From Mycobacterium botniense (GTDB taxonomy: Bacteria > Actinomycetota > Actinomycetes > Mycobacteriales > Mycobacteriaceae), in NCBI RefSeq assembly GCF_010723305.1, contig NZ_BLKW01000002.1, positions 1,240,001 to 1,304,000 of the forward strand: a DNA stretch of 64,000 nucleotides. The letters are read 5' to 3'. Positions 1-64,000 of the stretch are shown in pieces; the stretch's first letter is position 1; every line of letters starts with the position of its first letter. The notes beneath the pieces are model-generated. The model ran no database searches. It was not told the DNA's origin and saw only the letters and a list, made by a program, of their open reading frames with translations. The translations under genes were made by a program, and so were the position numbers.

Positions 1-172
1 CTTTCCCGCCCCTGTGCCGGTGGGTGCCAAAGTACGTGCGCACAGTTCGCTGATTGACGTCGAGGATCTCGGCAACGGCGCGGTGCAGGCGACACTCTCC
101 ACAACCGTCGAGATCGAAGGATCCGCCAAACCCGCGTGCGCGGCGGAAAGCATCGTCCGCTACATCTCGTGA
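1..172 (+). CDS. htdZ: MaoC-family (R)-enoyl-CoA hydratase, C-terminal part
   Basis: Partial gene cut by the left edge; only the last 56 codons are present, ending in TGA at 170-172. The translated tail (FPAPVPVGAKVRAHSSL, then an IVRYIS end) is the C-terminal hotdog strand pattern of MaoC-like hydratases, which hydrate trans-2-enoyl-CoA in fatty-acid metabolism. The next gene is a convergent fadE1-type dehydrogenase. In M. tuberculosis the equivalent neighbour of fadE1 is Rv0130 (HtdZ), which supports the name. The catalytic Asp/His region lies outside the window, so the family call rests on the tail and on synteny. Confidence 0.75.
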   Translation, partial: FPAPVPVGAKVRAHSSLIDVEDLGNGAVQATLSTTVEIEGSAKPACAAESIVRYIS

Positions 173-246
173 CAACACGTGAGGCGGCAGGTTTGCTCAG
201 GTGACCGGGAGTGCGGGAACACGGGTGCGCAATCGTTTATGCCGGC

Positions 247-1551
247 TCAGAATTCGCCGACAGCGTGCTCCAGGCGTTCAGCTAACCGAGCTTGAGCCTG
301 AGCGCGGCGGGCCGGCAAGTGGTGAGACGGGAATAATGTTGACACAGGCTCGTATTCACGTAGAGTGCGGCGCGCCACGGTCATCTTGTGCAGTTCAGTG
401 GCGCCGTCAGCGATGCCCAACGACTCAGCGGCGACCATCATCTTGACGAACGGCATTTCGTTGGACACCCCAAGCGCCCCATGCAGGTGCAGGGCACGCT
501 GAACGACGTCGTGTAGTACTTGGGGCATGGCGACCTTCACCGCCGCAATGTCCCGGCGGACCTTCTGATAGTCCTGGTGCTTGTCGATCAACCACGCGGT
601 GCGCAGCACAAGCAACCGGAACTGTTCGATCTGGATCCAGCTGTCGGCGATCTTCTCCTGGGTCATCTGCAGATCCCCCAGCCGCCCGAACCGGGTTTGT
701 CGTGAGACCGCCCGTTCGCACATCATGTCGAACGCCAGCCGCGCCAGCGCGATGGTGCGCATCGCGTGGTGGATGCGCCCTCCACCGAGCCTGGTCTGAG
801 CGATCGCAAATGCCTGACCTTCACCACCCAGCAGGTGATCAGCCGGCACCCGCACGTCGGTATAACGCACGTAGCCGTGGCTGGCATGGTCGGATGACTC
901 GCCTCCGACACCGACATTGCGCACGATCTCGATGCCCGGCGTTTCGGCGGGAACGATGAACAGTGACATTTTCTCGCGCGTGCGGGCATCGGGATTAGTA
1001 ACAGCCATCACGATGAAAAACGACGCGTGCCGGGCGTTGGAGGAAAACCACTTCTCTCCGTTGATCACCCATGAGTCGCTATCACGTTCCGCACGCGTGA
1101 CGAACAGACCAGGGTCGGATCCGCCCTGCGGTTCGGTCATCGAATAGCACGAGGTGATCTCCCCGTCGAGTAGCGGCTGCAGGTAGCGGGCTTTTTGTTC
1201 CTCGGTACCGAACAACGCGAGGATTTCGGCATTACCGGAATCCGGCGCCTGGCAGCCGAACACCGATGGCGCCCAGCGGGACCGCCCGAGAATCTCATTA
1301 AGCAGCGCCAGCTTCACCTGGCCGTAGCCTTGGCCCCCGAGTTCGGGTCGCAGATGCGCGGCCCACAGTCCCTGGTCCTTCACCTGTTGCTGCAAAGGTC
1401 GCAGGACCGCCATCGTGTCGGCGTTCTTCTTGTCGTACGGATCAAGCGGAACCACGTCGAGTGGCTCGACTTCCTCAGTAATAAACCTGTCGACCCAGTC
1501 CAGTTTCTTCTGGTACTCCGGTTCTGTTTCGAAGTCCCACACCGTCGTCAC
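247..1551 (-). CDS. fadE1: Acyl-CoA dehydrogenase FadE1
   Basis: A 434-residue flavoprotein that introduces the alpha-beta double bond into acyl-CoA thioesters in the cytosol. The middle domain has the family motifs YSMTEPQGGSDP (about residues 136-147) and EKWFSSNARHASF. The C-terminal helical domain carries ADGATELHKM, whose Glu near residue 386 sits where related ACADs place the active-site GPDE-type segment. The length matches the ACAD11-like bacterial group rather than short-chain enzymes. It is convergent with the MaoC gene, and its position matches Rv0131c. The start is an ATG preceded by a divergent gene-free gap of about 176 bases shared with the GNAT gene. Substrate chain length cannot be read from the sequence. 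Confidence 0.9.
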   Translation of the reverse strand: MTTVWDFETEPEYQKKLDWVDRFITEEVEPLDVVPLDPYDKKNADTMAVLRPLQQQVKDQGLWAAHLRPELGGQGYGQVKLALLNEILGRSRWAPSVFGCQAPDSGNAEILALFGTEEQKARYLQPLLDGEITSCYSMTEPQGGSDPGLFVTRAERDSDSWVINGEKWFSSNARHASFFIVMAVTNPDARTREKMSLFIVPAETPGIEIVRNVGVGGESSDHASHGYVRYTDVRVPADHLLGGEGQAFAIAQTRLGGGRIHHAMRTIALARLAFDMMCERAVSRQTRFGRLGDLQMTQEKIADSWIQIEQFRLLVLRTAWLIDKHQDYQKVRRDIAAVKVAMPQVLHDVVQRALHLHGALGVSNEMPFVKMMVAAESLGIADGATELHKMTVARRTLREYEPVSTLFPSHHLPARRAQAQARLAERLEHAVGEF

Positions 1552-1727
1552 CGTCCCATGGCGTCTGTGGACGCCGGCGTCTGTGCTGAAGCGAGATCAT
1601 CGTAATGCGGACGGGCGGTGATGTTGAAGGCGTGGTCACTGCCGGCTACTGGTACACGCCCATGACGGTCCGGTCAACGGCACCTGGCGAGGGGCCGGAC
1701 GTCGCGGCGAGCAGTGACTAGCCTGGC

Positions 1728-2336
1728 ATGGTGACCATCGTGGCACGTGCCGCGGCGAAAGCCGACATCCGCACGCTTTCACATGTCCTGGCGAGGGCTT
1801 TTTACGACGATCCGGTGACGACCTGGATGTTGCCCGACACCAAGTCGCGGACCAAAAACCTGTCTCGGCTGTTCGCGACGATGACCCGACACCACCACCT
1901 GGGCGGTGGCGGCGTGGAGGTGGCCTGCGACGGGCCGGTTATCGGCGCCGCGGCGCTGTGGGATCCGCCCAACCGGTGGCAGCAAACAGTCCGCGCACAA
2001 CTGGCGATGACACCAACACTTGTCCGTGCGTTCGGTTTTCGGCTTCTATCTGCCCACGAAGCGATGGAACTACTGAAAAGGTGTCACCCCGAAGAACCAC
2101 ACTGGTATCTGGCCGTCATCGGAAGCGACACAGGGGTGCGTGGCCGCGGATTCGGGCAAGCGCTGATGCGCTCGAGGCTGAACCGCTGCGATGCCGAACG
2201 CTGTCCGGCTTACCTGGAGTCGAGCAAAGCCGAGAATGTGCCCTACTATGAGCGATTCGGGTTCATAGTCACCGGCGAGATCGTACTGCCCGGCGGGGGG
2301 CCGACCCTGTGGCCGATGTGGCGGGCACCGAGGTAG
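1728..2336 (+). CDS. GNAT-family N-acetyltransferase
   Basis: A 202-residue GNAT protein predicted to transfer an acetyl group from acetyl-CoA to an amine. The acetyl-CoA binding motif A is visible as GVRGRGFGQALM (about 136-147), preceded by the beta-strand WYLAVIGSD and followed by YYERFGFIVTGE, the usual C-terminal strand. It starts at an ATG about 180 bases from the divergent fadE1 start. The position corresponds to Rv0133 of M. tuberculosis; the fgd2 gene (Rv0132c) that lies between them there is missing here. The substrate is unknown. Confidence 0.85.
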   Translation: MVTIVARAAAKADIRTLSHVLARAFYDDPVTTWMLPDTKSRTKNLSRLFATMTRHHHLGGGGVEVACDGPVIGAAALWDPPNRWQQTVRAQLAMTPTLVRAFGFRLLSAHEAMELLKRCHPEEPHWYLAVIGSDTGVRGRGFGQALMRSRLNRCDAERCPAYLESSKAENVPYYERFGFIVTGEIVLPGGGPTLWPMWRAPR

Positions 2337-2389
2337 AGGCGCGATATCCACAGCTAGGACCGGCGCGCAAACCGCGATAACGTTAGCGT

Positions 2390-3142
2390 GTGCGCTTCCA
2401 GGGGAAGACCGCATTCGTCACCGGCGGCGCTGTCGGGTTCGGGCGCGCGTTCGCCCGGGCGTTGACTAGCGAAGGAGCCGCTGTCGCCATTGCCGATATT
2501 GACGCCGACACGGCTGAACGCACCGCCGCCGAACTGACGTCACACGGCGCCCAGGTGATCGCGGTGCCTTGCGATGTCGCCGACGAACATCAGGTAGACC
2601 GGGCTGTCGCTGTAACGATCAAGCGGTTCGACGGCATCGACATCCTGATCAACAACGCCGGCCTGCACTTGACGAAGTACAACCAGCCGTTTGGCGTGCT
2701 GTCTCGTGACGACATTCGCGATTTGTTCAACGTCAACGTGATAGGTGTCATCAATTGCACTCTGGCATGCCGTGATTCGATGCGCGAACGCGGCGGCGGT
2801 GTTGTGTTGAACATATCCTCGATGGCGGGCTTCATCAATATCAGCCCTTACGGGGTGTCCAAACTCGCGGTGCGCGGTCTGACGGTCGCCTTCGCGTCGG
2901 AGTTATCCCCCGACCGGATCCGTGTCAACGGGATTGCACCGGGTTTGATGAACACCGAGAACGCTCTCGCGGACCTGCCTCATTCCCTCGTCCATGACAT
3001 CGTTCGTGAACGTCAGCTCGTGCATCGGCTCGGCACCATGGATGACGTCGTGTCGGCCATGCTGTTCCTCTGCTCTGACGAGGCATCGTTTATCACCGGT
3101 GAGACACTCAAGGTCAGCGGCGGCTACCCACTCACTGTGTAG
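2390..3142 (+). CDS. Short-chain dehydrogenase/reductase (SDR)
   Basis: A 250-residue classical SDR with a Rossmann fold. The cofactor loop TGGAVGFG is at 11-18, and the acidic residues AIADIDAD at the end of beta-2 suggest NAD(H). NNAG is at 88-91, the catalytic Ser at 143/144, and YGVSK gives Tyr154 and Lys158. The C-terminal SFITGETLKVSGG is the normal SDR tail. The start is GTG at 2390, 53 bases after the GNAT stop. The gene is not in the H37Rv order at this point (epoxide hydrolase ephF would be expected), so it is part of a replaced segment. The substrate is unknown; a 3-hydroxyacyl or sterol-type alcohol is possible. Confidence 0.88.
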   Translation: MRFQGKTAFVTGGAVGFGRAFARALTSEGAAVAIADIDADTAERTAAELTSHGAQVIAVPCDVADEHQVDRAVAVTIKRFDGIDILINNAGLHLTKYNQPFGVLSRDDIRDLFNVNVIGVINCTLACRDSMRERGGGVVLNISSMAGFINISPYGVSKLAVRGLTVAFASELSPDRIRVNGIAPGLMNTENALADLPHSLVHDIVRERQLVHRLGTMDDVVSAMLFLCSDEASFITGETLKVSGGYPLTV

Positions 3143-3391
3143 GCTGGTTCATGGCCTTAGCACGACTCGTATCTGCCCATTCCGCCGTTACCCGAAACCT
3201 GGTCTCGGGGGGAGGCCTGCTGGAAGCCAAACAAAGTCCTTGGATAACGACATCGCCGCTGAGGAATCCGCGTCGTTCACCATGCCGATCCCCGGCGCAG
3301 ACCCGGGTCCGGGCACAGGACATAACGGCTCAGCCATGTCGCAGACCTCGCCATCATCGACCGCGGCACCTCAGCGTGATCGGGATGTCAC

Positions 3392-3715
3392 AGGGCGGTC
3401 CCGGCGGTGGCCGTCGACAACGCCGTCGACCTTCAAAAAAGCGATACGGTCACGCACCGGCTCCGTGTCATGCAGCGGCGCGTGGTATGCCCACGCCACA
3501 TCCGCTGGCCCGTCGGGGACCGAATAGTAGGACGCCCGGCTCTTATACGCGCACTAGGTAACGGTATCGCTCGGCTGCAGGTCGACCAGACGCCGGCGCG
3601 CGACAGGTAAAACCGGACCGGCAGCAGCGTCTCGAACAGCCGAAAAGGATGTACAGATCTCCGTGTCTGCGCCTCGGCGCGACTGTGAAACCGGCGACGG
3701 CCACTCGGCGTGTCG
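3392..3715 (-). pseudogene. Degenerate DUF427-domain gene
   Basis: No open frame covers this stretch, but reading the minus strand across frames recovers a DUF427 protein. It begins RVAVAGFTVA (about 3715-3680), continues in a second frame as RLFETLLPVRFYL, and shifts to a third as LVDLQPSDTVT. A TAG stop follows at about 3553-3555, then CAYKSRASYYSV and VAWAYHAPLHDTEPVRDRIA. The same family signature (SDTxTxCxxKGxASYYSV, then WxYxxP) occurs in the intact genes at 12057 and 39119. At least two frame changes and one in-frame stop make this a remnant. Boundaries are approximate. Confidence 0.7.
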
Positions 3716-3761
3716 CGTCGTGATATTCACTGTCGCGGGCGAAAGCCCCTACGCAGAGGTC

Positions 3762-3960
3762 ATGACACACACGTCACTCATCGTGACTCCTGCGCAGGCC
3801 GAAGCGTTCGCTCACGAACTTGATGCCATCAAGCAGCGTGTGGTGGCTGAACTCGGCGAACGTGACGCCTCCTACCTCTGCCGCGTCATCAGACCCGTAG
3901 GGGGACCTGCTTTGTTACCGGCTGGCATAGTCGTGGGCAAGATCGTCAAGCTGGCTTTTC
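3762..3960 (+). pseudogene. Truncated fatty-acid desaturase (DesA3-like) 5' fragment
   Basis: An ATG at 3762 opens a frame reading MTHTSLIVTPAQAEAFAHEL and then DAIKQRVVAELGERDASY. This is the N-terminal signature of mycobacterial membrane fatty-acid desaturases (AELDAIRxxVxxxxGERDAxY). After about 50 codons the resemblance fades (GPALLPAGIVVGKIVKL) and the frame runs antisense into the 3' end of the next gene without any of the histidine boxes. It is therefore a decapitated fragment, not a working enzyme. The frame stays open to 4022 only by overlap. An intact copy may exist elsewhere in the genome. Confidence 0.6.
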
Positions 3961-4605
3961 CGCCGAAGAGTCGCATGGGGGACACGGCGCGAAGGGGTGG
4001 CCGGGAGTCAGTCGCGGACTGAGCTGTGGCTGCGATGAGGAATATGCCAACGCGCTGAGGGCATCCGCAGTCCGGTCGCAAAATTCCGCGGCGTCAAACA
4101 TCCCGACCGTGAGGGCGCGAATCGATGTAACGGCGACCAGAAAGTCGAAGACCACGTCGACGCGTGCTTCGAGGTGATCGGCGGCTAACAGTTCAGCGAG
4201 TTGGGCGCGTACATCGTCCTCGCTGCGCGCTACCAGCCGCGCATAGAGCCCCTGATCATGCTGATAGGCCAGGAGCAGGCCGGGAACCGCTGCCCGCGTA
4301 ACCGGATCGGCCAGCCATCTGAGAAAAGCCTCGACCCATGCCCTCAGGTCCGCGCGCACGTCGCCGGTCGGTGTCGGCAACGGCGCAGGCCGAGTATGCC
4401 CAAACGCCGCGTCCTCGATCAGTGCTTCCCGCCGCGGCCAGCGCCGATAGATCGTGGGAGCGCCAACGCCCGCGCGCCGGGCCACGGCAGTGATCGTGGT
4501 CTGCTGATAGCCCACCTCGACCAGCAATTCGCGGGTCGCCGCTAACACGGCGCGATCCTTCTGCGGATCTCGCGGCCGGCCGGGTGGTTGCGGCTCGGAT
4601 TCCAC
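3946..4605 (-). CDS. TetR-family transcriptional regulator
   Basis: About 219 residues from the GTG at 4605-4603. The N-terminal helix-turn-helix is clear: ELLVEVGYQQTTITAVAR, then AGVGAPTIYRRWPRREAL. The ligand domain contains TGDVRADLRAWVEAFLRWLA, typical of the TetR_C_11-like group. A longer frame to 4644 would add a low-complexity leader (MLTCNKTTIWWCF) that does not resemble the family, so I prefer the internal GTG. It is divergent from the gene at 4660, with an inverted repeat between them, so it probably controls that gene and itself. Its 3' end overlaps the desaturase remnant. Confidence 0.85.
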   Translation of the reverse strand: MESEPQPPGRPRDPQKDRAVLAATRELLVEVGYQQTTITAVARRAGVGAPTIYRRWPRREALIEDAAFGHTRPAPLPTPTGDVRADLRAWVEAFLRWLADPVTRAAVPGLLLAYQHDQGLYARLVARSEDDVRAQLAELLAADHLEARVDVVFDFLVAVTSIRALTVGMFDAAEFCDRTADALSALAYSSSQPQLSPRLTPGHPFAPCPPCDSSAEKPA

Positions 4606-4629
4606 AAAACACCACCAAATCGTAGTTTT

Positions 4630-4654
4630 ATTACATGTCAGCATATAACGTAAT
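4630..4654. promoter_or_regulatory. Inverted repeat ATTAC-N15-GTAAT, candidate TetR operator
   Basis: In the short AT-rich gap between the divergent TetR gene and the gene at 4660, ATTAC (4630-4634) and GTAAT (4650-4654) form perfect 5-bp arms. The flanks are AT-rich, unlike the surrounding GC-rich DNA. The position, overlapping both presumptive promoters, fits an autoregulatory TetR site. Confidence 0.4.
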
Positions 4655-4659
4655 TGGGC

Positions 4660-5775
4660 ATGTTGACATCACACGACGAGCTGCTGTGCCACCAGCTGCC
4701 CACCACCTTCGACCACGTTGATCAGAGCGACCTGCGCTGGACCGAGCGCATCGTGATGTACGGGTTCGACAAATCCGGTGACATCAATGTGATGACCGGG
4801 CTGGCCCGCTACCCCAACCGCAACGTCACCGACGCCTACGCGATGGTGACCCGACGGGGTGGAAAGACCACGGTGGTGCGGATGTCGACCGAACTCAACC
4901 CGGACACCGGGCCGCTTGGGACGTATACCGTCGGGCCGTACCGGTACGCGATAGAAGAACCGCTGCGACAAGTACGGGCCGTGCTCGGAGCGAACGACTA
5001 CGGGTTGAGCCTGGACTTGCGGTTACGCGGCCGGTTTCCCCCCTATGAGCAGACACCGGCCTTTCACCGCAGCCGCGGCCGAGTCCTCGAGGACGCGCGG
5101 CGTTTCTACCAGAACGGTGAACTCGAAGGCTGGATCGACGTTGGGGGAGAGCGCATCGACATCGACTCACGGCGCTGGTGGTTCGGCCGTGACCACTCCT
5201 GGGGTATCCGCCACGGACCCGGTGGCGGGAGCCTACCCGACGGTGTGCAGTTGCAGCCCGCAGAAATCCCCGACGGTGTGCTCTATTACATGGGGATCTT
5301 CGAATTCGATGATGAACTCGTACATTTCGCGCAGCGCGAGACCAGCACCGGGCAGCGCTGGCAGTTCGAGGGCGAGCTGCTCTACCCGCTGGGCAGCGGC
5401 CGCGAATCGGGCCAGATCATCGACGTCGAACACGACCTGAAATTCCGCGACGACCTGCGTGTCATCCGTTCGGGCACCTTCACGGTGCACCGTGGTGACC
5501 GTAGCGTCAGCACCATCGACGTCACGCCGCTCTGCGACTTCTGGCCCGGGTTGGCCGGCTACATGGAAGTCAATGGCTACGCGTCCGGCTATTGGCGGGG
5601 CACTGACTACATCGACGGGTACACCGTGGACACCGGGAACGTCGATGTCATCCGGCCGGTGAGCATGCTCAGCGAAACACTGTGCGAGGTCCGCATGGAC
5701 GGCAAGGTCGGACACGGCCTGGTGGAGATGGTGTTCATGGGCGCCTACCCGCGTTACGGCTACACGGGGTGGTGA
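4660..5775 (+). CDS. Lipocalin/CrtC-like conserved hypothetical protein
   Basis: A 371-residue protein with no signal peptide or membrane segment. It is rich in beta-strand-type sequence with many Trp, Arg and Gly residues. Blocks such as RWWFGRDHSWGIRHGP (about 172-187) and DLRVIRSGTFTVHRGDRS resemble the AttH/CrtC double-calycin proteins (DUF7064/DUF7065 type) often found beside acyl-CoA and sterol catabolic genes. I chose the ATG at 4660 (MLTSHDELL) over the TTG at 4654, which lies inside the inverted repeat. It is followed after 3 bases by the APH-type kinase gene, so the two form an operon. Enzymatic role is unproven; binding or modification of a hydrophobic ligand is an inference. Confidence 0.7.
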   Translation: MLTSHDELLCHQLPTTFDHVDQSDLRWTERIVMYGFDKSGDINVMTGLARYPNRNVTDAYAMVTRRGGKTTVVRMSTELNPDTGPLGTYTVGPYRYAIEEPLRQVRAVLGANDYGLSLDLRLRGRFPPYEQTPAFHRSRGRVLEDARRFYQNGELEGWIDVGGERIDIDSRRWWFGRDHSWGIRHGPGGGSLPDGVQLQPAEIPDGVLYYMGIFEFDDELVHFAQRETSTGQRWQFEGELLYPLGSGRESGQIIDVEHDLKFRDDLRVIRSGTFTVHRGDRSVSTIDVTPLCDFWPGLAGYMEVNGYASGYWRGTDYIDGYTVDTGNVDVIRPVSMLSETLCEVRMDGKVGHGLVEMVFMGAYPRYGYTGW

Positions 5776-5778
5776 CCC

Positions 5779-6819
5779 GTGGCGCGACTAAACGCCGACG
5801 AGCTGCCTGCGGCGCTGGAACCTATTGTGAGAGAGAAGGTCCCCGGGGCTCGCCGCGCGAAGATCGACAACTGGCGGCGCGCCGAGGGCGGGTTTTCCAC
5901 TGAAACATTTCTTTTCGACCTGGTAGGCGTGGAAGCACCTGAGCCGGGCACCAAGGGTTTGGTTTTTCGCCGGCCGCCAGAGCACGCGATCCTGCCCGAC
6001 TACGATCTGCGCCGCCAGTTCCTGACCATGCAGCGGCTGGCCGACTCACCGATTCCGGTGCCCACCGTGCGTTGGATCGACACCGATTCCGATGCGCTGG
6101 GAACACCCTATTTCGTGATGGACCGCATCGACGGAGCCGTCACGGTCAGCGACTCTCCGCCCTATCATCAGTGCGGCATATTCGCTGACGCGGATGCCGC
6201 CGGGCGGGCCAAGCTGTGGAACGGCTGCCTCGACCTCATCGCCGACATCCATCGGATTGACCCCTACCGCTACCGGCTTGGCTTCCTCGACCTGGCGGCC
6301 TTCGGGGATAGTCCACCGCAGCGGCTAGTTAATTTCCTTCGCTACGCCCTGAATTGGGCCAGCGGAGACGCACCGTTGCATCCGGCCTTCGTCCGAGCGC
6401 TCGACTGGCTGGACACGCACCTGTATACCCCTGAGCACGTCACACTCTGCTGGGGCGACAGCCGAATGTCCAATGTGCTTTATACGCCGGATCTTTCGCC
6501 TGTCGCCGCACTAGATTGGGAGATCGCCTACCTGGGCGATCCAGCTGGCGACGTCGCCTGGATGCTGATGACCGACTGGATCAGCAGTCCGTTCGACGGG
6601 CATGCCCCGGCACCGGGCACCCCTGGCCGCGACGAAACCATCGACCGTTACCAGCAGCGAACCGGACGCCGGCTGACGCATATTCGGTTCGCCGATGTGA
6701 CCGCTCCGCTGTTGCTGGCGATCGCCTTGATCCGGCTGAACACCATACTGGCGATGGAGGACGTTGACCTGGCCGGCATCTGCGCCCAGCGCGTGGAGTT
6801 CGTGCTCGAAGGCGACTGA
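5779..6819 (+). CDS. APH-family phosphotransferase
   Basis: A 346-residue small-molecule kinase of the aminoglycoside phosphotransferase/choline kinase fold. The catalytic loop is CWGDSRMSN (Asp227, Asn232), and the metal-binding DFG equivalent is LDWE with Asp246, followed by LGDPAGDVAWM. The N-terminal lobe has GGFSTETFLFDL and LVFRRPP. This subgroup, like the N-terminal domain of ACAD10/FadE36 proteins, is associated with hydroxyacyl-CoA metabolism rather than drug resistance. The GTG start is 3 bases after the preceding stop, so co-translation with the lipocalin-like protein is likely. The substrate is unknown. Confidence 0.85.
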   Translation: MARLNADELPAALEPIVREKVPGARRAKIDNWRRAEGGFSTETFLFDLVGVEAPEPGTKGLVFRRPPEHAILPDYDLRRQFLTMQRLADSPIPVPTVRWIDTDSDALGTPYFVMDRIDGAVTVSDSPPYHQCGIFADADAAGRAKLWNGCLDLIADIHRIDPYRYRLGFLDLAAFGDSPPQRLVNFLRYALNWASGDAPLHPAFVRALDWLDTHLYTPEHVTLCWGDSRMSNVLYTPDLSPVAALDWEIAYLGDPAGDVAWMLMTDWISSPFDGHAPAPGTPGRDETIDRYQQRTGRRLTHIRFADVTAPLLLAIALIRLNTILAMEDVDLAGICAQRVEFVLEGD

Positions 6820-7061
6820 ACCCGCCGCGTTATCAGGTCATCGTCCCGATCCCACCTCGTGACGGCTCAAGGGTCGATCACGGGAGGGCCTTGCCTATGA
6901 GCGGGGCGGCAGCCGCTGACGGGTGACCTGGTGGCGGCGCGTCACCTCGTAATTGCTATCGACGTCGTGGAGGAGCCGCGTCATCGGCACGAATGTCGAA
7001 GTCGCACATCCTGTAATCTTGTGCCGCCGACCTAAACAAACTCCGCGCACATTTCCAGTCG

Positions 7062-7274
7062 CTAGTCCACGCCGATCGTCACTTCTGTCGACTTGATGAA
7101 AACTGTCGCCGGCTGACCGGCTTTCAGACCGAGATCGATCACCGCGTCTTTGGTGACCGACGATGTGACGACCTGGTCACCGCCGTCGAGGCGAACTTTC
7201 ACGATCGCCATCACATTGCCGAGCTCAACCTCGGAAATGGTCCCTTTGAGCTGGTTACGTGTCGATAGCCGCAT
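7062..7274 (-). CDS. TOBE/molbindin-type molybdate-binding protein
   Basis: A 70-residue single TOBE domain. It reads LSTRNQLKGTISEVELG, then a VxxSSVTKDAV segment and KAGQPATVFIKSTEV, which matches Mop/molbindin proteins that oligomerise to store or sense molybdate. There is no attached HTH or ATPase domain and no modABC gene nearby. A Shine-Dalgarno-like GGAAGG lies just upstream on the minus strand. The flanks are gene-free on the 5779 side (6820-7061, where I see nothing convincing). The gene is complete at this size. Confidence 0.85.
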   Translation of the reverse strand: MRLSTRNQLKGTISEVELGNVMAIVKVRLDGGDQVVTSSVTKDAVIDLGLKAGQPATVFIKSTEVTIGVD

Positions 7275-7341
7275 CGTAATCCTTCCTGTAGTCCGCGCTC
7301 TCCGACGAGCCTAGGCCCGGCGCGATAACTACGTCACGGTT

Positions 7342-7947
7342 TCACTGGCGAGGGCCCAATAACGCCACGGAAGCATCGACGGCCGGTTCGACGATCTCGC
7401 GGACGTCTCTTCCGTCTTCGACGGCCAGTGCGGTCAGCTCCCGGAGACCTCCCAGCAGAATCACCGCCAATGGTGGTGTCAGCGGCGCTAAACCGGCCCG
7501 CTGAAACCCCGCGCTGCCGCTGAGGTCGATGAGCAGGTTGGTCAGTAGCTGTAACCCGTGCCGCTGCACCGGGCGTGCCGCGGCGCCAAGCGACGGAAGC
7601 TCACGGATCCAGCTCAACGTGATCGCCGGGCGCGCCTCGATATGGTGGACGTAGGCCTCAACCGCTTGACGGATCTGGTGATGCCAGTCAGCCTCCGGGT
7701 CGACAGCAGTTCGGATATCGTCCGCAAGTCGCTCAGTGTCAGCGCGTAGCAACTCCAGAAAGCATTGTTCCTTACTGGAGAACTGGTCGTAGAACGTCCG
7801 TTTGGATGTGCGCGCATGGCGCACGATATCGGCAACGGTGGTGGCTCGGTAGCCCCGTTCACCGATCGAGTTGGCGAGTCCGTTCAGCAGCCGGCGGCGA
7901 AACGGGTCGACGTTCCCACAGGCCGCGTCGTGGACTGCTGCTGTCAC
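7342..7947 (-). CDS. TetR-family regulator next to cyp138
   Basis: About 201 residues from the GTG at 7947-7945. The DNA-binding domain reads GERGYRATTVADIVRHA, then RTSKRTFYDQFSSKEQCFL. The frame is open to 8154 but the extra 69 residues are low-complexity and overlap the P450 promoter region, so the inner start is preferred. It is divergent from the P450 gene with a perfect operator-like palindrome in the gap. Position corresponds to Rv0135c. It likely represses the P450 and itself. Confidence 0.85.
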   Translation of the reverse strand: MTAAVHDAACGNVDPFRRRLLNGLANSIGERGYRATTVADIVRHARTSKRTFYDQFSSKEQCFLELLRADTERLADDIRTAVDPEADWHHQIRQAVEAYVHHIEARPAITLSWIRELPSLGAAARPVQRHGLQLLTNLLIDLSGSAGFQRAGLAPLTPPLAVILLGGLRELTALAVEDGRDVREIVEPAVDASVALLGPRQ

Positions 7948-8017
7948 GGCCCTGCTCCCTTTGGTTAGAGCCCTTGTCAGGCCTAAAGCCACAGAGTACC
8001 GTACAGGCAGCGAGCAT

Positions 8018-8035
8018 TGGTACGCGACGGTACCA
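8018..8035. promoter_or_regulatory. Palindrome TGGTAC-N6-GTACCA between TetR gene and P450
   Basis: Perfect 6-bp arms (8018-8023 and 8030-8035) about 25 bases before the P450 start. A related half-site group GTACCGTAC lies at 7996-8004. Arrangement in a divergent TetR/target gap is typical of an operator. Confidence 0.5.
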
Positions 8036-8059
8036 GAATGGATTGGGGGTGTCCCCGCT

Positions 8060-9388
8060 ATGAGCGACGCAGTCTCCGACGTTCCGGTCGTGCGTGCCGT
8101 CAAGCTGCCTCCGACGCCCCGGATCCCGAAGGTGCTGCAAGGCCTGGCGTTCACCGTCTCACGCCGATGGATGGTGCAGCAGCTGCTTCGCCGCTACGGC
8201 AATGTCTTCACCATCGATTTTCCGGTTTATGGTCCTGCGGTAGTGGTGGCTGACCCGCGGCTCGCCCGCCAAGTCTTTACCACCAGTCCAGACGATCTCG
8301 GTAACATCCGGCCCAACCTGAGCCGTCTGCTCGGGTCAGGGTCGGTGTTCGCCCTCGACGGCGACGACCATCGACGGCGGCGTCGGCTGTTGGCGCCGCC
8401 TTTTCACGGCAAGAGCGTCAAGAATTACGAGGCGGTTGTCGAAGAAGAAACCCTCCGCGAAACTGCGCACTGGCCTGAGGGCAAGGAGTTCGCAACTCTG
8501 CCCTCGATGATGCGGATCACCCTCAATGTCATCTTGCGCACGGTTTTTGGTGCCGGTGGCGCCGAGTTCGACGAGCTGCGGCGGATAATCCCCCCCTGGG
8601 TGACACTTGGTTCCCGACTGGCGATCCTGCCAAAACCCGCCCGCACCTACGGTCGCTATAGCCCGTGGGGACGGTTGGCGGAATGGCGGCGCAAGTACGA
8701 CGCCGTGGTTGACAGGCTGATCGACGGCGAGCGGGCAGACCCGCATTTTGAGGAGCGCACCGACATATTGGCGCTGATGTTGCGCAGCAGCTACGAGGAT
8801 GGTTCACCGATGTCGCGCAAGGATATCGGCGACGAGCTGCTGACATTACTGGCGGCCGGTCATGAGACCACCGCGGCGACGCTGGGGTGGACGTTCGAGC
8901 GGCTGAGCCGTCACCCCGATGTTCTCGCGGCGTTAATCGCAGAGGCCGACACCGACAACCACCAGCTGCGGCAGGCGGCGATCCTCGAGGTGCAGCGCGT
9001 GAGGACCGTCATCGACTTCGCTGGCCGTCACGTCTTAGCACCGGTATACGAACTGGGCGAGTGGGTGATCCCAGGGGGTTATTCGATCGTTGTCAGCATC
9101 GCGCAAATACACGCCAATGCCGATGTCTTCCCTGATCCGGACCGTTTCGATCCGCAACGCTTCATCGCGGGCAAGCCGCCCACCTTTGCGTGGATCCCGT
9201 TCGGCGGTGGCACCCGGCGCTGCGTCGGAGCCGCCTTCGCCGGTATGGAAATGGACGTGGTGCTGCGAACAGTGCTGCGGCACTTCATTATCGAGACGTC
9301 GACGGCCCCGGGCGAGAAGTGGCATGCGCGGGGCGTTGCATTTACTCCGAAGGATGGCGGCCGCATCGTCGTGCACCGGCGCCGCTGA
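8060..9388 (+). CDS. cyp138: Cytochrome P450, CYP138-like
   Basis: A 442-residue soluble P450 with every hallmark. The I-helix oxygen-binding motif AGHETT is at 266-271, the K-helix ExxR is E310-R313, and the heme-binding loop FGGGTRRCVG is at 381-390 with axial ligand Cys388. ATG 8060 gives the standard N-terminus (MSDAVSDVPV) and avoids a 63-residue extension that would be antisense to the TetR gene. The context TetR-P450-msrA matches Rv0135c-Rv0136-Rv0137c, hence the name cyp138. The physiological substrate is not established; it would need a ferredoxin partner not found here. Confidence 0.9.
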   Translation: MSDAVSDVPVVRAVKLPPTPRIPKVLQGLAFTVSRRWMVQQLLRRYGNVFTIDFPVYGPAVVVADPRLARQVFTTSPDDLGNIRPNLSRLLGSGSVFALDGDDHRRRRRLLAPPFHGKSVKNYEAVVEEETLRETAHWPEGKEFATLPSMMRITLNVILRTVFGAGGAEFDELRRIIPPWVTLGSRLAILPKPARTYGRYSPWGRLAEWRRKYDAVVDRLIDGERADPHFEERTDILALMLRSSYEDGSPMSRKDIGDELLTLLAAGHETTAATLGWTFERLSRHPDVLAALIAEADTDNHQLRQAAILEVQRVRTVIDFAGRHVLAPVYELGEWVIPGGYSIVVSIAQIHANADVFPDPDRFDPQRFIAGKPPTFAWIPFGGGTRRCVGAAFAGMEMDVVLRTVLRHFIIETSTAPGEKWHARGVAFTPKDGGRIVVHRRR

Positions 9389-9476
9389 TGCCGATAGCGC
9401 CACCGGCGCGTCCGATCAGCTGCCGGCGACAGCGTTCGCCCCAGTGGCGCCCTGCGCGGACGCAAGTTCCCTGCGA

Positions 9477-9992
9477 TCACTGCCCGGCGGTTGCTCGTCG
9501 CGGCAACGTCCACTCGGGCCGTACGTAATGGCAGGTGTAGCCGTTGGGGTGGCGCTGCAGATAGTCCTGATGCTCGGGCTCAGCTTCCCAGAAGTCGCCG
9601 GCGGGGCTGACTTCCGTCACCACCGTGCCCGGCCACAGCCCGGACGCCTCGACGTCGGCAATGGTCTCCTGCGCGATCCGCTTCTGCTCCTCGTCGAGAT
9701 AGAAAATCGCCGAACGGTAACTGGTCCCGACATCGTTGCCCTGGCGATTCTTTGTCGTCGGATCATGGATCTGGAAGAAAAACTCCAGCAGCGTGCGGTA
9801 ATCGGTGCGGCTCGGGTCGTAGACGATTTCAATGGCCTCGGCGTGCGTGCCATGGTTGCGGTAGGTTGCGTTGGGAGTATCGCCGCCGGTGTAGCCGACA
9901 CGAGTGGACACCACACCTGGCTGTTTACGGAATAACTCCTGCATGCCCCAAAAACAGCCACCCGCCAGGATCGCCTTGCCGTAGGTCGTCAT
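9477..9992 (-). CDS. msrA: Peptide methionine-S-sulfoxide reductase MsrA
   Basis: A 171-residue cytosolic repair enzyme that reduces methionine-S-sulfoxide in proteins. The catalytic motif GGCFWG (Cys13) is near the N-terminus, GYTGG and NPTYxxxxxGTHAE-like sequence ([15 protein letters not shown]) follow, and NGYTCHYV near the C-terminus supplies a possible recycling cysteine. I use ATG 9992 (MTTYGKAIL), which has GAGAAAAAG just upstream. The longer frame to 10055 lacks family similarity. Convergent with the P450. Position matches Rv0137c. Confidence 0.95.
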
Positions 9993-10322
9993 CTTTTTCT
10001 CCTTCAATGACGTTCTGGGTATCTTCTGGCATGAAACCGGGGCAGGCGCCTCCATATTTCATCGAACGCGATGCCGTGCTGCCCACGGTGCCGGTCGCAT
10101 CGCCGGCGGCCAGCAGACTTGGTCCAGTGCCACACTATGTCGTCTGGCTCAATGCCGCCTCACTCGGATGGTGTGGCGTCGATGCGCTCCACCCGCACGC
10201 CTATTGTCACGGCGCGCGACCTGACAGATCCGTCTGACTCGGCGGCACGTATGCTGCTCGCTGTGCTGCCCACAGCTAGCCGAACGAGCCGAACGGCCGG
10301 CCTCAGGACAGGGTAGTGACCG
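9993..10322. other. Gene-free stretch between msrA and SnoaL-like gene
   Basis: About 330 bases in a divergent gap. A short plus-strand frame from the ATG at 10031 ([20 protein letters not shown]) has the flavour of the start of a thioesterase-like protein but loses coherence after about 25 codons. It may be a remnant, though I cannot assign it. I see no RNA gene or clear palindrome. Confidence 0.3.
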
Positions 10323-10817
10323 GTGTTTAGTCGACGGGAATTAGCCGACGCCTTTCGGAAATTCGAGCAGACCGTGGCCCGCGCTGCCGAAACCCGGGAC
10401 TGGGACGCCTGGGTCGAGCACTACACGCGCGATGTCGAGTATGTCGAGCACGCGGCCGGAACCATGAAAGGCCGCGAGGAGGTGCGGGCCTGGATCCGCA
10501 AGACCATGACGACATTCCCGGGCAGTCACATGGTCGCCTTCCCGACCTTGTGGTCGGTGATTGACGAGTCAACGGGGCGGATCATTTGCGAACTGGACAA
10601 CCCGATGGTCGATCCCGGTGACGGCACCGTGATCAGCGCGACGAACATCTCGATCCTTACCTACGCGGGCGACGGCCAGTGGCGCCGTCAAGAAGACATC
10701 TACAACCCGCTGCGGTTTGCCCGGGCAGCGATGACCTGGTGCCGAAAAGCACAGGCTTTGGGCACTCTCGACGACGCCGCGGCCCGCTGGATGAGCGCGC
10801 ACGAAGGAATGACATGA
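10323..10817 (+). CDS. SnoaL-like (NTF2-fold) protein
   Basis: A 164-residue NTF2-fold protein. The helix-rich start FRKFEQTVARAAETRDWDAW, the VEYVEHAAG block, and MKGREEVRAWIRKTM are characteristic of SnoaL-like polyketide-cyclase or ketosteroid-isomerase relatives. It is the equivalent of Rv0138. The start is GTG at 10323. Its stop overlaps the next start as ATGA (10814-10817), so it is translationally coupled to the NAD-dependent reductase gene. The pair probably acts on one substrate, which the sequence does not reveal. Confidence 0.85.
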   Translation: MFSRRELADAFRKFEQTVARAAETRDWDAWVEHYTRDVEYVEHAAGTMKGREEVRAWIRKTMTTFPGSHMVAFPTLWSVIDESTGRIICELDNPMVDPGDGTVISATNISILTYAGDGQWRRQEDIYNPLRFARAAMTWCRKAQALGTLDDAAARWMSAHEGMT

Positions 10818-11830
10818 ACGCACGACCCAAGCTCGTGATCGGCGCCAACGGCTTCTTAGGCTCGCATGTCACCCGTCAGCTGGTCGCGGGCGGTGCCGAT
10901 GTCCGCGCGATGGTCCGGCCGACTGCCGACACCCGCAGTATCGACGACCTCGCGGTCACCCGATTCCACGGCGACATCTTCGACACCGCCACGCTGCACG
11001 CCGCGATGGACGGCTGCGACGACGTGTACTACTGCGTGGTCGACACCCGCGCGTGGTTGCGTGACCCGTCGCCACTGTTTCGCACCAATGTGGAGGGCCT
11101 GCGCAACGTTTTAGACGTCGCCAAGGACGCCGACCTGCACCGGTTCGTCTTCACCAGCACCTACGCGACAGTGGGCCGGCGACGTGGCCGGGTCGCCACC
11201 GAAGACGACCCGATTCGCCGTACCCGGCTTACTCCATACGTGCGATCCCGGGTGCAAGCCGAGGACATGGTGTTGCGCTACGCCTCCGAGTTCGGGTTGC
11301 CGGCTGTGGCGATGTGTGTTTCGACCACCTACGGCGACGGGGACTGGGGCCGCACCCCGCACGGCGCGTTCATCGCCGGTGCGGTGTTCGGCAAGTTGCC
11401 TTTTCTGATGCGCGGCATCCGCCTGGAGGTCGTCGGTGTCGACGACGCCGCCAGGGCACTGATTCTGGCCGCCGAGCATGGGCGCACCGGCGAGCGGTAT
11501 CTCATTTCCGAACGCATGATGCCGTTGTCTGAGGTCGTGCGGATCGCGGCCGACGAAGCCGGTGTGCCGCCGCCCCGATGGTCGATCCCGGTGCCGGTAC
11601 TGTACGGGCTGGGCGCGCTGGGCAGCCTGCGGGCGTGGTTTACCGGTAAAGACGCTGAACTCAGCCTTGCCTCGGTGCGGATGATGCGCGCCGAAGCCGA
11701 AGTCGATCACGGTAAGGCGATGCGGGAGCTGGGGTGGCACCCGCGTCCCGTGGAGGAATCCATCCGGGAGGCCGCACGGTTCTGGATGAAACAACAGGCG
11801 AGAAAACGCAACACTACGACCGCAAACTGA
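10814..11830 (+). CDS. NAD(P)-dependent epimerase/reductase (extended SDR)
   Basis: A 338-residue extended SDR. The dinucleotide motif GANGFLG is at 10-16, FHGDIFD marks the third strand, and FTSTYATVG precedes the active-site Tyr. The active-site segment reads PYVRSRVQAED, so the Lys of YxxxK is replaced by Arg. That is unusual and may alter activity. The C-terminal part (ELGWHPRPVEESIREAARFW) is typical of dihydroflavonol-reductase/3-beta-HSD-like members. Starts at ATG 10814 within the stop of the SnoaL-like gene. Position of Rv0139. Substrate unknown. Confidence 0.88.
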   Translation: MNARPKLVIGANGFLGSHVTRQLVAGGADVRAMVRPTADTRSIDDLAVTRFHGDIFDTATLHAAMDGCDDVYYCVVDTRAWLRDPSPLFRTNVEGLRNVLDVAKDADLHRFVFTSTYATVGRRRGRVATEDDPIRRTRLTPYVRSRVQAEDMVLRYASEFGLPAVAMCVSTTYGDGDWGRTPHGAFIAGAVFGKLPFLMRGIRLEVVGVDDAARALILAAEHGRTGERYLISERMMPLSEVVRIAADEAGVPPPRWSIPVPVLYGLGALGSLRAWFTGKDAELSLASVRMMRAEAEVDHGKAMRELGWHPRPVEESIREAARFWMKQQARKRNTTTAN

Positions 11831-12056
11831 CCTTACCGCTGCGGTGGGGTGCCCTCAGGGTCGATGCCGGCCGTCAGGCGCCCGGCCCGCTGCCGCGCGC
11901 CCACTGCCCGGCTTCGAGGAGCATATCGCCGATGGTAGCCGTGGCTCACCCGGCCCGGAGCAGCGCGGCCGATGAGGACCGGCCCGCATCCCGCGCGGCG
12001 GGAATGATCAGCGCCGCTCAGCGTTGCACCTCGCATCCACGCGGGAGGAGTTGCCA

Positions 12057-12440
12057 ATGACGAGTGACCGGATCGTCTTAGAACCCAGCACAGAGCACCC
12101 GATCACGATCGAGCCGACCAACGGGCGGGTTCAGGTGCGTGTCAACGGCGAACTGGTCGCCGACACGTGTGACGCGCTGGCGTTGCGTGAGTCTACTTAC
12201 CCTGTGGTGCAATACATTCCGATGAGTGATGTTGTTCACGAGGTACTGACCCGCAGTGACACGACAACGTATTGTCCGTTTAAGGGTGAGGCGAGCTACT
12301 ACAGTGTGACCACCGCAGCCGGCGACACCGTCGAGGACGCCATCTGGACGTATGAACACCCCTATCCGGCGGTGGCCGCGATCGCCGATCGGGTCGCCTT
12401 TTACCCCGACAAGGCCGAGATCACCGTCAACGCCGATTAG
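12057..12440 (+). CDS. DUF427-domain protein
   Basis: A 127-residue DUF427 protein, the equivalent of Rv0140. The core reads NGRVQVRVNGELVADTCDAL, then YIPMSDV, SDTTTYCPFKGEASYYSV and WTYEHPYPAVAAIADRVAF. The domain is a compact beta-barrel of unknown function. The start is ATG 12057 behind GGGAGG. A 226-base gap separates it from the reductase gene, in which I see nothing coding. The stop codon TAG (12438-12440) overlaps the stop of the convergent SnoaL-like gene, the two sharing TTAG. Confidence 0.88.
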   Translation: MTSDRIVLEPSTEHPITIEPTNGRVQVRVNGELVADTCDALALRESTYPVVQYIPMSDVVHEVLTRSDTTTYCPFKGEASYYSVTTAAGDTVEDAIWTYEHPYPAVAAIADRVAFYPDKAEITVNAD

Positions 12441-12856
12441 CCGAAGAGTTCTTCGGCCAGCCGGGTATCGCTGTATTCGCGGATCGAGACAATCAGCCCA
12501 TCGCAGGTGTCGAAGAGGAAGACATACGGGTTGTCATAACGCGCTCCGCCGACGGTGATTCGGCCGTGTGCCTCCACCACGACACAGTCACCGTCGTGGA
12601 TACACCGGATGAAATCGAGGGTCGTTTCCGCGAGGCGCTGGCGCCGCTGGATCTCGCGCCGCAGTGTTGCCTTATCGATTGACGTGCGAGTGACAATGCT
12701 CCAGTAGGTGAAGTCGTCGCTGAGCAGCGTGAAGCATTCGTCGAGATCTCCGCTCTGGCATAGGCATTGCAAAAACATCCACGCCAGCTCGGCCTGGGGA
12801 TCATCGAACGGCGTGGTCACCCGGTCATCCTGGCGTGTGGCGCGCTGGGTGGTCAA
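12437..12856 (-). CDS. SnoaL-like (NTF2-fold) protein
   Basis: Up to 139 residues; an in-frame GTG at 12820 would give 127. Sequence blocks LQCLCQSGDLDECFTLLSDD, FTYWSI, RRQRLAET and VVVEAHGRI are the standard SnoaL/NTF2 pattern. Position of Rv0141c. It faces the DUF427 gene tail to tail with a 4-base stop overlap. No catalytic assignment can be made. Confidence 0.82.
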   Translation of the reverse strand: MTTQRATRQDDRVTTPFDDPQAELAWMFLQCLCQSGDLDECFTLLSDDFTYWSIVTRTSIDKATLRREIQRRQRLAETTLDFIRCIHDGDCVVVEAHGRITVGGARYDNPYVFLFDTCDGLIVSIREYSDTRLAEELFG

Positions 12857-12930
12857 TTATGCCGGTTACACCGAAGCCCGGTCGGCAACCCCTATGATCA
12901 CCCGCAACCCGTCGATAGGGGACGCGAGTC

Positions 12931-13124
12931 GTGGTGGTCAGCAGTGCTCGCACGGTCACTTTCTCGACTGTAGTCAGCTTCGGGACGATCCGGAGATGGA
13001 ACGGCTGCTCGAGCCGATGTGGCCGCATCGCTATCGCGCGGTGCGATTGCTCGAAGTAAGCGGGCTGGCGCGGCTGCCGCGTTTCGCATCCCGCGCGGCC
13101 ATCCGCGATCTCAGTGCGCTGTGA
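12931..13124 (+). pseudogene. Broken HhH-GPD DNA-glycosylase-like gene (Rv0142 position)
   Basis: The 3' part (about 12960-13124) translates to DDPEMERLLEPMWPHRYRA, VRLLEVSGLARLPRF and RAAIRDLSAL. This is the C-terminal signature of actinobacterial AlkA-like glycosylases (xxLLEPxxxHRxRVxRLL, then PRxxxRxxIRD). Just upstream, in another frame from GTG 12931, VVVSSARTVTFSTVV could be the N-terminal strand. The whole catalytic helix-hairpin-helix middle is missing, so an internal deletion is likely. Weak point: the N-terminal match is short. Confidence 0.5.
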
Positions 13125-13148
13125 TCGGCCCGCTGACCTGCCCGGGTG

Positions 13149-15173
13149 TCATCGGAGGTCATGGGTTGTCTCAGGGTTGTCGGGGCCGGCCGCCGTGCTG
13201 TGGCTGGTGTCGTCAGCGGGGACGAGGATGCTGATCCGGTCGCCTGCCGCGAGCCGGACGGTGGGCTCAGCCTCGATGAGCCGGCGCTCACGGAGGATGG
13301 ACACCGGGAGATAGCCGTCGGGCCAGGCGATTTCGCCCAGGCTGCAGCCGACAGCCGCGGATTCGGCGGCCAGGGTGTGTTCGACGATGCGATACCCCAC
13401 AAGCTGGCTTCGCGGAGCGTGTTCGGCCTCCGGAGCGGCCCACTCGGCGGCTTGATGACTCGCGGTGATTCGCGGTTGAGCCTCCGCGAGGTAGGCGTGC
13501 ACCGCGCGCATGACGCTCTGAGGGGTTAACCAGCCCTGCACATGCCGGGCGTCGACATCGATGACCGGTAGACCGTCGCGACCGTAGACGACAAGCTGCC
13601 GCAACGCCTGGGCCAGGCTATCGTTGGCAAACAGTGCCTGGGGTCGGTGGACATGGGTGAGAGGACCCAGCAAGGCCGTCCAATCCCGCTCGATGGCAGG
13701 GGTCCGGTCGGTGAGCTCCAGCGGGGTGGCGAACGGATCCATGGCGTCGGCGGCGGTGAGATTGACGAACGCGTGTGTGGGAGTAGGGCGGTCGATGTCG
13801 ATGCCGCGGCGCAGCAGTTTGGTCGTGTAGATGGTGCCGTACGACAGCGCGCGGGACACGGTGGTGGCAATCGCAACGGCTAACATCACCGGCAGGGTAA
13901 GGGTATAGTCGCCAGTCATTTCGACCGTGCTGGCCAGCGCGGTGAGCGGCGCACGGGCCGCCGAGGCGAACACCGCGCCCATCCCGACAATCGCGTAGAG
14001 CGCGGGTTCTCCGGCGGCCGGGCCGATCAGGTGGTGAACGATCAGCCCGAAGGCCATACCCGATGTCGCCCCGACGAACAGCGAGGGCGCGAACACGCCA
14101 CCTGAGCCGCCGATACCGATTGTCAGGCTGCAGGCCAAGATTTTGCCCCCCGCGAGGATGAGCAGAAACCACAGCGCATAGTGACCGGCGAAGGCGGCAT
14201 ACATCACGGGGTAGCCCACTCCGTACAGTTGCGGCACGCCCAGCAGCAGCAGGCCGAGCACGATACCGCCCACCGCGGGACGTGCCCATTCCGGACGGTG
14301 GCGCCAGACGCGGTCGCACCAATCCTCGGTTGTGTACAGCACCCTGGTGAACAACACCCCGATCAGTCCGCACAGTGCCGCAAGCAGCGCCACCAGTAGG
14401 TAGTTGGCGATGTGGTCGAGAGCGATGCCGCTGGGCAGTTGAGTGAGGAAGGGGGCCGAGCCGAAGAAGACCCGGGAGATGACGTCGGCGAGCATCGCCG
14501 ACAGCATGATGGTGAAGATCGCTTCGATAGAGAACTCTCGCAAGATCAACTCGACACCGAAGAACACCCCCGTGACGGGGGCGTTGAAGGTGGCCGAGAT
14601 ACCGCCGGCCGCGCCGCAGGCCACCAAAATACGTAGCCGGTTCTCCGGCATCCGCACCCACTGGCCGAGGCTGGAGGCCAGCGCTGCACCGATCTGCACA
14701 ATCGGTCCCTCACGGCCGACGGAACCGCCGGTTCCGATGCACAGCGCCGAGGCGAGCGCCTTGACGATGGTCACCTGCGGCCGGATGCGACCGCCGTTCT
14801 CGGCCACCGCGATCATCACTTCCGGCACGCCGTGGCCGCGCGCCTCACGGGCAAAGTGGAAGATCAACGGCCCATACAGCAACCCGCCCAGGACCGGGAT
14901 GAGTACGAAGAATGCAAGGCCTAACCAGGGCAAGTGGCCGCTGGGCACCCAGCCTTGCTGGCCGAATGCCGGGTGTCCGGTGGCCAGCCAGGTGAACCCG
15001 TAGATGAGGTAGCGAAACGCTACCGCCCCAAACCCGGCGCCGATTCCCACCACGATCGCCGCCCAGAGCAGGCCGAATCGGCGTGACCGGAGCCAGCCGG
15101 TTGTCCCACCCCCTGCCCTGGATACCGATCGGCCCGGCCACGCCGGAGCGGCAGCTGCCCGTGATTGCCCCAT
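13149..15173 (-). CDS. ClC-type chloride channel/antiporter with CBS and RCK_C-like tail
   Basis: A 674-residue membrane protein. The ClC domain spans about 30-450, with the selectivity-filter motifs GHGVPEVM (113-120), GSVGREGP (150-157, including the gating Glu155) and GGSGGVFAPSLFVGA. Roughly 11 or more hydrophobic segments are present. A cytoplasmic CBS-like region follows (TAADAMDPF to QGWLTPQSVMRAV). The final approximately 70 residues (GCSLGEIAWPDGYLPVSILR, then RLAAGDRISILVP) look like a TrkA-C/RCK_C domain. Position corresponds to Rv0143c, which I recall as shorter (about 490 residues). Whether it is a channel or a Cl-/H+ exchanger cannot be decided here. Confidence 0.92.
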   Translation of the reverse strand: MGQSRAAAAPAWPGRSVSRAGGGTTGWLRSRRFGLLWAAIVVGIGAGFGAVAFRYLIYGFTWLATGHPAFGQQGWVPSGHLPWLGLAFFVLIPVLGGLLYGPLIFHFAREARGHGVPEVMIAVAENGGRIRPQVTIVKALASALCIGTGGSVGREGPIVQIGAALASSLGQWVRMPENRLRILVACGAAGGISATFNAPVTGVFFGVELILREFSIEAIFTIMLSAMLADVISRVFFGSAPFLTQLPSGIALDHIANYLLVALLAALCGLIGVLFTRVLYTTEDWCDRVWRHRPEWARPAVGGIVLGLLLLGVPQLYGVGYPVMYAAFAGHYALWFLLILAGGKILACSLTIGIGGSGGVFAPSLFVGATSGMAFGLIVHHLIGPAAGEPALYAIVGMGAVFASAARAPLTALASTVEMTGDYTLTLPVMLAVAIATTVSRALSYGTIYTTKLLRRGIDIDRPTPTHAFVNLTAADAMDPFATPLELTDRTPAIERDWTALLGPLTHVHRPQALFANDSLAQALRQLVVYGRDGLPVIDVDARHVQGWLTPQSVMRAVHAYLAEAQPRITASHQAAEWAAPEAEHAPRSQLVGYRIVEHTLAAESAAVGCSLGEIAWPDGYLPVSILRERRLIEAEPTVRLAAGDRISILVPADDTSHSTAAGPDNPETTHDLR

Positions 15174-15394
15174 TCGCCATCACCTTTCTGCAGCGGCTTT
15201 CTTACTTCTGGCCCGCGCGGACGCGGGAATACGCGGTACCAACCCGGCACGCCAGCAAACATTGCCCACTACCATGATGTCTTACGACAACATATCGATG
15301 GAGCTTATCCACCCCGGACAGCACCGTGGTGCCGATTGAGCGCGGGTGAACGGATCCGGGCCCCGAGACCACAGCTGCGTGGGCCGGACGGGAC

Positions 15395-15419
15395 GAGCGG
15401 CCGCCGCGGGCGGCCGCTC
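15395..15419. repeat. Perfect 11-bp-arm hairpin in divergent region
   Basis: GAGCGGCCGCC (15395-15405) and GGCGGCCGCTC (15409-15419) pair perfectly around a 3-base loop. An intrinsic terminator is not expected between two divergently transcribed starts, so it may belong to an unannotated transcript or a leader. There is no T-run on either side. Confidence 0.6.
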
Positions 15420-15671
15420 TGTGCACCAGCGCGCGCTCAGCCGGTCCGGACGGCGATGTTCCGCGGGCGGTCTATGGGCGCGCCGCGGCCGACATGACCG
15501 GTAGTTGAAGACGTCCACACCGCAACGGCCAGCAGTGTCATGGGATCGCCGCATCGGGCCCCACATGCCGCGACGATCCGCCGAACCCGAAAGAGCACCC
15601 GGCGAGAGGGGCGCTCACCATCGGCGGTTTCCGGAGGAGGCTCTTTTCAACGTGTTCGCTCTGTGATTTAT

Positions 15672-15690
15672 GGCACAATTTGGATGTGCC
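15672..15690. promoter_or_regulatory. Palindrome GGCACA-N7-TGTGCC at TetR start
   Basis: Perfect 6-bp arms ending 4 bases before the preferred ATG of the TetR gene. This is a likely autoregulatory operator. It also explains why upstream TTG and GTG codons inside it are poor start candidates. Confidence 0.5.
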
Positions 15691-15694
15691 GCAA

Positions 15695-16321
15695 ATGGCG
15701 AAGCGTGGACCCGGCCGTCCTCCCGCAGCGAAGGCGGCGGACACGCGAAAGCGTATAGTGCGCGCAGCGCGCGAAGTCTTTACCGAACGTGGCTATGACG
15801 CGGCCACATTCCAGGAGATCGCGCTCCGCGCCGATTTAACACGTCCGGCAATTAATCACTACTTTCCCAGTAAACGCTTGCTCTATCGGGAAGTAGTGGA
15901 TCAAACCAACGCCCTGGTCGTCACGGCAGGGATCGAGCGCGCGCGCCGCGAGACCAGGTTGATGAGTCAGTTGTCGGCGTATATGACGACCGTGATTCAC
16001 GGCGATTTTGGGGATCCCGCAGTTGTGGCCTTTCTGATTACTACCGTGATCGAGTCGCAGCGGCATCCGGAATTCCGTCGCCTCGAGAATGGCTCAATAC
16101 GCGCGACCCGGTTATTCCTTACCCAGGCAATTAACGAAGCCAAGGAGCGCGGCGAGATCACCCTCGAGACCGATGTTTCCACGGTAGCCGAGATGCTTCT
16201 GGCCTTAATTTATGGTGTCAGTCTCTATGCCGGCTTCATCGGAAGTGTGGGGGAGGCTGAAACCGTCACCGAACGGCTCCTGCAACTGATGAGCGGCACG
16301 CTGTGGCGGCTCGAGTCCTGA
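15695..16321 (+). CDS. TetR-family transcriptional regulator
   Basis: About 208 residues from ATG 15695 (MAKRGPGRPPAAKAADTRKR). The basic AT-hook-like GPGRPP leader precedes the HTH (AREVFTERGYDAATFQEIAL, then LTRPAINHYFPSKRLLYREV). The ligand domain is all-helical. The equivalent gene is Rv0144, which precedes the methyltransferase genes as here. An operator-like palindrome overlaps its start, and it probably regulates itself and perhaps the following methyltransferases, 128 bases downstream. Confidence 0.88.
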   Translation: MAKRGPGRPPAAKAADTRKRIVRAAREVFTERGYDAATFQEIALRADLTRPAINHYFPSKRLLYREVVDQTNALVVTAGIERARRETRLMSQLSAYMTTVIHGDFGDPAVVAFLITTVIESQRHPEFRRLENGSIRATRLFLTQAINEAKERGEITLETDVSTVAEMLLALIYGVSLYAGFIGSVGEAETVTERLLQLMSGTLWRLES

Positions 16322-16449
16322 CCGGGGCGTAGGAGGCGCCGCACTTGCGCGGCGGCCTGCGACAGATGTCCCGCGCCGCGTTCCCGGCCGTCCGCACCGC
16401 GGTGATGTCACCCACACCGGCGCATAGCTTACCTAAGTTGTTCGGTAGC

Positions 16450-17412
16450 ATGGCTCACGACATGACTGATGTTGAGGACGTGCAATCCGTACGGACCGAC
16501 GGCGACACCTGGGCCATCACCGAGAGCGTCGGTGCCACGGCGTTGGGCGTCGCCGCGTCCCGCGCGGTTGAAACGGCGTCACCCGATCCACTGATCCGTG
16601 ACGAGTTCGCCTACCTCCTCGTGTCGTCGGCCGGGCTGGCGTGGGCGCGCCTTGCCAGCCCCGATATGGACTGGATCGGCGACGACGAGCACGGGCGCCG
16701 TGCCCACCGGGTGGGTTGTGATTACCAGGCGGTCCGCACCCACTTCTTTGATGAGTTCTTCAGCGCCGCTACCCAGAGCGGCATCCGCCAGGCAGTGATT
16801 TTGGCTGCTGGGCTGGACTCGCGGGCTTACCGACTGGACTGGCCGCCGCACACCATTGTCTATGAGATCGACCAGCCCAAAGTGCTCGAATACAAAGCGG
16901 GCATCCTGGGATCCCATGGAGCGGTTCCCACCGCAACACGGCGCCCCGTCGCAGTGGACCTGCGTGACGATTGGCCGACCGCACTGATCGCCGCCGGTTT
17001 CAACCGAACCCGGCCGACGGCCTGGCTGGCCGAAGGGCTCCTGCCGTACCTGCCCGCCGATGCGCAGGACCGCCTCTTCGAGAGGCTCACCGCGCTGAGT
17101 GCACCGGGCAGCCGGGTGGCCGTCGAAGTGTTTGGTTTCGATGGCAGCAACGAGCGGCGCCGAGCGGCGCGCCGCGCACGATGGGCGCGTATGCGGCGGC
17201 TCGGTCTGGACGTCAACGTCGAAAAGCTGACTTACCCGGATGCCAACCGCGCCGACGCCGCTCAGTGGCTCACCGACCACGGCTGGCAGGTGCACGCCGT
17301 CAGCAACGCCGACGAGATGGCGCGCCTGGGCCGCCCAATACCCGCAGACCTGGTCGAGGAGACCGTCGCCAGCACGCTGGTGCGGGCACGCCTGGATCGA
17401 CCGGACAGATAG
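16450..17412 (+). CDS. SAM-dependent methyltransferase, TIGR00027/Omt family (copy 1)
   Basis: About 320 residues from ATG 16450; the frame extends to 16345 but the extra residues lack family similarity. Motifs are [13 protein letters not shown] near the N-terminus (the Omt-specific start), [13 protein letters not shown], then [17 protein letters not shown], the SAM-binding loop, and [20 protein letters not shown]. These putative O-methyltransferases are expanded in mycobacteria. First of three tandem paralogs at the position of Rv0145/Rv0146. Substrates are unknown. Confidence 0.88.
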
Positions 17413-19340
<1,928 letters not shown>

Positions 19341-19434
19341 AGGTGACTGCCGTCGACAAAACCTGACCGGCACCTGTTACCCAACCGGGTGGTTGGTTAG
19401 GATTGGGATTCCGCCGGTGAGGAAGGGAAGCCCA

Positions 19435-20850
19435 ATGACCACCGAAGCCGCCGCACACGGCACTGCCGCCAAAATATCGGCAGGCCAGGACGTCCCGCAA
19501 ACAGTGACCCGACTACGCGAGACGTTTGCCAGTGGGCGAACCCGCACGCTGGAGTGGCGGCGCACCCAGTTGCGGGCCATCGAGACGATGATGGCTGAGA
19601 ACGAGGACAAGATCGCCGCCGCCCTGGCTGATGACCTTGGCCGCAAACCATTCGAAGCCTGGATGGCCGACATCGCCGGCACCGCCGCCGAGGCGCGGTA
19701 TGCGGCCAAGCATGTGGGCAGGTGGATGCGCCGTAAGCACCGCCTGTTGGAACGTGCGCAGCTACCCGGGCGTGGCTGGGTGGAGTATGAGCCCTACGGG
19801 ACCGTGCTGGTCATCGGCGCGTGGAACTACCCGTTCGTTCTGACACTCGGCCCGGCTGTCGGAGCGATCGCTGCTGGAAACACAGTGGTGCTCAAGCCGT
19901 CTGAGATTGCACCGGCCTCGTCGCGGCTGATGGCCGAACTGGTGCCGGCCTATCTCGACCGGGATGCGGTCGCGGTGATCGAGGGAGATGGTGCGGTGAG
20001 CCAGCAGCTGATCGCCCAAGGCTTTGACCGGGTGGTATTCACCGGTGGCACCGAGATCGGCCGCAAAGTCTACGAAGCCGCCGCCCCGCACTTGACCCCG
20101 GTGACCCTCGAACTGGGGGGGAAGAGCCCGGTGATTGTCGCGGCGGACGCCGATGTGGATGTCGCGGCCAAGCGGATCGCCTGGATCAAACTGCTCAATT
20201 CCGGCCAGACGTGCATTGCCCCCGATTATGTACTGGCCGACGCAACCATCCGAGACGAACTGGTGACCAAGATCAGTGACGCCATCACCACGTTTCAGTC
20301 CGGCGAAGCGGCGGGAATGCGCATCGTCAACCAGCGGCAATTCGATCGGCTGAGCCGCTATCTGGCTGACACTAAGGGCAAGATCGTTGTGGGCGGGAAC
20401 GTCGATGCGTCGGCTCTGCGGATCGAACCGACTGTGGTCGTCGACCCTGATCCCGACGAGCCGTTGATGAAAGACGAAATCTTCGGCCCGATCTTGCCAG
20501 TAATCTCGGTCCAATCTCTCGACGAAGCAATACGTTTCGTGAACTCTCGGCCCAAGCCGTTGTCGGCGTATCTGTTCACCAAGGCACGCGCCGTGCGCGA
20601 ACGGGTGATCAAGGAGGTGCCGGCGGGCGGCATGCTGGTGAATCATCTGGCGTTCCAATACTTCACGTCCAAGCTGCCGTTCGGCGGGGTCGGCCCGTCA
20701 GGTATGGGCGCTTACCACGGCCGCTGGGGTTTCGAGGAGTTCAGCCATCGCAAGTCAGTGCTCACCAAACCCACCCGACCCGACATATCGAGGTTCATCT
20801 ACCCGCCGTATACAGAGAAGGCGTGGAAGTTAGCGCGTCGGCTGCTTTAG
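19435..20850 (+). CDS. NAD(P)-dependent aldehyde dehydrogenase, class-3-like
   Basis: 471 residues from ATG 19435, preceded by GGAAGGGAAG. Catalytic residues are visible: Asn131 in GAWNYPF, Glu226 in LELGGK, and Cys260 in NSGQTC. The C-terminal part (FQYFTSKLPFGGVGPSGMG, then SVLTKP) and a lysine-rich tail match fatty aldehyde dehydrogenases, which oxidise long-chain aldehydes to acids. It is the equivalent of Rv0147. A hairpin at 20902-20927 follows before the next gene, so expression of the downstream SDR may be partly separate. Confidence 0.92.
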   Translation: MTTEAAAHGTAAKISAGQDVPQTVTRLRETFASGRTRTLEWRRTQLRAIETMMAENEDKIAAALADDLGRKPFEAWMADIAGTAAEARYAAKHVGRWMRRKHRLLERAQLPGRGWVEYEPYGTVLVIGAWNYPFVLTLGPAVGAIAAGNTVVLKPSEIAPASSRLMAELVPAYLDRDAVAVIEGDGAVSQQLIAQGFDRVVFTGGTEIGRKVYEAAAPHLTPVTLELGGKSPVIVAADADVDVAAKRIAWIKLLNSGQTCIAPDYVLADATIRDELVTKISDAITTFQSGEAAGMRIVNQRQFDRLSRYLADTKGKIVVGGNVDASALRIEPTVVVDPDPDEPLMKDEIFGPILPVISVQSLDEAIRFVNSRPKPLSAYLFTKARAVRERVIKEVPAGGMLVNHLAFQYFTSKLPFGGVGPSGMGAYHGRWGFEEFSHRKSVLTKPTRPDISRFIYPPYTEKAWKLARRLL

Positions 20851-20901
20851 CCGTGTCGGCGCGTACCTGACCGAATAGCCCGGCGACGATTCGGGCCACG
20901 C

Positions 20902-20927
20902 AGCGGCCCGGCCACGGTCGGGCCGCT
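20902..20927 (+). terminator. GC hairpin between ALDH and SDR genes
   Basis: AGCGGCCCG (20902-20910) and CGGGCCGCT (20919-20927) form a 9-bp stem with an 8-base loop. No T-run follows, as is common for mycobacterial terminators. It ends 19 bases before the next ATG and could instead act as an mRNA-processing or attenuation element. Confidence 0.5.
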
Positions 20928-20946
20928 ACACGCAGAAAGGAAGTTC

Positions 20947-21810
20947 ATGCCCGGAGTACAAGATCGTGTCATCATCGTCACCGGAGCCGGGGGAGGGCTG
21001 GGCCGCGAGTACGCTCTAACGCTCGCGCGGGAAGGCGCCAGCGTGGTAGTCAACGACCTGGGCGGCGCGCGTGACGGCACCGGGGCGGGCTCGGAGATGG
21101 CCGACCAGGTGGTTGCCGAGATCAAGGACGCCGGGGGCCGCGCTGTCGCGAACTACGACAGCGTCGCCAGCGAGGAGGGGGCGGCCAACATCATCAAGAC
21201 TGCGCTCGACGAGTTCGGCGCGGTGCACGGTGTGGTGAGCAACGCCGGGATCCTGCGTGACGGCACATTCCACAAGATGGCGTTCGAGAACTGGGACGCT
21301 GTGCTCAAGGTGCACTTGTACGGGGGTTACCACGTGCTGCGCGCGGCCTGGCCGCATTTCCGCGAGCAGAGCTACGGGCGGGTGGTCGTCGCCACCTCCA
21401 CCAGCGGGCTGTTCGGCAACTTCGGACAGTCCAACTACGGGGCGGCCAAGATGGGATTGGTCGGGTTGATCAACACGCTGGCGCTGGAGGGCGCCAAATA
21501 CAATATTCACGCCAACGCGATTGCACCGGTGGCCGCGACCCGGATGACGCAGGACATCCTGCCCCCGGAGGTGCTGGAGAAGCTCAAACCCGAATTTGTG
21601 GCGCCGGTGGTGGCGTATCTGTGCACCGAAGAATCTGCGGATAACGGGTCGGTTTTCATCGTCGGCGGCGGCAGGGTGCAGCGGGTCGCATTGTTCGAGA
21701 ACGAGGGTGTGAACTTCGAGAACCCGCCGTCAGTGGACGACGTGGCCGCGAAGTGGGCGCAAATCACCGACCTGTCCGGGGCTAAACAGGCGAGTTTTTC
21801 GGTGCGCTGA
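20947..21810 (+). CDS. SDR, peroxisomal multifunctional-enzyme-like 3-hydroxyacyl-CoA dehydrogenase
   Basis: 287 residues, ATG preceded by AGAAAGGAAG. The cofactor loop TGAGGGLG is at 12-19, NDLGGARDGTG is characteristic of the MFE-2 dehydrogenase subgroup, NAG is at 99-101, and the catalytic triad is Ser151, Tyr164, Lys168. The C-terminal extension (VQRVALFENEGVNFENPPS) is also an MFE-2 feature. These enzymes oxidise (R)-3-hydroxyacyl-CoA in beta-oxidation. Equivalent to Rv0148. The quinone oxidoreductase gene Rv0149 expected next is absent here. Confidence 0.9.
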   Translation: MPGVQDRVIIVTGAGGGLGREYALTLAREGASVVVNDLGGARDGTGAGSEMADQVVAEIKDAGGRAVANYDSVASEEGAANIIKTALDEFGAVHGVVSNAGILRDGTFHKMAFENWDAVLKVHLYGGYHVLRAAWPHFREQSYGRVVVATSTSGLFGNFGQSNYGAAKMGLVGLINTLALEGAKYNIHANAIAPVAATRMTQDILPPEVLEKLKPEFVAPVVAYLCTEESADNGSVFIVGGGRVQRVALFENEGVNFENPPSVDDVAAKWAQITDLSGAKQASFSVR

Positions 21811-21907
21811 GCTCTTAGGCGCAAATAGCCCAGGCCGGGCCGGGGCTGAGGCTCATGCTGAGCGTTTGCCGATCTAACCTAGCACCGCGGTAGCGGCGCC
21901 GCAGCGA

Positions 21908-23356
21908 TCATGGGATGAGACTGGCGAATTCGCTGATCGTGATTGCACCGGTTTCCACCAGCGGCACGAGGCCAAACCCGAGGGCGAACGGGATCAGCCC
22001 GACGTCGGCGGCCACCGGGTTGCCGATCGCGTCAAGGAGATTGCCAGCAGAGACTCCTTCCACAAATAGCGTCGCATCGTATTCGGGCAGTGTGACGCCC
22101 AGTGCAAGCGCAGCATCTGCCAACGGCTGCACGGTGGCGACGTCAGTGGAGACGGTGCTGACGAGCGCATCGACGACATTGCTCGCCGAAACCGGGACGT
22201 CCCCATGGGCGAAGGTGCTGATGGCGTTGATAAGTTCCAGCAGGTTCGACGGCGGGTTCAACGGGTTCGTGAGGAGGTTCGGGGTCAGGCCGAACGTGTA
22301 GGCCGCATTCAGAAGTGGTTGCAGCGAGGTGAAGTCGAACGTGAACGACAACGATTGCAGATCTTTGACGAAGTCGCCGATCCCCTGTTGCGTCCCGGCG
22401 GCCAGCGCCGTTATCAGCTGGGAGGGGCTGATATCGGTGGGGAATAACCCGAACGGCGTGGGCACATCCGGCGGATTCTGGGTGTCCCAACCTTGGGTGA
22501 GGCTGCCGTAACCCAGGTTGACCAGGATAGCCGTGTCCGGTTCAAGCAGAGCGTAAAGCGGCTGGCCGATTCCGGGGATCACCTGCAGCGGCTCCAGCAG
22601 CGGCAGACCGGTCGCCGGAATCATGTAATAAGTGGTGTCGGCGTAGGTGCCCAGATCGATGACATTGGTCAGCTCGGACGGGTCCAGGTAGGTGGCGTGC
22701 TCGTAGGCGATGCCGATCAGGGCGTTGAGGTCGGACAGCAGGTTGATCGGGTAGCGCGGGAAATCGGCAAATCCGTCGTATTCGTTGGTGTAAATGTCGG
22801 TGGGGTAGAGATCGCTCGGGGTTGCGCCGCTGAACGTCGCCCCGAAGCTGGGGATGGACAGGCCGGCGAAACGTTCCAGGAGTCCGCCGTCGGGGTTGTT
22901 GGGATCGCCGACCAGCACGAAACTCACGTCTGAGCTCGGCACACCTTCGGCATGCAGCTGCGACATTTCCAGCGAGGCGATCGTGGAGCTCTGCGAGTAG
23001 CCGAACACCTCGACGTGGTTGTGGTCGGCGATCTGCTGGCTGATCGCGGTGTTGAGGGTGGCTTCCCCCTGGGTGACCGACGAATCGAACGGCAACGTGT
23101 TGACACCGGTGACCGGGTAGAGCCCTTCGGGCGTGGTCAAGGGCAGGACAGAGGTGTCGGGCAGGTGCAGGAACAGCTCGTTGGCGGCGTCGACATAGGT
23201 TGGCGGGGGTACCGGGAAGCCGCTGGGGCCCATCACCAGGGCGGTATCATCGCCGAACGCCAAGGCTGAGTGCAGTATCGACGTCAGCCCCAGAAGAGAC
23301 GCACCGGCACCAGCCAGTAGACCAAAAGCGAACCAGCCGGACTTTGACCGTGGCAT
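21908..23356 (-). CDS. Secreted PE-PPE-domain (PF08237) serine hydrolase, copy 1
   Basis: 482 residues. An N-terminal signal peptide (hydrophobic core FGLLAGAGASLLGL, with SALAF before a likely cleavage near residue 34) replaces the PE domain of the M. tuberculosis proteins at this location (PE1/PE2). The hydrolase domain starts at ALVMGPSGFPVP. Its nucleophile elbow is GYSQSS (Ser121), with EYDGFADFPRYP and YEHATYL following, where the PE-PPE Asp and His are expected. RBS GGGAGG lies just upstream of the ATG. It probably acts on a lipid ester outside the cytoplasm. The C-terminal 150 residues are hydrophobic and repetitive. Confidence 0.88.
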   Translation of the reverse strand: MPRSKSGWFAFGLLAGAGASLLGLTSILHSALAFGDDTALVMGPSGFPVPPPTYVDAANELFLHLPDTSVLPLTTPEGLYPVTGVNTLPFDSSVTQGEATLNTAISQQIADHNHVEVFGYSQSSTIASLEMSQLHAEGVPSSDVSFVLVGDPNNPDGGLLERFAGLSIPSFGATFSGATPSDLYPTDIYTNEYDGFADFPRYPINLLSDLNALIGIAYEHATYLDPSELTNVIDLGTYADTTYYMIPATGLPLLEPLQVIPGIGQPLYALLEPDTAILVNLGYGSLTQGWDTQNPPDVPTPFGLFPTDISPSQLITALAAGTQQGIGDFVKDLQSLSFTFDFTSLQPLLNAAYTFGLTPNLLTNPLNPPSNLLELINAISTFAHGDVPVSASNVVDALVSTVSTDVATVQPLADAALALGVTLPEYDATLFVEGVSAGNLLDAIGNPVAADVGLIPFALGFGLVPLVETGAITISEFASLIP

Positions 23357-23727
23357 CGAAACCTCCCCTGGGCAGGGACAACGTTACTAAATCACCAAGT
23401 TATTCAGCTGCGTTCGGGCCGACGCGGGAATTGTGGGGCGCCGGTGACCTTTACGGCCGGGCCCTGCCCCTGATCGGATCGAATTCGTGCGGGCGCTGAG
23501 GCCGTGTGCGGCGTTACGGGCACCCGCCAAACCGCGCACGTTCCAGTGTCGTGTACTCCGGGTTCCTGTCCCCACGTGCGAGAGGTTCTGGCAAAACACG
23601 CCTGGGTTAAAGCCGACGAGGCTTTTCGCGGGGGTTGGTATCCGCCGCCGACGGTACAACACGCAACCTGACCTGCGCCGGACACCCGGTCCAGCGCAGG
23701 ACAGGTTGCCGGTTTCCTGGTCAGCTG
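23357..23727. other. 370-bp spacer between PE-PPE copies 1 and 2
   Basis: I see no coding frame with family similarity. The 3' half is dominated by the long hairpin at 23663-23709. The part nearest 23356 should hold the promoter of copy 1, in an AT-richer patch (about 23380-23405). Confidence 0.4.
23663..23709 (-). terminator. 19-bp-arm hairpin downstream of PE-PPE copy 2
   Basis: The arms are 23663-23681 (begins GCAACCTGACCTGCG) and 23691-23709 (ends GGACAGGTTGC). They pair over 19 positions with two mismatches around a 9-base loop. It lies 19 bases past the stop of the minus-strand gene ending at 23728. This is the most stable hairpin I found in the window and is best read as its terminator. 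Confidence 0.75.
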
Positions 23728-25212
23728 TCAGGGGATCAGGCTGCCGAGATCGCCTGCGATGCTGGTCGCAGCGTCCAGGAGTACGTCGAATTCGAAACCG
23801 CCGGCCAGGGTGACAAGTGCCATATCAGCCGCGATCGGCAAACCAATCGCGTTGACCGGGTCGCTGAGGTTGTTCAAGAACAGGCTGACGTCGTATGCGG
23901 GCATACTGGTCAACAGTGCGTTAGCGAGGTCTGCTGTGGGCAGCAGAGTGGCATAGGCCGTCGACGCCGCACCGGAAAGCGTATTAACGACGTTGACGAT
24001 ATCGGTGACCAACGAGCCGGGGTCACTGGCAAGGGTCGACAGCGCCGTCAAGGGGCCGGCTAACGCGCTTGAGGTTCCCGAGGCGGAATCCAGCAGCGAG
24101 CCAAGTGAGAACGTCACCGGATTCGGTCCGCTACCGGTCAAATCGGCAATGAAGTTATGGATGCCTTCCTCGGTGCCGCTGACCAGAAGCCCCGGTAACT
24201 GTTCGAATGCGCTGAGGCTGGGGAATAAGCCGAACGGGGTGGGAATGTTGGCGGGGCTGGTCGACCAGCCATACAGCGGGTCGCCGTAGCCCAGGTTGAC
24301 AAGATACGTCAGATCCGGCTGCAACAGGTCGGCTACCGCGTTGCCGAAGAAGGGGATCGACCTAATCGGATCGAGCAGCGGCAAATCGTTGACGGTGATC
24401 ATGTAGTAGTTGGTGAGGCTGTCCGCTGTGCCGGAGCCATAGTCCATCGAACCAGGCAGCAGCAGAGCGCTTTCGACCTGCGTGGACGTGAGGTCCGGGT
24501 AGGTGCCGTGCACGTAGTAGATACCGGCGAAAGCATTCAGGTCGGACAGCAGATCGATCGGGTAACGCGGGAAGTCGGCGTACCCGTCGTACTCCAACGT
24601 GTAAATGCTGTTCAGGTAATCGTCGGCGGGGGTCGCACCGCTGAAATCAAGACCGAGACTGGCGATTTGCAAACCGTCAAAACGTTCAAAGAGCCCGCCG
24701 TTGGGGTTCATGACGTCGCCGATCATCGCGAAAGACAGAGGGCTGTCCGGCTGTGGCGTGCCGTTCGGGTCGAGCGCCTCCATTTCCAGCGAGGCGATGA
24801 TTGTGCTTTGTGAGTAACCGAAAACCAGGGTGGCTTCAGGGGTTAACACGCCATTAGGGTTGATGGTGTTGTTGAGGATCGTCACCCCCTGCGCGACTGA
24901 CGTGTCCAGGGGCAGACTTTTCACCCCGGTGAGCGGATACAACCCTTCGGGGGTAAACAGGGCGTTTTCCGGATAGGGATTCGTCGGTCTGATATCGGGA
25001 AAGTACAGCTTGTTAACGGCTGCCACATACTCCTCGGAGGGTATCGGGTCACCGCTGCCGCCCATCACCCAAGTGATTTCGGGTGTGACAGGGTCGACCG
25101 CGCTGTCACCGTATGCGAAGGCCGTGTTCATCATCCCTGTGAGGGTTAAAAGACCTGCACCGCCAGCTGCGGTCAGCCCGAATCCCAGGAGTCGAAGCTT
25201 GTAACCCCACAT
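23728..25212 (-). CDS. Secreted PE-PPE-domain serine hydrolase, copy 2
   Basis: 494 residues from ATG 25212, which has GGGGAGG 4 to 10 bases upstream; a longer frame to 25323 lacks a plausible RBS or signal. Signal peptide: core LLGFGLTAAGGAGLLTLTG, AFAYG near the cleavage point. Hydrolase motifs are WVMGGSGDPIP, then GYSQST with Ser134, EYDGYADFPRYPIDLLSDL and YVHGTYPDL. It is a paralog of copies 1 and 3 with the same architecture and no PE domain. Same likely role as an exported lipid esterase or cutinase-like enzyme. Confidence 0.88.
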   Translation of the reverse strand: MWGYKLRLLGFGLTAAGGAGLLTLTGMMNTAFAYGDSAVDPVTPEITWVMGGSGDPIPSEEYVAAVNKLYFPDIRPTNPYPENALFTPEGLYPLTGVKSLPLDTSVAQGVTILNNTINPNGVLTPEATLVFGYSQSTIIASLEMEALDPNGTPQPDSPLSFAMIGDVMNPNGGLFERFDGLQIASLGLDFSGATPADDYLNSIYTLEYDGYADFPRYPIDLLSDLNAFAGIYYVHGTYPDLTSTQVESALLLPGSMDYGSGTADSLTNYYMITVNDLPLLDPIRSIPFFGNAVADLLQPDLTYLVNLGYGDPLYGWSTSPANIPTPFGLFPSLSAFEQLPGLLVSGTEEGIHNFIADLTGSGPNPVTFSLGSLLDSASGTSSALAGPLTALSTLASDPGSLVTDIVNVVNTLSGAASTAYATLLPTADLANALLTSMPAYDVSLFLNNLSDPVNAIGLPIAADMALVTLAGGFEFDVLLDAATSIAGDLGSLIP

Positions 25213-25739
25213 ACGACCTCCCCAAAGACGGCACTTGTGTGACTCGAGGGTCCACCACGAGCAAGCTTTTGGATGCACGTGCAACATACCCCGAACCGCG
25301 CTCCTCCTGTGGGAAATCCTCAAGATTTCCTTTGAAAAATCTCAGTCCGGGCTAGTCTGACATGCGGTTTTTCGCGGAGCGTCCTCAGCTGCCGGTCGTC
25401 GTCGTGTCACAGCCGCCGCGGGACCCGTTGTGTGGTCGACCGGTTTGTCGATGCGGTTTCGTGCGCAGCCTGATTCTGGCGCGCCCGTGATCAAAGCTGT
25501 GCCGCTATGTACTCTGGCGCGTTCATCCTGGGCGCCGCCGTCACCGTCGAGATCACCATATCAACGCCAAGAGAGTGGCTCGTGCTGCTCCGGCCTTAAC
25601 CGACGAACGCTGTCGCCGCACGAAGCCTTTGGCCCTCAATAACTCTCGATGCTTTCGGAGGAATGGTTGAGGACAGAAGCTGAGCGATAGTACCGCTGGC
25701 GCAGAAGGTCATCGACGGGGTGATCAAGCGGCCGAAGAC
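25213..25739. other. 527-bp spacer between PE-PPE copies 2 and 3
   Basis: Contains the AT-rich inverted repeats near 25313-25342 that precede copy 2. Close to the stop of copy 3, a short plus-strand frame at about 25688-25745 reads VPLAQKVIDGVIKRPKTYG. It resembles the end of an SDR-type protein but is too short to assign. Nothing else is supported. Confidence 0.35.
25313..25342. promoter_or_regulatory. AT-rich inverted repeats upstream of PE-PPE copy 2
   Basis: GAAAT (25313-25317) and ATTTC (25325-25329) are separated by 7 bases. They are interlocked with AGATTT (25323-25328) and AAATCT (25337-25342). AT-rich sequence is rare in this window. A similar GAAAT/ATTTC pair precedes copy 3. Confidence 0.35.
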
Positions 25740-27257
25740 CTACGGGACCACTGCGGTCATAGTGCTAATAGTCGCGGTGACCGCCTGATAGACAAGCTCG
25801 AGTTCGATGCTGGCCACCAGGGTGAGCAGCCCGGTGTCTGCGGCGATGGGCAGGCCGATGGCGTCGATGGGGTTGTTGAGGTTGGCGTCAAAGAGGCTGA
25901 TGTCGTAGCCGGATAAGCTGATTACCGCGGCGTTGACGATATCGGTGGTCTGCATCGCCAGGGTGGCCAGGGACTCGCCGGCGCTGCTGAGCGCGTTGGT
26001 GACATCGGTCAGCGTTGTTGCCGGATCGCTGAGGCCAGCCGACACCGCCGTGACAAGATCGGTCATGCTCGGCAGCGACAGCGCGGGATCCACGGTTGCC
26101 GACACCCCTGACACCAGCGCCGGCAGCGACACGGTGGCCAGGTCGTTGCTGAAAGCGCTGATACCCTGCTGCGCCCCGGCGGCCAGCTCGCCGGCGACGG
26201 TGATCGGGCTGACATCGGGAAACAGCCCGAACTCGGTGGGCACATTAGCCGGAAGTGAATAGCCAAGGTTGCCAGGGCCATAGCCCAAATTGATCAACAC
26301 CGTCAAATCCGGGCCGAACAGGGCGGCCAACGGTTTGCCGACCACCGGGACATCCGAGAGCACGGCCACCAGCGGCGGGGTTTCGTCAATCATGTAATAG
26401 TTGGTGAGGGTGTCCGCGCCGAGCGCCTGCGAGCCCGGCAACAACGTTGCGGTGGCAACCTCTTCGGGCGTCAGCTCCAGGTAGATGCCGTGCAGGCTGA
26501 TCGTGCCCAGCACGGCGTTGAGGTCGGCCAGAAAGTCGATGGGGTAGCGCGGGAAATCGGCATACCCGTCATATTCGAGGGTGTAGATGTCGGTGGGGAA
26601 ATCATCGGCGGGAGTGGCGCCGTCGAACGAGATCCCCAGACTCGGCACGGCGAAACCGTCGAAGCGCTCCAGTATGCCCCCGTTAGGTGCGCTGGGGTCA
26701 CCGATCAGCACGAACTGCAGCCCGGCGTCGGGTTTCGGTGTGCCAGTGGGGTCAAGCTGCTCCATGACCAGGCTGGCGATCGTGGCGCTCTGCGAATACC
26801 CGAACACTGTTGACGCATCACCGGCTGCGGTGTTGGTGGCGATGGCGTTGTCCACGATGAGCATGCCCTGGCCCATCGAGGTGCTCAGCGCCGGAAACCC
26901 GGCCAGCGGCCCGGTCGTGGCAGTGGGGTAGTTGAGTGAGAACGGCATGCTGAGTTCCGGATATTCCGGGGTGAACAGCCCATTCTCGTAGGGAGCGGGA
27001 TAGGTGGTGTCGGGGAAATTCGGGTGAATGTAGAGGGTGTTGGCCGCTTGCACATAGCCGGGAACGTTGTAGTCGGGCAGCGGGATGCCGCTGCCACCCA
27101 TGACCAGCCCGATCGTCGTCGGATCAGCGGGCTCAGAGGCGGGATCCCCGTGGGCGAGCGGCGGATTCATTAGTGCGGTGAACGCCAGGACGCCCGTAGT
27201 TGTCAGCAGTCCCAGGCCTAGCGAACAAACCAGCGAATGAGGTTTACAGCCGAACAT
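25740..27257 (-). CDS. Secreted PE-PPE-domain serine hydrolase, copy 3
   Basis: 505 residues, ATG 27257 behind GGGAGGTCG. Signal peptide core LGLGLLTTTGVLAFTALM with PLAHG near the cleavage. Motifs are LVMGGSGIPLP, then GYSQSA with Ser155, EYDGYADFPRYPIDFLADLN and SLHGIYLEL. The insertion between the N-terminal strand and the nucleophile is longer than in copies 1 and 2. The three genes are separately spaced (more than 370 bases apart), each with its own RBS and probably its own promoter. Substrate unknown. Confidence 0.88.
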   Translation of the reverse strand: MFGCKPHSLVCSLGLGLLTTTGVLAFTALMNPPLAHGDPASEPADPTTIGLVMGGSGIPLPDYNVPGYVQAANTLYIHPNFPDTTYPAPYENGLFTPEYPELSMPFSLNYPTATTGPLAGFPALSTSMGQGMLIVDNAIATNTAAGDASTVFGYSQSATIASLVMEQLDPTGTPKPDAGLQFVLIGDPSAPNGGILERFDGFAVPSLGISFDGATPADDFPTDIYTLEYDGYADFPRYPIDFLADLNAVLGTISLHGIYLELTPEEVATATLLPGSQALGADTLTNYYMIDETPPLVAVLSDVPVVGKPLAALFGPDLTVLINLGYGPGNLGYSLPANVPTEFGLFPDVSPITVAGELAAGAQQGISAFSNDLATVSLPALVSGVSATVDPALSLPSMTDLVTAVSAGLSDPATTLTDVTNALSSAGESLATLAMQTTDIVNAAVISLSGYDISLFDANLNNPIDAIGLPIAADTGLLTLVASIELELVYQAVTATISTMTAVVP

Positions 27258-27367
27258 GTGCGACCTCCCAATTGTGGACAGGCCTACTGGTGGTGAATCG
27301 CAGTACTGAATGTCGAAGCAGGACAGCTCTCCACTGGGAAAAGTCTAGACCTTTCGCATGATTTTCT

Positions 27368-27387
27368 AAGAAATTCACAGATTTCTT
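27368..27387. promoter_or_regulatory. Inverted repeat AAGAAAT-N6-ATTTCTT upstream of PE-PPE copy 3
   Basis: Perfect 7-bp arms (27368-27374, 27381-27387) about 110 bases upstream of the ATG, in an AT-rich island. It shares the GAAAT/ATTTC core with the repeat before copy 2. Confidence 0.4.
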
Positions 27388-27507
27388 TGTGAGATACTTA
27401 GCTGGCGCTTGTGGTGCTCACACGTTCGCGCGGCGGGTGCCGCTACTGCCGGACCCCGCCCCCGGCAACCGCGAGCACGCAACCGTGGTCGGAAACCCTC
27501 TTCGCAT

Positions 27508-28329
27508 TCAGCCGAGCAGCGCCTGACGCAACCGATCCACGTCCGCGGCGGTAACGCCCGCGTCCCGCAGGTAGCCGTGCAGCGATCCGTAGGTTTCGTC
27601 GATCGTTTGCCTGGCCACGGCCAGGTATTCTTCGCGCACGCCGAGGACTTCGTCGGATAGCCGGGCCTCGGTGAACGCCATCACCTCGGGGGTCAGTTCT
27701 GCTTCGGCGCGCTGCCGGATCATGTCCATGATCCGGACCCTGAGGTGCGGTGCGGCGTCGTTGCTGCGCAGATAATCGGTCAGAATGCTGTCGCGGTCCA
27801 GGCCGATCGCCTCCAGCACCACCGCGACGATAAAGCCGGTGCGATCCTTGCCGGCAAAGCAGTGCGCCAACAGTGGCCGCCCGGCCGCCAGCAGGGAGAC
27901 CACCTGGCGCAGCGCCCGACTGGCCCCGTTGGCGGTGGGAAAGCGCCGGTATTCGTCGACCATGTAGCGGGTCGCCGCGGCGGCAACGGATTCGTCATCG
28001 GGTTTCTCGGTCATCAGCCGCTGGAATGCCTGCTCGTGCGGGGGTGCCCCATCGGTGGCGGTCTGGTCGGCGGCGAGATCAGGGAACGGCAGCAGGTGAA
28101 CCTCGACACCGTCGGGAACCCGACCCGGCCCGCGCCGGGCCACCTCGCGGGGCGAGCGCAGGTCGGCCACATCGGTGACACCCAGTCGTCGCAGCGCCGC
28201 ACGGCCGTGGTCGTCGAGACCGGTCAGCTCACTGGAGCGGAATAATCGCCCAGGCCGCAGCACATTGATGCTGTCAGCTACGTCGCGAAAGTTCCACGCC
28301 CCGTTGAGTTCCCGCACATCAGCCGCCAT
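27508..28329 (-). CDS. ptbB: Protein-tyrosine/phosphoinositide phosphatase PtbB
   Basis: 273 residues from ATG 28329 (MAADVRELNGAWNFRDVAD). The active-site P-loop is HCFAGKDRTG with Cys157, Lys161, Asp162 and Arg163. This is the exact HCxxGKDRTG signature that distinguishes MptpB, a secreted triple-specificity phosphatase that acts on host phosphoinositides and phosphotyrosine in M. tuberculosis. NFRDVAD is another family mark. The start overlaps the end of fadE2 by 11 bases, so the pair is coupled, as for Rv0154c-Rv0153c. The longer in-frame extension is antisense to nothing useful and overlaps fadE2. Confidence 0.93.
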   Translation of the reverse strand: MAADVRELNGAWNFRDVADSINVLRPGRLFRSSELTGLDDHGRAALRRLGVTDVADLRSPREVARRGPGRVPDGVEVHLLPFPDLAADQTATDGAPPHEQAFQRLMTEKPDDESVAAAATRYMVDEYRRFPTANGASRALRQVVSLLAAGRPLLAHCFAGKDRTGFIVAVVLEAIGLDRDSILTDYLRSNDAAPHLRVRIMDMIRQRAEAELTPEVMAFTEARLSDEVLGVREEYLAVARQTIDETYGSLHGYLRDAGVTAADVDRLRQALLG

Positions 28330-29563
28330 AACAGGTGCCCGCCGCGACGAAAACGCTTGGTTCCCTAGCCAGTTCAGCTCGTGCGATAGTTCGCAAGTGC
28401 ACCTCATCGGGTCCATCGAAGATGCGCATCGCGCGATGCCAGCCGTACAGGCGGGCCAGTGGGGTGTCATCGCTGACACCGGCGGCGCCGTGCACCTGGA
28501 TAGCGCGGTCGATGACCTGGCAGGCCACCTGCGGGGCCACCGCTTTAATCTGCGAGACCAGCACGTGCGCGGCTTTGTTGCCGTGCTGGTCGATGGTCCA
28601 CGCCGCCTTCTCGCACAGCAGGCGCGCCTGATCGATCTCATTGCGGGACTGGGCAATCCACTGCTGCACCACGCCTTGCTCAGCCAATGGCCGGCCAAAC
28701 GCGACGCGGTTCCGGGCCCGGTCCACCATCAACGCCAGCGCGCGTTCGGCCGCGCCCAGCGCGCGCATGCAGTGATGAATGCGACCCGGTCCCAGCCGCG
28801 CCTGGGCGATCGCGAAACCCGCACCTTCATCGCCAAGAAGGTTAGCCGCGGGCACCCGGACATTGTCGTAGATAACCTCGCAGTGCCCGTGCTGGTCCTG
28901 CCAGCCGAATACCGGTGTCGAGCGGACGATCGACACCCCCGGCGTGTCGATCGGCACCAGGATCATCGACTGCTGCTGATGGGCGGGCGCGTCCGGATTG
29001 GTGCGCCCCATCACGATGAGAACCTTGCAGCGCGGATCAGCAGCCCCCGACGTCCACCACTTGTGACCGTTGATCACGTAGTCGCCACCATCGCGGGTGA
29101 TCGACGTTTGGATGTTACGGGCGTCACTGCTCGCGACCGCCGGCTCGGTCATCGAAAACGCGCTGCGGATCTGGCCGTCAAGCAGGGGCTGCAGCCACTG
29201 CTGGCGCTGCTGCTCGGTGCCGAACATGTGCAGGATTTCCATGTTGCCGGTATCCGGTGCCGCGCAGTTGAGCGCTTCGGGCGCGATCTCGGTGCTCCAG
29301 CCGGTCAACTCGGCCAGCGGCACGTACTCCAGGTTGGTCAACCCCGATATCGCAGGCAGGAATAGGTTCCATAGTCCGCGTTCTTTAGCCTTGGCCTTGA
29401 GGTCCTCGACGATCGGCGGCACCGTGTGATCATCCGGACCGGCTTCGCGGCGATAGCGGTCGTAGTCAGCCTCCGCGGGAAAAACATACTCGGTCATGAA
29501 CGCAGACAGCCGTTTGTGGTAGTCGTCCGCTTTAGCCGACATCGCAAAGTCCATGTCGGTCAC
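28319..29563 (-). CDS. fadE2: Acyl-CoA dehydrogenase FadE2
   Basis: 414 residues from GTG 29563 or 411 from ATG 29554. Motifs are SAFSMTEPAVASSDA, DYVINGHKWWTSGAADPRCK, and GDEGAGFAIAQARLGPGRIHHCMR. The C-terminal FDGPDEVHLRTIARAEL carries the catalytic Glu, typical of long-chain ACAD11-like enzymes. It performs FAD-dependent alpha,beta-dehydrogenation of acyl-CoA. Upstream of ptbB in an operon, as in H37Rv. Divergent from pntAA across 324 bases. Confidence 0.93.
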   Translation of the reverse strand: MTDMDFAMSAKADDYHKRLSAFMTEYVFPAEADYDRYRREAGPDDHTVPPIVEDLKAKAKERGLWNLFLPAISGLTNLEYVPLAELTGWSTEIAPEALNCAAPDTGNMEILHMFGTEQQRQQWLQPLLDGQIRSAFSMTEPAVASSDARNIQTSITRDGGDYVINGHKWWTSGAADPRCKVLIVMGRTNPDAPAHQQQSMILVPIDTPGVSIVRSTPVFGWQDQHGHCEVIYDNVRVPAANLLGDEGAGFAIAQARLGPGRIHHCMRALGAAERALALMVDRARNRVAFGRPLAEQGVVQQWIAQSRNEIDQARLLCEKAAWTIDQHGNKAAHVLVSQIKAVAPQVACQVIDRAIQVHGAAGVSDDTPLARLYGWHRAMRIFDGPDEVHLRTIARAELAREPSVFVAAGTCYGG

Positions 29564-29887
29564 GATAGGCGACGCCGAGCCGCGGCGGGCACGCCGCCGA
29601 TATCGAGCTTGTGCGCGTCAACTCCTGCGGCGCACAACGATGCGTTGTGACCCCACAACCCCGTGAGCGCTACCAAATTCCCCGGATCAGTCGGATCATC
29701 AACGGCATGATTCCGCCCAGGTGATTGGTACATGCTGTGCCGGGAACTCCGAGGAAGCGCGGCGGAGCCCCGGGCGGGCACACTTCGGTGATGACCCGCG
29801 GTGCGGGTTAGGGTAGCGAAGCGTGCGGCCGAGGCCGCGTCGGCCGGGGAGGAATGGGCAGGAAAGTACGGAAACGATGTGCGCGTC
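29564..29887. other. 324-bp divergent region between fadE2 and pntAA
   Basis: Probably holds both promoters. A minus-strand frame from ATG 29733 to 29560 (57 codons, MYQSPGRNHA...) ends in a GTGA overlap with the fadE2 start. I do not recognise it, and its codons continue into the antisense of pntAA, so I do not call it a gene. A plus-strand frame leads into pntAA from 29801. Confidence 0.35.
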
Positions 29888-31006
29888 ATGACAGGTTCAC
29901 AGACGACGATCGGCGTGGTCGCCGAAGCCGGGCCAGAGGAGCGGCGCGTCGCCCTGGTGCCCAAGGCGGTGCCGGCACTGGTGAGCAGCGGTGTGGCAGT
30001 GGTGGTCGAGTCCGGCGCGGGGGCGCGGGCGCTGCTTCCCGACGAGTTGTACACCCGGGCGGGTGCCACCATCGGTGATGCATGGGCCGCCGACATTGTG
30101 GTCAAGGTCGCGCCGCCGACCCCCGAGGAGGTCAGTCGGTTGCGCCGCGGGCAGACATTGATCGGCTTTCTCGCTCCCCGCGACACCAACAACCAGATCG
30201 CGGCGCTCGCCGCGGCGGGTGTGCAGGCGTTTGCGCTGGAGGCGATCCCGCGAATCTCACGGGCGCAGTCAATGGACGCGTTGTCGTCGCAAGCCAACGT
30301 GGCCGGGTACAAGGCGGTGCTGCTGGCCGCGTGGGAGGCGACCCGGTTCTTTCCGATGCTGACCACAGCGGCGGGCACGGTAAAGCCCGCCACGGTGCTG
30401 GTGCTCGGTGTCGGGGTGGCGGGGCTGCAGGCGCTGGCCACCGCGAAACGATTGGGTGCGCGCACCACGGGCTATGACGTGCGGCCTGAGGTGGCTGACC
30501 AGGTCCGATCGGTGGGCGCTCAGTGGCTTGACCTCGGTATCGGCGAAATCTCGGCCTCAGGTGAAGGGGGATATGCTCGCGAGCTGACCGAACAGGAGCG
30601 CGAGCAACAGCAGAAAGCACTCGAACAGGCGATCGGCGAGTTCGACGTGGTGATCACCACCGCTTTGGTTCCCGGTCGCCCGGCGCCGCGACTGGTCACC
30701 ACCGAGGCGGTCAAGGGGATGAAGCCGGGCAGCGTGGTCGTCGACCTGGCCGGTGAGACGGGCGGTAACTGTGAGCTCAGCCAGCCCGGCCAGACCGTCG
30801 TCAAGCATGACGTCACCATCGCCGCTCCGCTGAACCTGCCGGCGACCATGCCCGAACACGCCAGCGAGCTCTACAGCAAAAACATCACCGCACTGCTGGA
30901 TCTGCTGCTCAACGACGGCAAGCTGGCCCCGGACTTCGACGACGAAATCGTGGCGGCGGCGTGTGTGACCCGCGCCGGCGACGAGGCAGAACGCAGCCAG
31001 GGCTAG
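29888..31006 (+). CDS. pntAA: NAD(P) transhydrogenase subunit alpha part 1
   Basis: 372 residues from ATG 29888 (MTGSQTTIGVVAEA). This is the NAD(H)-binding domain I of the proton-translocating transhydrogenase, which uses the proton gradient to make NADPH. It has EERRVALVPKAVPALVSSG at the N-terminus and the Rossmann motif VLGVGVAGLQALATAKRLGA. The following GYDVRPEVADQV and SVVVDLAGETGGNCE match alanine dehydrogenase/PntA. The frame extends to 29801, but the inner ATG fits the family. The first gene of the pnt operon, 29 bases before pntAB. Confidence 0.95.
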   Translation: MTGSQTTIGVVAEAGPEERRVALVPKAVPALVSSGVAVVVESGAGARALLPDELYTRAGATIGDAWAADIVVKVAPPTPEEVSRLRRGQTLIGFLAPRDTNNQIAALAAAGVQAFALEAIPRISRAQSMDALSSQANVAGYKAVLLAAWEATRFFPMLTTAAGTVKPATVLVLGVGVAGLQALATAKRLGARTTGYDVRPEVADQVRSVGAQWLDLGIGEISASGEGGYARELTEQEREQQQKALEQAIGEFDVVITTALVPGRPAPRLVTTEAVKGMKPGSVVVDLAGETGGNCELSQPGQTVVKHDVTIAAPLNLPATMPEHASELYSKNITALLDLLLNDGKLAPDFDDEIVAAACVTRAGDEAERSQG

Positions 31007-31035
31007 GAGCGATGAATCCCGGAGAGGGTGGCTAA

Positions 31036-31389
31036 ATGTACGACGAACTGCTGGCCAATGTGGCGATCCTGGTGCTGTCCGGGTTTGTCGGCTTCGCTGT
31101 GATCTCCAAGGTGCCCAACACGTTGCACACCCCGCTGATGTCGGGCACCAACGCCATTCACGGCATCGTGGTGCTCGGCGCACTGGTGCTGTTGGGCCGC
31201 ATCGAGCACCCGTCGCTCGCGCTACAGCTCATCCTGTTCGTCGCCTTGGTGTTCGGCACCCTGAACGTCATCGGCGGCTTCATCGTCACCGACCGCATGC
31301 TGGGCATGTTCAAGAGCAAAAAGCCGGTGCCGGCCCGAGAGGGCGCCGAAGCGTCGACACCCGCGAAGACCCACGGGCAAACCCGATGA
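31036..31389 (+). CDS. pntAB: NAD(P) transhydrogenase subunit alpha part 2 (membrane)
   Basis: 117 residues with three or four hydrophobic segments. It corresponds to the C-terminal membrane part of the alpha subunit in enterobacteria, split here as in other mycobacteria. Recognisable sequence: VGFAVISKVPNTLHTPLMSG, NAIHGIVVLGAL and GTLNVIGGFIVTDRMLGMF. The ATG overlaps nothing upstream, but its stop overlaps the pntB start by 4 bases (31386-31389). A basic C-terminal tail follows the last helix. Confidence 0.95.
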   Translation: MYDELLANVAILVLSGFVGFAVISKVPNTLHTPLMSGTNAIHGIVVLGALVLLGRIEHPSLALQLILFVALVFGTLNVIGGFIVTDRMLGMFKSKKPVPAREGAEASTPAKTHGQTR

Positions 31390-32807
31390 ACTATCTCGTC
31401 AGCATTCTCTACATCATCTCTTTCGCGCTGTTCATTTACGGGCTGATGGGATTGACCGGCCCGAAAACCGCGGTGCGGGGCAATCTGATCGCCGCGACGG
31501 GAATGGCGATCGCAGTGGCGGCCACACTGATCGCGATCCGCCACACCGGTCAATGGCTGTTGATTATCACCGGCCTGACCGCCGGTGTGGTGCTCGGCGT
31601 ACCCCCGGCGCGGTTGACCAAAATGACCGCGATGCCGCAGCTGGTGGCCTTTTTCAACGGGGTCGGCGGCGGCACGGTGGCGTTGATCTCACTGTCGGAA
31701 TTCATTGAGACGACCGGTTTTTCGGCCTTCAAGTACGGCGAGTCACCCACCGTGCACATTGTGGTGGCGTCGCTGTTCGCCGCGATCATCGGGTCGGTGT
31801 CGTTCTGGGGCTCGTGCATCGCTTTCGGCAAGCTGCAGGAGATTTTGCCGGGCCGGCCCATCGGACTCGGCCCCGTCCAGCAGCCGCTCAACGTGCTGTT
31901 GCTGCTAGCGGCGGTGGCGTGCGCGGTGGTCATCGGGGTGCATGCCCGGCCCGGCAGCGGCGGAGTGCCGTTATGGTGGATGATCGGGCTGTTGGTCGCA
32001 GCCGGTGCGCTCGGGCTGATGGTGGTGTTACCCATCGGTGGCGCAGACATGCCGGTCGTCATCTCGATGCTCAATGCATTGACCGGGCTGTCCGCGGCGG
32101 CGGCCGGGCTGGCGCTGAACAACACCGCCATGATCGTCGCCGGCATGATCGTCGGCGCCTCCGGGTCGATCTTGACCAACTTGATGGCCAAGGCTATGAA
32201 TCGATCCATCCCCGCAATCGTCGCCGGCGGGTTCGGCGGTGGCGGCGCGGCGGTTGGTGGCGACGGAGGGGACAAGCACGTCAAGTCCACCTCTGCGGCC
32301 GATGCCGCGATCCAACTGGCGTACGCCAACCAGGTGATCGTGGTTCCGGGCTACGGCATGGCCGTCGCACAAGCCCAGCATGCGGTCAAGGACATGGCCA
32401 CGTTACTCGAATCCCGTGGTGTGCCAGTCAAATACGCTATTCACCCGGTGGCCGGCCGGATGCCCGGGCACATGAACGTGCTGTTGGCCGAGGCCGAAGT
32501 GGACTACGACGCCATGAAGGATATGGACGAGATCAACGACGAGTTCGCCCGCACCGATGTCACACTCGTCATCGGCGCCAACGACGTCACCAATCCGGCG
32601 GCACGCAACGAACCGAACTCACCCATCTACGGGATGCCGATCCTGAACGTGGACAAGTCGAAATCGGTGATCGTGCTGAAACGATCGATGAATTCCGGTT
32701 TCGCCGGGATCGACAACCCCCTGTTCTATGCCGACGGCACCACCCTGCTGTTCGGTGACGCCAAAAAATCGGTAACCGAGTTGACCGAAGAATTGAAGGC
32801 GCTTTAG
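31386..32807 (+). CDS. pntB: NAD(P) transhydrogenase subunit beta
   Basis: 473 residues: about nine membrane helices (roughly 1-270), then the NADP-binding domain III from about 300. Domain III shows IVVPGYGMAVAQAQHAV, AIHPVAGRMPGHMNVLLAEA, VTLVIGANDVTNPAAR and YADGTTLLFGDAKKS, all family hallmarks. ATG 31386 overlaps the pntAB stop (ATGA). With pntAA and pntAB it completes the proton-pumping transhydrogenase, an NADPH source for lipid synthesis and redox defence. Equivalent to Rv0157. Confidence 0.96.
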   Translation: MNYLVSILYIISFALFIYGLMGLTGPKTAVRGNLIAATGMAIAVAATLIAIRHTGQWLLIITGLTAGVVLGVPPARLTKMTAMPQLVAFFNGVGGGTVALISLSEFIETTGFSAFKYGESPTVHIVVASLFAAIIGSVSFWGSCIAFGKLQEILPGRPIGLGPVQQPLNVLLLLAAVACAVVIGVHARPGSGGVPLWWMIGLLVAAGALGLMVVLPIGGADMPVVISMLNALTGLSAAAAGLALNNTAMIVAGMIVGASGSILTNLMAKAMNRSIPAIVAGGFGGGGAAVGGDGGDKHVKSTSAADAAIQLAYANQVIVVPGYGMAVAQAQHAVKDMATLLESRGVPVKYAIHPVAGRMPGHMNVLLAEAEVDYDAMKDMDEINDEFARTDVTLVIGANDVTNPAARNEPNSPIYGMPILNVDKSKSVIVLKRSMNSGFAGIDNPLFYADGTTLLFGDAKKSVTELTEELKAL

Positions 32808-32876
32808 CCAGTTGGCCGAGCCGAACCCCCTACTCCGCTGGGAACAAGAACAAGGGAGTGAGGTGACCGGCGCCGT

Positions 32877-33008
32877 TCACACCGGGGGATATGCGGGCGG
32901 CGGATAGCCGTTGCCGTCGACGACACCGCGCAGACCCCAGGGAACATACCGGAAGAAAAACTCGAGCTCGTCAGAAAAGTCGTAGTCCGGGTTGGGATCC
33001 GTATCCAT
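32877..33008 (-). CDS. Small conserved hypothetical protein (Rv0157A-like)
   Basis: A 43-residue ORF, MDTDPNPDYDFSDELEFFF followed by RYVPWGLRGVVDG and a PPPAYPPV end. It is acidic at the N-terminus with an aromatic centre, and sits convergent to pntB where H37Rv has a similarly small annotated gene. ATG 33008 has GAGAGG upstream. No domain is known to me. It could also be a short leader-type peptide. Confidence 0.6.
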   Translation of the reverse strand: MDTDPNPDYDFSDELEFFFRYVPWGLRGVVDGNGYPPPAYPPV

Positions 33009-33149
33009 GGCGCACCTCTCGGCTCGTGACCTGTGCAGCAGTCTAGCCCCATGCGTCAACCGGGCGACAGTGCATGGGCGGCTGCGCTTAAACTTCCAAC
33101 CAGTTGATTGACACCGTGTTGTCCGGGTCCTGGCGATAGTGAGTAGACG

Positions 33150-33806
33150 ATGCCATCCGAAAACGGGGTTTCCCGCCGCGAGGAGTTGCTGGCCGTGGCC
33201 ACCAAGCTGTTTGCCGCGCGCGGATATCACGGTACCCGGATGGACGACGTCGCCGACGTGGTGGGGCTCAACAAGGCGACGGTCTACCACTACTACGCCA
33301 GTAAGTCGCTGATCTTGTTCGACATCTACCGCCGGGCCGCCGAGGGCACGCTGGCCGCTGTCCACGACGATCCGTCCTGGACTGCCCGGGAGGCGCTGTA
33401 CCAGTACACCGTCCGACTGCTCACCGGGATCGCTCAAAATCCCGAGCGGGCCGCCGTGTACTTCCAGGAACAGCCCTACATCACCGAGTGGTTCACCGAG
33501 GAACAGGTCGCCGAGATCCGAGAGAAGGAGACCCAGGTTTACGAGCATGTGCACGGGCTCATCGACCGCGGCATCGCCAGCGGCGAGTTTTACGAGTGCG
33601 ACTCGCACGTGCTGGCGCTGGGCTATATCGGGATGACGCTGGGCAGCTACCGCTGGCTGCGGCCCAGCGGGCGGCGCACGGCCAAGGAGATCGCCGCCGA
33701 ATTCAGCACTGCTCTGTTGCGCGGGCTGATCCGCGACGAATCGATCCGCAAGCAGTCCCCCCTCGGCCCGGGAGCCGATATCGATACAGCCGGTCGGGGG
33801 GCCTGA
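33150..33806 (+). CDS. TetR-family transcriptional regulator
   Basis: 218 residues. HTH: TKLFAARGYHGTRMDDVADV, then LNKATVYHYYASKSLILFDI. The C-terminal region contains RRTAKEIAAEFSTALLRGL, the KstR2/FadR-like C-terminal pattern. ATG start at 33150. Equivalent to Rv0158. The target is unclear: its neighbours are the pnt operon upstream and a convergent hydrolase downstream. Not obviously linked to the 27-bp motif found further right. Confidence 0.88.
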   Translation: MPSENGVSRREELLAVATKLFAARGYHGTRMDDVADVVGLNKATVYHYYASKSLILFDIYRRAAEGTLAAVHDDPSWTAREALYQYTVRLLTGIAQNPERAAVYFQEQPYITEWFTEEQVAEIREKETQVYEHVHGLIDRGIASGEFYECDSHVLALGYIGMTLGSYRWLRPSGRRTAKEIAAEFSTALLRGLIRDESIRKQSPLGPGADIDTAGRGA

Positions 33807-33927
33807 TCGCCGGGATCGCGCCCGTGCGCGCGCCCCTTCTACCGACCCCTGTGCACACCGCCGACGTCACCCGGCCCGGCATCGCTTCGGTGTGCCTCAG
33901 GCATGAGCCGGATCGACTCGCCGCGGC

Positions 33928-34824
33928 CTAACCACCGCCGGGTTTGACGTGTTTGTCGAGAAAAGCGATCTGGTCAGCGACCACGCGCTCGAATGCGTCG
34001 TCGACGTAGATCGCAAAATGGCCTTCCGGATACATCTTGACCTCGCCGCGCGGCGCCTTGGCCGCATAGCGCAGCGTCGGATTTGCCGGTGCCACCGAGT
34101 CGGCCTCGCATACGCAGAACAGAATCGGACAGGTGACTTTCGCGGCGAGGCGTCCTGGACGGTAGGCCAGAATTGTGATGCCGAGCCGGGCGGCGACCTC
34201 GTTGGGCACCGTCACACCCTCAGGTACCAGGCGCATAAAGCCTGGGTACGCATCCGGGGCGTTCATCAGGGCAACCTCGTCCGGTCGGCCCACGACCGGG
34301 ACCATCACCGGGGATCTACCCATCCAGGCAGCGACGAGGTCACGCACTGCCAGCGCGGTGATGCGTGCGGTGACCAACGGACGGAGTGTGCGCGCCGAGG
34401 CGATGCCGTCGGTGAACGGGCATTGGGCGACAACGGCTGAGATTCCCGGCACCCTTGCTGCGGTCGCGATCACATGCCCGCCGCTAAACGACGTTCCCCA
34501 TAAACTGATTCGGCCGTGGTCAACGCCATCGAGGGTATGCGCGTAGGCCACGGCAGCGGCCCAGTCCGCCAGCTGCATGCCGATGTCGAGCACCTGGCGC
34601 GGCCGACCCTCGCTGTCGCCGAAATTCCGGTAGTCGAAAACCAGACAGGCATACCCGGCCGCACAGAATCGCTCGGCATAGCTGTCCAGCCGCATGGTGC
34701 GCACGCCGGCCAAGCCATGTGCCATCACTAGCAGCGGCGCCGCGCTCTTGCCCGGCGGCCGGTACAGCCAGGCGCTGACCCGGTCCTCGCCTGAGGTGAA
34801 GCAGACATTCTCGCGGTATGCCAT
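33928..34824 (-). CDS. Alpha/beta hydrolase (DLH/X-Pro-like)
   Basis: 298 residues from ATG 34824 (MAYRENVCF). Alpha/beta-hydrolase landmarks are LLVMAHGLAGVR (oxyanion region), FDYRNFGDSEGRPRQ, nucleophile elbow GTSFSGG (Ser112), CEADSVAPA (acid) and YPEGHFAIYVDD (His). The sequence resembles the UPF0227/dienelactone-type family that includes polyketide hydrolases. Convergent with the TetR gene and divergent from the FAD oxidase. It occupies the place of PE3/PE4 in H37Rv, so this is a replaced segment. Cytosolic, substrate unknown. Confidence 0.85.
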   Translation of the reverse strand: MAYRENVCFTSGEDRVSAWLYRPPGKSAAPLLVMAHGLAGVRTMRLDSYAERFCAAGYACLVFDYRNFGDSEGRPRQVLDIGMQLADWAAAVAYAHTLDGVDHGRISLWGTSFSGGHVIATAARVPGISAVVAQCPFTDGIASARTLRPLVTARITALAVRDLVAAWMGRSPVMVPVVGRPDEVALMNAPDAYPGFMRLVPEGVTVPNEVAARLGITILAYRPGRLAAKVTCPILFCVCEADSVAPANPTLRYAAKAPRGEVKMYPEGHFAIYVDDAFERVVADQIAFLDKHVKPGGG

Positions 34825-34938
34825 ACGTTTGTCCTCCCCGCCGCCCACGGCCATCGGCCTGGATCATTCCGTACCGTGCACGCGCCGTCACCGGGTGCAC
34901 CATGAATTCGTGATCGCCGCATGTGATACACCGGCGCC

Positions 34939-36297
34939 ATGACGGCGAGTATTCGGCAGAGCCTGGCGGCGGCGGTGGGCTCACGCCACGTCATCACCGA
35001 TCCCGACGTCCTCGCCAGCCGCAGTGTCGACCACACCGGCCGATATCGGGGCCGTGCCGGCATGCTGGTGCGGCCCGGTTCAGCGGGCGAGGTCGCCGAG
35101 GTGCTGCGCATCTGCTGCGACGCCGGCGCCCACGTGACCATCCAAGGGGGTCGCACCTCGCTCGTGGGCGGCACCGTACCGCTGCACGACGACGTGCTCT
35201 TGTCGACTGAGCGGCTGTGCGCGGTCGGCGATGTCGACACCGTCGAGCGTCGTATCCAGGTCGGCGCCGGTGCCACCCTGGCCGCGGTACAGCGCTCCGC
35301 GGCCGCGGCCAACCTCCTGTTCGGTGTCGACCTGGGAGCCCGAGACACGGCAACCGTAGGTGGGATGGCCGCCACCAACGCGGGAGGCCTGCGCACCGTG
35401 CGCTACGGAAACATGAGTGAGCAAGTCCTCGGCCTGGACGTCGTGTTACCCGACGGCTCGGTGCTCCACCGGCATAGCCGGGTGCGCCGGGACAACACCG
35501 GCTACAACCTGTCGGCGCTATTCGTCGGTGCGGAAGGAACTCTGGGTGTCATCACTGCGCTTGACCTCCGCCTGCACCCCACGCCATCGCATCGGGTGAC
35601 CGCGGTGTGCGGGTTCGCCGACCTTGAGGCAGTGGTCGAGATGGCCCGGGTGTTGCGGGACGTCGACGGGATCGCGGCCTTAGAACTCATCGACGCCCGC
35701 GCCACTGCACTGACCGCTACACATCTCGACGTGCCGGCCCCGGTCCGAGGTGACTGGCTGCTACTGGTCGAGCTGGCCTCCGACCACGACCAGTTCCAGC
35801 GGCTGGCCGAGGCGATCAGGGGGGCGCGGATGTGCGACGAGCCGGCGGTCGGCACGGACCCGGCCGCCCAGCAGCGGCTGTGGCGGGTCCGCGAATCGGT
35901 GTCCGAGGTGCTCGGCGTTGACGGGCCGCCGTTGAAGTTCGACGTATCCCTGCCGCTGGCCGCAATCAGCGATTTCGCCCGGGACGCGGCCGCGTTGATT
36001 CACGCACGCATCCCGGAGGGATTGCCGGTTTTATTCGGGCACATCGGCGAAGGCAACTTGCACCTCAACGTACTGGGCGGTGCGCTGGAACGAGAAGATG
36101 AACTGGTCGGCGCGATGATGGACCTCATCGCCGCTTGCGGGGGCAATGTCAGCTCCGAACACGGTGTGGGCACCCGGAAACGGGCCTACCTCGGTATGAC
36201 ACGCGAACCGGCCGATATCGCCGCCATGCGGCTCGTCAAGGCTGCGTTCGACCCCACCGGATACCTCAACGCCGCCGTGCTGTTCGGCCCGTCTTGA
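34939..36297 (+). CDS. FAD-binding oxidase (VAO/GlcD family)
   Basis: 452 residues. The PCMH-type FAD domain occupies about 30-215: VTIQGGRTSLVGGTVPLHDD is the pyrophosphate loop, and GVDLGARDTATVGGMAATNA and GLDVVLPDGSVL follow. The C-terminal cap has PVLFGHIGEGNLHLNVLG and SSEHGVGTRKRAYL, the metal-binding and substrate motifs of D-lactate/glycolate/2-hydroxyglutarate dehydrogenases. The equivalent gene is Rv0161. The actual 2-hydroxy-acid substrate is not determined. Start ATG 34939. Confidence 0.9.
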   Translation: MTASIRQSLAAAVGSRHVITDPDVLASRSVDHTGRYRGRAGMLVRPGSAGEVAEVLRICCDAGAHVTIQGGRTSLVGGTVPLHDDVLLSTERLCAVGDVDTVERRIQVGAGATLAAVQRSAAAANLLFGVDLGARDTATVGGMAATNAGGLRTVRYGNMSEQVLGLDVVLPDGSVLHRHSRVRRDNTGYNLSALFVGAEGTLGVITALDLRLHPTPSHRVTAVCGFADLEAVVEMARVLRDVDGIAALELIDARATALTATHLDVPAPVRGDWLLLVELASDHDQFQRLAEAIRGARMCDEPAVGTDPAAQQRLWRVRESVSEVLGVDGPPLKFDVSLPLAAISDFARDAAALIHARIPEGLPVLFGHIGEGNLHLNVLGGALEREDELVGAMMDLIAACGGNVSSEHGVGTRKRAYLGMTREPADIAAMRLVKAAFDPTGYLNAAVLFGPS

Positions 36298-36426
36298 GCC
36301 GTTCGGCCGCGAGTGTGGGAGTCAGCGAAAAAACGGAAAAAACATTGTGCTCTCGGGCACGGGGAGTATGTGCGGCGACCTGGCCCACACGATTGATTGC
36401 CCCCGACGAATCGCTGATTTCCGGGT

Positions 36427-36969
36427 TCAGGATGAGTTGGGTGTTTTGATCCCGACCACATGGCGCAGCTGCGCCAGAAACTGGTCTGCATCGTCACTGC
36501 GAATCATGTAGTGCGAGATCGCGATACGGATCGCAGCGGCCGCTTTCACCGCGGCATTAGATCCAGGAAGCAGCCGTTGTAACCCTTCCCGCATCTCGGG
36601 GAGAACGCGGGAAAACTCCGCGATGACATGTTCAGGTTCGATATCGACCATCCGCACGCCCGTGGCGGCGTGCTGATATTCCACGATGAAGCGCAACGCT
36701 GCGTCGAGCTTCTCAACCCCGGTCAGTCCGGCTGTCGCCTTGCTCAGGCCGCTGTCGAAGGCCTGGCGTTCATAGCGGGAAAACGCGGACAGTAGCTCCT
36801 CTTTGGATGCGAACCAACGATACAGCGTGGGGCGCGACACCCCGGCTTGCGCCGCCACCTCCGAAAGGCTCAACTTGGACCTGCCGTTGCGGCCGAGCAC
36901 CTCCGCGGTGGCGGCGAGAATGCGCTGTTTGGTCGAGGTGTCGGCCTCAGTGGCGGCGCGGCGACTCAT
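36427..36969 (-). CDS. TetR-family regulator, proposed controller of the 27-bp-motif regulon
   Basis: 180 residues. HTH: AEVLGRNGRSKLSLSEVAAQ, then AGVSRPTLYRWFASKEELLS. The ligand domain (VEYQHAATGVRMVDIEPEHV) is short. ATG at 36969-36967 is only 7 bases from a CTTTACA-N14-TGTCAC motif, and the same motif precedes three or four other transcription units of the cluster to the right. Autoregulation and local control are the simplest interpretation. No counterpart between Rv0161 and adhE1 in H37Rv that I recall. Confidence 0.88.
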   Translation of the reverse strand: MSRRAATEADTSTKQRILAATAEVLGRNGRSKLSLSEVAAQAGVSRPTLYRWFASKEELLSAFSRYERQAFDSGLSKATAGLTGVEKLDAALRFIVEYQHAATGVRMVDIEPEHVIAEFSRVLPEMREGLQRLLPGSNAAVKAAAAIRIAISHYMIRSDDADQFLAQLRHVVGIKTPNSS

Positions 36970-36976
36970 AGCCGAA

Positions 36977-37003
36977 CTTTACAGAGTGTCGATGAAGTGT
37001 CAC
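36977..37003. promoter_or_regulatory. Regulon motif copy 1: CTTTACA-N14-TGTCAC
   Basis: CTTTACA at 36977-36983 and TGTCAC at 36998-37003, in the gap between the TetR gene and the F420-type oxidoreductase. TTTACA versus TGTCAC reversed gives an imperfect inverted repeat. Placed next to the TetR start, it is a likely autoregulatory site. Confidence 0.6.
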
Positions 37004-37157
37004 GGTGCTTTGGCGCCACTGTCATGATCCTGTGGGTGAGCCGCTGTGTCCGGGTCGATACCGGCCTTCCCATCGTAACCGTGTCCGTGCACGGCAGACC
37101 GGTGGGGCAAACAGCGTTCGGACCTCGCGGAGGCGCTCAGGCCGCCACCCCCGGGAA

Positions 37158-37184
37158 CTTTACACATTATCGTAAAAATGTCAC
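37158..37184. promoter_or_regulatory. Regulon motif copy 2
   Basis: CTTTACA 37158-37164, TGTCAC 37179-37184, same 14-base spacing. It ends 35 bases before the ATG of the F420-type oxidoreductase. The spacer contains the AT-rich run TAAAAA. Confidence 0.65.
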
Positions 37185-37219
37185 GACTGAGGGTTGCGCG
37201 CTCGACGAGAAAGCTGGCC

Positions 37220-38149
37220 ATGTATTTCACGATCACCCATCCCATGCATCGTCACCCGTACCATCCCGAACTGGTTAGCGGGGCGGGGGTCGCCGCTGTT
37301 GCCGCAGCGGCGGAAGCCGCCGGATTCCACGGGTTCGGGTTCACCGACCACCCCGCTCCGTCGCAGCGCTGGTTGGACGCCGGCGGGCACGACGCGCTGG
37401 ACCCGTTTGTGGCGATGGGTTTCGCCGCAGCCTGCACGACAACGCTGCGGCTGATCCCCAACATCGTGGTGTTGCCCTACCGTAATCCATTTGTGGTGGC
37501 CAAATCCGGTGCGACACTGGATGTGCTGTCCGGCGGCCGGTTTACCCTCGCGGTCGGAGTCGGTTACCTGAAACGGGAGTTCGCGGCCCTCGGGGTGGAC
37601 TACGACGAACGCACGGAGTTGTTCGACGAGGCGCTGCACGTTATTCGCACGGTGTGGACACGCGACGACGTGTGGATCGAGGGACGGCATTTCAGCGCCC
37701 GTGGGATCACCGCCCATCCCCGACCGGTGAGCCAGCCGCACCCGCCGATCTGGATCGGCGGCAATACCGCCGCGGCCCGCCGGCGGGTGGCAGCGCACGG
37801 GGATGGCTGGTGCCCGTTCGCGGCGCCCGCCCAGCTAGCCCAGACCGCGCGAACCGCGGTGATCGACTCGGTCCAGCGCCTCGCCGCCGGTATCGACGAT
37901 CTGCGCTACCGCCTCGACGCGGCAGGCCGCGACCACTCGGCGGTCGACGTGGTGTTCACCAACGCCGCGGGCGGCAGTCCCGCAGACGCGGACTTCAACG
38001 CCGACGCCTACCTGGCCGGTGCGGAAAAGCTGGCGGCGCTTGGGGTCACGTGGCTGCAGGTGGGTTTGCCGGGAGACAGTCTGGCGCACGCACTGGAGAC
38101 CATCGAGCGGTTCGCGGCTTCCGTGATCGACCCGGCGGGCGGCTCGTAA
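37220..38149 (+). CDS. LLM-class F420-dependent oxidoreductase
   Basis: 309 residues from ATG 37220 (MYFTITHPMHRHPY); an earlier ATG at 37178 lies inside the regulatory motif and is rejected. The bacterial-luciferase TIM-barrel pattern is clear: GFHGFGFTDHPAP (about 42-54), LRLIPNIVVLPYRNPFVVAK, LSGGRFTLAVGVGYLKREF, then HPPIWIGGN and ADAYLAGAEKLAALGVTW. This subfamily typically uses coenzyme F420 to reduce or oxidise a hydrophobic alcohol or alkene. Within the motif-controlled cluster; the substrate is probably a CoA thioester or its precursor, by inference only. Confidence 0.88.
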   Translation: MYFTITHPMHRHPYHPELVSGAGVAAVAAAAEAAGFHGFGFTDHPAPSQRWLDAGGHDALDPFVAMGFAAACTTTLRLIPNIVVLPYRNPFVVAKSGATLDVLSGGRFTLAVGVGYLKREFAALGVDYDERTELFDEALHVIRTVWTRDDVWIEGRHFSARGITAHPRPVSQPHPPIWIGGNTAAARRRVAAHGDGWCPFAAPAQLAQTARTAVIDSVQRLAAGIDDLRYRLDAAGRDHSAVDVVFTNAAGGSPADADFNADAYLAGAEKLAALGVTWLQVGLPGDSLAHALETIERFAASVIDPAGGS

Positions 38150-38151
38150 CT

Positions 38152-38178
38152 CTTTACAAGCGTGGCCTGAAATGTCAC
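38152..38178. promoter_or_regulatory. Regulon motif copy 3
   Basis: CTTTACA 38152-38158, TGTCAC 38173-38178. It ends only 9 bases before the GTG of the TesB-like gene and 2 bases after the previous stop, so the transcript from here must be leaderless or nearly so. Confidence 0.65.
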
Positions 38179-38187
38179 GCTCCCTCT

Positions 38188-39069
38188 GTGACCACGGAAT
38201 CTGAACAGACACATTGGTCGGTCGCCGGCCTGCTCGAGTTGTTCGATGTGCAGCCCGACGGAACCAACCATTTCACGGGCGGAACCGGCATCGCCGGCGC
38301 TGACGAGCGCCAGGTCGTCGAAGGCAGCCAAGTGCTAGCGCAGTCGATTATCGCTGTGGCCAAACAATTTCCGGAGAAATCGGTCCGCTCCGCGCACGCT
38401 GTTTTCGCCCGCGCTGTCGCCCCCGGCCCGCCGGTGGAATTCGACCTCGACGTCGTGCATGAAGGCCGCTCCACCGCTACCGCGGTCGTGGCGGCGCGGC
38501 AGGGCGGTCGACGCTGTATGACGATGACCGTGCTCGCCGACATCCCGTCGCCAGATGTGATCCGTCACCATCTGCCGCGGCCGGACGTTGCCGCCCCGGC
38601 CGACGCACATGTCTGTGAGATGCCGATGGCCGGGCGTGAGGTGCGCCTCGTGGACGTCGTCGACGTCAACAGCCCCGACGAAGTCGGGCCGCCCGAACTG
38701 TACGCGTGGGTGCGTTACGACCCGATCCCGGCCCGGGACGATCTCGCCAAGGCGTTGATCGCCCATTTCACCGGGCATTTGGGGATTTCGACCACGATGC
38801 GTGCGCACGCCGGGATCGGCACCAGCCAGGCGCACCTGAGCGTGTCCACCGCCCCGATGACCCTGACCGTCAGCTTCCACGAGCCGGTGTCGTGGAGCGG
38901 TTGGTTGCTGTACACGCACGAAAGCACCCAGGTGGGCGCCGGGATGTCGTATGTCCGCGGTGCGGTGCACACGGAGGACGGGGCGCTGATCGCGTCGTTC
39001 ACGCAGGAGGCGCTGATCCGCCCACTGCGCAGCAGCGACACCGCAATCGAAGCCCGGGCCCGGTTGTAG
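38188..39069 (+). CDS. TesB-like acyl-CoA thioesterase II (double hotdog)
   Basis: 293 residues from GTG 38188 (VTTESEQTHWSVAGLLELFD); a longer in-frame stretch overlaps the previous gene and is not coding. The order of blocks fits TesB: N-terminal LLELFDVQPDGTNHFTG, VFARAVAPGPPVEFDLDVVH, then C-terminal AWVRYDPIPARDDLAKALIA, DLGIST-like HLGISTTM and SWSGWLLYTHES. TesB hydrolyses medium- to long-chain acyl-CoA. It is immediately after the F420-type gene with its own regulatory motif. The catalytic Asp of the second hotdog is not clearly identified by eye. Confidence 0.82.
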   Translation: MTTESEQTHWSVAGLLELFDVQPDGTNHFTGGTGIAGADERQVVEGSQVLAQSIIAVAKQFPEKSVRSAHAVFARAVAPGPPVEFDLDVVHEGRSTATAVVAARQGGRRCMTMTVLADIPSPDVIRHHLPRPDVAAPADAHVCEMPMAGREVRLVDVVDVNSPDEVGPPELYAWVRYDPIPARDDLAKALIAHFTGHLGISTTMRAHAGIGTSQAHLSVSTAPMTLTVSFHEPVSWSGWLLYTHESTQVGAGMSYVRGAVHTEDGALIASFTQEALIRPLRSSDTAIEARARL

Positions 39070-39118
39070 CGGTCAGCTGACACGGAGACCGGCACACCGC
39101 ACGTCCGGTCGACGCGGG

Positions 39119-39811
39119 TCACCGGTGGGCATCCGGTGGGGGCGGCAGTTCAGCCACAACACGTGCGCGCGTCTCGTCGAAACTGAGAAACCCCTTGATA
39201 GGCAGGCTCTCCGGTGGCGGGTCCGGATAACTCCAGGCGACGTCATCGACGACTGTGTTGCCGACGACTGCGGCCCAGTACGTCGCCGCGCCTTTGTAAT
39301 TGCAATACGACGTGGTCTCGGTGGGCCGGAGCAGGTCGATGCGAACGAATGCGGGGTCGACGTACAGGCGGGGTTGCACTGCTGTTTCGAAGACGATCAC
39401 CGTGTCGTCGGTGTCGACCAGTGTGGTGTCAGCGACGGTGACGCGCAGATGCCGTTTAGTCGGGCGGCAGTCGATGCGGTGATAGGGGTTGGGCGGATAG
39501 GTGACGAGTCTGCGCCCCTCCTCGAACCACACGTCGACGGCATCCCAGGGGACCGCGACGAACCCCGGCGCCTCCGCGACCGGCTGGTGTGGCAGCCCGC
39601 CGACCTCACCGGCCGGAAAGGCGTAGCTCAGGGCATGGTTGCGCCGGTGCACCAATAATGCACGCTCGGTGTCAAGCACCACGTGCCCGTCGCGAAATGC
39701 CTGGACACGGCGCGGGTGTGGTTCTATGTACACCACCTCACCCGGCAATGGGGGAGTGAACCATCCCGCGGGATCCGAACTGAGCGGACCACGCCCAGCG
39801 GTAAGCGTCAT
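39119..39811 (-). CDS. DUF427-domain protein, two-domain type
   Basis: 230 residues with two DUF427-like halves. The first carries VVYIEPHPRRVQAFRDGHVV, then LDTERALLVHRRNHALSYAF. The second has VADTTLVDTDDTVIVFETA, LRPTETTSYCNYKGAATYWA, and VAWSYPDPPPESLPIKGFLS. The family is an actinobacterial beta-barrel of unknown activity. Convergent with the TesB gene, divergent from the CoA-transferase, and sharing the motif at 39941 across a 130-base gap. A second intact single-domain copy lies at 12057 and a broken one at 3392. Confidence 0.85.
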   Translation of the reverse strand: MTLTAGRGPLSSDPAGWFTPPLPGEVVYIEPHPRRVQAFRDGHVVLDTERALLVHRRNHALSYAFPAGEVGGLPHQPVAEAPGFVAVPWDAVDVWFEEGRRLVTYPPNPYHRIDCRPTKRHLRVTVADTTLVDTDDTVIVFETAVQPRLYVDPAFVRIDLLRPTETTSYCNYKGAATYWAAVVGNTVVDDVAWSYPDPPPESLPIKGFLSFDETRARVVAELPPPPDAHR

Positions 39812-39940
39812 GGCCGGAATTGCGCTGGCACCGTGGCCAGCCGTGCGATTGTGAGCGATCCTGTCATGGGCCGTCCTTGCACGCAGTGTCCCGTTCCGTG
39901 GTGCCGATAGCCTCCACGGGTGGTCAGCATAGTTGCCCAG

Positions 39941-39967
39941 GTTTACAACTTGGCGTGTAAGTGTTAA
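39941..39967. promoter_or_regulatory. Regulon motif copy 4 (GTTTACA-N14-TGTTAA)
   Basis: GTTTACA 39941-39947 and TGTTAA 39962-39967, a diverged copy with identical spacing. It also contains the closer inverted repeat TTTACA / TGTAA. It lies 21 bases before the CoA-transferase GTG, in the divergent gap with the DUF427 gene. Confidence 0.5.
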
Positions 39968-39988
39968 CGATTTCAGAGAGGATCTGTC

Positions 39989-41158
39989 GTGGCCGGACCG
40001 ATGGAGGGCGTCAGGGTCATCGAGCTGGGGATCTGGGTAGCCGCCCCGGCAGCGGGCGGGATCCTCGCGGATTGGGGCGCAGACGTCATCAAGATCGAGC
40101 CACCGACTGGTGACCCGGCGCGGACGTTCGGCCGCATGCTTGGAGTTGCCGGCGGGGAGAACCCGCCGTTCGAAATGGACAATCGCTCCAAACGCAGCAT
40201 CGTTGTGGACTTAACCACCCCGGATGGCCGGTCGACTGCACTTGAATTGCTCAGCAGCGCCGACGTTTTCCTGACCAATATCCGGCCAGGTGCGCTGCAA
40301 CGCCTCGGAGTGGACTTCGAGACGGTGGCCGCCCGCAACCGGCGGCTCGTCTACGGGTTGATCACCGGGTACGGTATGGCCGGACCCGACGCCGACCGCG
40401 CCGCCTATGACGTGGCGGCGTTTTGGGCCCGTGCCGGGGTGGCTCACTTACTCACCCGTCCCGGTGACACCCCTCCGTTTCAGCGTGGCGGCATGGGTGA
40501 CCACATGGTCGCGATGACCCTTGTCGCGGCGGTGTGCGCCGCCCTGCTGGCCCGGGAACGCAGCGGAGCCGGTCAACTGGTGACGACGTCGCTGTACCGG
40601 CAGGGCACCTACACGGTCAGTTTTGACCTCAACACGTACCTGATGTCGGGGCAGCCGATCGCCGTCGGCCAGCGCGAATCGATGGCTAACCCGTGCATGA
40701 ACAACTACGCCGCCGCAGATGGGCGGCGGTTCTGGGTGGTGGGCCTACAAGGAGAGCGCCACTGGCCGGCGCTGTGCCGGGTAGTCGGGCGACCCGACTG
40801 GCTGACCGATCCCCGTTTCGCCACCGCGCGCGCCCGCGCGGCCCACGCTGTCGAGCTCATCAGCGAGCTGGACGCGATTTTCGCCACCAAAGCGCTCACC
40901 GAATGGGCGGAGATCTTTGCCCGTGAACCGGAGTTCTTCTGGTCACCGGTCAACAGCCTCGAAGACGTTCTGGCCGACGAACAGTTCTATGCCGCGGGCG
41001 GTATCGTCTCGGTGCCTGGTGCCGACGGTGGTGTCCCGATGGTTGCAACACCGGCAGATTTTCACGGCACGCCGTGGGCCCCACGCTCGATCGCCCCACA
41101 GCTCGGCGAACACACCGAGGAGATCCTCGCTGAGCTGAAAGCTCGCCGCACGCCCTGA
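39989..41158 (+). CDS. CaiB/BaiF family class III CoA-transferase
   Basis: 389 residues, GTG start 39989. Family landmarks: GVRVIELGIWVAAPAAGGIL, ADWGADVIKIEPPTGDPAR, LTNIRPGALQRLGVDFETV, and the catalytic-Asp region QRGGMGDHMVAMTL. These enzymes move CoA between carboxylic acids (formyl-CoA transferase, BaiF, racemase-like). It indicates that the cluster processes a carboxylate as its CoA thioester. Motif copy 4 precedes it; the following gene begins after motif copy 5. Confidence 0.92.
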   Translation: MAGPMEGVRVIELGIWVAAPAAGGILADWGADVIKIEPPTGDPARTFGRMLGVAGGENPPFEMDNRSKRSIVVDLTTPDGRSTALELLSSADVFLTNIRPGALQRLGVDFETVAARNRRLVYGLITGYGMAGPDADRAAYDVAAFWARAGVAHLLTRPGDTPPFQRGGMGDHMVAMTLVAAVCAALLARERSGAGQLVTTSLYRQGTYTVSFDLNTYLMSGQPIAVGQRESMANPCMNNYAAADGRRFWVVGLQGERHWPALCRVVGRPDWLTDPRFATARARAAHAVELISELDAIFATKALTEWAEIFAREPEFFWSPVNSLEDVLADEQFYAAGGIVSVPGADGGVPMVATPADFHGTPWAPRSIAPQLGEHTEEILAELKARRTP

Positions 41159-41187
41159 CCACACCGCTCAGCCCGGACCAGACGAGA

Positions 41188-41214
41188 CTTTACAGATTGT
41201 GGTGACAATGTCAC
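41188..41214. promoter_or_regulatory. Regulon motif copy 5
   Basis: CTTTACA 41188-41194, TGTCAC 41209-41214, 29 bases after the CoA-transferase stop and about 100 bases before the next probable start. Confidence 0.65.
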
Positions 41215-41316
41215 ATTGTTGTGGGTCGCGTCATCAATCTCCGGTGAATGCGGGTGACCAGTCGGGCCGGCCAGGCCGGCCTACCGGTCAGGGGTGCAGC
41301 GATAGGGAAGAGATCT

Positions 41317-41904
41317 ATGGTCAGTCAAGCTTTGCGCCGGCGTGGCCGCGGTGCCGACCACGCTGGGCCGATGCGCAATTCGCGCGACGGCAACACCATC
41401 TCCCTCAAGTACCGGCTCGACGTTATCGGCTGCCGTGTCACGGACGTGGTCCGGTCTATCGGCGGATGGTTGTATGACCGGGCAATGGCGGGCTGGGAGG
41501 TGAACGTGATGCTGCCGCGGATCAGCGATGCGCGGCCGCTGCAGATTCTCGGCGCGCGAATGCTCGGCGCGCACGGGGACGTCAGCACGACCGGTCTGGC
41601 AAACCACGGGTTGGCTGTCAGCGCCGATGTGTTCGCACAGAACGCGGCTATCCGCAAGACTGTGCTCGAAGCCTTGGACAGTGGTCTGACCGAGGTCACA
41701 TTGTGGGGGGACAGCTGGCCGGTGCGGGTTCAGCGCGGCCTTGGTGCCGTCGACTACCGGCTGAGCGGGGCAGCGCGTGCTTTTAAGCACCAAGCGCTTG
41801 CCGCGGCACAACTTCCGCACGAATCGGTTGGGTTGCTGGAGACGTTTTTCACCGACAGGCGATCGTTTTCGCCGCTGGGTTCCGAGCTGATTTCAGCCGG
41901 CTAG
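41317..41904 (+). CDS. Hypothetical protein in motif-controlled cluster
   Basis: 195 residues from ATG 41317 (MVSQALRRRG) with GGGAAGAG upstream; ATG 41248 is an alternative. I do not recognise a family. It has a basic N-terminus, then SLKYRLDVIGCRVTDVVRSI (41410 region), GGWLYDRAMAGWEVNVMLPR, ALDSGLTEVTLWGDSWP and RALDYRLSG-like ARAFKHQALAAAQLPHES. No signal peptide or membrane segment is evident. It lies just after a copy of the 27-bp motif, so it is probably a functional member of the regulon. The expected role is unknown. Confidence 0.65.
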   Translation: MVSQALRRRGRGADHAGPMRNSRDGNTISLKYRLDVIGCRVTDVVRSIGGWLYDRAMAGWEVNVMLPRISDARPLQILGARMLGAHGDVSTTGLANHGLAVSADVFAQNAAIRKTVLEALDSGLTEVTLWGDSWPVRVQRGLGAVDYRLSGAARAFKHQALAAAQLPHESVGLLETFFTDRRSFSPLGSELISAG

Positions 41905-42156
41905 CCCCGGAACGCCCGTGGAATGCTGGCACAGCCGTACCATTGCACCAGCTGCGTTGTCAGCAGCGCCGGTTCGCGGTGAGAGTGCGACGGTTTGGTC
42001 GTCGATGTTGCACCGGAGGCGTGCAGTGTGCGGTGATGTCACGCCCCGGCACGGCGAGGATCTGGTGAACGCCAACAGGCAGTGGCCCTGCCGGCCTCAA
42101 AGCCGGCGCTCGACCAGCGGCAACCGATGCGGCAAGCGATCGAAGGCCCCACGCGT

Positions 42157-42891
42157 ATGACAGCCCGGACGCGGGTGGCGCTCGTTACCGGAGCGGCCGG
42201 CGGACAGGGCTGGGCGATCGTCGAACGGTTGCGCGCGGCAGGGTTTCTGGTCGCGGCGTGCGACCAGCGGTCTGATGAACTCGGCGTCGCCGTCGATAAG
42301 CGCGGCGACGCCGCGGTGATGGGGATCTCTCTCGATGTGACCTCGGAGTCCCAGTGGGATGCCGCCGTCCGGCAGGTTGTCGATCGCTTCGGGTCGCTGA
42401 CCGCTTTGGTGAACAACGCCGGTGTACTGCATCGGGCGGCGATCGCCGACGAGACGGTACCAGGATTCGAAACGGCCTGGCGGGTCAACTGCCTGGGTGC
42501 GTTTTTAGGGATCCGCGCAGCGCTCGACCAACTGCGCGCCGCCGAAGACGCTGCCGTCGTGAACATCTGCAGCACTGCCGCGATCCGGCCCTTCCCGCTC
42601 CATTCGGCATACGGATCATCCAAATGGGCGCTGCGCGGACTGACCCAAATCGCTGCAGCCGAGTTGGCCACGTGCAAAGTCCGGGTCAACGCGGTGTTTC
42701 CCGGACCCGTGGCGACACCGATGCTCGACGACGCCGTCCGTCAGCGGCTGGTCGCGACGTCGGTGTCCGGCCGACTGGGACAGCCGCTGGAAATAGCTGA
42801 CGCGGTGGCGTTTCTGCTCTCAGAGCAGGCATCCTTCATCACCGGATCAGAACTGGTCGTCGACGGCGGACAGTGTTTACAGATCCGGTGA
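42157..42891 (+). CDS. Short-chain dehydrogenase/reductase (SDR)
   Basis: 244 residues from ATG 42157 (MTARTRVALVTGAAGGQG). Cofactor loop TGAAGGQG, acidic CDQRSDEL at the end of beta-2 (NAD-preferring), NNAG, then NICSTAAIRPFPLHSAYGSS with Ser-Tyr-xxx-Lys (YGSSK), PG-motif VFPGPVATPM and tail SFITGSELVVDGG. The frame extends left to 42082 without family similarity. A 250-base gap (41905-42156) separates it from the hypothetical gene; no motif copy is in that gap, so it may be read through from 41188. Confidence 0.88.
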   Translation: MTARTRVALVTGAAGGQGWAIVERLRAAGFLVAACDQRSDELGVAVDKRGDAAVMGISLDVTSESQWDAAVRQVVDRFGSLTALVNNAGVLHRAAIADETVPGFETAWRVNCLGAFLGIRAALDQLRAAEDAAVVNICSTAAIRPFPLHSAYGSSKWALRGLTQIAAAELATCKVRVNAVFPGPVATPMLDDAVRQRLVATSVSGRLGQPLEIADAVAFLLSEQASFITGSELVVDGGQCLQIR

Positions 42892-42948
42892 CGCCCGGCG
42901 TGGCCCACGCTCAGCAAGCGGCAAGCTATGGTCGCGGGTTTCCACCGC

Positions 42949-44076
42949 TCAGCCGGTGTCGAAGGTGATGAGCTGGCGCACCTCGGTACCCTCGGCGAGG
43001 CGATCCATAGCTGCGTTGAGCTCCTCCAGCGCGATCGTCGACGACACCAGCTTATGCACCGGCAGGCGGCCCGACTGCCACAGCGACACGAATCGGGGAA
43101 TGTCGCGGCCAGGCACCGACGAACCCAGGTAGCAGCCGATCAATGATCGGCCCTCGGCGACAAAACCCAACGGCGCCAGGCTGATCCGGGTATCAGGCGG
43201 GGGCAGTCCCACGGTGATCGTGCGTCCTCCTGGCGCGGTCAGTTCGATCGCTGTCTGCAATGCGGCGGGTCGGCCCACGGCCTCGATGACAATCGGCGCC
43301 TTCACGCCGTTATCGATGGCCTGTTGCGGCGTATAGATCTCGTGCGCACCGAAAGCTTCTGCCGCTGCCAACTTCTCAGGCTGTTGGTCGACCGCTGCGA
43401 CCGTGACATCGTCGTGGGCGAGCGCGGTGAGCACCGCGGCCATGCCCACACCACCCAGGCCGACCACGGCAACAGTCTGACCGGGAACCGGTTTGCCGAC
43501 ATTGAGCACGGCGCCCCCGCCGGTCAGCACAGCGCAACCCAGCAATGCCGCCACACCCGGCGGAACCTCGTCCGGCACCGGAACGATGCTGGCGCGGTTG
43601 ACGACGGCGTGGGTGGCGAACCCGGACACACCCAAATGGTGGTACACGGGTTGTCCACCGCGGCTGAGCCGAATTGCGCCGCCGAGCAATGTGCCCGCCG
43701 CGTTGGCGGCGCCGCCCAGATCACACGGGGCCATTCCAGCGGTGGCGCACGCCGCGCACCGCCCGCAGCGCGGCAGGAATGTCATGACCACCCGCTGTCC
43801 GACGGTGAGGTTGAGACGACCGCGGTTTTCGGTTGGGCCGATCTGCTCGACGATTCCGGCGGCTTCATGGCCGAGCAGTATCGGTACGGGGCGCATCCGG
43901 CTGCCGTCGACAACAGAAAGATCGGAATGACACACCCCGGCCGCTTCGATGCGGACGAGAACCTCGTCACGCTGCGGCGGCGCCAAGTCCAGTTCGCCGA
44001 CGCTGATCGGACGCGATTCGGCATAGGGCCGCGGTAGACCGCTCTGGTCCAGCACGGCGCCCCGGATGTGAAACAT
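42949..44076 (-). CDS. adhE1: Zinc-dependent alcohol dehydrogenase AdhE1
   Basis: 375 residues from ATG 44076; the earlier start at 44112 would overlap the divergent gene. Medium-chain ADH: catalytic-zinc ligands in AGVCHSDLS and GHEAAG, structural-zinc cysteines in CGRCAACATAGMAPC, coenzyme domain AVVGLGGVGMAAVLTALAHD. The aspartate-type end of strand beta-B (AVDQQPEKL) suggests NAD. Position and divergent layout match Rv0162c (adhE1). Oxidises or reduces an alcohol/aldehyde pair; natural substrate not evident. Confidence 0.92.
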   Translation of the reverse strand: MFHIRGAVLDQSGLPRPYAESRPISVGELDLAPPQRDEVLVRIEAAGVCHSDLSVVDGSRMRPVPILLGHEAAGIVEQIGPTENRGRLNLTVGQRVVMTFLPRCGRCAACATAGMAPCDLGGAANAAGTLLGGAIRLSRGGQPVYHHLGVSGFATHAVVNRASIVPVPDEVPPGVAALLGCAVLTGGGAVLNVGKPVPGQTVAVVGLGGVGMAAVLTALAHDDVTVAAVDQQPEKLAAAEAFGAHEIYTPQQAIDNGVKAPIVIEAVGRPAALQTAIELTAPGGRTITVGLPPPDTRISLAPLGFVAEGRSLIGCYLGSSVPGRDIPRFVSLWQSGRLPVHKLVSSTIALEELNAAMDRLAEGTEVRQLITFDTG

Positions 44077-44090
44077 GTTGGAATACAACC

Positions 44091-44582
44091 ATGGCATCGG
44101 TTCCCCGCGCACCAGCCGAACTCACCAGCCGGGACTTTCCAGTGCTGTGGCCCGTGCTCACCCGCTGGGCCGACAACGACATGTTCGGTCATCTCAACAA
44201 CGCCGTCTACTACCAGCTCTTCGATACCGCGATCAACGGCTGGATCACCACGAACGTCGACGTCGACCCGCTCACCGTACCGGCCTTGGGCATCGTCGCC
44301 GAGTCGGGTTGTCGCTACTTTTCCGAGCTGCGGTTCCCGGAAAGGCTCGTGGTCGGCCTGGCGGTGACGAGGCTGGGGCGCAGCAGCGTCACCTACCGGC
44401 TGGGGGTGTTCCGGGCCGCCGAAGACCTTCGCGACGGTGAGGCGCAGGCCATCACGGCGCTGGGGCATTGGGTGCATGTCTATGTCGACCGATCGAGCCG
44501 CAAACCGGTCCCGATTCCCGACGCCATCCGCGCCCTGCTGTCGACAGCCCGTGTCTCCGCGAGGCGGAAGCCCCAGCAGTGA
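44091..44582 (+). CDS. Hotdog-fold acyl-CoA thioesterase (4HBT type)
   Basis: 163 residues. The 4-hydroxybenzoyl-CoA thioesterase pattern is clear: LWPVLTRWADNDMFGHLNNA (Asp near residue 28 and the following HLNNAVYY), FSELRFPERLVVGLAVTRLG, and RSSVTYRLGVF. These enzymes hydrolyse acyl-CoA thioesters. ATG 44091 lies 14 bases from the divergent adhE1 start. Equivalent to Rv0163. It is followed by the TB18.5-like gene. Confidence 0.88.
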   Translation: MASVPRAPAELTSRDFPVLWPVLTRWADNDMFGHLNNAVYYQLFDTAINGWITTNVDVDPLTVPALGIVAESGCRYFSELRFPERLVVGLAVTRLGRSSVTYRLGVFRAAEDLRDGEAQAITALGHWVHVYVDRSSRKPVPIPDAIRALLSTARVSARRKPQQ

Positions 44583-44649
44583 ACCAAGCGAAACCACAGC
44601 CGCGGCTTCTCTTTCACGATCTCGGGCGGGCGCTCGATATGCTCAGCCA

Positions 44650-45093
44650 ATGCCGTTCGTGAGCAAGACCGTCGAGGTCGCCGCCGACGCGGCCTCGATC
44701 ATGGCTATCGTCGCCGACTTTGAGTCGTATCCGGAGTGGAACGAGGAGGTCAAGGGTCTGTGGGTACTGGCCCGTTACGATGACGGCCGGCCCAGCCAGC
44801 TGCGGGTCGACACCGTGGTCTCCGGTATCGAAGGCACCTATATCCAGGCGGTCTACTACCCGAGCGATCACCAGATCCAAACCGTCATGCAGCAGGGTGA
44901 CCTGTTTTCCAAACAGGAGCAGCTGTTCAGTGTGGTGGAGCTGGGTCCAACCTCGTTGCTGACCGTCGATATGGATGTCGAGCCCACCATGGCGATCCCC
45001 GCGCCGATGGTGAAGAAAGCCGTCGACAACGCGCTGAACTATCTGGCCGATAACCTCAAGCAGCGGGCCGAGCAATTAGCTGCTAGCAGCTAG
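44650..45093 (+). CDS. SRPBCC/START-like protein (TB18.5 homolog)
   Basis: 147 residues from ATG 44650 (MPFVSKTVEVAADAASIMAI). The helix-grip fold polyketide-cyclase/START pattern: VADFESYPEWNEEVKGLWVL, then DTVVSGIEGTYIQAVYY and a long C-terminal helix AVDNALNYLADNLKQRAEQL. Equivalent to Rv0164 (TB18.5), a protein known as a T-cell antigen. It probably binds a lipid-like ligand. The stop codon shares the palindrome CTAG (45090-45093) with the stop of convergent mce1R. Confidence 0.88.
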   Translation: MPFVSKTVEVAADAASIMAIVADFESYPEWNEEVKGLWVLARYDDGRPSQLRVDTVVSGIEGTYIQAVYYPSDHQIQTVMQQGDLFSKQEQLFSVVELGPTSLLTVDMDVEPTMAIPAPMVKKAVDNALNYLADNLKQRAEQLAASS

Positions 45094-45791
45094 CTCCAGA
45101 TGAACGCCTTCTCCAGCCTTTCGGTGAGGCGGCGTGCTCCGTCGGTGAAATGCCAACTGATGTGCTCGGCAGCGGCGGCGGCATCCCGGTCGCGCAGCGC
45201 GGCGATCAGCCGGCGGTGGTTCTCCACCGCGGCGCTACCCCAGTCAGGTTCGGCGGCGTACGTCACCTCAGGCACGTAGCGGGTGGCATTCAACAAAAAC
45301 CACGCCAATTTGATCCGGCCGCTGGCCAGGTTGAGCACGCGGTGGAAAGCGAACTCGATCGCGGCGATGGTTTCAGCATCACCGGACTCAACGGCTGCCG
45401 CCAGTGCCTCGTTAAGACGCTCGAGTTCGTTGATCTCGGGGACGCTGATCCGCTCAGTGGCCGCGACAGCAAGCTCCTTGGCGATCGTGGCTTGCAGCCA
45501 GAAGATATCGGCGATGTCCTGTCGGCTCAGTGGCAGGACCACGTGGCCGCGGTGCGGCTCGAGTTTCACCATGCCCTCACCGCGCAGCTTCAACAGGGCT
45601 TCCCGCACCGGGGTGATGCTGACTCCGAGTTGAGCCGCTGTCTCATCTAACCGGATGAATGTCCCGGGGCGGAGCGTCCCGGACATGATTGCGGCCCGCA
45701 GGTGGCCCGCGACCTCATCGGACAACTGTGACCGGCGCGGCCGGCGCGGCCCGCCCGGCTGCGTGGAGAGAGCAGAAAGAGGTGCGTTCAC
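45090..45791 (-). CDS. mce1R: GntR/FadR-family repressor Mce1R
   Basis: 233 residues from GTG 45791 (VNAPLSALSTQPGG). N-terminal winged HTH: SDEVAGHLRAAIMSGTLRPG, TFIRLDETAAQLGVSITPVR, EALLKLRGEGMVKLEPHRGH. The all-helical FCD/FadR ligand domain follows. It sits divergent from fadD5 as in M. tuberculosis, where Mce1R represses the mce1 operon. The frame could extend to 45944, but that stretch overlaps the fadD5 start and lacks similarity. A 117-base gap separates the two starts. Confidence 0.92.
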   Translation of the reverse strand: MNAPLSALSTQPGGPRRPRRSQLSDEVAGHLRAAIMSGTLRPGTFIRLDETAAQLGVSITPVREALLKLRGEGMVKLEPHRGHVVLPLSRQDIADIFWLQATIAKELAVAATERISVPEINELERLNEALAAAVESGDAETIAAIEFAFHRVLNLASGRIKLAWFLLNATRYVPEVTYAAEPDWGSAAVENHRRLIAALRDRDAAAAAEHISWHFTDGARRLTERLEKAFIWS

Positions 45792-45813
45792 GGTGCTTCC
45801 GGGGACTTGTGTG

Positions 45814-45823
45814 ACCGGCCGGT
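45814..45823. promoter_or_regulatory. Palindrome ACCGGCCGGT in mce1R/fadD5 gap
   Basis: A 10-bp perfect palindrome in the divergent gap. A direct TATCAAATATC repeat is at about 45857-45867. Either could be part of the Mce1R operator, but both are weak: GC palindromes are common here. Confidence 0.3.
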
Positions 45824-45908
45824 GAGGCCATAATGTGATCCAGACGACACCGAGTTTATCAAATATCAGGTTTGCGGGGCCACCGAGTACGGAGGGAATG
45901 GCAGTCAA

Positions 45909-47540
45909 TTGACCGCGCAACGAGCGACTCGAGCTCCCGAGCAACCCTTTCGCTCACGGCGGCAGAACTGGATCAACCAGCTGGAACGGCATGCCTTGAT
46001 GCAACCAGGTGCACCGGCATTGCGGTATTTGGGAAAGACAATGACCTGGGCCGAGTTGCACCGGCGGGTGACTGCACTGGCCGACGCCCTCAGCCGCCGC
46101 GGGGTCTCGTTCGGGGACCGGGTGATGGTGCTGATGCTCAACCGGCCGGAGTTCGTTGAGTCGATGCTGGCCGCGAACATGCTGGGAGCGATCGCAGTCC
46201 CGTTGAACTTTCGGCTCACCGCCGCCGAGATTGCTTTCCTGGTCCGCGATTGTCAGCCGCGGCTGATGATCACCGAAGCGGTCCTGGCCCCGGTGGCTGC
46301 CCAGGTGCGCGAAATCGAACCGGTGCTCAGCACGATCGTCGTCGCCGGGGACACCGCCGGGAAAGGTCTGCTCGGTTACGAAGACCTGATCGCGGAGCCC
46401 GGTGACCCCCACCAGCCGGTGGACATCCCCAACGATTCGCCGGCTCTCATCATGTACACCTCGGGCACCACCGGGCGCCCTAAGGGCGCAGTGCTCACTC
46501 ACACCAACTTAACCGGCCAGATGATGACGACGCTGTACACCAGCGGCGCAGATATCAACAATGATGTCGGTTTCATCGGTGTGCCGCTTTTTCACATCGC
46601 CGGAACCGGCAACCTGTTGACCGGGATGTGGCTGGGCATTCCCACGGTCATCTACCCGCTGGGCGCTTTCGATCCCGGGCAGCTGCTCGACGTGCTGGAG
46701 GCGGAGAAGGTCACCGGCATCTTTTTAGTGCCCGCCCAGTGGCAGGCGGTGTGCGCCGAGCAGCAAAGAAAACCTCGCACGCTTCGGCTGCGGGTGATGT
46801 CATGGGGGGCGGCCCCGGCGCCGGACACGCTGCTGCGGCAGATGTCGGAGACGTTCCCGGGCACCCAGATCCTGGCCGCATTCGGCCAGACTGAAATGTC
46901 GCCGGTCACCTGCATGCTGCTTGGCCAGGACGCCATCCGCAAGCGGGGGTCGGTCGGCAAGGTGATCCCGACCGTCGCCGCTCGCGTGGTCGACGAGAAC
47001 ATGAACGACGTTCCGGTCGGTGAGGTTGGCGAAATCGTCTACCGCGCGCCGACCCTGATGAGCGGCTACTGGAACAATCCGGAGGCTACCGCCGAGGCTT
47101 TCGCCGGCGGCTGGTTCCACTCCGGTGATCTGGTCCGCATGGACGAGGACGGATATGTCTGGGTGGTCGACCGCAAAAAGGACATGATCATTTCCGGCGG
47201 CGAGAACATCTACTGCGCCGAAGTGGAGAATGTCTTAGCCAGCCATCCCGCGATCGTTGAAGTCGCCGTCATCGGCCGGCCCGACTACAAGTGGGGTGAG
47301 GTGCCGATCGCGGTCGCGGCCGTCACCCACGATCTGCGGCTGGAGGACCTTGACGGATTCCTCACGGAGCGGCTGGCGCGCTACAAGCACCCCAAGGGTC
47401 TGGAGATCGTCGACGCGCTCCCGCGCAACCCGGCCGGCAAGGTGCTCAAGACCGAATTACGGCGCCGGTACGGCGCTGCACCCGAGCCCGAAAGAGTCGC
47501 CCCATCAAAGGATTCTGCGGACAACACGCAAAGCCCGTAA
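45909..47540 (+). CDS. fadD5: Fatty-acid-CoA ligase FadD5
   Basis: 543 residues from TTG 45909; the MTAQ start and RRQNWINQLERHA are collinear with my recollection of Rv0166. Adenylate-forming motifs: MYTSGTTGRPKGA (P-loop), AAFGQTEMSP, YWNNPEATAEAF, GWFHSGDLVRMDEDGYVWVV and DRKKDMIISGGENIY. The C-terminal catalytic Lys is in PRNPAGKVLKTEL. It activates fatty acids with ATP and CoA, the step expected for lipids imported by Mce1. First gene of the mce1 operon; GGAGGG lies 12 bases upstream. Confidence 0.95.
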   Translation: MTAQRATRAPEQPFRSRRQNWINQLERHALMQPGAPALRYLGKTMTWAELHRRVTALADALSRRGVSFGDRVMVLMLNRPEFVESMLAANMLGAIAVPLNFRLTAAEIAFLVRDCQPRLMITEAVLAPVAAQVREIEPVLSTIVVAGDTAGKGLLGYEDLIAEPGDPHQPVDIPNDSPALIMYTSGTTGRPKGAVLTHTNLTGQMMTTLYTSGADINNDVGFIGVPLFHIAGTGNLLTGMWLGIPTVIYPLGAFDPGQLLDVLEAEKVTGIFLVPAQWQAVCAEQQRKPRTLRLRVMSWGAAPAPDTLLRQMSETFPGTQILAAFGQTEMSPVTCMLLGQDAIRKRGSVGKVIPTVAARVVDENMNDVPVGEVGEIVYRAPTLMSGYWNNPEATAEAFAGGWFHSGDLVRMDEDGYVWVVDRKKDMIISGGENIYCAEVENVLASHPAIVEVAVIGRPDYKWGEVPIAVAAVTHDLRLEDLDGFLTERLARYKHPKGLEIVDALPRNPAGKVLKTELRRRYGAAPEPERVAPSKDSADNTQSP

Positions 47541-47642
47541 AAGCTGACATAACGATAAAACAGCCGTGTGAACTCGACGAAAGGTAAATAGGCCGATGCC
47601 CTACCCCCCGGCCGAACCATCAGGTACAGTCCTGTCGTCTCT

Positions 47643-47661
47643 CTTACTACCTGCCAGTAAG
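47643..47661. promoter_or_regulatory. Inverted repeat CTTACT-N7-AGTAAG upstream of yrbE1A
   Basis: Perfect 6-bp arms (47643-47648, 47656-47661) in the 212-base gap between fadD5 and yrbE1A. In M. tuberculosis this intergenic region is reported to contain an internal promoter. A bound regulator is possible; the rest of the gap shows nothing coding. Confidence 0.45.
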
Positions 47662-47752
47662 GAGTCGGCGGTCACACACCGGGGGACGGGGCAAGGAGGA
47701 GGCGTGCGACACGATCCGCCGGAACGCCGGGACACGGGAGTCTCGTCGTGAG

Positions 47753-48568
47753 GTGGCAGCGGTGACGGCGTCGACACGGCCCCCTTTGGTCGATTACGTC
47801 CGCGACCAGACGAAGACGCCGCTGATATTGATCGGTGGCTTCTTCCGGATGTGCGTCCTGACCGGTAAGGCGTTGTTCCGTCCGCCGTTTCAGTGGCGCG
47901 AGTTCGTCTTGATGTGCTGGTTTATCGTCAGAGTCTCGCTCGTGCCGACCATGGCGGTCTCAGTGCCGGTGACGGTGCTTTTCGATTTCGTGTTCAACAT
48001 CCTGCTGATCCAAGCCGGTGTCGGCGACATCTCGGGGGCGGGCACGGCGGTCGCTGTGATCACCCAGATCGGCCCGATCGTGACCGTCTTGGTGGTGGCC
48101 GGCGCCTGCGCGACGGCGATCTGCGCTGACCTGGGTGCCCGCACCATCCGGGAGGAAATCGATGCCATGGAGGTGCTCGGTATCGACCCCATTCACCGGC
48201 TGGTGGTTCCCCGGGTCGCGGCCATGTCCATCGTCGCCATGTTGCTCAATGGCCTGGTGAGCATGATCGGCCTGGTGGGCGGCTACCTGTTCGGGGTTTA
48301 CCTGCAGAACATCTCGGGCGGCGCCTATCTGTCGACACTGACCCTGGTGGTCGGGCTGCCCGAAGTGGTTGTGGCAACGACCAAAGCCTTCATCTTCGGG
48401 CTGATCGCGGGATTAGTGGCCTGCTACCGGGGCCTGACGGTGCGCGGCGGTCCCAAAGGTCTGGGAATTGCGGTCAACGAGACCGTGGTTCTGTGCGTGG
48501 TCTTTTTGTACGCGGTGAACGTGGTGCTGACCGCCATCGGTGTGCGGTTCGGAACGGGGGCGCTCTGA
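47753..48568 (+). CDS. yrbE1A: Mce1 transporter permease YrbE1A
   Basis: 271 residues (GTG 47753; GTG 47762 is equally plausible because MTASTRPPLVDYVRDQ aligns with the Rv0167 start). MlaE/PF02405 permease with five to six membrane helices. The EQ loop-like signature DLGARTIREEIDAMEVLGID (about 127-146) is highly conserved. With YrbE1B it forms the membrane channel of the Mce1 lipid importer, energised by the Mkl ATPase encoded elsewhere. Confidence 0.95.
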   Translation: MAAVTASTRPPLVDYVRDQTKTPLILIGGFFRMCVLTGKALFRPPFQWREFVLMCWFIVRVSLVPTMAVSVPVTVLFDFVFNILLIQAGVGDISGAGTAVAVITQIGPIVTVLVVAGACATAICADLGARTIREEIDAMEVLGIDPIHRLVVPRVAAMSIVAMLLNGLVSMIGLVGGYLFGVYLQNISGGAYLSTLTLVVGLPEVVVATTKAFIFGLIAGLVACYRGLTVRGGPKGLGIAVNETVVLCVVFLYAVNVVLTAIGVRFGTGAL

Positions 48569-48569
48569 C

Positions 48570-49439
48570 ATGACGACGGCTCAAGTACTGCGCGCCCGTT
48601 TCCCTCGGGCCACCGCCAACCTGCGTCGCTACGGTGCCGCCACCACCCGCTCATTTGATGAAGCCGGCAGGCTGGGCTGGTTCACGCTGATCAGCGCTCG
48701 CGACACAGTGTTCGCGCTGACCCGTTACCGCAGTGAAGTCCTGCGGTTGGTCGCTGAGGTAGGGATGGGCACCGGTGCCATGGCCGTCGTCGGGGGCACC
48801 GCGGTGATCGTCGGTCTGGTGACGGCGTCCTCCGGTTCGATAGTCGCCCTGCAGGGCTTTTCGACGCTGTCCCACGTCGGCCTCGGCGCGCTTATGGGGT
48901 TCGTCGCCGCCATGATCAACGTTCGTCTCGTTGCCCCTGTTGTCACCGGGGTCGTGCTGGCGTCAACGGTCGGCGCCGGCGCCACCGCCGAACTGGGCGC
49001 CAAGCGGATCAGCGAGGAGGTGGACGCGCTGGAGGTGATGGGCATCAACTCGCTGGCGTATCTGGTCTCCACCCGGCTGATCGCCGTGCAGGTGGTGATC
49101 ATCCCGCTCTACGCGTTGGCGCTGATCGCATCGTTTGTGGCTCCACAGCTGGTCACCACGGTGATGTATGGGCAGCCCTCTGGCAGCTACCAGCACTACT
49201 TCAATACCTTCTTGCGCCCCAATGACGTGTTCTGGTCCTTCGCCGAGATGATCCTCGTCGCCGGGGTGGTGATGCTGAGCCACTGCTACTACGGGTATAA
49301 CGCCAGCGGCGGTCCGGTCGGCGTCGGTGAAGCTGTCGGGCGCTCGATGCGCTTCTCGCTGGTTGCGATCAACGTCGTGCTCATCTTGTTTGAAATGACG
49401 CTCTACGGCGTCAACCCGAACTTCAACTTCACCGTTTGA
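48570..49439 (+). CDS. yrbE1B: Mce1 transporter permease YrbE1B
   Basis: 289 residues from ATG 48570 (MTTAQVLRARFPRATANL), exactly the length of Rv0168; the earlier start inside yrbE1A is rejected. MlaE family with the same loop: ELGAKRISEEVDALEVMGIN. About six hydrophobic helices. The start lies 1 base after the yrbE1A stop, so the two permeases are co-translated. Confidence 0.95.
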   Translation: MTTAQVLRARFPRATANLRRYGAATTRSFDEAGRLGWFTLISARDTVFALTRYRSEVLRLVAEVGMGTGAMAVVGGTAVIVGLVTASSGSIVALQGFSTLSHVGLGALMGFVAAMINVRLVAPVVTGVVLASTVGAGATAELGAKRISEEVDALEVMGINSLAYLVSTRLIAVQVVIIPLYALALIASFVAPQLVTTVMYGQPSGSYQHYFNTFLRPNDVFWSFAEMILVAGVVMLSHCYYGYNASGGPVGVGEAVGRSMRFSLVAINVVLILFEMTLYGVNPNFNFTV

Positions 49440-49454
49440 GGCAGCAGGAAAGCC

Positions 49455-50765
49455 ATGACGAGTCCACAAGCGAAGGTCAACAAGCCGGAGGGCCGACCAT
49501 ACAAGTTGATCGGCGTGGTGGTTTTCGTGGTTGCGGCGCTGGTGCTGTGGTTGGTCTACCTGCAGTATCGAGGCGATTTCACCGCGAAGACACCGTTGAC
49601 GATGCTGTCGTCACGGGCGGGTTTGGTGATGGATCCGGGGGCGAAGGTCACCTATAACGGGGTGCAGATCGGCCGGGTGGCCAGCATTTCGGAGATCACG
49701 CAAGACGGCAAACCGGCGGCCAAGTTCGTCCTGGACGTGTACCCGCGCTACCTCAAGCTGATTCCGGCGAATGTGGATGCGAGAATCACGGCAACCACAC
49801 TGTTCGGCCAAAAGTATGTGGCGCTGAGATCACCGAAACATCCCACACCGCAACGAATCACGCCGCACACCATCATCGATGCCAGATCGGTGACCACGGA
49901 GATCAACACACTGTTTCAGACGATCACGTCGCTCGCCGAGAAAGTGGATCCGGTCAAGGTGAACCTCACGCTGAGCGCGGCGGCGCAGGCATTGAGCGGG
50001 TTGGGTGACAAGTTCGGTCAGTCCCTGGTTAACGCGGATGCTGTCCTCGACGACGTCAATCCGCAGCAGCCGCAAATTCGGCACGATATACGGCAATTGG
50101 CTGCGTTAGGCGACGTGTATGCGAATGCGGCTCCGGACCTGTTCGATTCTCTCAACAACGCGGTGACCACCGCGCGCACCGTGCACCACCAGGAAAAAGA
50201 TCTCGACGAAGCATTGCTGGCGGCGACCGGGTTGGGTAACACGGGTGCGGATCTCTTCCACGGTGGCGGGCCCTATCTTCAGCGGGGAGCCGCCGATCTG
50301 GTACCCACCGCAAAACTGCTGGACACCTATAGCCCCGAACTTTTCTGCACAATCCGCAACTATCACGACATCGAACCCAAGGTCTATGAGTTCACCGGTG
50401 GCCGTGGCGGTTACGCGCTGCGAACCAATACCGAGGCGCTGTCCGGATTAGGAGCTATCCTCACCCCCGCGGGTCTGACCGGCACGGTGCTGACCCAAGG
50501 GCTTTTAGGGCTGGCCGGACTGGTGGGCGGGGCACCCAATCCTTACATCTATCCAGAGAACCTGCCGCGGGTGAACGCTCATGGTGGGCCGGGGGGTGCA
50601 CCGGGATGCTGGCAGACGATCACCCGTGATTTTTGGCCGGCGCCGGAGTTGGTGATCGATACCGGCAACAGCGTCGCGCCCTATAACCACCTGGACACGG
50701 GCTCCCCGTACGCGATCGAGTACGTATGGGGCCGTCAAGTAGGGGATAACACGATCAACCCATGA
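49455..50765 (+). CDS. mce1A: Mce-family protein Mce1A
   Basis: 436 residues. One N-terminal membrane anchor (IGVVVFVVAALVLWLVYLQY), then the MlaD/MCE domain about 40-120 (SRAGLVMDPGAKVTYNGVQI, GRVASIS), then a long helical Mce4_CUP1-type region. It ends with a short tail. MCE subunits assemble into a hexameric periplasmic tunnel for lipids. 15 bases after yrbE1B. Its stop overlaps the mce1B start (ATGA). Mce1A is the subunit classically linked to host-cell entry. Confidence 0.95.
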   Translation: MTSPQAKVNKPEGRPYKLIGVVVFVVAALVLWLVYLQYRGDFTAKTPLTMLSSRAGLVMDPGAKVTYNGVQIGRVASISEITQDGKPAAKFVLDVYPRYLKLIPANVDARITATTLFGQKYVALRSPKHPTPQRITPHTIIDARSVTTEINTLFQTITSLAEKVDPVKVNLTLSAAAQALSGLGDKFGQSLVNADAVLDDVNPQQPQIRHDIRQLAALGDVYANAAPDLFDSLNNAVTTARTVHHQEKDLDEALLAATGLGNTGADLFHGGGPYLQRGAADLVPTAKLLDTYSPELFCTIRNYHDIEPKVYEFTGGRGGYALRTNTEALSGLGAILTPAGLTGTVLTQGLLGLAGLVGGAPNPYIYPENLPRVNAHGGPGGAPGCWQTITRDFWPAPELVIDTGNSVAPYNHLDTGSPYAIEYVWGRQVGDNTINP

Positions 50766-51802
50766 AAATCACCGGTACCCTCGTCAAGCTCGGCATCGTC
50801 TCGATGGTGCTGCTGATGTTCACCGCAATGATCGTGGTGGTGTTCGGTCAAATGCGCTTCGAGAAGACCTACAGCTATTCCGCGGAGTTCACCAGCGCCA
50901 GCGGGCTTCGTAACGGGCAGTTCGTCCGCGCTGCCGGGGTGGAAGTCGGCAAAGTCAAAAGCGTACGGCTCGTTGACGGCGGCCGCCGGGCGCGGGTGGA
51001 CTTCACTGTCGACCGCGCGGTGCCCCTCTACCAGTCGACGACGGCGGCCATCCGTTATCTGAACCTGATCGGTGACCGGTACGTGGAGCTCAAGCGCGGG
51101 CAGGGCGAAGGTGCCGACCGGGTTTTGCCGCCGGGCGGGTTCATCCCCTTGTCGCGCACACAACCCGCCCTGGATCTCGACGCGCTCATCGGTGGTTTCA
51201 AGCCGCTGTTCCGGGCGCTGGATCCGCAGAAGGTCAACACCATTGCTTCGGCCATCATCACCGTGTTCGAAGGTCAAGGGGGCACCATCAACGACATCCT
51301 CGACCAGACCGCCCAGGCCGCATCGCATATCGCCCAGCGTGACCAGGCGATTGGTGAAGTGATCAAGAACCTCAACACCGTGCTGGATACCACGGCCAAG
51401 CACCGCAAGGAATTCGACCAGACCGTCGACAACGTCGAGAAACTCATCACCGGCCTGCGCAACCACGCCGACCCGGTGGCGGCCGGTGTCGCACACATCA
51501 GCACCGCCGCCGGGACAGTTGCCGATCTGCTGGCCGACAACCGCGCCCTGCTGCACAAGGAATTGAATTATCTGCAGGCCGTTCAACAACCGATCATCGA
51601 TGAGCGCGACAAGTACGACGACCTGTTCCACCGCGCCCCGGGTGCGTTAAACACGATCGGGCGCGTTATCGGCACGTACGGAGACTGGGTGAACTTCTAC
51701 GCCTGCGACATCACCATCAAGTGGAACGGGCTGCAGCCGGGTGGACCGGTTCGCACGGTCAAGATCTGGTCGCAGCCCACGGGTAGGTGCACGCCGCAAT
51801 GA
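50762..51802 (+). CDS. mce1B: Mce-family protein Mce1B
   Basis: 346 residues, equal to Rv0170. Anchor helix LVKLGIVSMVLLMFTAMIVV, MCE domain with YSAEFTSASGLRNGQFVRAA and GVEVGKVKSVRL, then a coiled-coil-prone stretch (TAKHRKEFDQTVDNVEKLIT). It lacks the proline-rich tail of C and D. Ends in ATGA overlap with mce1C. Confidence 0.95.
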   Translation: MKITGTLVKLGIVSMVLLMFTAMIVVVFGQMRFEKTYSYSAEFTSASGLRNGQFVRAAGVEVGKVKSVRLVDGGRRARVDFTVDRAVPLYQSTTAAIRYLNLIGDRYVELKRGQGEGADRVLPPGGFIPLSRTQPALDLDALIGGFKPLFRALDPQKVNTIASAIITVFEGQGGTINDILDQTAQAASHIAQRDQAIGEVIKNLNTVLDTTAKHRKEFDQTVDNVEKLITGLRNHADPVAAGVAHISTAAGTVADLLADNRALLHKELNYLQAVQQPIIDERDKYDDLFHRAPGALNTIGRVIGTYGDWVNFYACDITIKWNGLQPGGPVRTVKIWSQPTGRCTPQ

Positions 51803-53373
51803 GAACACTCGAACCCCCGAACCGGCTGCGCATCGGGCTGATGGGAATCGTTGTGGTGGTGCTCTTTATCGCCGTGGGCCAAAGCTTTACGAGTGTGCCG
51901 ATGGTGTTCGCCCAGCCGAGCTACTACGGGCAGTTCACCGACACCGGCGGGGTGAGCAAAGGTGACAAGGTACGCATCGCCGGGGTAACCGTCGGCTCCG
52001 TCGAGGCGCTCAAGATCGACGGCGATCACGTCCTGATCAAATTCTCAACCGGCAGTAACACTATTGGCACCGAAAGCCGGCTGGCGATCAAAACCGACAC
52101 CATCCTGGGTAAGAAGGTGCTCGAAATCGAACCGCGGGGCACCCAGACCTTGCGACCCGGAGCCGTGTTGCCGCTGGGCCAAAGCACCAGCCCATACCAG
52201 ATCTACGACGCCTTCTTCGATGTCACTAAGGCCGCCGCTGGCTGGGATATCGACACCGTCAAGCAGTCGCTGAATGTGCTGTCGCAAACGATCAACGAAA
52301 CGTATCCGCATCTGCCTCCCGTCCTGGAGGGTGTGGCCAAACTCTCCGACACCATCGGCAAACGCGACGAAGAGGTCAAACATCTCCTCGCACAAGCGAA
52401 CAAGGTGGCCAGCGTGCTCGGTGACCGTAGCCAGCAGGTCGACCGGCTGCTGGTCAACACGAAGACACTGCTGGCCGCGTTCAACGAACGCAGCCGGGCC
52501 ATTGACGCGCTGCTGACAAATGTGTCTGCCTTTTCGGCGCAGGTGCAGGGCCTGATCAACGACAACCCGAACCTGAATCACGTGCTGGAACAATTGCGCG
52601 CGGTCAGCGACTTGCTGGTGGCGCGCAAGGACGATCTGGCTCAAGTCCTCACCACCCTCGGCAAGGCCGCCGCGGCGGTTAACGAGACGATCGCCTCAGG
52701 ACCGTACTTCAAGGTGATTCTCGCCAACCTGCTGCCGTATTGGATTTTGCAGCCGTGGGTGGATGCCGCGTTCAAGAAGCGGGGTATCGACCCGGAGAAT
52801 TTCTGGCGCAGTGCCGGGCTGCCCGCGTTCCGCTGGCCCGACCCCAACGGGACCCGCTTCCCCAACGGCGCGCCGCCGCCGGCGCCGCCGGTGCTGGAGG
52901 GCACCCCGGAACATCCGGGACCCGCCGTCCCACCGGGATCGGCGTGCTCCTACACCCCGCCGGCTGACGCTGTGCCACGGCCGTGGAACCCGCTGCCGTG
53001 CGCCGGTGTTGACGTGGGCGCCTTCGGCGGTGAGTTCCCGGCCCCGATCGACGTAGCGACCTCGCCGCCCAACCCCGCCGGTTTGCCGCCCACACCGGGG
53101 ATCCCGATCGCCGGCCTGCCCGGCGAACCACCACCGGACGTGCCGGGCACACCGGTGCCGCTGCCGCCCAACGCACCGCCGGGCGCGCGCACCGAGAACC
53201 TGGCACCGGCCGGCCCGACGCCGCCGCCGTCGACGTTTGCGCCGATGCTTCCGCCCGGGCCGCCCGCGCCGCCGGGGCCCGGGCCGCAGCTGCCTGTGCC
53301 GTTCATTCCCCCCGGTGTCCAGGGAAGCCAGCCAGGTGGCGGCGGAGGAAGTGTGGGAGGAAGCCAAAGTTGA
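51799..53373 (+). CDS. mce1C: Mce-family protein Mce1C
   Basis: 524 residues from ATG 51799 (MRTLEPPNRLRIGLMGIVVV), which overlaps the mce1B stop; the GTG at 51787 is inside it. MCE domain: YGQFTDTGGVSKGDKVRIAG, TVGSVEALKI. From about residue 370 the protein is strongly Pro/Gly-rich (PPAPPVLEGTPEHPG, PPGPPAPPGPGPQ), a feature of Mce C and D chains likely spanning the cell wall. The stop overlaps the TTG start of mce1D. Confidence 0.95.
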   Translation: MRTLEPPNRLRIGLMGIVVVVLFIAVGQSFTSVPMVFAQPSYYGQFTDTGGVSKGDKVRIAGVTVGSVEALKIDGDHVLIKFSTGSNTIGTESRLAIKTDTILGKKVLEIEPRGTQTLRPGAVLPLGQSTSPYQIYDAFFDVTKAAAGWDIDTVKQSLNVLSQTINETYPHLPPVLEGVAKLSDTIGKRDEEVKHLLAQANKVASVLGDRSQQVDRLLVNTKTLLAAFNERSRAIDALLTNVSAFSAQVQGLINDNPNLNHVLEQLRAVSDLLVARKDDLAQVLTTLGKAAAAVNETIASGPYFKVILANLLPYWILQPWVDAAFKKRGIDPENFWRSAGLPAFRWPDPNGTRFPNGAPPPAPPVLEGTPEHPGPAVPPGSACSYTPPADAVPRPWNPLPCAGVDVGAFGGEFPAPIDVATSPPNPAGLPPTPGIPIAGLPGEPPPDVPGTPVPLPPNAPPGARTENLAPAGPTPPPSTFAPMLPPGPPAPPGPGPQLPVPFIPPGVQGSQPGGGGGSVGGSQS

Positions 53374-54989
53374 GCACTGTCTTCGATATCCGCAACCTGC
53401 GGCTGCCGAGAATGTCACGTGCGTCGGTAGTCATCGGATCGCTGGCGGTGGTGCTGGCCCTCGTCGCCGCGTTTGTCGGAAGGCAGCTTTACCGCGAGTT
53501 GACCAACAACACCGTCGTGGCGTACTTCCCCGAGGCGAACGCGCTCTATGCCGGGGATCAAGTGCGGATCATGGGCGTGCAGGTGGGGTCGATCGACAAG
53601 ATTGAGCCGGCCGGCGACAAGATGAAGGTGACGTTTCACTACAACAACACCTACAAGGTGCCCGCCAACGCGTCCGCGGTCATCCTCAACCCGACCCTGG
53701 TGGCGGCGCGCTTCATTCAGTTGGAGCCGCCGTACCGCGGCGGCCCGGTGCTCGCCGACGGTGCGGTGATCCCGATCGAGCGCACCCAGGTGCCCACCGA
53801 GTGGGACCAGTTACGCAACAGCGTCACCAACATCATTTCCAAACTCGGCCCGACAAAAGAGCAACCCAAGGGGCCTTTCGGCGAGGTCATCGAATCGTTC
53901 GCCGATGGACTGGCCGGCAAGGGCAAGCAGATCAACACCACCTTCGACAGCCTCTCGCGTGCGTTGACCGCACTCAACGAAGGCCGCGGCGACTTCTTCG
54001 GGGTGCTGCGCAGCCTGGCGCTGTTCGTCGACGCCTTACACCAGGACGATCAGCAGTTCGTGGCGTTGAACAAAAACCTCGCCCAGTTCACCAGCAGCCT
54101 GACCCGCTCTGATCGGGACCTGGCTACTGCGATACAGCAGTTCGATGGTCTGCTGTCCACCCTGCGCCCATTCCTGGCCCGCAACCGCGAGGTGCTCGCT
54201 CACGACATCAACAACCTCGCCACCGCCACCACGACACTGGTCCAGCCTGACCCGTTAAACGGGTTGGAGACCGGCTTACATGTTCTGCCCACCGCGGCCG
54301 CGAACATCAACCAGATCTACCATCCCGCGCAGGGCGCGGTCGTGGCGATTGCGGCAATCCAGAACTTCGCCAACCCCATGCAGTTCATCTGCAGCTCGAT
54401 TCAGGCCGGCAGCCGGCTCGGCTATCAGGAGTCGGCCGAGCTGTGCGCGCAATACCTGGCGCCGATTCTGGATGCGATCAAATTCAACTACTTGCCCTTC
54501 GGGCTCAACCTGTTCAGCACGGCCGCCACCTTGCCGAAGGAGATCGCCTACTCCGAACCCCGGTTGCAACCACCGAACGGATATAAGGACACCACCGTCC
54601 CCGGGATCTGGGTGCCGGACACGCCGTTATCGCACCGCAACACCCAACAGGGCTGGGTCGTCGCGCCGGGCATGCAAGGGACACAGGTGGGGCCGATCAC
54701 TGCGGGGCTGCTGACGCCCGAGTCGCTGGCCGAACTGATGGGTGGCCCGGATGCTCCGCCTCCGCCGGGAGGGTTGCAGACGCCGCCGGGGCCGCCGAAC
54801 GCCTACAACGAATATCCGGTGTTACCGCCGATCGGTGTGCAGGCGCCGCAGGTTCCCATCCCTCCGCCTCCGCCGGCACCGGGTGTGGTCCCGGGCCCGG
54901 TTCCGCCGACACCGGCCCCGGTGGGGGGACCGGCTGGACCACCGCTGCCCGCTGAAGCGGCGGCCGCATCCGCGGGAGCGGGCTCGTGA
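53370..54989 (+). CDS. mce1D: Mce-family protein Mce1D
   Basis: 539 residues from TTG 53370 (MSTVFDIRNLRLPRMSRASV), overlapping the mce1C stop as TTGA. Anchor VIGSLAVVLALVAAFVG, MCE domain NNTVVAYFPEANALYAGDQV and RIMGVQVGSIDKI, extended helical part, and a Pro-rich C-terminus (PPPPPAPGVVPGPVPPTPA). A rare TTG start with coupling is unusual but the N-terminus is otherwise typical. Confidence 0.94.
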   Translation: MSTVFDIRNLRLPRMSRASVVIGSLAVVLALVAAFVGRQLYRELTNNTVVAYFPEANALYAGDQVRIMGVQVGSIDKIEPAGDKMKVTFHYNNTYKVPANASAVILNPTLVAARFIQLEPPYRGGPVLADGAVIPIERTQVPTEWDQLRNSVTNIISKLGPTKEQPKGPFGEVIESFADGLAGKGKQINTTFDSLSRALTALNEGRGDFFGVLRSLALFVDALHQDDQQFVALNKNLAQFTSSLTRSDRDLATAIQQFDGLLSTLRPFLARNREVLAHDINNLATATTTLVQPDPLNGLETGLHVLPTAAANINQIYHPAQGAVVAIAAIQNFANPMQFICSSIQAGSRLGYQESAELCAQYLAPILDAIKFNYLPFGLNLFSTAATLPKEIAYSEPRLQPPNGYKDTTVPGIWVPDTPLSHRNTQQGWVVAPGMQGTQVGPITAGLLTPESLAELMGGPDAPPPPGGLQTPPGPPNAYNEYPVLPPIGVQAPQVPIPPPPPAPGVVPGPVPPTPAPVGGPAGPPLPAEAAAASAGAGS

Positions 54990-55117
54990 GGCGCGTGACA
55001 AGCACCGTCGATACCCAGAACCCGGCGAGCCGGCGGCTCTGGTGGCGGGTGAGCAGCGCGGTCCATGCGGCGGGCAAGCCGAACCGGCGGCAACCGCAGA
55101 AGGGGGTGAGGGTGACC

Positions 55118-56284
55118 ATGATCGGCGTGATCGGCCGCAGAGCCCGGCACCGGGCCTGGCAGGGCTTGGTTTTACTGGTGATCGCTTTGGCGGTGAGTTC
55201 CTGTGGCTGGCAAGGCATCTCGAATGTGTCGGTCCCTGGCGGCCCGGGCAGCGGCGCCGGGTCCTACACGATTTACGTCCAGGTCCCGGACACACTGGCG
55301 ATCAACGGCAACAGCAAGGTGATGGTGGCCGACGTCTTCGTCGGCAAGATTCGTGCGATCCAACTGAAAAACTGGATCGCCACGCTGACACTTGGGGTGG
55401 ATAAAAGCGTCAAGCTGCCCAAGAACGCGATCGCCCGAATCGGGCAGACGAGCCTGTTGGGTACTCAGCATGTGGAGCTGGATTCGCCGCCTCACCCGTC
55501 CCCGGAGCTGCTGAAGAATGGTGACACGATCCCGCTGAAGAACTCGTCGGCCTATCCCACCGTCGAACAGACGCTGGCCAGTCTTGCCCTGATCTTGCGG
55601 GGCGGCGACGTCCCCAACCTTGAAGTGCTGCAGAACGAGATCTACAACATCGTCAACGGGCGAGCCAAGCAGATTCGTGCCCTGCTCGGCAAGCTGGACA
55701 CCTTCACCCGTCAAGTCGACGCGCAACGCGATGACATCACCCGGGCCATCGATTCCACCAACCGGCTGCTGGCGTACGTGGGTCCCCGTTCGGATGTGAT
55801 CGACCGGGCTCTCATCGAGTTCCCACCGCTGGTCAAGCATTTCGACGAGAAACAGCAACTTCTCATCAATGCGGTCGACGCGGTGGGGCGGCTCAGCCAG
55901 GAAGCCGGCCAGTACTTGTCCGCATCGCGGGGAAGTTTGCACCAGGACTTGCAGTCATTGCAGTGTCCGTTGCGAGAGCTTGGCCGCGCCGCACCGTATC
56001 TGTTCGGGGCGCTCAAGCTCATCGGCACCCAGCCCTTCGACATCGACAGCGTGCCGAAGCTGATGCGAGGTGATTACATGAACGTGTCGCTGACGCTCGA
56101 CCTGACCTTGAGCGCTGTCGACAACGCGTTCCTCACCGGAACGGGGCTCTCGGGAGCGTTGCGCGCGCTGGAGCAATCCTACGGCCGCGACCCCCAAACG
56201 ATGATTCCCGACGTCCGCTACACGCCGAACCCCAACGACGTGCCCGGCGGTCCCCTGGTGGAAAGGGCGGACCGGCAGTGCTGA
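55118..56284 (+). CDS. mce1E: Mce-family lipoprotein Mce1E (LprK)
   Basis: 388 residues from ATG 55118 (MIGVIGRRARHRAWQGLVLL), preceded by AGGGGGTGAGGG. The lipobox AVSSC puts the lipidated Cys at residue 29, a normal lipoprotein signal length. Rv0173 is about 390 residues. The frame is open upstream to GTG 54986, which overlaps the mce1D stop, and automated calls may use it (432 residues), but it would bury the signal. MCE domain: YTIYVQVPDTLAINGNSKVM, VADVFVGKIRAIQ. LprK-type E subunits anchor the complex. Confidence 0.88.
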   Translation: MIGVIGRRARHRAWQGLVLLVIALAVSSCGWQGISNVSVPGGPGSGAGSYTIYVQVPDTLAINGNSKVMVADVFVGKIRAIQLKNWIATLTLGVDKSVKLPKNAIARIGQTSLLGTQHVELDSPPHPSPELLKNGDTIPLKNSSAYPTVEQTLASLALILRGGDVPNLEVLQNEIYNIVNGRAKQIRALLGKLDTFTRQVDAQRDDITRAIDSTNRLLAYVGPRSDVIDRALIEFPPLVKHFDEKQQLLINAVDAVGRLSQEAGQYLSASRGSLHQDLQSLQCPLRELGRAAPYLFGALKLIGTQPFDIDSVPKLMRGDYMNVSLTLDLTLSAVDNAFLTGTGLSGALRALEQSYGRDPQTMIPDVRYTPNPNDVPGGPLVERADRQC

Positions 56285-57840
56285 GCACCGTCATCAAGCG
56301 CCAGCTGATCTTGTTCAGCATCCTGACCGTGGTCGCGCTCGTGGTGCTGGGCTGGTATTACCTGCGGATTCCCACGCTCATGGGGATCGGCCAATACACC
56401 TTGAAGGCGGACCTGCCGGCCTCGGGCGGTCTGTATCCCACCGCTAACGTGACGTACCGTGGCATCACCATCGGCAAGGTGATCGACGTGGAGCCGACCG
56501 AGGCGGGCGCCGAGGCGACGATGAGCATCGCCAGCCGGTACAAAATCCCGATCGACGCGGTTGCCAACGTCCATTCGGTCTCAGCGGTTGGCGAGCAGTA
56601 TCTGGACCTGGTGTCGAAGGGCAACCCCGGCAAATACTTTGCGCCCGGGCAGACGATCACCCAGGGCACGGTGCCCGCGGAGATCGGTCCGGCGCTGGAC
56701 ACCGCCTACCGGGGACTGAAAGCACTGCCCAAGGACAAGATCGCTTCGCTGCTCGATGAGACGTCCCAAGCGGTGGGCGGCCTCGGGCCTGCTCTGCAAA
56801 GGCTGGTCGATGCCACCCAGGCGATCGTCGGCGATTTCAAAACCAACATCGGCGACGTCAACGACATCATTCAGCACTCCGGGCCGGTCATCGACAGCCA
56901 GGTCAACTCGGGAGATGCGATCGAACGCTGGGCCCGGAACCTGAATAGCCTGGCCGCGCAGGCTGCGCGCACCGATCCGCATGTGAAAAACGTTCTCACC
57001 CAGGCTCCCCCGACCGCGGACCAGGTTAACTCCGTGTTCAGCGATGTCCGTGAGTCACTGCCGCAAACGTTGGCGAACCTGGCGATCGTGTTGGACATGC
57101 TCAAGCGCTACCACAACGGCCTCGAACAGTACCTGGTTTTTCTGCCGCAGGGGGCGGCGATCGCCCAGACGGTGGCTGCACCGTTTGATAAGGAAGGCAT
57201 GGCCGCCCTCGACCTGGCATTCTCCATCAACCAGCCGCCACCGTGTTTGACCGGTTTTCTTCCGGCATCTGAATGGCGGTCTCCGGCAGACACCAGCCCA
57301 CAACCGTTACCGTCGGGGTTGTACTGCAAGATTCCCCAGGATACGCCGGCGAACGTGGTGCGCGGATCACGAAACATTCCGTGTGTAGACGTCCCCGGTA
57401 AACGTGCTGCGACGCCGCAGGAGTGCCGCAGCAACAAGCCTTATGTTCCGTTGGGCACCAACCCCTGGTACGGGGATCCCAACCAGATCCGCAACTGCCC
57501 GGCACCGGGGGCGCGCTGCGATCAGCCCGTGGATCCAGGCAGGGTGATACCGGCGCCCTCGATCAACAACGGTTTGAACCCCGCGCCCGCCGACCGGCTG
57601 CCACCGGGGGGCTCGCCGCCGCCCATCAGTGACCCGCTGCAACGGCCGGGATCGGGCACTGTGCAATGTAACGGCCAGCAACCCAACCCCTGCGTATACA
57701 CTCCCAGCGGAGGTCCTGCGGCGGTCTACAGTCCACAAAGCGGTGAATTAGTGGGGCCCGACGGGGTGAAGTGGACGGTCGAGAACTCGAACAAACCGGG
57801 AGACGACGGATGGAAGGAGATGCTGGCACCAGCCGGCTGA
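56278..57840 (+). CDS. mce1F: Mce-family protein Mce1F
   Basis: 520 residues from GTG 56278, overlapping mce1E by 7 bases. Anchor LILFSILTVVALVVLGWYYL, MCE domain YTLKADLPASGGLYPTANVT, YRGITIGKVIDVEP, then the long F-type helical part. The C-terminal 150 residues are Pro/Gly/Cys-rich (CLTGFLPASEW, YCKIPQD, CVDVPGK, CRSNKPY), with cysteine pairs probably disulfide-bonded outside the membrane. Last of the six Mce subunits. Confidence 0.94.
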   Translation: MLSTVIKRQLILFSILTVVALVVLGWYYLRIPTLMGIGQYTLKADLPASGGLYPTANVTYRGITIGKVIDVEPTEAGAEATMSIASRYKIPIDAVANVHSVSAVGEQYLDLVSKGNPGKYFAPGQTITQGTVPAEIGPALDTAYRGLKALPKDKIASLLDETSQAVGGLGPALQRLVDATQAIVGDFKTNIGDVNDIIQHSGPVIDSQVNSGDAIERWARNLNSLAAQAARTDPHVKNVLTQAPPTADQVNSVFSDVRESLPQTLANLAIVLDMLKRYHNGLEQYLVFLPQGAAIAQTVAAPFDKEGMAALDLAFSINQPPPCLTGFLPASEWRSPADTSPQPLPSGLYCKIPQDTPANVVRGSRNIPCVDVPGKRAATPQECRSNKPYVPLGTNPWYGDPNQIRNCPAPGARCDQPVDPGRVIPAPSINNGLNPAPADRLPPGGSPPPISDPLQRPGSGTVQCNGQQPNPCVYTPSGGPAAVYSPQSGELVGPDGVKWTVENSNKPGDDGWKEMLAPAG

Positions 57841-58631
57841 GCCGCGCCGATGCGGGTGATCCATCGTCTTCGGAGGTGACGGCCGAGGATTCGCGAGAAT
57901 CTGAGGCCGGAGCCGACCAGACTGGCCCCGGGGTGACGGCTGAGGATTCGCGAGAATCTGAGGCCGGAGCCGACCAGACTGGCCCCGGGGTGACGGCCGA
58001 GGATTCGCGAGAATCTGAGGCCGGAGCCGACCAGACTGGCCCCGAGGTGACGGCCGAGCATTCGCAGACGGCTGCCGACAGTGGCTCTGAGGTGGCAGCG
58101 GACTCGGCATCGCCCGTCCCGGTGCGCGGTCCTTCCCGACTGGGCCGGGGCTGGTTCGCCGGTATTGCTGTGGCACTTCTGCTGCTGGCCGGAGGTGTGG
58201 GTGCTGGCGGCTATTTCGCGTTGCGTGCTCATCGTCAAAGCCAGGCTCTCGCCCGCAATGACGCTGCAGCCGTGCAAGCCGCCAAGGAATGCGTCGCCGC
58301 AACGCGAGCACCGGACACCTCTGCGATGGCCGCCAGCGCCCGCAAGATTGTGGAATGCTCCACTGGCGATTTCGGGGCGCAGGCTGCGCTATACAGCGGT
58401 TTGCTCGTCGACGCGTATCAGGCCGCGAACGCTCATGTGCAGGTGTCGGACATGCGGGCGGCTGTCGAGCGCAATAACAAAGACGGTTCGGTGGATGTGC
58501 TGGTGGCGTTGCGTGTCAAGGTGACCAACAGTGAATTCAAAGATCAAGAGACCGGTTACCGCCTGCGCGTGAGAATGACGCGCGACGAGGGGCGTTACAA
58601 GATATCCAAACTCGACCAGGTCACAAAGTGA
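57810..58631 (+). CDS. mam1A: Mce-associated membrane protein Mam1A
   Basis: 273 residues from ATG 57810 (MEGDAGTSRLSRADAG), overlapping the end of mce1F by 31 bases. The N-terminal cytoplasmic part is acidic and contains the 19-residue repeat VTAEDSRESEAGADQTGPG/E three times plus a partial fourth. One membrane helix, FAGIAVALLLLAGGVGAGG, then an outside NTF2-like domain ending RYKISKLDQVTK. Mam proteins are thought to stabilise Mce complexes. Repeat number may vary between strains. Equivalent to Rv0175. Confidence 0.9.
   Translation: MEGDAGTSRLSRADAGDPSSSEVTAEDSRESEAGADQTGPGVTAEDSRESEAGADQTGPGVTAEDSRESEAGADQTGPEVTAEHSQTAADSGSEVAADSASPVPVRGPSRLGRGWFAGIAVALLLLAGGVGAGGYFALRAHRQSQALARNDAAAVQAAKECVAATRAPDTSAMAASARKIVECSTGDFGAQAALYSGLLVDAYQAANAHVQVSDMRAAVERNNKDGSVDVLVALRVKVTNSEFKDQETGYRLRVRMTRDEGRYKISKLDQVTK
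57876..58064 (+). repeat. 57-bp in-frame tandem repeat (candidate VNTR) in mam1A
   Basis: Three full copies start at 57876, 57933 and 57990, each 57 bases, followed by a fourth that matches for about 18 bases from 58047. Copies are nearly identical (one C/T and one G/A-type change seen). The unit length is a multiple of three, so expansion or contraction preserves the frame. Confidence 0.9.
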
Positions 58632-59602
58632 CGGTAGCTGTCGACGAGACCGCAACATCTGAGGCTGTTCCAGAAGCATCCCCGAATGCGTTGGCTCCTT
58701 GGCGCCTCCGAGCTGGTGCTTTCGTGCTGGATTTGGTGCCAGGTGTGGCAGTGGTGGTCACGATGGCGCTGGTTGCGTTGATGATGCCGCTGCGCGGCCC
58801 TTGGTGGTGGGTGTGCGTGTGCGTCGCGGCGCTGGTGATTGTGCTGATGGGAGTCAACCGGTGGCTGTTGCCGAGTGTCACCGGCTGGAGCCTGGGCCGG
58901 GCAGCTGCCGGCGTGCGGGTGACCCGCAGCGACGGCTCGGCTGCGGGACCGTGGCTGCTGCTGAGCAGAGATCTCGCCCATCTGCTTGACACCCTGTCGG
59001 TTTTGGTGGGTTGGCTGTGGCCGCTGTGGGATTCGCGGCGACGCACCTTCGCCGACTTACTGCTGCGCACTGAGGTCCGGGTTGAGCCTGGCCCGCCTTT
59101 CAGGAATGTGCGCCCGCTGGCGGTGGCGGTGCTAGCGGTAGCGGCATTCACCTGCACCGCAGGGGCCGTGCTCGGCTATGCCGCGGTGTATCGCAATGAC
59201 CGGGCCACCGAGCACACTCGCGCCCAGATTGCGCGGCAGGGGCCCAAAATCGTCAGCGAGATGCTGAGTTACGATCCCAAAACGCTACCAAGTGATTTCG
59301 AACGCGCACGGTCGCTGGCCACCGACAAATACCGTGAACAGTTGGCCGCCCAGCAGGCGGCGGTGCAAAAAGGTCACCCCGTCACCAACGAGTATTGGGT
59401 CGCCGACAGTTCGATCCAGTCGGCGACGCCGGATCGGGCCACCATGCTGTTGTTTATGCAGGGCCGGCGAGGCTCGCCACCGGAAGAACGATACATCAGC
59501 GCAACAGTGCGGGCGACTTTCGCCAAAGGCGCGGACGCGCGTTGGCGTGTTGACGACCTCAGCGTGTTGACAAAACCCAAACCGGGTCAGAACGGAAAAT
59601 GA
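58628..59602 (+). CDS. mam1B: Mce-associated protein Mam1B, RDD-domain
   Basis: 324 residues from GTG 58628, which overlaps the mam1A stop. N-terminal RDD-type membrane domain: LRAGAFVLDLVPGVAVVVTM, a second helix WWWVCVCVAALVIVLMGV, GWSLGRAAAGVRVTRSDG, and DSRRRTFADLLLRTEV. A further helix (VRPLAVAVLAVAAFTCTAGA) leads to an exported C-terminal domain like that of the other Mam proteins. Equivalent to Rv0176 (about 322 residues). Confidence 0.9.
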   Translation: MTVAVDETATSEAVPEASPNALAPWRLRAGAFVLDLVPGVAVVVTMALVALMMPLRGPWWWVCVCVAALVIVLMGVNRWLLPSVTGWSLGRAAAGVRVTRSDGSAAGPWLLLSRDLAHLLDTLSVLVGWLWPLWDSRRRTFADLLLRTEVRVEPGPPFRNVRPLAVAVLAVAAFTCTAGAVLGYAAVYRNDRATEHTRAQIARQGPKIVSEMLSYDPKTLPSDFERARSLATDKYREQLAAQQAAVQKGHPVTNEYWVADSSIQSATPDRATMLLFMQGRRGSPPEERYISATVRATFAKGADARWRVDDLSVLTKPKPGQNGK

Positions 59603-60195
59603 GTCCCCGGCGCAAGATTCAACCCGGCGAGCGGCCGCTTCTGGTCGCGCCGACGGGCAGGCCATCGCGCTGGTGGACGTTGCGACGGCCCACCTGGCAG
59701 TTGCGATCCCGGCAGTGGGGCTTGCCGCTGACCGCGGCTGCGGCTGCCGTGGTGGCGCTGGCCGCGATCACGGCGTGCATCCTCATGCTGGTTTCGCATG
59801 AAGCGGACCGACGCACAACGGTCAAGGACGCCGCCGTCCTCACCTATGTGCGCGCCTTCATGGCGGAGTTCACATCCATCGATCCGTTCCACGCCAACGA
59901 CTATGTGGATCGGATCCTGGATCAGGCCACGGGTGATTTCGCCAAGCAGTACCAGGACCACGCCAACGAGATCCTTCTTGGGATCGCGCGAGCCGAACCG
60001 ACCAAGGGCACTGTACTGGACGCCGGCGTGGAACGCTGGAACGACGACGGTAGCGCCACCGTCCTGGTGGCCACCGCGGTCGCTTCAAAGTCGCCGGACG
60101 GTAAACAGGTCATTGAGAACACGAATCGCTGGGTAGCCACCGCCAAGCAGGAAGGAAGCCAGTGGAAGATCAGCAACCTGCTGCAGGTGATGTGA
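59599..60195 (+). CDS. mam1C: Mce-associated membrane protein Mam1C
   Basis: 198 residues; ATG overlaps the mam1B stop (ATGA). Basic N-terminus, single helix LTAAAAAVVALAAITACILM, then the exported NTF2-like domain with FTSIDPFHANDYVDRILDQA and WVATAKQEGSQWKISNLLQV. Mam proteins use this fold repeatedly. Equivalent to Rv0177. Its stop overlaps the mam1D start as GTGA. Confidence 0.9.
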   Translation: MSPRRKIQPGERPLLVAPTGRPSRWWTLRRPTWQLRSRQWGLPLTAAAAAVVALAAITACILMLVSHEADRRTTVKDAAVLTYVRAFMAEFTSIDPFHANDYVDRILDQATGDFAKQYQDHANEILLGIARAEPTKGTVLDAGVERWNDDGSATVLVATAVASKSPDGKQVIENTNRWVATAKQEGSQWKISNLLQVM

Positions 60196-61058
60196 CCGGA
60201 GCCCGACCGCCGCGGCGTATGTCTCGGTGGCGGCCACTTCGTCGCGCCCGCACCGCGTCCCCGGCCACCGAGGACGTCGACCCGGCGTCCTCCGGAGCGG
60301 ACGTCACCGGTTGCGACGCTGCCGCCGAGACCGATGCCGGGCTGCCCAGCGCACAAGATCCGCACCCTGGCACCGAGCGTCAATCCTTATCAGGAACGGA
60401 CGAAAGCCACGACACCACAACAGATTCAGCGTCCAGCGAACCAGACGACATCCAGAGCGACGAAACACACGACGCCGCCGACCACAGCGGCGCCGAGGCG
60501 GCGCCGGAAGTCGAACAGACTGGTGCGACACGGACCAGGCAGCCGGCCGGTAAGCGGCTTGTCCTTGTTGTGGGCGCGGCGGCGGCACTGTTCGTGGGGT
60601 CCGCGGCGTTTGCCGGCGCAGCGGTCCAACCGTATCTTGCCGACCAGGCCACCGTGGCCACCAAGCTCAAGATCGCGCGAACCGCGGCCAATGCGATTAC
60701 CACGTTGTGGACCTACACGCCCGAGAACATGGACACGCTGGCAGACCGTGCGGGCAACTACCTGACCGGCGATTTCGAGGCCCAATACCGTAAATTCGTC
60801 GATCGGATCGCCGCAGCGAACAAACAGGCGAAAATCACCAATAACACCCAGGTGACCGGGGCGGCGGTGGAATCGCTGAACGGCTCCGAGGCTATCGCCA
60901 TCGTCTACACCAACACCACCTCGACAAGTCCGCTGACCAAGGGCATCCCGTCGCTGAAGTACTTGTCGTACCGGCTGTTCATGAAGCGTGAGCACGCCCG
61001 CTGGCTCGTGACCAGGATGACGACGATCACCGCCCTGGATTTGACGCCCCGCCTGTAG
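60192..61058 (+). CDS. mam1D: Mce-associated membrane protein Mam1D
   Basis: 288 residues from GTG 60192. A long acidic, Ser/Thr/Asp-rich N-terminal part (about 1-115, including TDESHDTTTDSASSEPDD) is presumably cytoplasmic. It is followed by one helix LVLVVGAAAALFVGSAAFAG and an exported NTF2-like domain ending LVTRMTTITALDLTPRL. The ORF could start at 60162, but the coupled GTG is preferred. Equivalent to Rv0178. Last gene of the operon, followed by a hairpin. Confidence 0.88.
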   Translation: MTGARPPRRMSRWRPLRRARTASPATEDVDPASSGADVTGCDAAAETDAGLPSAQDPHPGTERQSLSGTDESHDTTTDSASSEPDDIQSDETHDAADHSGAEAAPEVEQTGATRTRQPAGKRLVLVVGAAAALFVGSAAFAGAAVQPYLADQATVATKLKIARTAANAITTLWTYTPENMDTLADRAGNYLTGDFEAQYRKFVDRIAAANKQAKITNNTQVTGAAVESLNGSEAIAIVYTNTTSTSPLTKGIPSLKYLSYRLFMKREHARWLVTRMTTITALDLTPRL

Positions 61059-61257
61059 TGCGGCCGGTCGGGGAGGTGGTGATTGTGCCCATGCGATGTG
61101 CTGGTAGCGAAGCGGTTATTTCACCGCCGGTGCTGCTCCCCGTTGCCTCGGCGGGGCCGATGTGCCCAGCCTTTGGCCGAAGCGAGCCGCTGGCATGGGT
61201 GAGCGGGAAAGACTGCGCTGCAGCGTTACACCGGGTGGAAACGCCATTCCCGGTGCG

Positions 61258-61282
61258 CCGGCGCGGCACCAACCCGCGCCGG
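61258..61282. terminator. GC hairpin at end of mce1 operon
   Basis: CCGGCGCG (61258-61265) and CGCGCCGG (61275-61282), 8-bp stem with a 9-base loop, in the 255-base convergent gap. Probably a bidirectional terminator for mam1D and the glycosidase-like gene. Nothing else is seen in the gap. Confidence 0.55.
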
Positions 61283-61313
61283 TTCCGGGCCGATAGTTCG
61301 TGTGTGGGGGGCG

Positions 61314-62393
61314 TCAGTTGAATGCAAGCCAGCTGGGCAGCGCGCGCTCATGGGAATCGCAGAGAACCTGGCGGGTGTCGCAGTTTCCCTTCGGTGCTCC
61401 TGCTCCGGCCCACATGCCGCCGGTATCCCGGCGCAACACAATCGCCGACGATCCACCCCCGTCGAGCAACACCGCATTATCACTGCCCAGGCCGCGGAAC
61501 AGGTCCTGCATGTTATCGGGGGTGTAGTTACCGCCCTGAAAGACATACATCTCATCTTTTTGCCGGGAGTAGCCGATGGCCGTTCGCGCCGCGCTGGGCC
61601 CACCGTCATTGAGTTGACCGGTGTCGCCCGGAGACAGCAGCCCGATGCCGCTCACCGCCACAAACTTGGCACCCTTGTCCACTAAGCCCTGGATGACCGG
61701 TCCGGCGGCGTCAAAATCTTCTCTGCTTTTAGGGCGAACCACATACGGCGCAGCGCCGGACGGCAGGATCATCGTCGATAGCGCAGTCCAGTGATTGTCG
61801 CCACCGGAAAGGCCCGGCTTGCCGGCGTAGGGGATGGTACCGGTGACCGCCATGTTGGCCCGACCCTGCCCGCGCGTGTTGTCGACGAACGCGCCCATCG
61901 GTGAGCTACAGCCGGTCGACTTCCATGAACCGCCGTGCTGTCCGCGGATATCAAAGAAGTTGGCGTTGATCGCGATTGTCGGTTGGCCCAACACTTGCCA
62001 GGCTTGCAGCGGGGCGTAGGTCTCGGAAGCCTGCCACAATCCGTCGCTGGTACGGGCACCGGGATTGTGTTCGCATCGCGCCTGGTAACCGGTGTGGGTG
62101 TCCACTAGCAGGTGTGGTGAAAGTCGTTGCGACGCAGCCTTGATGATCATGAGGTGACCACCGTTGTTCATCTCGTACCACTCACCGTTGGCATTGAGCA
62201 TCGGCGTGGGATGGCCGGGCCCGAAGTTGTAGACCAAATAGGAGCCCCGAGTGGTGGCAATGGCATTGGCCAGCAAGTCACGTGCCCCGGCGTGTGCGAC
62301 AGGCTGCCCGGTGGTCACCGCCAGCACCGCAACCAGCATCAGCCCGGCGCCACAGGACACCGCGCGGCGGAGACTGGAAGCAAGACTGATCAC
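61314..62393 (-). CDS. lprO: Secreted phosphodiester glycosidase-like (NAGPA) protein, LprO position
   Basis: 359 residues from GTG 62393. Signal peptide: RRAVSCGAGLMLVAVLAVTT, with PVAHAG near the cleavage. The NAGPA/phosphodiester glycosidase domain shows TIAINANFFDIRGQHGGSWK, MGAFVDNTRG, ARTAIGYSRQKDEMYVFQGG, and VLLDGGGSSAIVLRRD. Rv0179c is called LprO, but here I see no lipobox: the only early Cys precedes the hydrophobic core. The symbol rests on position and on shared size (about 369). May remove a sugar-phosphate cap from wall lipids or glycans, an inference. Confidence 0.75.
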   Translation of the reverse strand: MISLASSLRRAVSCGAGLMLVAVLAVTTGQPVAHAGARDLLANAIATTRGSYLVYNFGPGHPTPMLNANGEWYEMNNGGHLMIIKAASQRLSPHLLVDTHTGYQARCEHNPGARTSDGLWQASETYAPLQAWQVLGQPTIAINANFFDIRGQHGGSWKSTGCSSPMGAFVDNTRGQGRANMAVTGTIPYAGKPGLSGGDNHWTALSTMILPSGAAPYVVRPKSREDFDAAGPVIQGLVDKGAKFVAVSGIGLLSPGDTGQLNDGGPSAARTAIGYSRQKDEMYVFQGGNYTPDNMQDLFRGLGSDNAVLLDGGGSSAIVLRRDTGGMWAGAGAPKGNCDTRQVLCDSHERALPSWLAFN

Positions 62394-62500
62394 AGCGCAC
62401 CTTTCGGTCCGACACCAATACACAACAAACACAACACCAGAAACACAGGTAACACACTCAACCTGCGTAACGATCGTGTGACGCTTCAGCTGCGGTGCAA

Positions 62501-63907
62501 TTACGTTTGGCCGGTTAGTGTTTCCCGCGTCGCCGAATCGCCGGTGCGTGGGTGCGCGGTGGTATCCGGAATCCGGTGGTAGCCGCGACGGTCGTAGATC
62601 CAGGTGACAACGCTCCCCAGAAGCAGCCCGATGACAAGGCCGATGGCCGTCATCGTCAGTGCCTGGGAGAGGCCGGCGTCCGCGCGACCGCCGAGATACA
62701 GCAGAGCCCGGGCCCCCAAGAACACCTGATGCATGGGCTCAAAGGTGGCTAGCCAGCCGAACAACGACGGTGTGGCCTCGAGCGGGATCGTCGCGCCGGC
62801 CGACGGCAAGCCGAGGATCACGAACACCAGTAGGCTGGCCAACAGGCCGATCGAGCCCAGCACGGCGATCAGCGAGGTGGACGTGATGCCGACCGCACTA
62901 ATCGCAAACACACCGTAAAGCCAGAGTGCCCACCCGTTGTAAATCGGCATCCCGAGCCCTTTGGCGATGGCGATATACACTGCCGACGTGAGCGCGGCCT
63001 GCACTACCGTTAACGCCCACTTGATGAGCAAGGTGCGAAACCGCGAGATGTTGACCTGCGCGGCGAACCGGTACACCGGGCCGAATTCGGCAGGTATATA
63101 GCCGAGCATCGAGTCGACCAGGGTGCTGACAACAATGCTGCCGGTAAACCCCGCGAGCAGCAGCAACAGCGAGTAGTAAAAAGCCGACAATCCATTCCCG
63201 GTGCCGTCCGGCAGGGGATTGTGCACCTCGGTGTTGATTTGGATGGGACTGCCCATCACCAGCGACAGGGCACCCGATTGCGGTGCGCCACCGGTATGCT
63301 GCGTGATCTGTTGGGAAAGACGTTGACCTGCCAGGGTATTAAGTGCGTGCAGCGCTGCGCCGAGGGTCTGGCCGGCGATGCTGGAGCCCAGAGTGCCGGC
63401 TCGCGGGTTCGTCACGATCGTGATGACGGGTCGCTCCGCGTGTCCAGGGCGCATGAGGTTTTGCGGCAAGTCGCGCACCCGTGACGAGAAGTTCGGCGGG
63501 ATCACCACGGCGCCGTAGATCCGGGCGGTGTCCAGCTGGTGCCAAGCCTCGCCGCGGGAGAGCAGCCGAACGTCGAACTTGTTCTTGTCCAATCCCGATA
63601 CCAACCTGCTCGTGATCTGCCCACCGGCCGGCCCGGCATCCTCGTTCACGATGGCGATGGGGAAATGCCGCAGGCTGGATGTCGGGTTCAAGATTCCGCC
63701 CAGGTACAAGGCGGCCAACGCCGAGAGCACTGCCAACGTGATGACGATCGGCGCAATCCAGAACCGTATGGTTCGGGTGGCTCTGCGACCGGCTGAACCG
63801 GATCGGCCGGCGCGCGGTCGGGGCTCTCGGGCGGCTTTTTCCGGGGACGCTGCCCGGTCGGCATCGTCGCCGGACCTGGCTGCGTGCCGGGGCGCTCTGT
63901 CAGTCAT
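62501..63907 (-). CDS. YhgE/Pip-like (DUF3533/ABC-2-type) membrane protein
   Basis: 468 residues, equivalent to Rv0180c. A basic cytoplasmic N-terminus (about 1-47) precedes helix FWIAPIVITLAVLSALAALY. A large external domain follows with FPIAIVNEDAGPAGGQITSR, VVIPPNFSSRVRDLP and ITIVTNPRAGTLGSSIAGQT, typical of the YhgE/Pip N-terminal domain. Five or six C-terminal helices end at GLVIGLLLGSVVTWIYDRRG. The family is implicated in phage receptors, ESX-like export and lipid transport. Start ATG 63907, preceded by AAAGGAGCC. Confidence 0.85.
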   Translation of the reverse strand: MTDRAPRHAARSGDDADRAASPEKAAREPRPRAGRSGSAGRRATRTIRFWIAPIVITLAVLSALAALYLGGILNPTSSLRHFPIAIVNEDAGPAGGQITSRLVSGLDKNKFDVRLLSRGEAWHQLDTARIYGAVVIPPNFSSRVRDLPQNLMRPGHAERPVITIVTNPRAGTLGSSIAGQTLGAALHALNTLAGQRLSQQITQHTGGAPQSGALSLVMGSPIQINTEVHNPLPDGTGNGLSAFYYSLLLLLAGFTGSIVVSTLVDSMLGYIPAEFGPVYRFAAQVNISRFRTLLIKWALTVVQAALTSAVYIAIAKGLGMPIYNGWALWLYGVFAISAVGITSTSLIAVLGSIGLLASLLVFVILGLPSAGATIPLEATPSLFGWLATFEPMHQVFLGARALLYLGGRADAGLSQALTMTAIGLVIGLLLGSVVTWIYDRRGYHRIPDTTAHPRTGDSATRETLTGQT

Positions 63908-64000
63908 GCAAGGCTCCTTTTGCCGGGGTCACCCTCAGTCCTGGTGGGGGACGCCGATTGCACCGATTACGTGGTCGTGGCGAGCATCACGGACACGGAC
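63908..64000. other. Right edge, no gene identified
   Basis: 93 bases upstream of the membrane protein gene, presumably its promoter. The window ends before any further start can be recognised. Confidence 0.4.

Follow-up and report, generated by a model that had tools for sequence, protein, structure and literature searches.

A strictly asymmetric, promoter-like motif is the predicted operator of a TetR-family regulator of oxidative acyl-CoA genes in mycobacteria

A short motif that recurs five times in a 64,000-nucleotide stretch of the Mycobacterium botniense genome (contig NZ_BLKW01000002.1; hereafter the window) is very probably the operator of the TetR-family regulator encoded at 36427-36969, which would repress an oxidative acyl-CoA regulon at promoters that are often leaderless. 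What is new here is a site that is asymmetric and overlaps promoter-like elements. Among the papers listed by sequence and keyword searches of the openly accessible literature, no description of this regulator or of its site was found. The features discussed are the following, with start codons given as motif positions.

36427..36969, minus strand: TetR-family regulator of 180 aa, proposed repressor of the five copies (PF00440, fold, co-occurrence)
36977..37003, plus strand: operator copy 1, predicted autoregulatory site of the TetR, whose ATG is at -9 on the opposite strand
37158..37184, plus strand: operator copy 2, preceding the gene for the F420-type LLM oxidoreductase, whose likely start (37220) is position +61
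37220..38149, plus strand: LLM-class F420-dependent oxidoreductase (TIGR03619; profile match, scanned from 37178), proposed target
38152..38178, plus strand: operator copy 3, preceding the gene for the TesB-like thioesterase, whose GTG start lies exactly at +35 (38188) in a leaderless geometry
38188..39069, plus strand: double-hotdog acyl-CoA thioesterase (family match), proposed target
39119..39811, minus strand: DUF427 protein, possible target of copy 4 read in reverse, at a distance of 130 bp
39941..39967, plus strand: variant operator copy 4, with TGTTAA, in the gap that separates the DUF427 gene from the CoA-transferase gene; GTG of the latter at +47
39989..41158, plus strand: family III CoA-transferase (CaiB-like; family match), proposed target
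41188..41214, plus strand: operator copy 5, upstream of the 41248 gene (uncharacterised product), ATG at +59
41248..41904, plus strand: uncharacterised protein (weak LmbE/PIG-L-like model, no Pfam match), proposed target
42082..42891, plus strand: SDR dehydrogenase with no copy of its own here; relatives lie within motif clusters of other species

An earlier, sequence-only reading had placed five copies at 36977, 37158, 38152, 39941 and 41188, and all of them were recovered, all on the plus strand and with TTTACA and TGTYA separated by exactly 14 bases in 5/5. Its further details also hold: the outer parts are alike in four of the five copies (CTTTACA and TGTCAC), with copy 4 reading GTTTACA...TGTTAA, and seven bases separate the TetR start codon (36969) from copy 1. 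The copies do lie beside the genes it named, but for the F420-type gene the longest open reading frame begins within copy 2 (37178), and 37220 is the likely start. With up to two mismatches, the window holds 7 matches against 1.86 expected (sd 1.19), a number reached by 0/100 shuffles of the window; of the two matches beyond the five, one is copy 4 read in reverse and the other lies at 339. Copy 1 at the TetR's own start and four more copies within 4.2 kb form the pattern of an autoregulated local TetR regulon.

Scanning the whole genome (4.3 Mb) for TTTACA-N14-TGTNA without mismatch returned 6 copies and 0 for the reversed control. When one mismatch was allowed, 9 matches (6 exact, five of these in the window) stood against 7 for the reversed control, so that only the exact matches stand out in this genome. 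The sixth copy precedes a row of SDR-like, CoA-transferase and P450 genes. Scattering over unrelated loci, which the sequence-only reading had named as the case against an operator, is contradicted by this distribution, and the scan of related mycobacteria that it proposed found the motif near the same gene families in many genomes. TTTACA-N14-TGTCAC is present in 117/148 genomes of the genus, and 52/52 TTTACA/TGTCAC pairs in 364 kb of sequence from 14 related genomes have a spacing of 14, with none at 4-13 or 15-23. The local cluster thus stands, whereas the term 'local regulon' proved too narrow given the sixth copy and a genus-wide regulon. That the copies are a chance occurrence or a dispersed repeat seems practically negligible as an explanation: the motif is short and its outer parts are alike in 4/5 copies, as a repeat would have it, but the inner 14 bases vary freely from copy to copy, the reversed control gives none in the own genome and 10 matches in the 148 genus genomes, and the copies closely precede the same gene families in many genomes.

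This last association was counted for gene families clustered at 50% identity. The thioesterase family of the 38188 gene has an upstream copy in 76/82 genomes, and the 41248 family has one at most 140 bp upstream in 51 of the 53 genomes that hold it. The 41248 protein itself may distantly resemble LmbE (best Foldseek E 8e-6, TM 0.44), and PIG-L Pfam models match 0/27 members of its family at E<=1. Judged from sequence, many mycobacteria appear to have an oxidative, lipid-type enzyme cluster under the control of the 36427-type TetR.

The protein encoded at 36427 belongs to the TetR family, with an N-terminal HTH (PF00440, E=9e-15, a single TetR_N stretch) and an all-helical ligand domain; its predicted structure (mean pLDDT 83) is all helical and matches TetR structures. 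Across 34 chosen TetRs, the recognition helix (residues 44-53) shows 98% mean pairwise identity and the ligand domain 69%. NCBIfam provides no specific name, as the 18 models that match all score far below their cut-offs, and plasmids hold no close TetR (0/16 matching records cover 80% of the query). Several clusters in other genomes hold two TetR paralogs.

The motif follows this TetR closely. Relatives of the TetR occur in 123/148 genus genomes, and the exact motif is present in 117/123 of these and in 0/25 of the TetR-less ones (Fisher p=5e-23, calculated over 148 genomes that are not independent). Among 141 family genomes outside the genus, several copies occur only in the two that encode a TetR of at least 60% identity, both of genus g20 and with 4 exact copies each; a single exact copy without the TetR was found in three genomes. 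Three distant TetRs (40-49% identity), one in another genus (L202) and two at another G049 locus (L203), are preceded by TTTACA-N14-TGT(A/T)A about 6-10 bp from their start. No copy was seen near two 39%-identity homologs or at the start of a third G049 TetR (52% identity). At locus L101 the TetR keeps its copy, and all that is left of the cluster in the 20 kb read is a 129-aa CoA-transferase-family remnant. The exact motif is missing from six TetR-bearing genus genomes: in G026 one copy with a single mismatch is present, G042 retains the TetR, DUF427, CoA-transferase and F420-type genes with only a symmetric ATTACA-N14-TGTAAT before the CoA-transferase, and G063, G078, G084 and G070 (the last 73% complete) have none of the sought cluster families beside the TetR. 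Copies stand at the TetR's own start in 13/72 named loci (8 short loci were excluded beforehand), and farther upstream of it, mostly 1.7-2.4 kb, in the remaining ones.

Loss affects the cluster as a whole: none of the 25 genomes without the TetR is among the 113 with a DUF427 gene. Presence or absence alone therefore cannot single out the TetR; the DUF427 gene failed to separate the two, as 0 TetR-less genomes have it at E<=1e-60. Another regulator might bind the motif, either the Rv0158-like TetR at 33150, which is close to the cluster in the window and in 67/99 genomes of the set, or a double TetR of the Mce3R type, Mce3R being the best-scoring solved relative and having an asymmetric, nonpalindromic 25-bp operator (PMC11667970). 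We consider this quite improbable: the 33150-type TetR occurs in 144/148 genomes, including 22 of the 25 with neither the 36427 TetR nor the motif, and lies far from the motif cluster in some (e.g. G037, G082), while the Mce3R match is weak, generic and confined to the HTH. The putative dedicated operator of the adjacent TetR, as first proposed, is thus supported at the sequence level by the co-occurrence in and outside the genus, by the variant copies at three distant TetRs and by the absence of such a link for the 33150 TetR.

Among 348 dyads, 243 combine TTTACA with GTGACA, 8 are TTTACA/TTTACA and 0 are GTGACA/GTGACA, and these 8 + 0 symmetric dyads compare with 77 + 45 expected for exchangeable halves. 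The two equivalent half-sites of a classic palindromic TetR operator are absent from the motif. The 'imperfect dyad' described earlier is in fact strictly asymmetric and lies over promoter-like elements. A TetR that binds only when paired with a different subunit or a partner protein would account for such a site, in agreement with the 0 and 8 symmetric dyads among the 348 and the paralogous TetR pairs of several clusters. It is nevertheless unlikely, since at E<=1e-20 the own genome has a single member of this TetR family and its copies are still asymmetric, and TetRs acting as dimers of dimers are reported to recognise non-palindromic sites in several instances (PMC4150764).

KstR, KstR2 and BkaR are mycobacterial TetR repressors of neighbouring catabolic genes. 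The arrangement proposed for the 36427 protein, a TetR repressor with adjacent catabolic genes, resembles theirs. Their motifs are termed palindromic in Balhana 2015 (PMC4482099), at least part of whose motif table gives regulators by M. tuberculosis numbers, whereas the motif described here is 26 bp long and asymmetric, with a spacing of 14. According to PMC11667970, Mce3R is likewise TetR-type, with a lipid-related regulon and an asymmetric operator of about 25 bp, but it is a 406-aa double TetR, in contrast to the 180 aa and single HTH found here. A Mce3R-type double TetR of about 400 aa is therefore ruled out for the 36427 protein, which has one TetR_N stretch. The dimer-of-dimers regulators QacR and CprB, as described in PMC4150764, have long sites, several of them non-palindromic, bound by two dimers; the recognition helices of a CprB dimer are 38 A apart, too short for the roughly 20 bp between the outer halves of our motif. 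Beyond family level, no sequence closeness of the 36427 TetR to QacR/CprB-type proteins was found.

Start-codon positions form mirrored peaks 10 bp past each motif edge, forward starts being commonest at +35 (31/282 copies) and opposite-strand starts at -10 (27/282), with further large reverse peaks at -30 (22) and -59 (20); copies near stretch ends were excluded from these and the base-conservation counts. A T at position 28, the T of the forward -10 element, is found in 206/225 copies with a forward gene and in 15/66 without (p=2e-27). An A at -3 is present in 11/11 copies whose sole start is a reverse gene at -10 and in 1/13 whose sole start is a forward gene at +35; it is not enriched for reverse genes generally (122/212 vs 41/79, p=0.43), and the reverse -10 signal holds for leaderless genes only. 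For these two positions, 6/297 copies without a nearby frame were excluded. At 66/297 copies the gene-like frame, called by length and GC3, lies solely on the reverse side, and the strict orientation toward the gene of a sigma-factor-type promoter is accordingly absent. A promoter for an alternative sigma factor, conserved through polymerase recognition alone, would explain why TTTACA and TGTCACGCT stand at -35/extended -10 spacing and why many starts sit where leaderless transcripts, common in mycobacteria (PMC4633059), would begin. It is highly unlikely, however, to be the whole explanation, as the motif tracks a TetR and start codons occupy mirror positions on the two strands. Where the only gene is a reverse one, both outer halves of the copy persist and T28 is mostly lost (15/66), so that conservation of the core covers all but the forward -10 element.

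Under the favoured operator reading, the ligand-free TetR would occupy every copy. Each copy would carry a -35 element (TTTACA) and an extended -10 element (TGT-nAnnnT) 17 bp apart, and because it spans both, TetR binding would exclude RNA polymerase, with repression of the gene as the result. The opposite strand offers GTGACA-N17-AAAGnT, which could play the same role, and with promoter elements on both strands one copy could serve a gene on either side; the resulting mRNA would often be leaderless. The regulon products would act in the oxidative acyl-CoA metabolism of a lipid-like compound, perhaps cyclic or branched, an intermediate of which would free the repressor from DNA. Bidirectional promoters such as acrR/acrA offer a parallel in pseudo-symmetric DNA with divergent transcription, which a TetR autorepressor accompanies in one case, and share a -10 element (PMC12825309). 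Here, unlike in that type, each half would act as a -35 element on one strand and as an extended -10 element on the opposite strand, with starts 45 bp apart. More tentatively, and with somewhat less than even confidence, we propose a single-HTH homodimeric TetR with an obligately lopsided operator of 26-30 bp throughout the genus, this operator consisting of two overlapping, opposed and often leaderless promoters in which each half acts as -35 on one strand and as extended -10 on the opposite strand, with one complex gating both directions, the lopsidedness arising from two unlike dimer footprints and no fused or heteromeric regulator being involved.

An uncharacterised TetR subfamily, with relatives in 123/148 sampled genus genomes, thereby gains a precise predicted operator and a per-species target list, with which the substrate of the large oxidative acyl-CoA cluster becomes searchable via the releasing ligand. 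Strict asymmetry combined with a single-HTH regulator poses a testable question in TetR-DNA recognition, and the mirrored arrangement suggests that mycobacteria have a compact design of bidirectional promoter.

All five copies of the putative operator claimed by the sequence-only reading were found, all on the forward strand and each with exactly 14 bases between TTTACA and TGTYA (5/5):

36977, + strand: copy 1, beside the proposed repressor, a 180-aa TetR (36427..36969, - strand)
37158, + strand: copy 2
38152, + strand: copy 3
39941, + strand: copy 4, a variant ending in TGTTAA
41188, + strand: copy 5

That reading had also suggested scanning the genome and related mycobacteria. The 4.34 Mb genome holds six exact matches, five in the window and one at G000:C4:1054252, which precedes a gene labeled SDR-like from a TGASSGIG motif spotted by eye; a CaiB-like CoA-transferase gene and a P450 gene come next. 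The looser pattern TTTACA-N14-TGTNA returned the identical six sites and its reversed control none, whereas with one mismatch allowed the genome had 9 matches and the reversed control 7, which leaves the exact matches as the only ones to stand out. Across the genus, TTTACA-N14-TGTCAC was present in 117 of the 148 sampled genomes, compared with 10 matches of the reversed control in all 148 (counted from the individual matches), and among the matches listed, copies were often grouped within 10-30 kb.

Relatives of the 36427 TetR (E<=1e-20) occurred in 123 of the 148 genomes. The exact motif was present in 117 of these 123 and in none of the 25 TetR-less genomes, a comparison that is confounded because the latter are also absent from the 113 genomes with a DUF427 gene. 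The regulator and the cluster are partly separated by five genomes (G023, G029, G041, G056 and G064) that have motif and TetR while DUF427 was not found at the cut-off used, by Candidatus M. methanotrophicum, in which the TetR retains a copy and only a 129-aa CoA-transferase-family remnant of the cluster lies beside it, and by the variant copies of distant TetRs described below. The sequence-only reading was right about the motif, and the neighboring 36427 TetR is very probably the regulator acting at it. The other TetR nearby, the Rv0158-like one at 33150-33806, is not linked to this motif: it occurs in 144 of the 148 genomes, and 22 of the 25 that have neither the 36427 TetR nor the motif are among these.

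Among the six TetR-bearing genomes with no exact motif, G026 has a one-mismatch copy adjoining its TetR. G042 retains the TetR, DUF427, CoA-transferase and F420-type genes, and shows only a symmetric ATTACA-N14-TGTAAT, ~50 bp before the CoA-transferase gene (L185 10206); the operator may have changed there. The sought cluster families were not found in the 10-16 kb read around the TetR in G063, G078, G084 and G070 (the last 73% complete). The G078 TetR (L188, 2415-2936) looks like a relic: FAD-oxidase and adhE1-like genes flank it, and neither a copy nor any sought family was found nearby. Outside the genus, two of 141 family genomes had a TetR of >=60% identity, both from genus g20 and with four exact copies each; three others had one exact copy each without such a TetR, and G260 had a TetR of 45% identity and no exact copy. 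Among 249 sampled genomes of the order, matches to the TetR at E<=1e-25 were seen solely within the genus (29 genomes).

Three distant TetRs (40-49% identity) carry TTTACA-N14-TGT(A/T)A ~6-10 bp before their starts; these sites end in TGTTAA or TGTAAC and so resemble copy 4 of the window:

L203 3154: TetR at another locus of G049
L203 16552: second TetR at that locus
L202 7412: TetR in G260

These variant sites might form a specificity series. No copy was found at the start of a third G049 TetR (52% identity) or, within 12 kb, near two homologs of 39% identity (L204, L205). In 34 chosen TetRs, mean identity was 98% in the recognition helix versus 69% in the ligand domain, as an unchanging operator would demand, although DNA-binding parts of TetRs are generally more conserved anyway. 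Four loci (L041, L044, L049, L053) hold two paralogs of the 36427 family within one cluster.

In 20 stretches from 14 genomes of the genus (364 kb, picked for their clusters), the spacing was 14 in 52 of 52 TTTACA/TGTCAC pairs. Together, though not all in each, these stretches hold relatives of the window's TetR, CoA-transferase, DUF427, F420-type, SDR and 41248 genes, as well as P450, flavin monooxygenase, lactonase-like SGL, thioesterase, acyl-CoA dehydrogenase, aldehyde dehydrogenase and HpaI-like aldolase genes; given this wider set, what the window contains is apparently a reduced version of a larger oxidative acyl-CoA cluster. Several genomes also carry recurring copies beyond the main cluster, some near aldehyde-dehydrogenase-like and P450-like genes (L021, L031, L198) and others near SDR-like genes (L010, L011, L197), with all these genes labeled by similarity or by eye.

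Putative regulon: the families that most often have a copy within 140 bp upstream, and the TetR, in a set of 99 genomes
Thioesterase family, including that of the window: 76 of 82 genomes
SGL lactonase-like protein: 61 of 75
41248 family: 51 of 53
161-aa protein whose Polyketide_cyc2 match is below threshold: 38 of 42
TetR itself: 22 of 90

The protein encoded at 41248-41904 has no Pfam match; its AlphaFold model shows weak likeness to LmbE/PIG-L deacetylases (Foldseek E 8e-6, TM 0.44), and it is possibly a degenerate relative of these. The TetR's own start lacks a copy in 59 of 72 named loci, the nearest being mostly 1.7-2.4 kb upstream. In the maps read (L050, L108), SGL and thioesterase genes lie ahead of the TetR on its own strand and have a copy in front of them, an arrangement that would still autoregulate the TetR as part of an operon.

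The site is asymmetric. A search of all fetched DNA, much of it chosen for holding the motif or the TetR, for NTNACA-N14-TGTNAN with the outer bases left free gave 348 distinct dyads: 243 TTTACA/GTGACA, 33 TTTACA/ATGACA, 8 TTTACA/TTTACA and no GTGACA/GTGACA, whereas exchangeable halves would predict ~77 and ~45 of the last two. Within just the 1.9 Mb covering cluster and TetR loci, the ranking was unchanged (202 and 35 of 444 ACA-N14-TGT). Gene direction does not simply produce this asymmetry, because copies with only a reverse gene still match the asymmetric core. The genome encodes one TetR of the 36427 family. Two-dimer TetRs are reported to recognize non-palindromic sites in several instances (PMC4150764), and the helices of one DNA-bound dimer are ~32-38 A apart (PMC11667970), compared with 20 bp between the outer halves of this site. 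We infer that two dimers would bind each site.

The motif also has promoter-like geometry. Counting the first T of TTTACA as position 0, TTTACA resembles a -35 element and TGT an extended -10; the bases at 23-28, commonly CACGCT, would be a -10 at a spacing of 17. Among 282 copies, starts (ATG or GTG) of frames at least 130 codons long were commonest at +35 (31 copies) and, on the other strand, at -10 (27), and at both positions the start codon is separated from the operator edge by 9 bases; further reverse peaks were at -30 (22) and -59 (20). A start codon at the first base of the transcript is common in mycobacteria (PMC4633059). Of the copies followed by a forward gene, 206 of 225 have T28, compared with 15 of 66 whose only gene is on the reverse side (p=2e-27, with copies of related species not independent and genes called by frame length and GC3). 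An A at -3, the T of the reverse -10, was found in 11 of 11 copies where only a reverse gene starts at -10 and in 1 of 13 where only a forward gene starts at +35, and was not enriched over all reverse genes pooled (p=0.43). In seven copies, open frames, some of them possibly spurious, begin at both mirror places (reverse at -10 or -11); in L047 and L049 they are a TetR and a P450-family gene. The L049 pair, one TetR paralog and the divergent P450 gene, share a single copy and begin at its two mirror places. In the window, this geometry holds for copy 1, with the TetR ATG at -9, and for copy 3, with the thioesterase GTG at +35; the starts behind copies 2, 4 and 5 are at +61, +47 and +59.

Among the open papers listed in literature searches, no description of this putative regulon was found. 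The system looks like a TetR regulon with an unusual operator.
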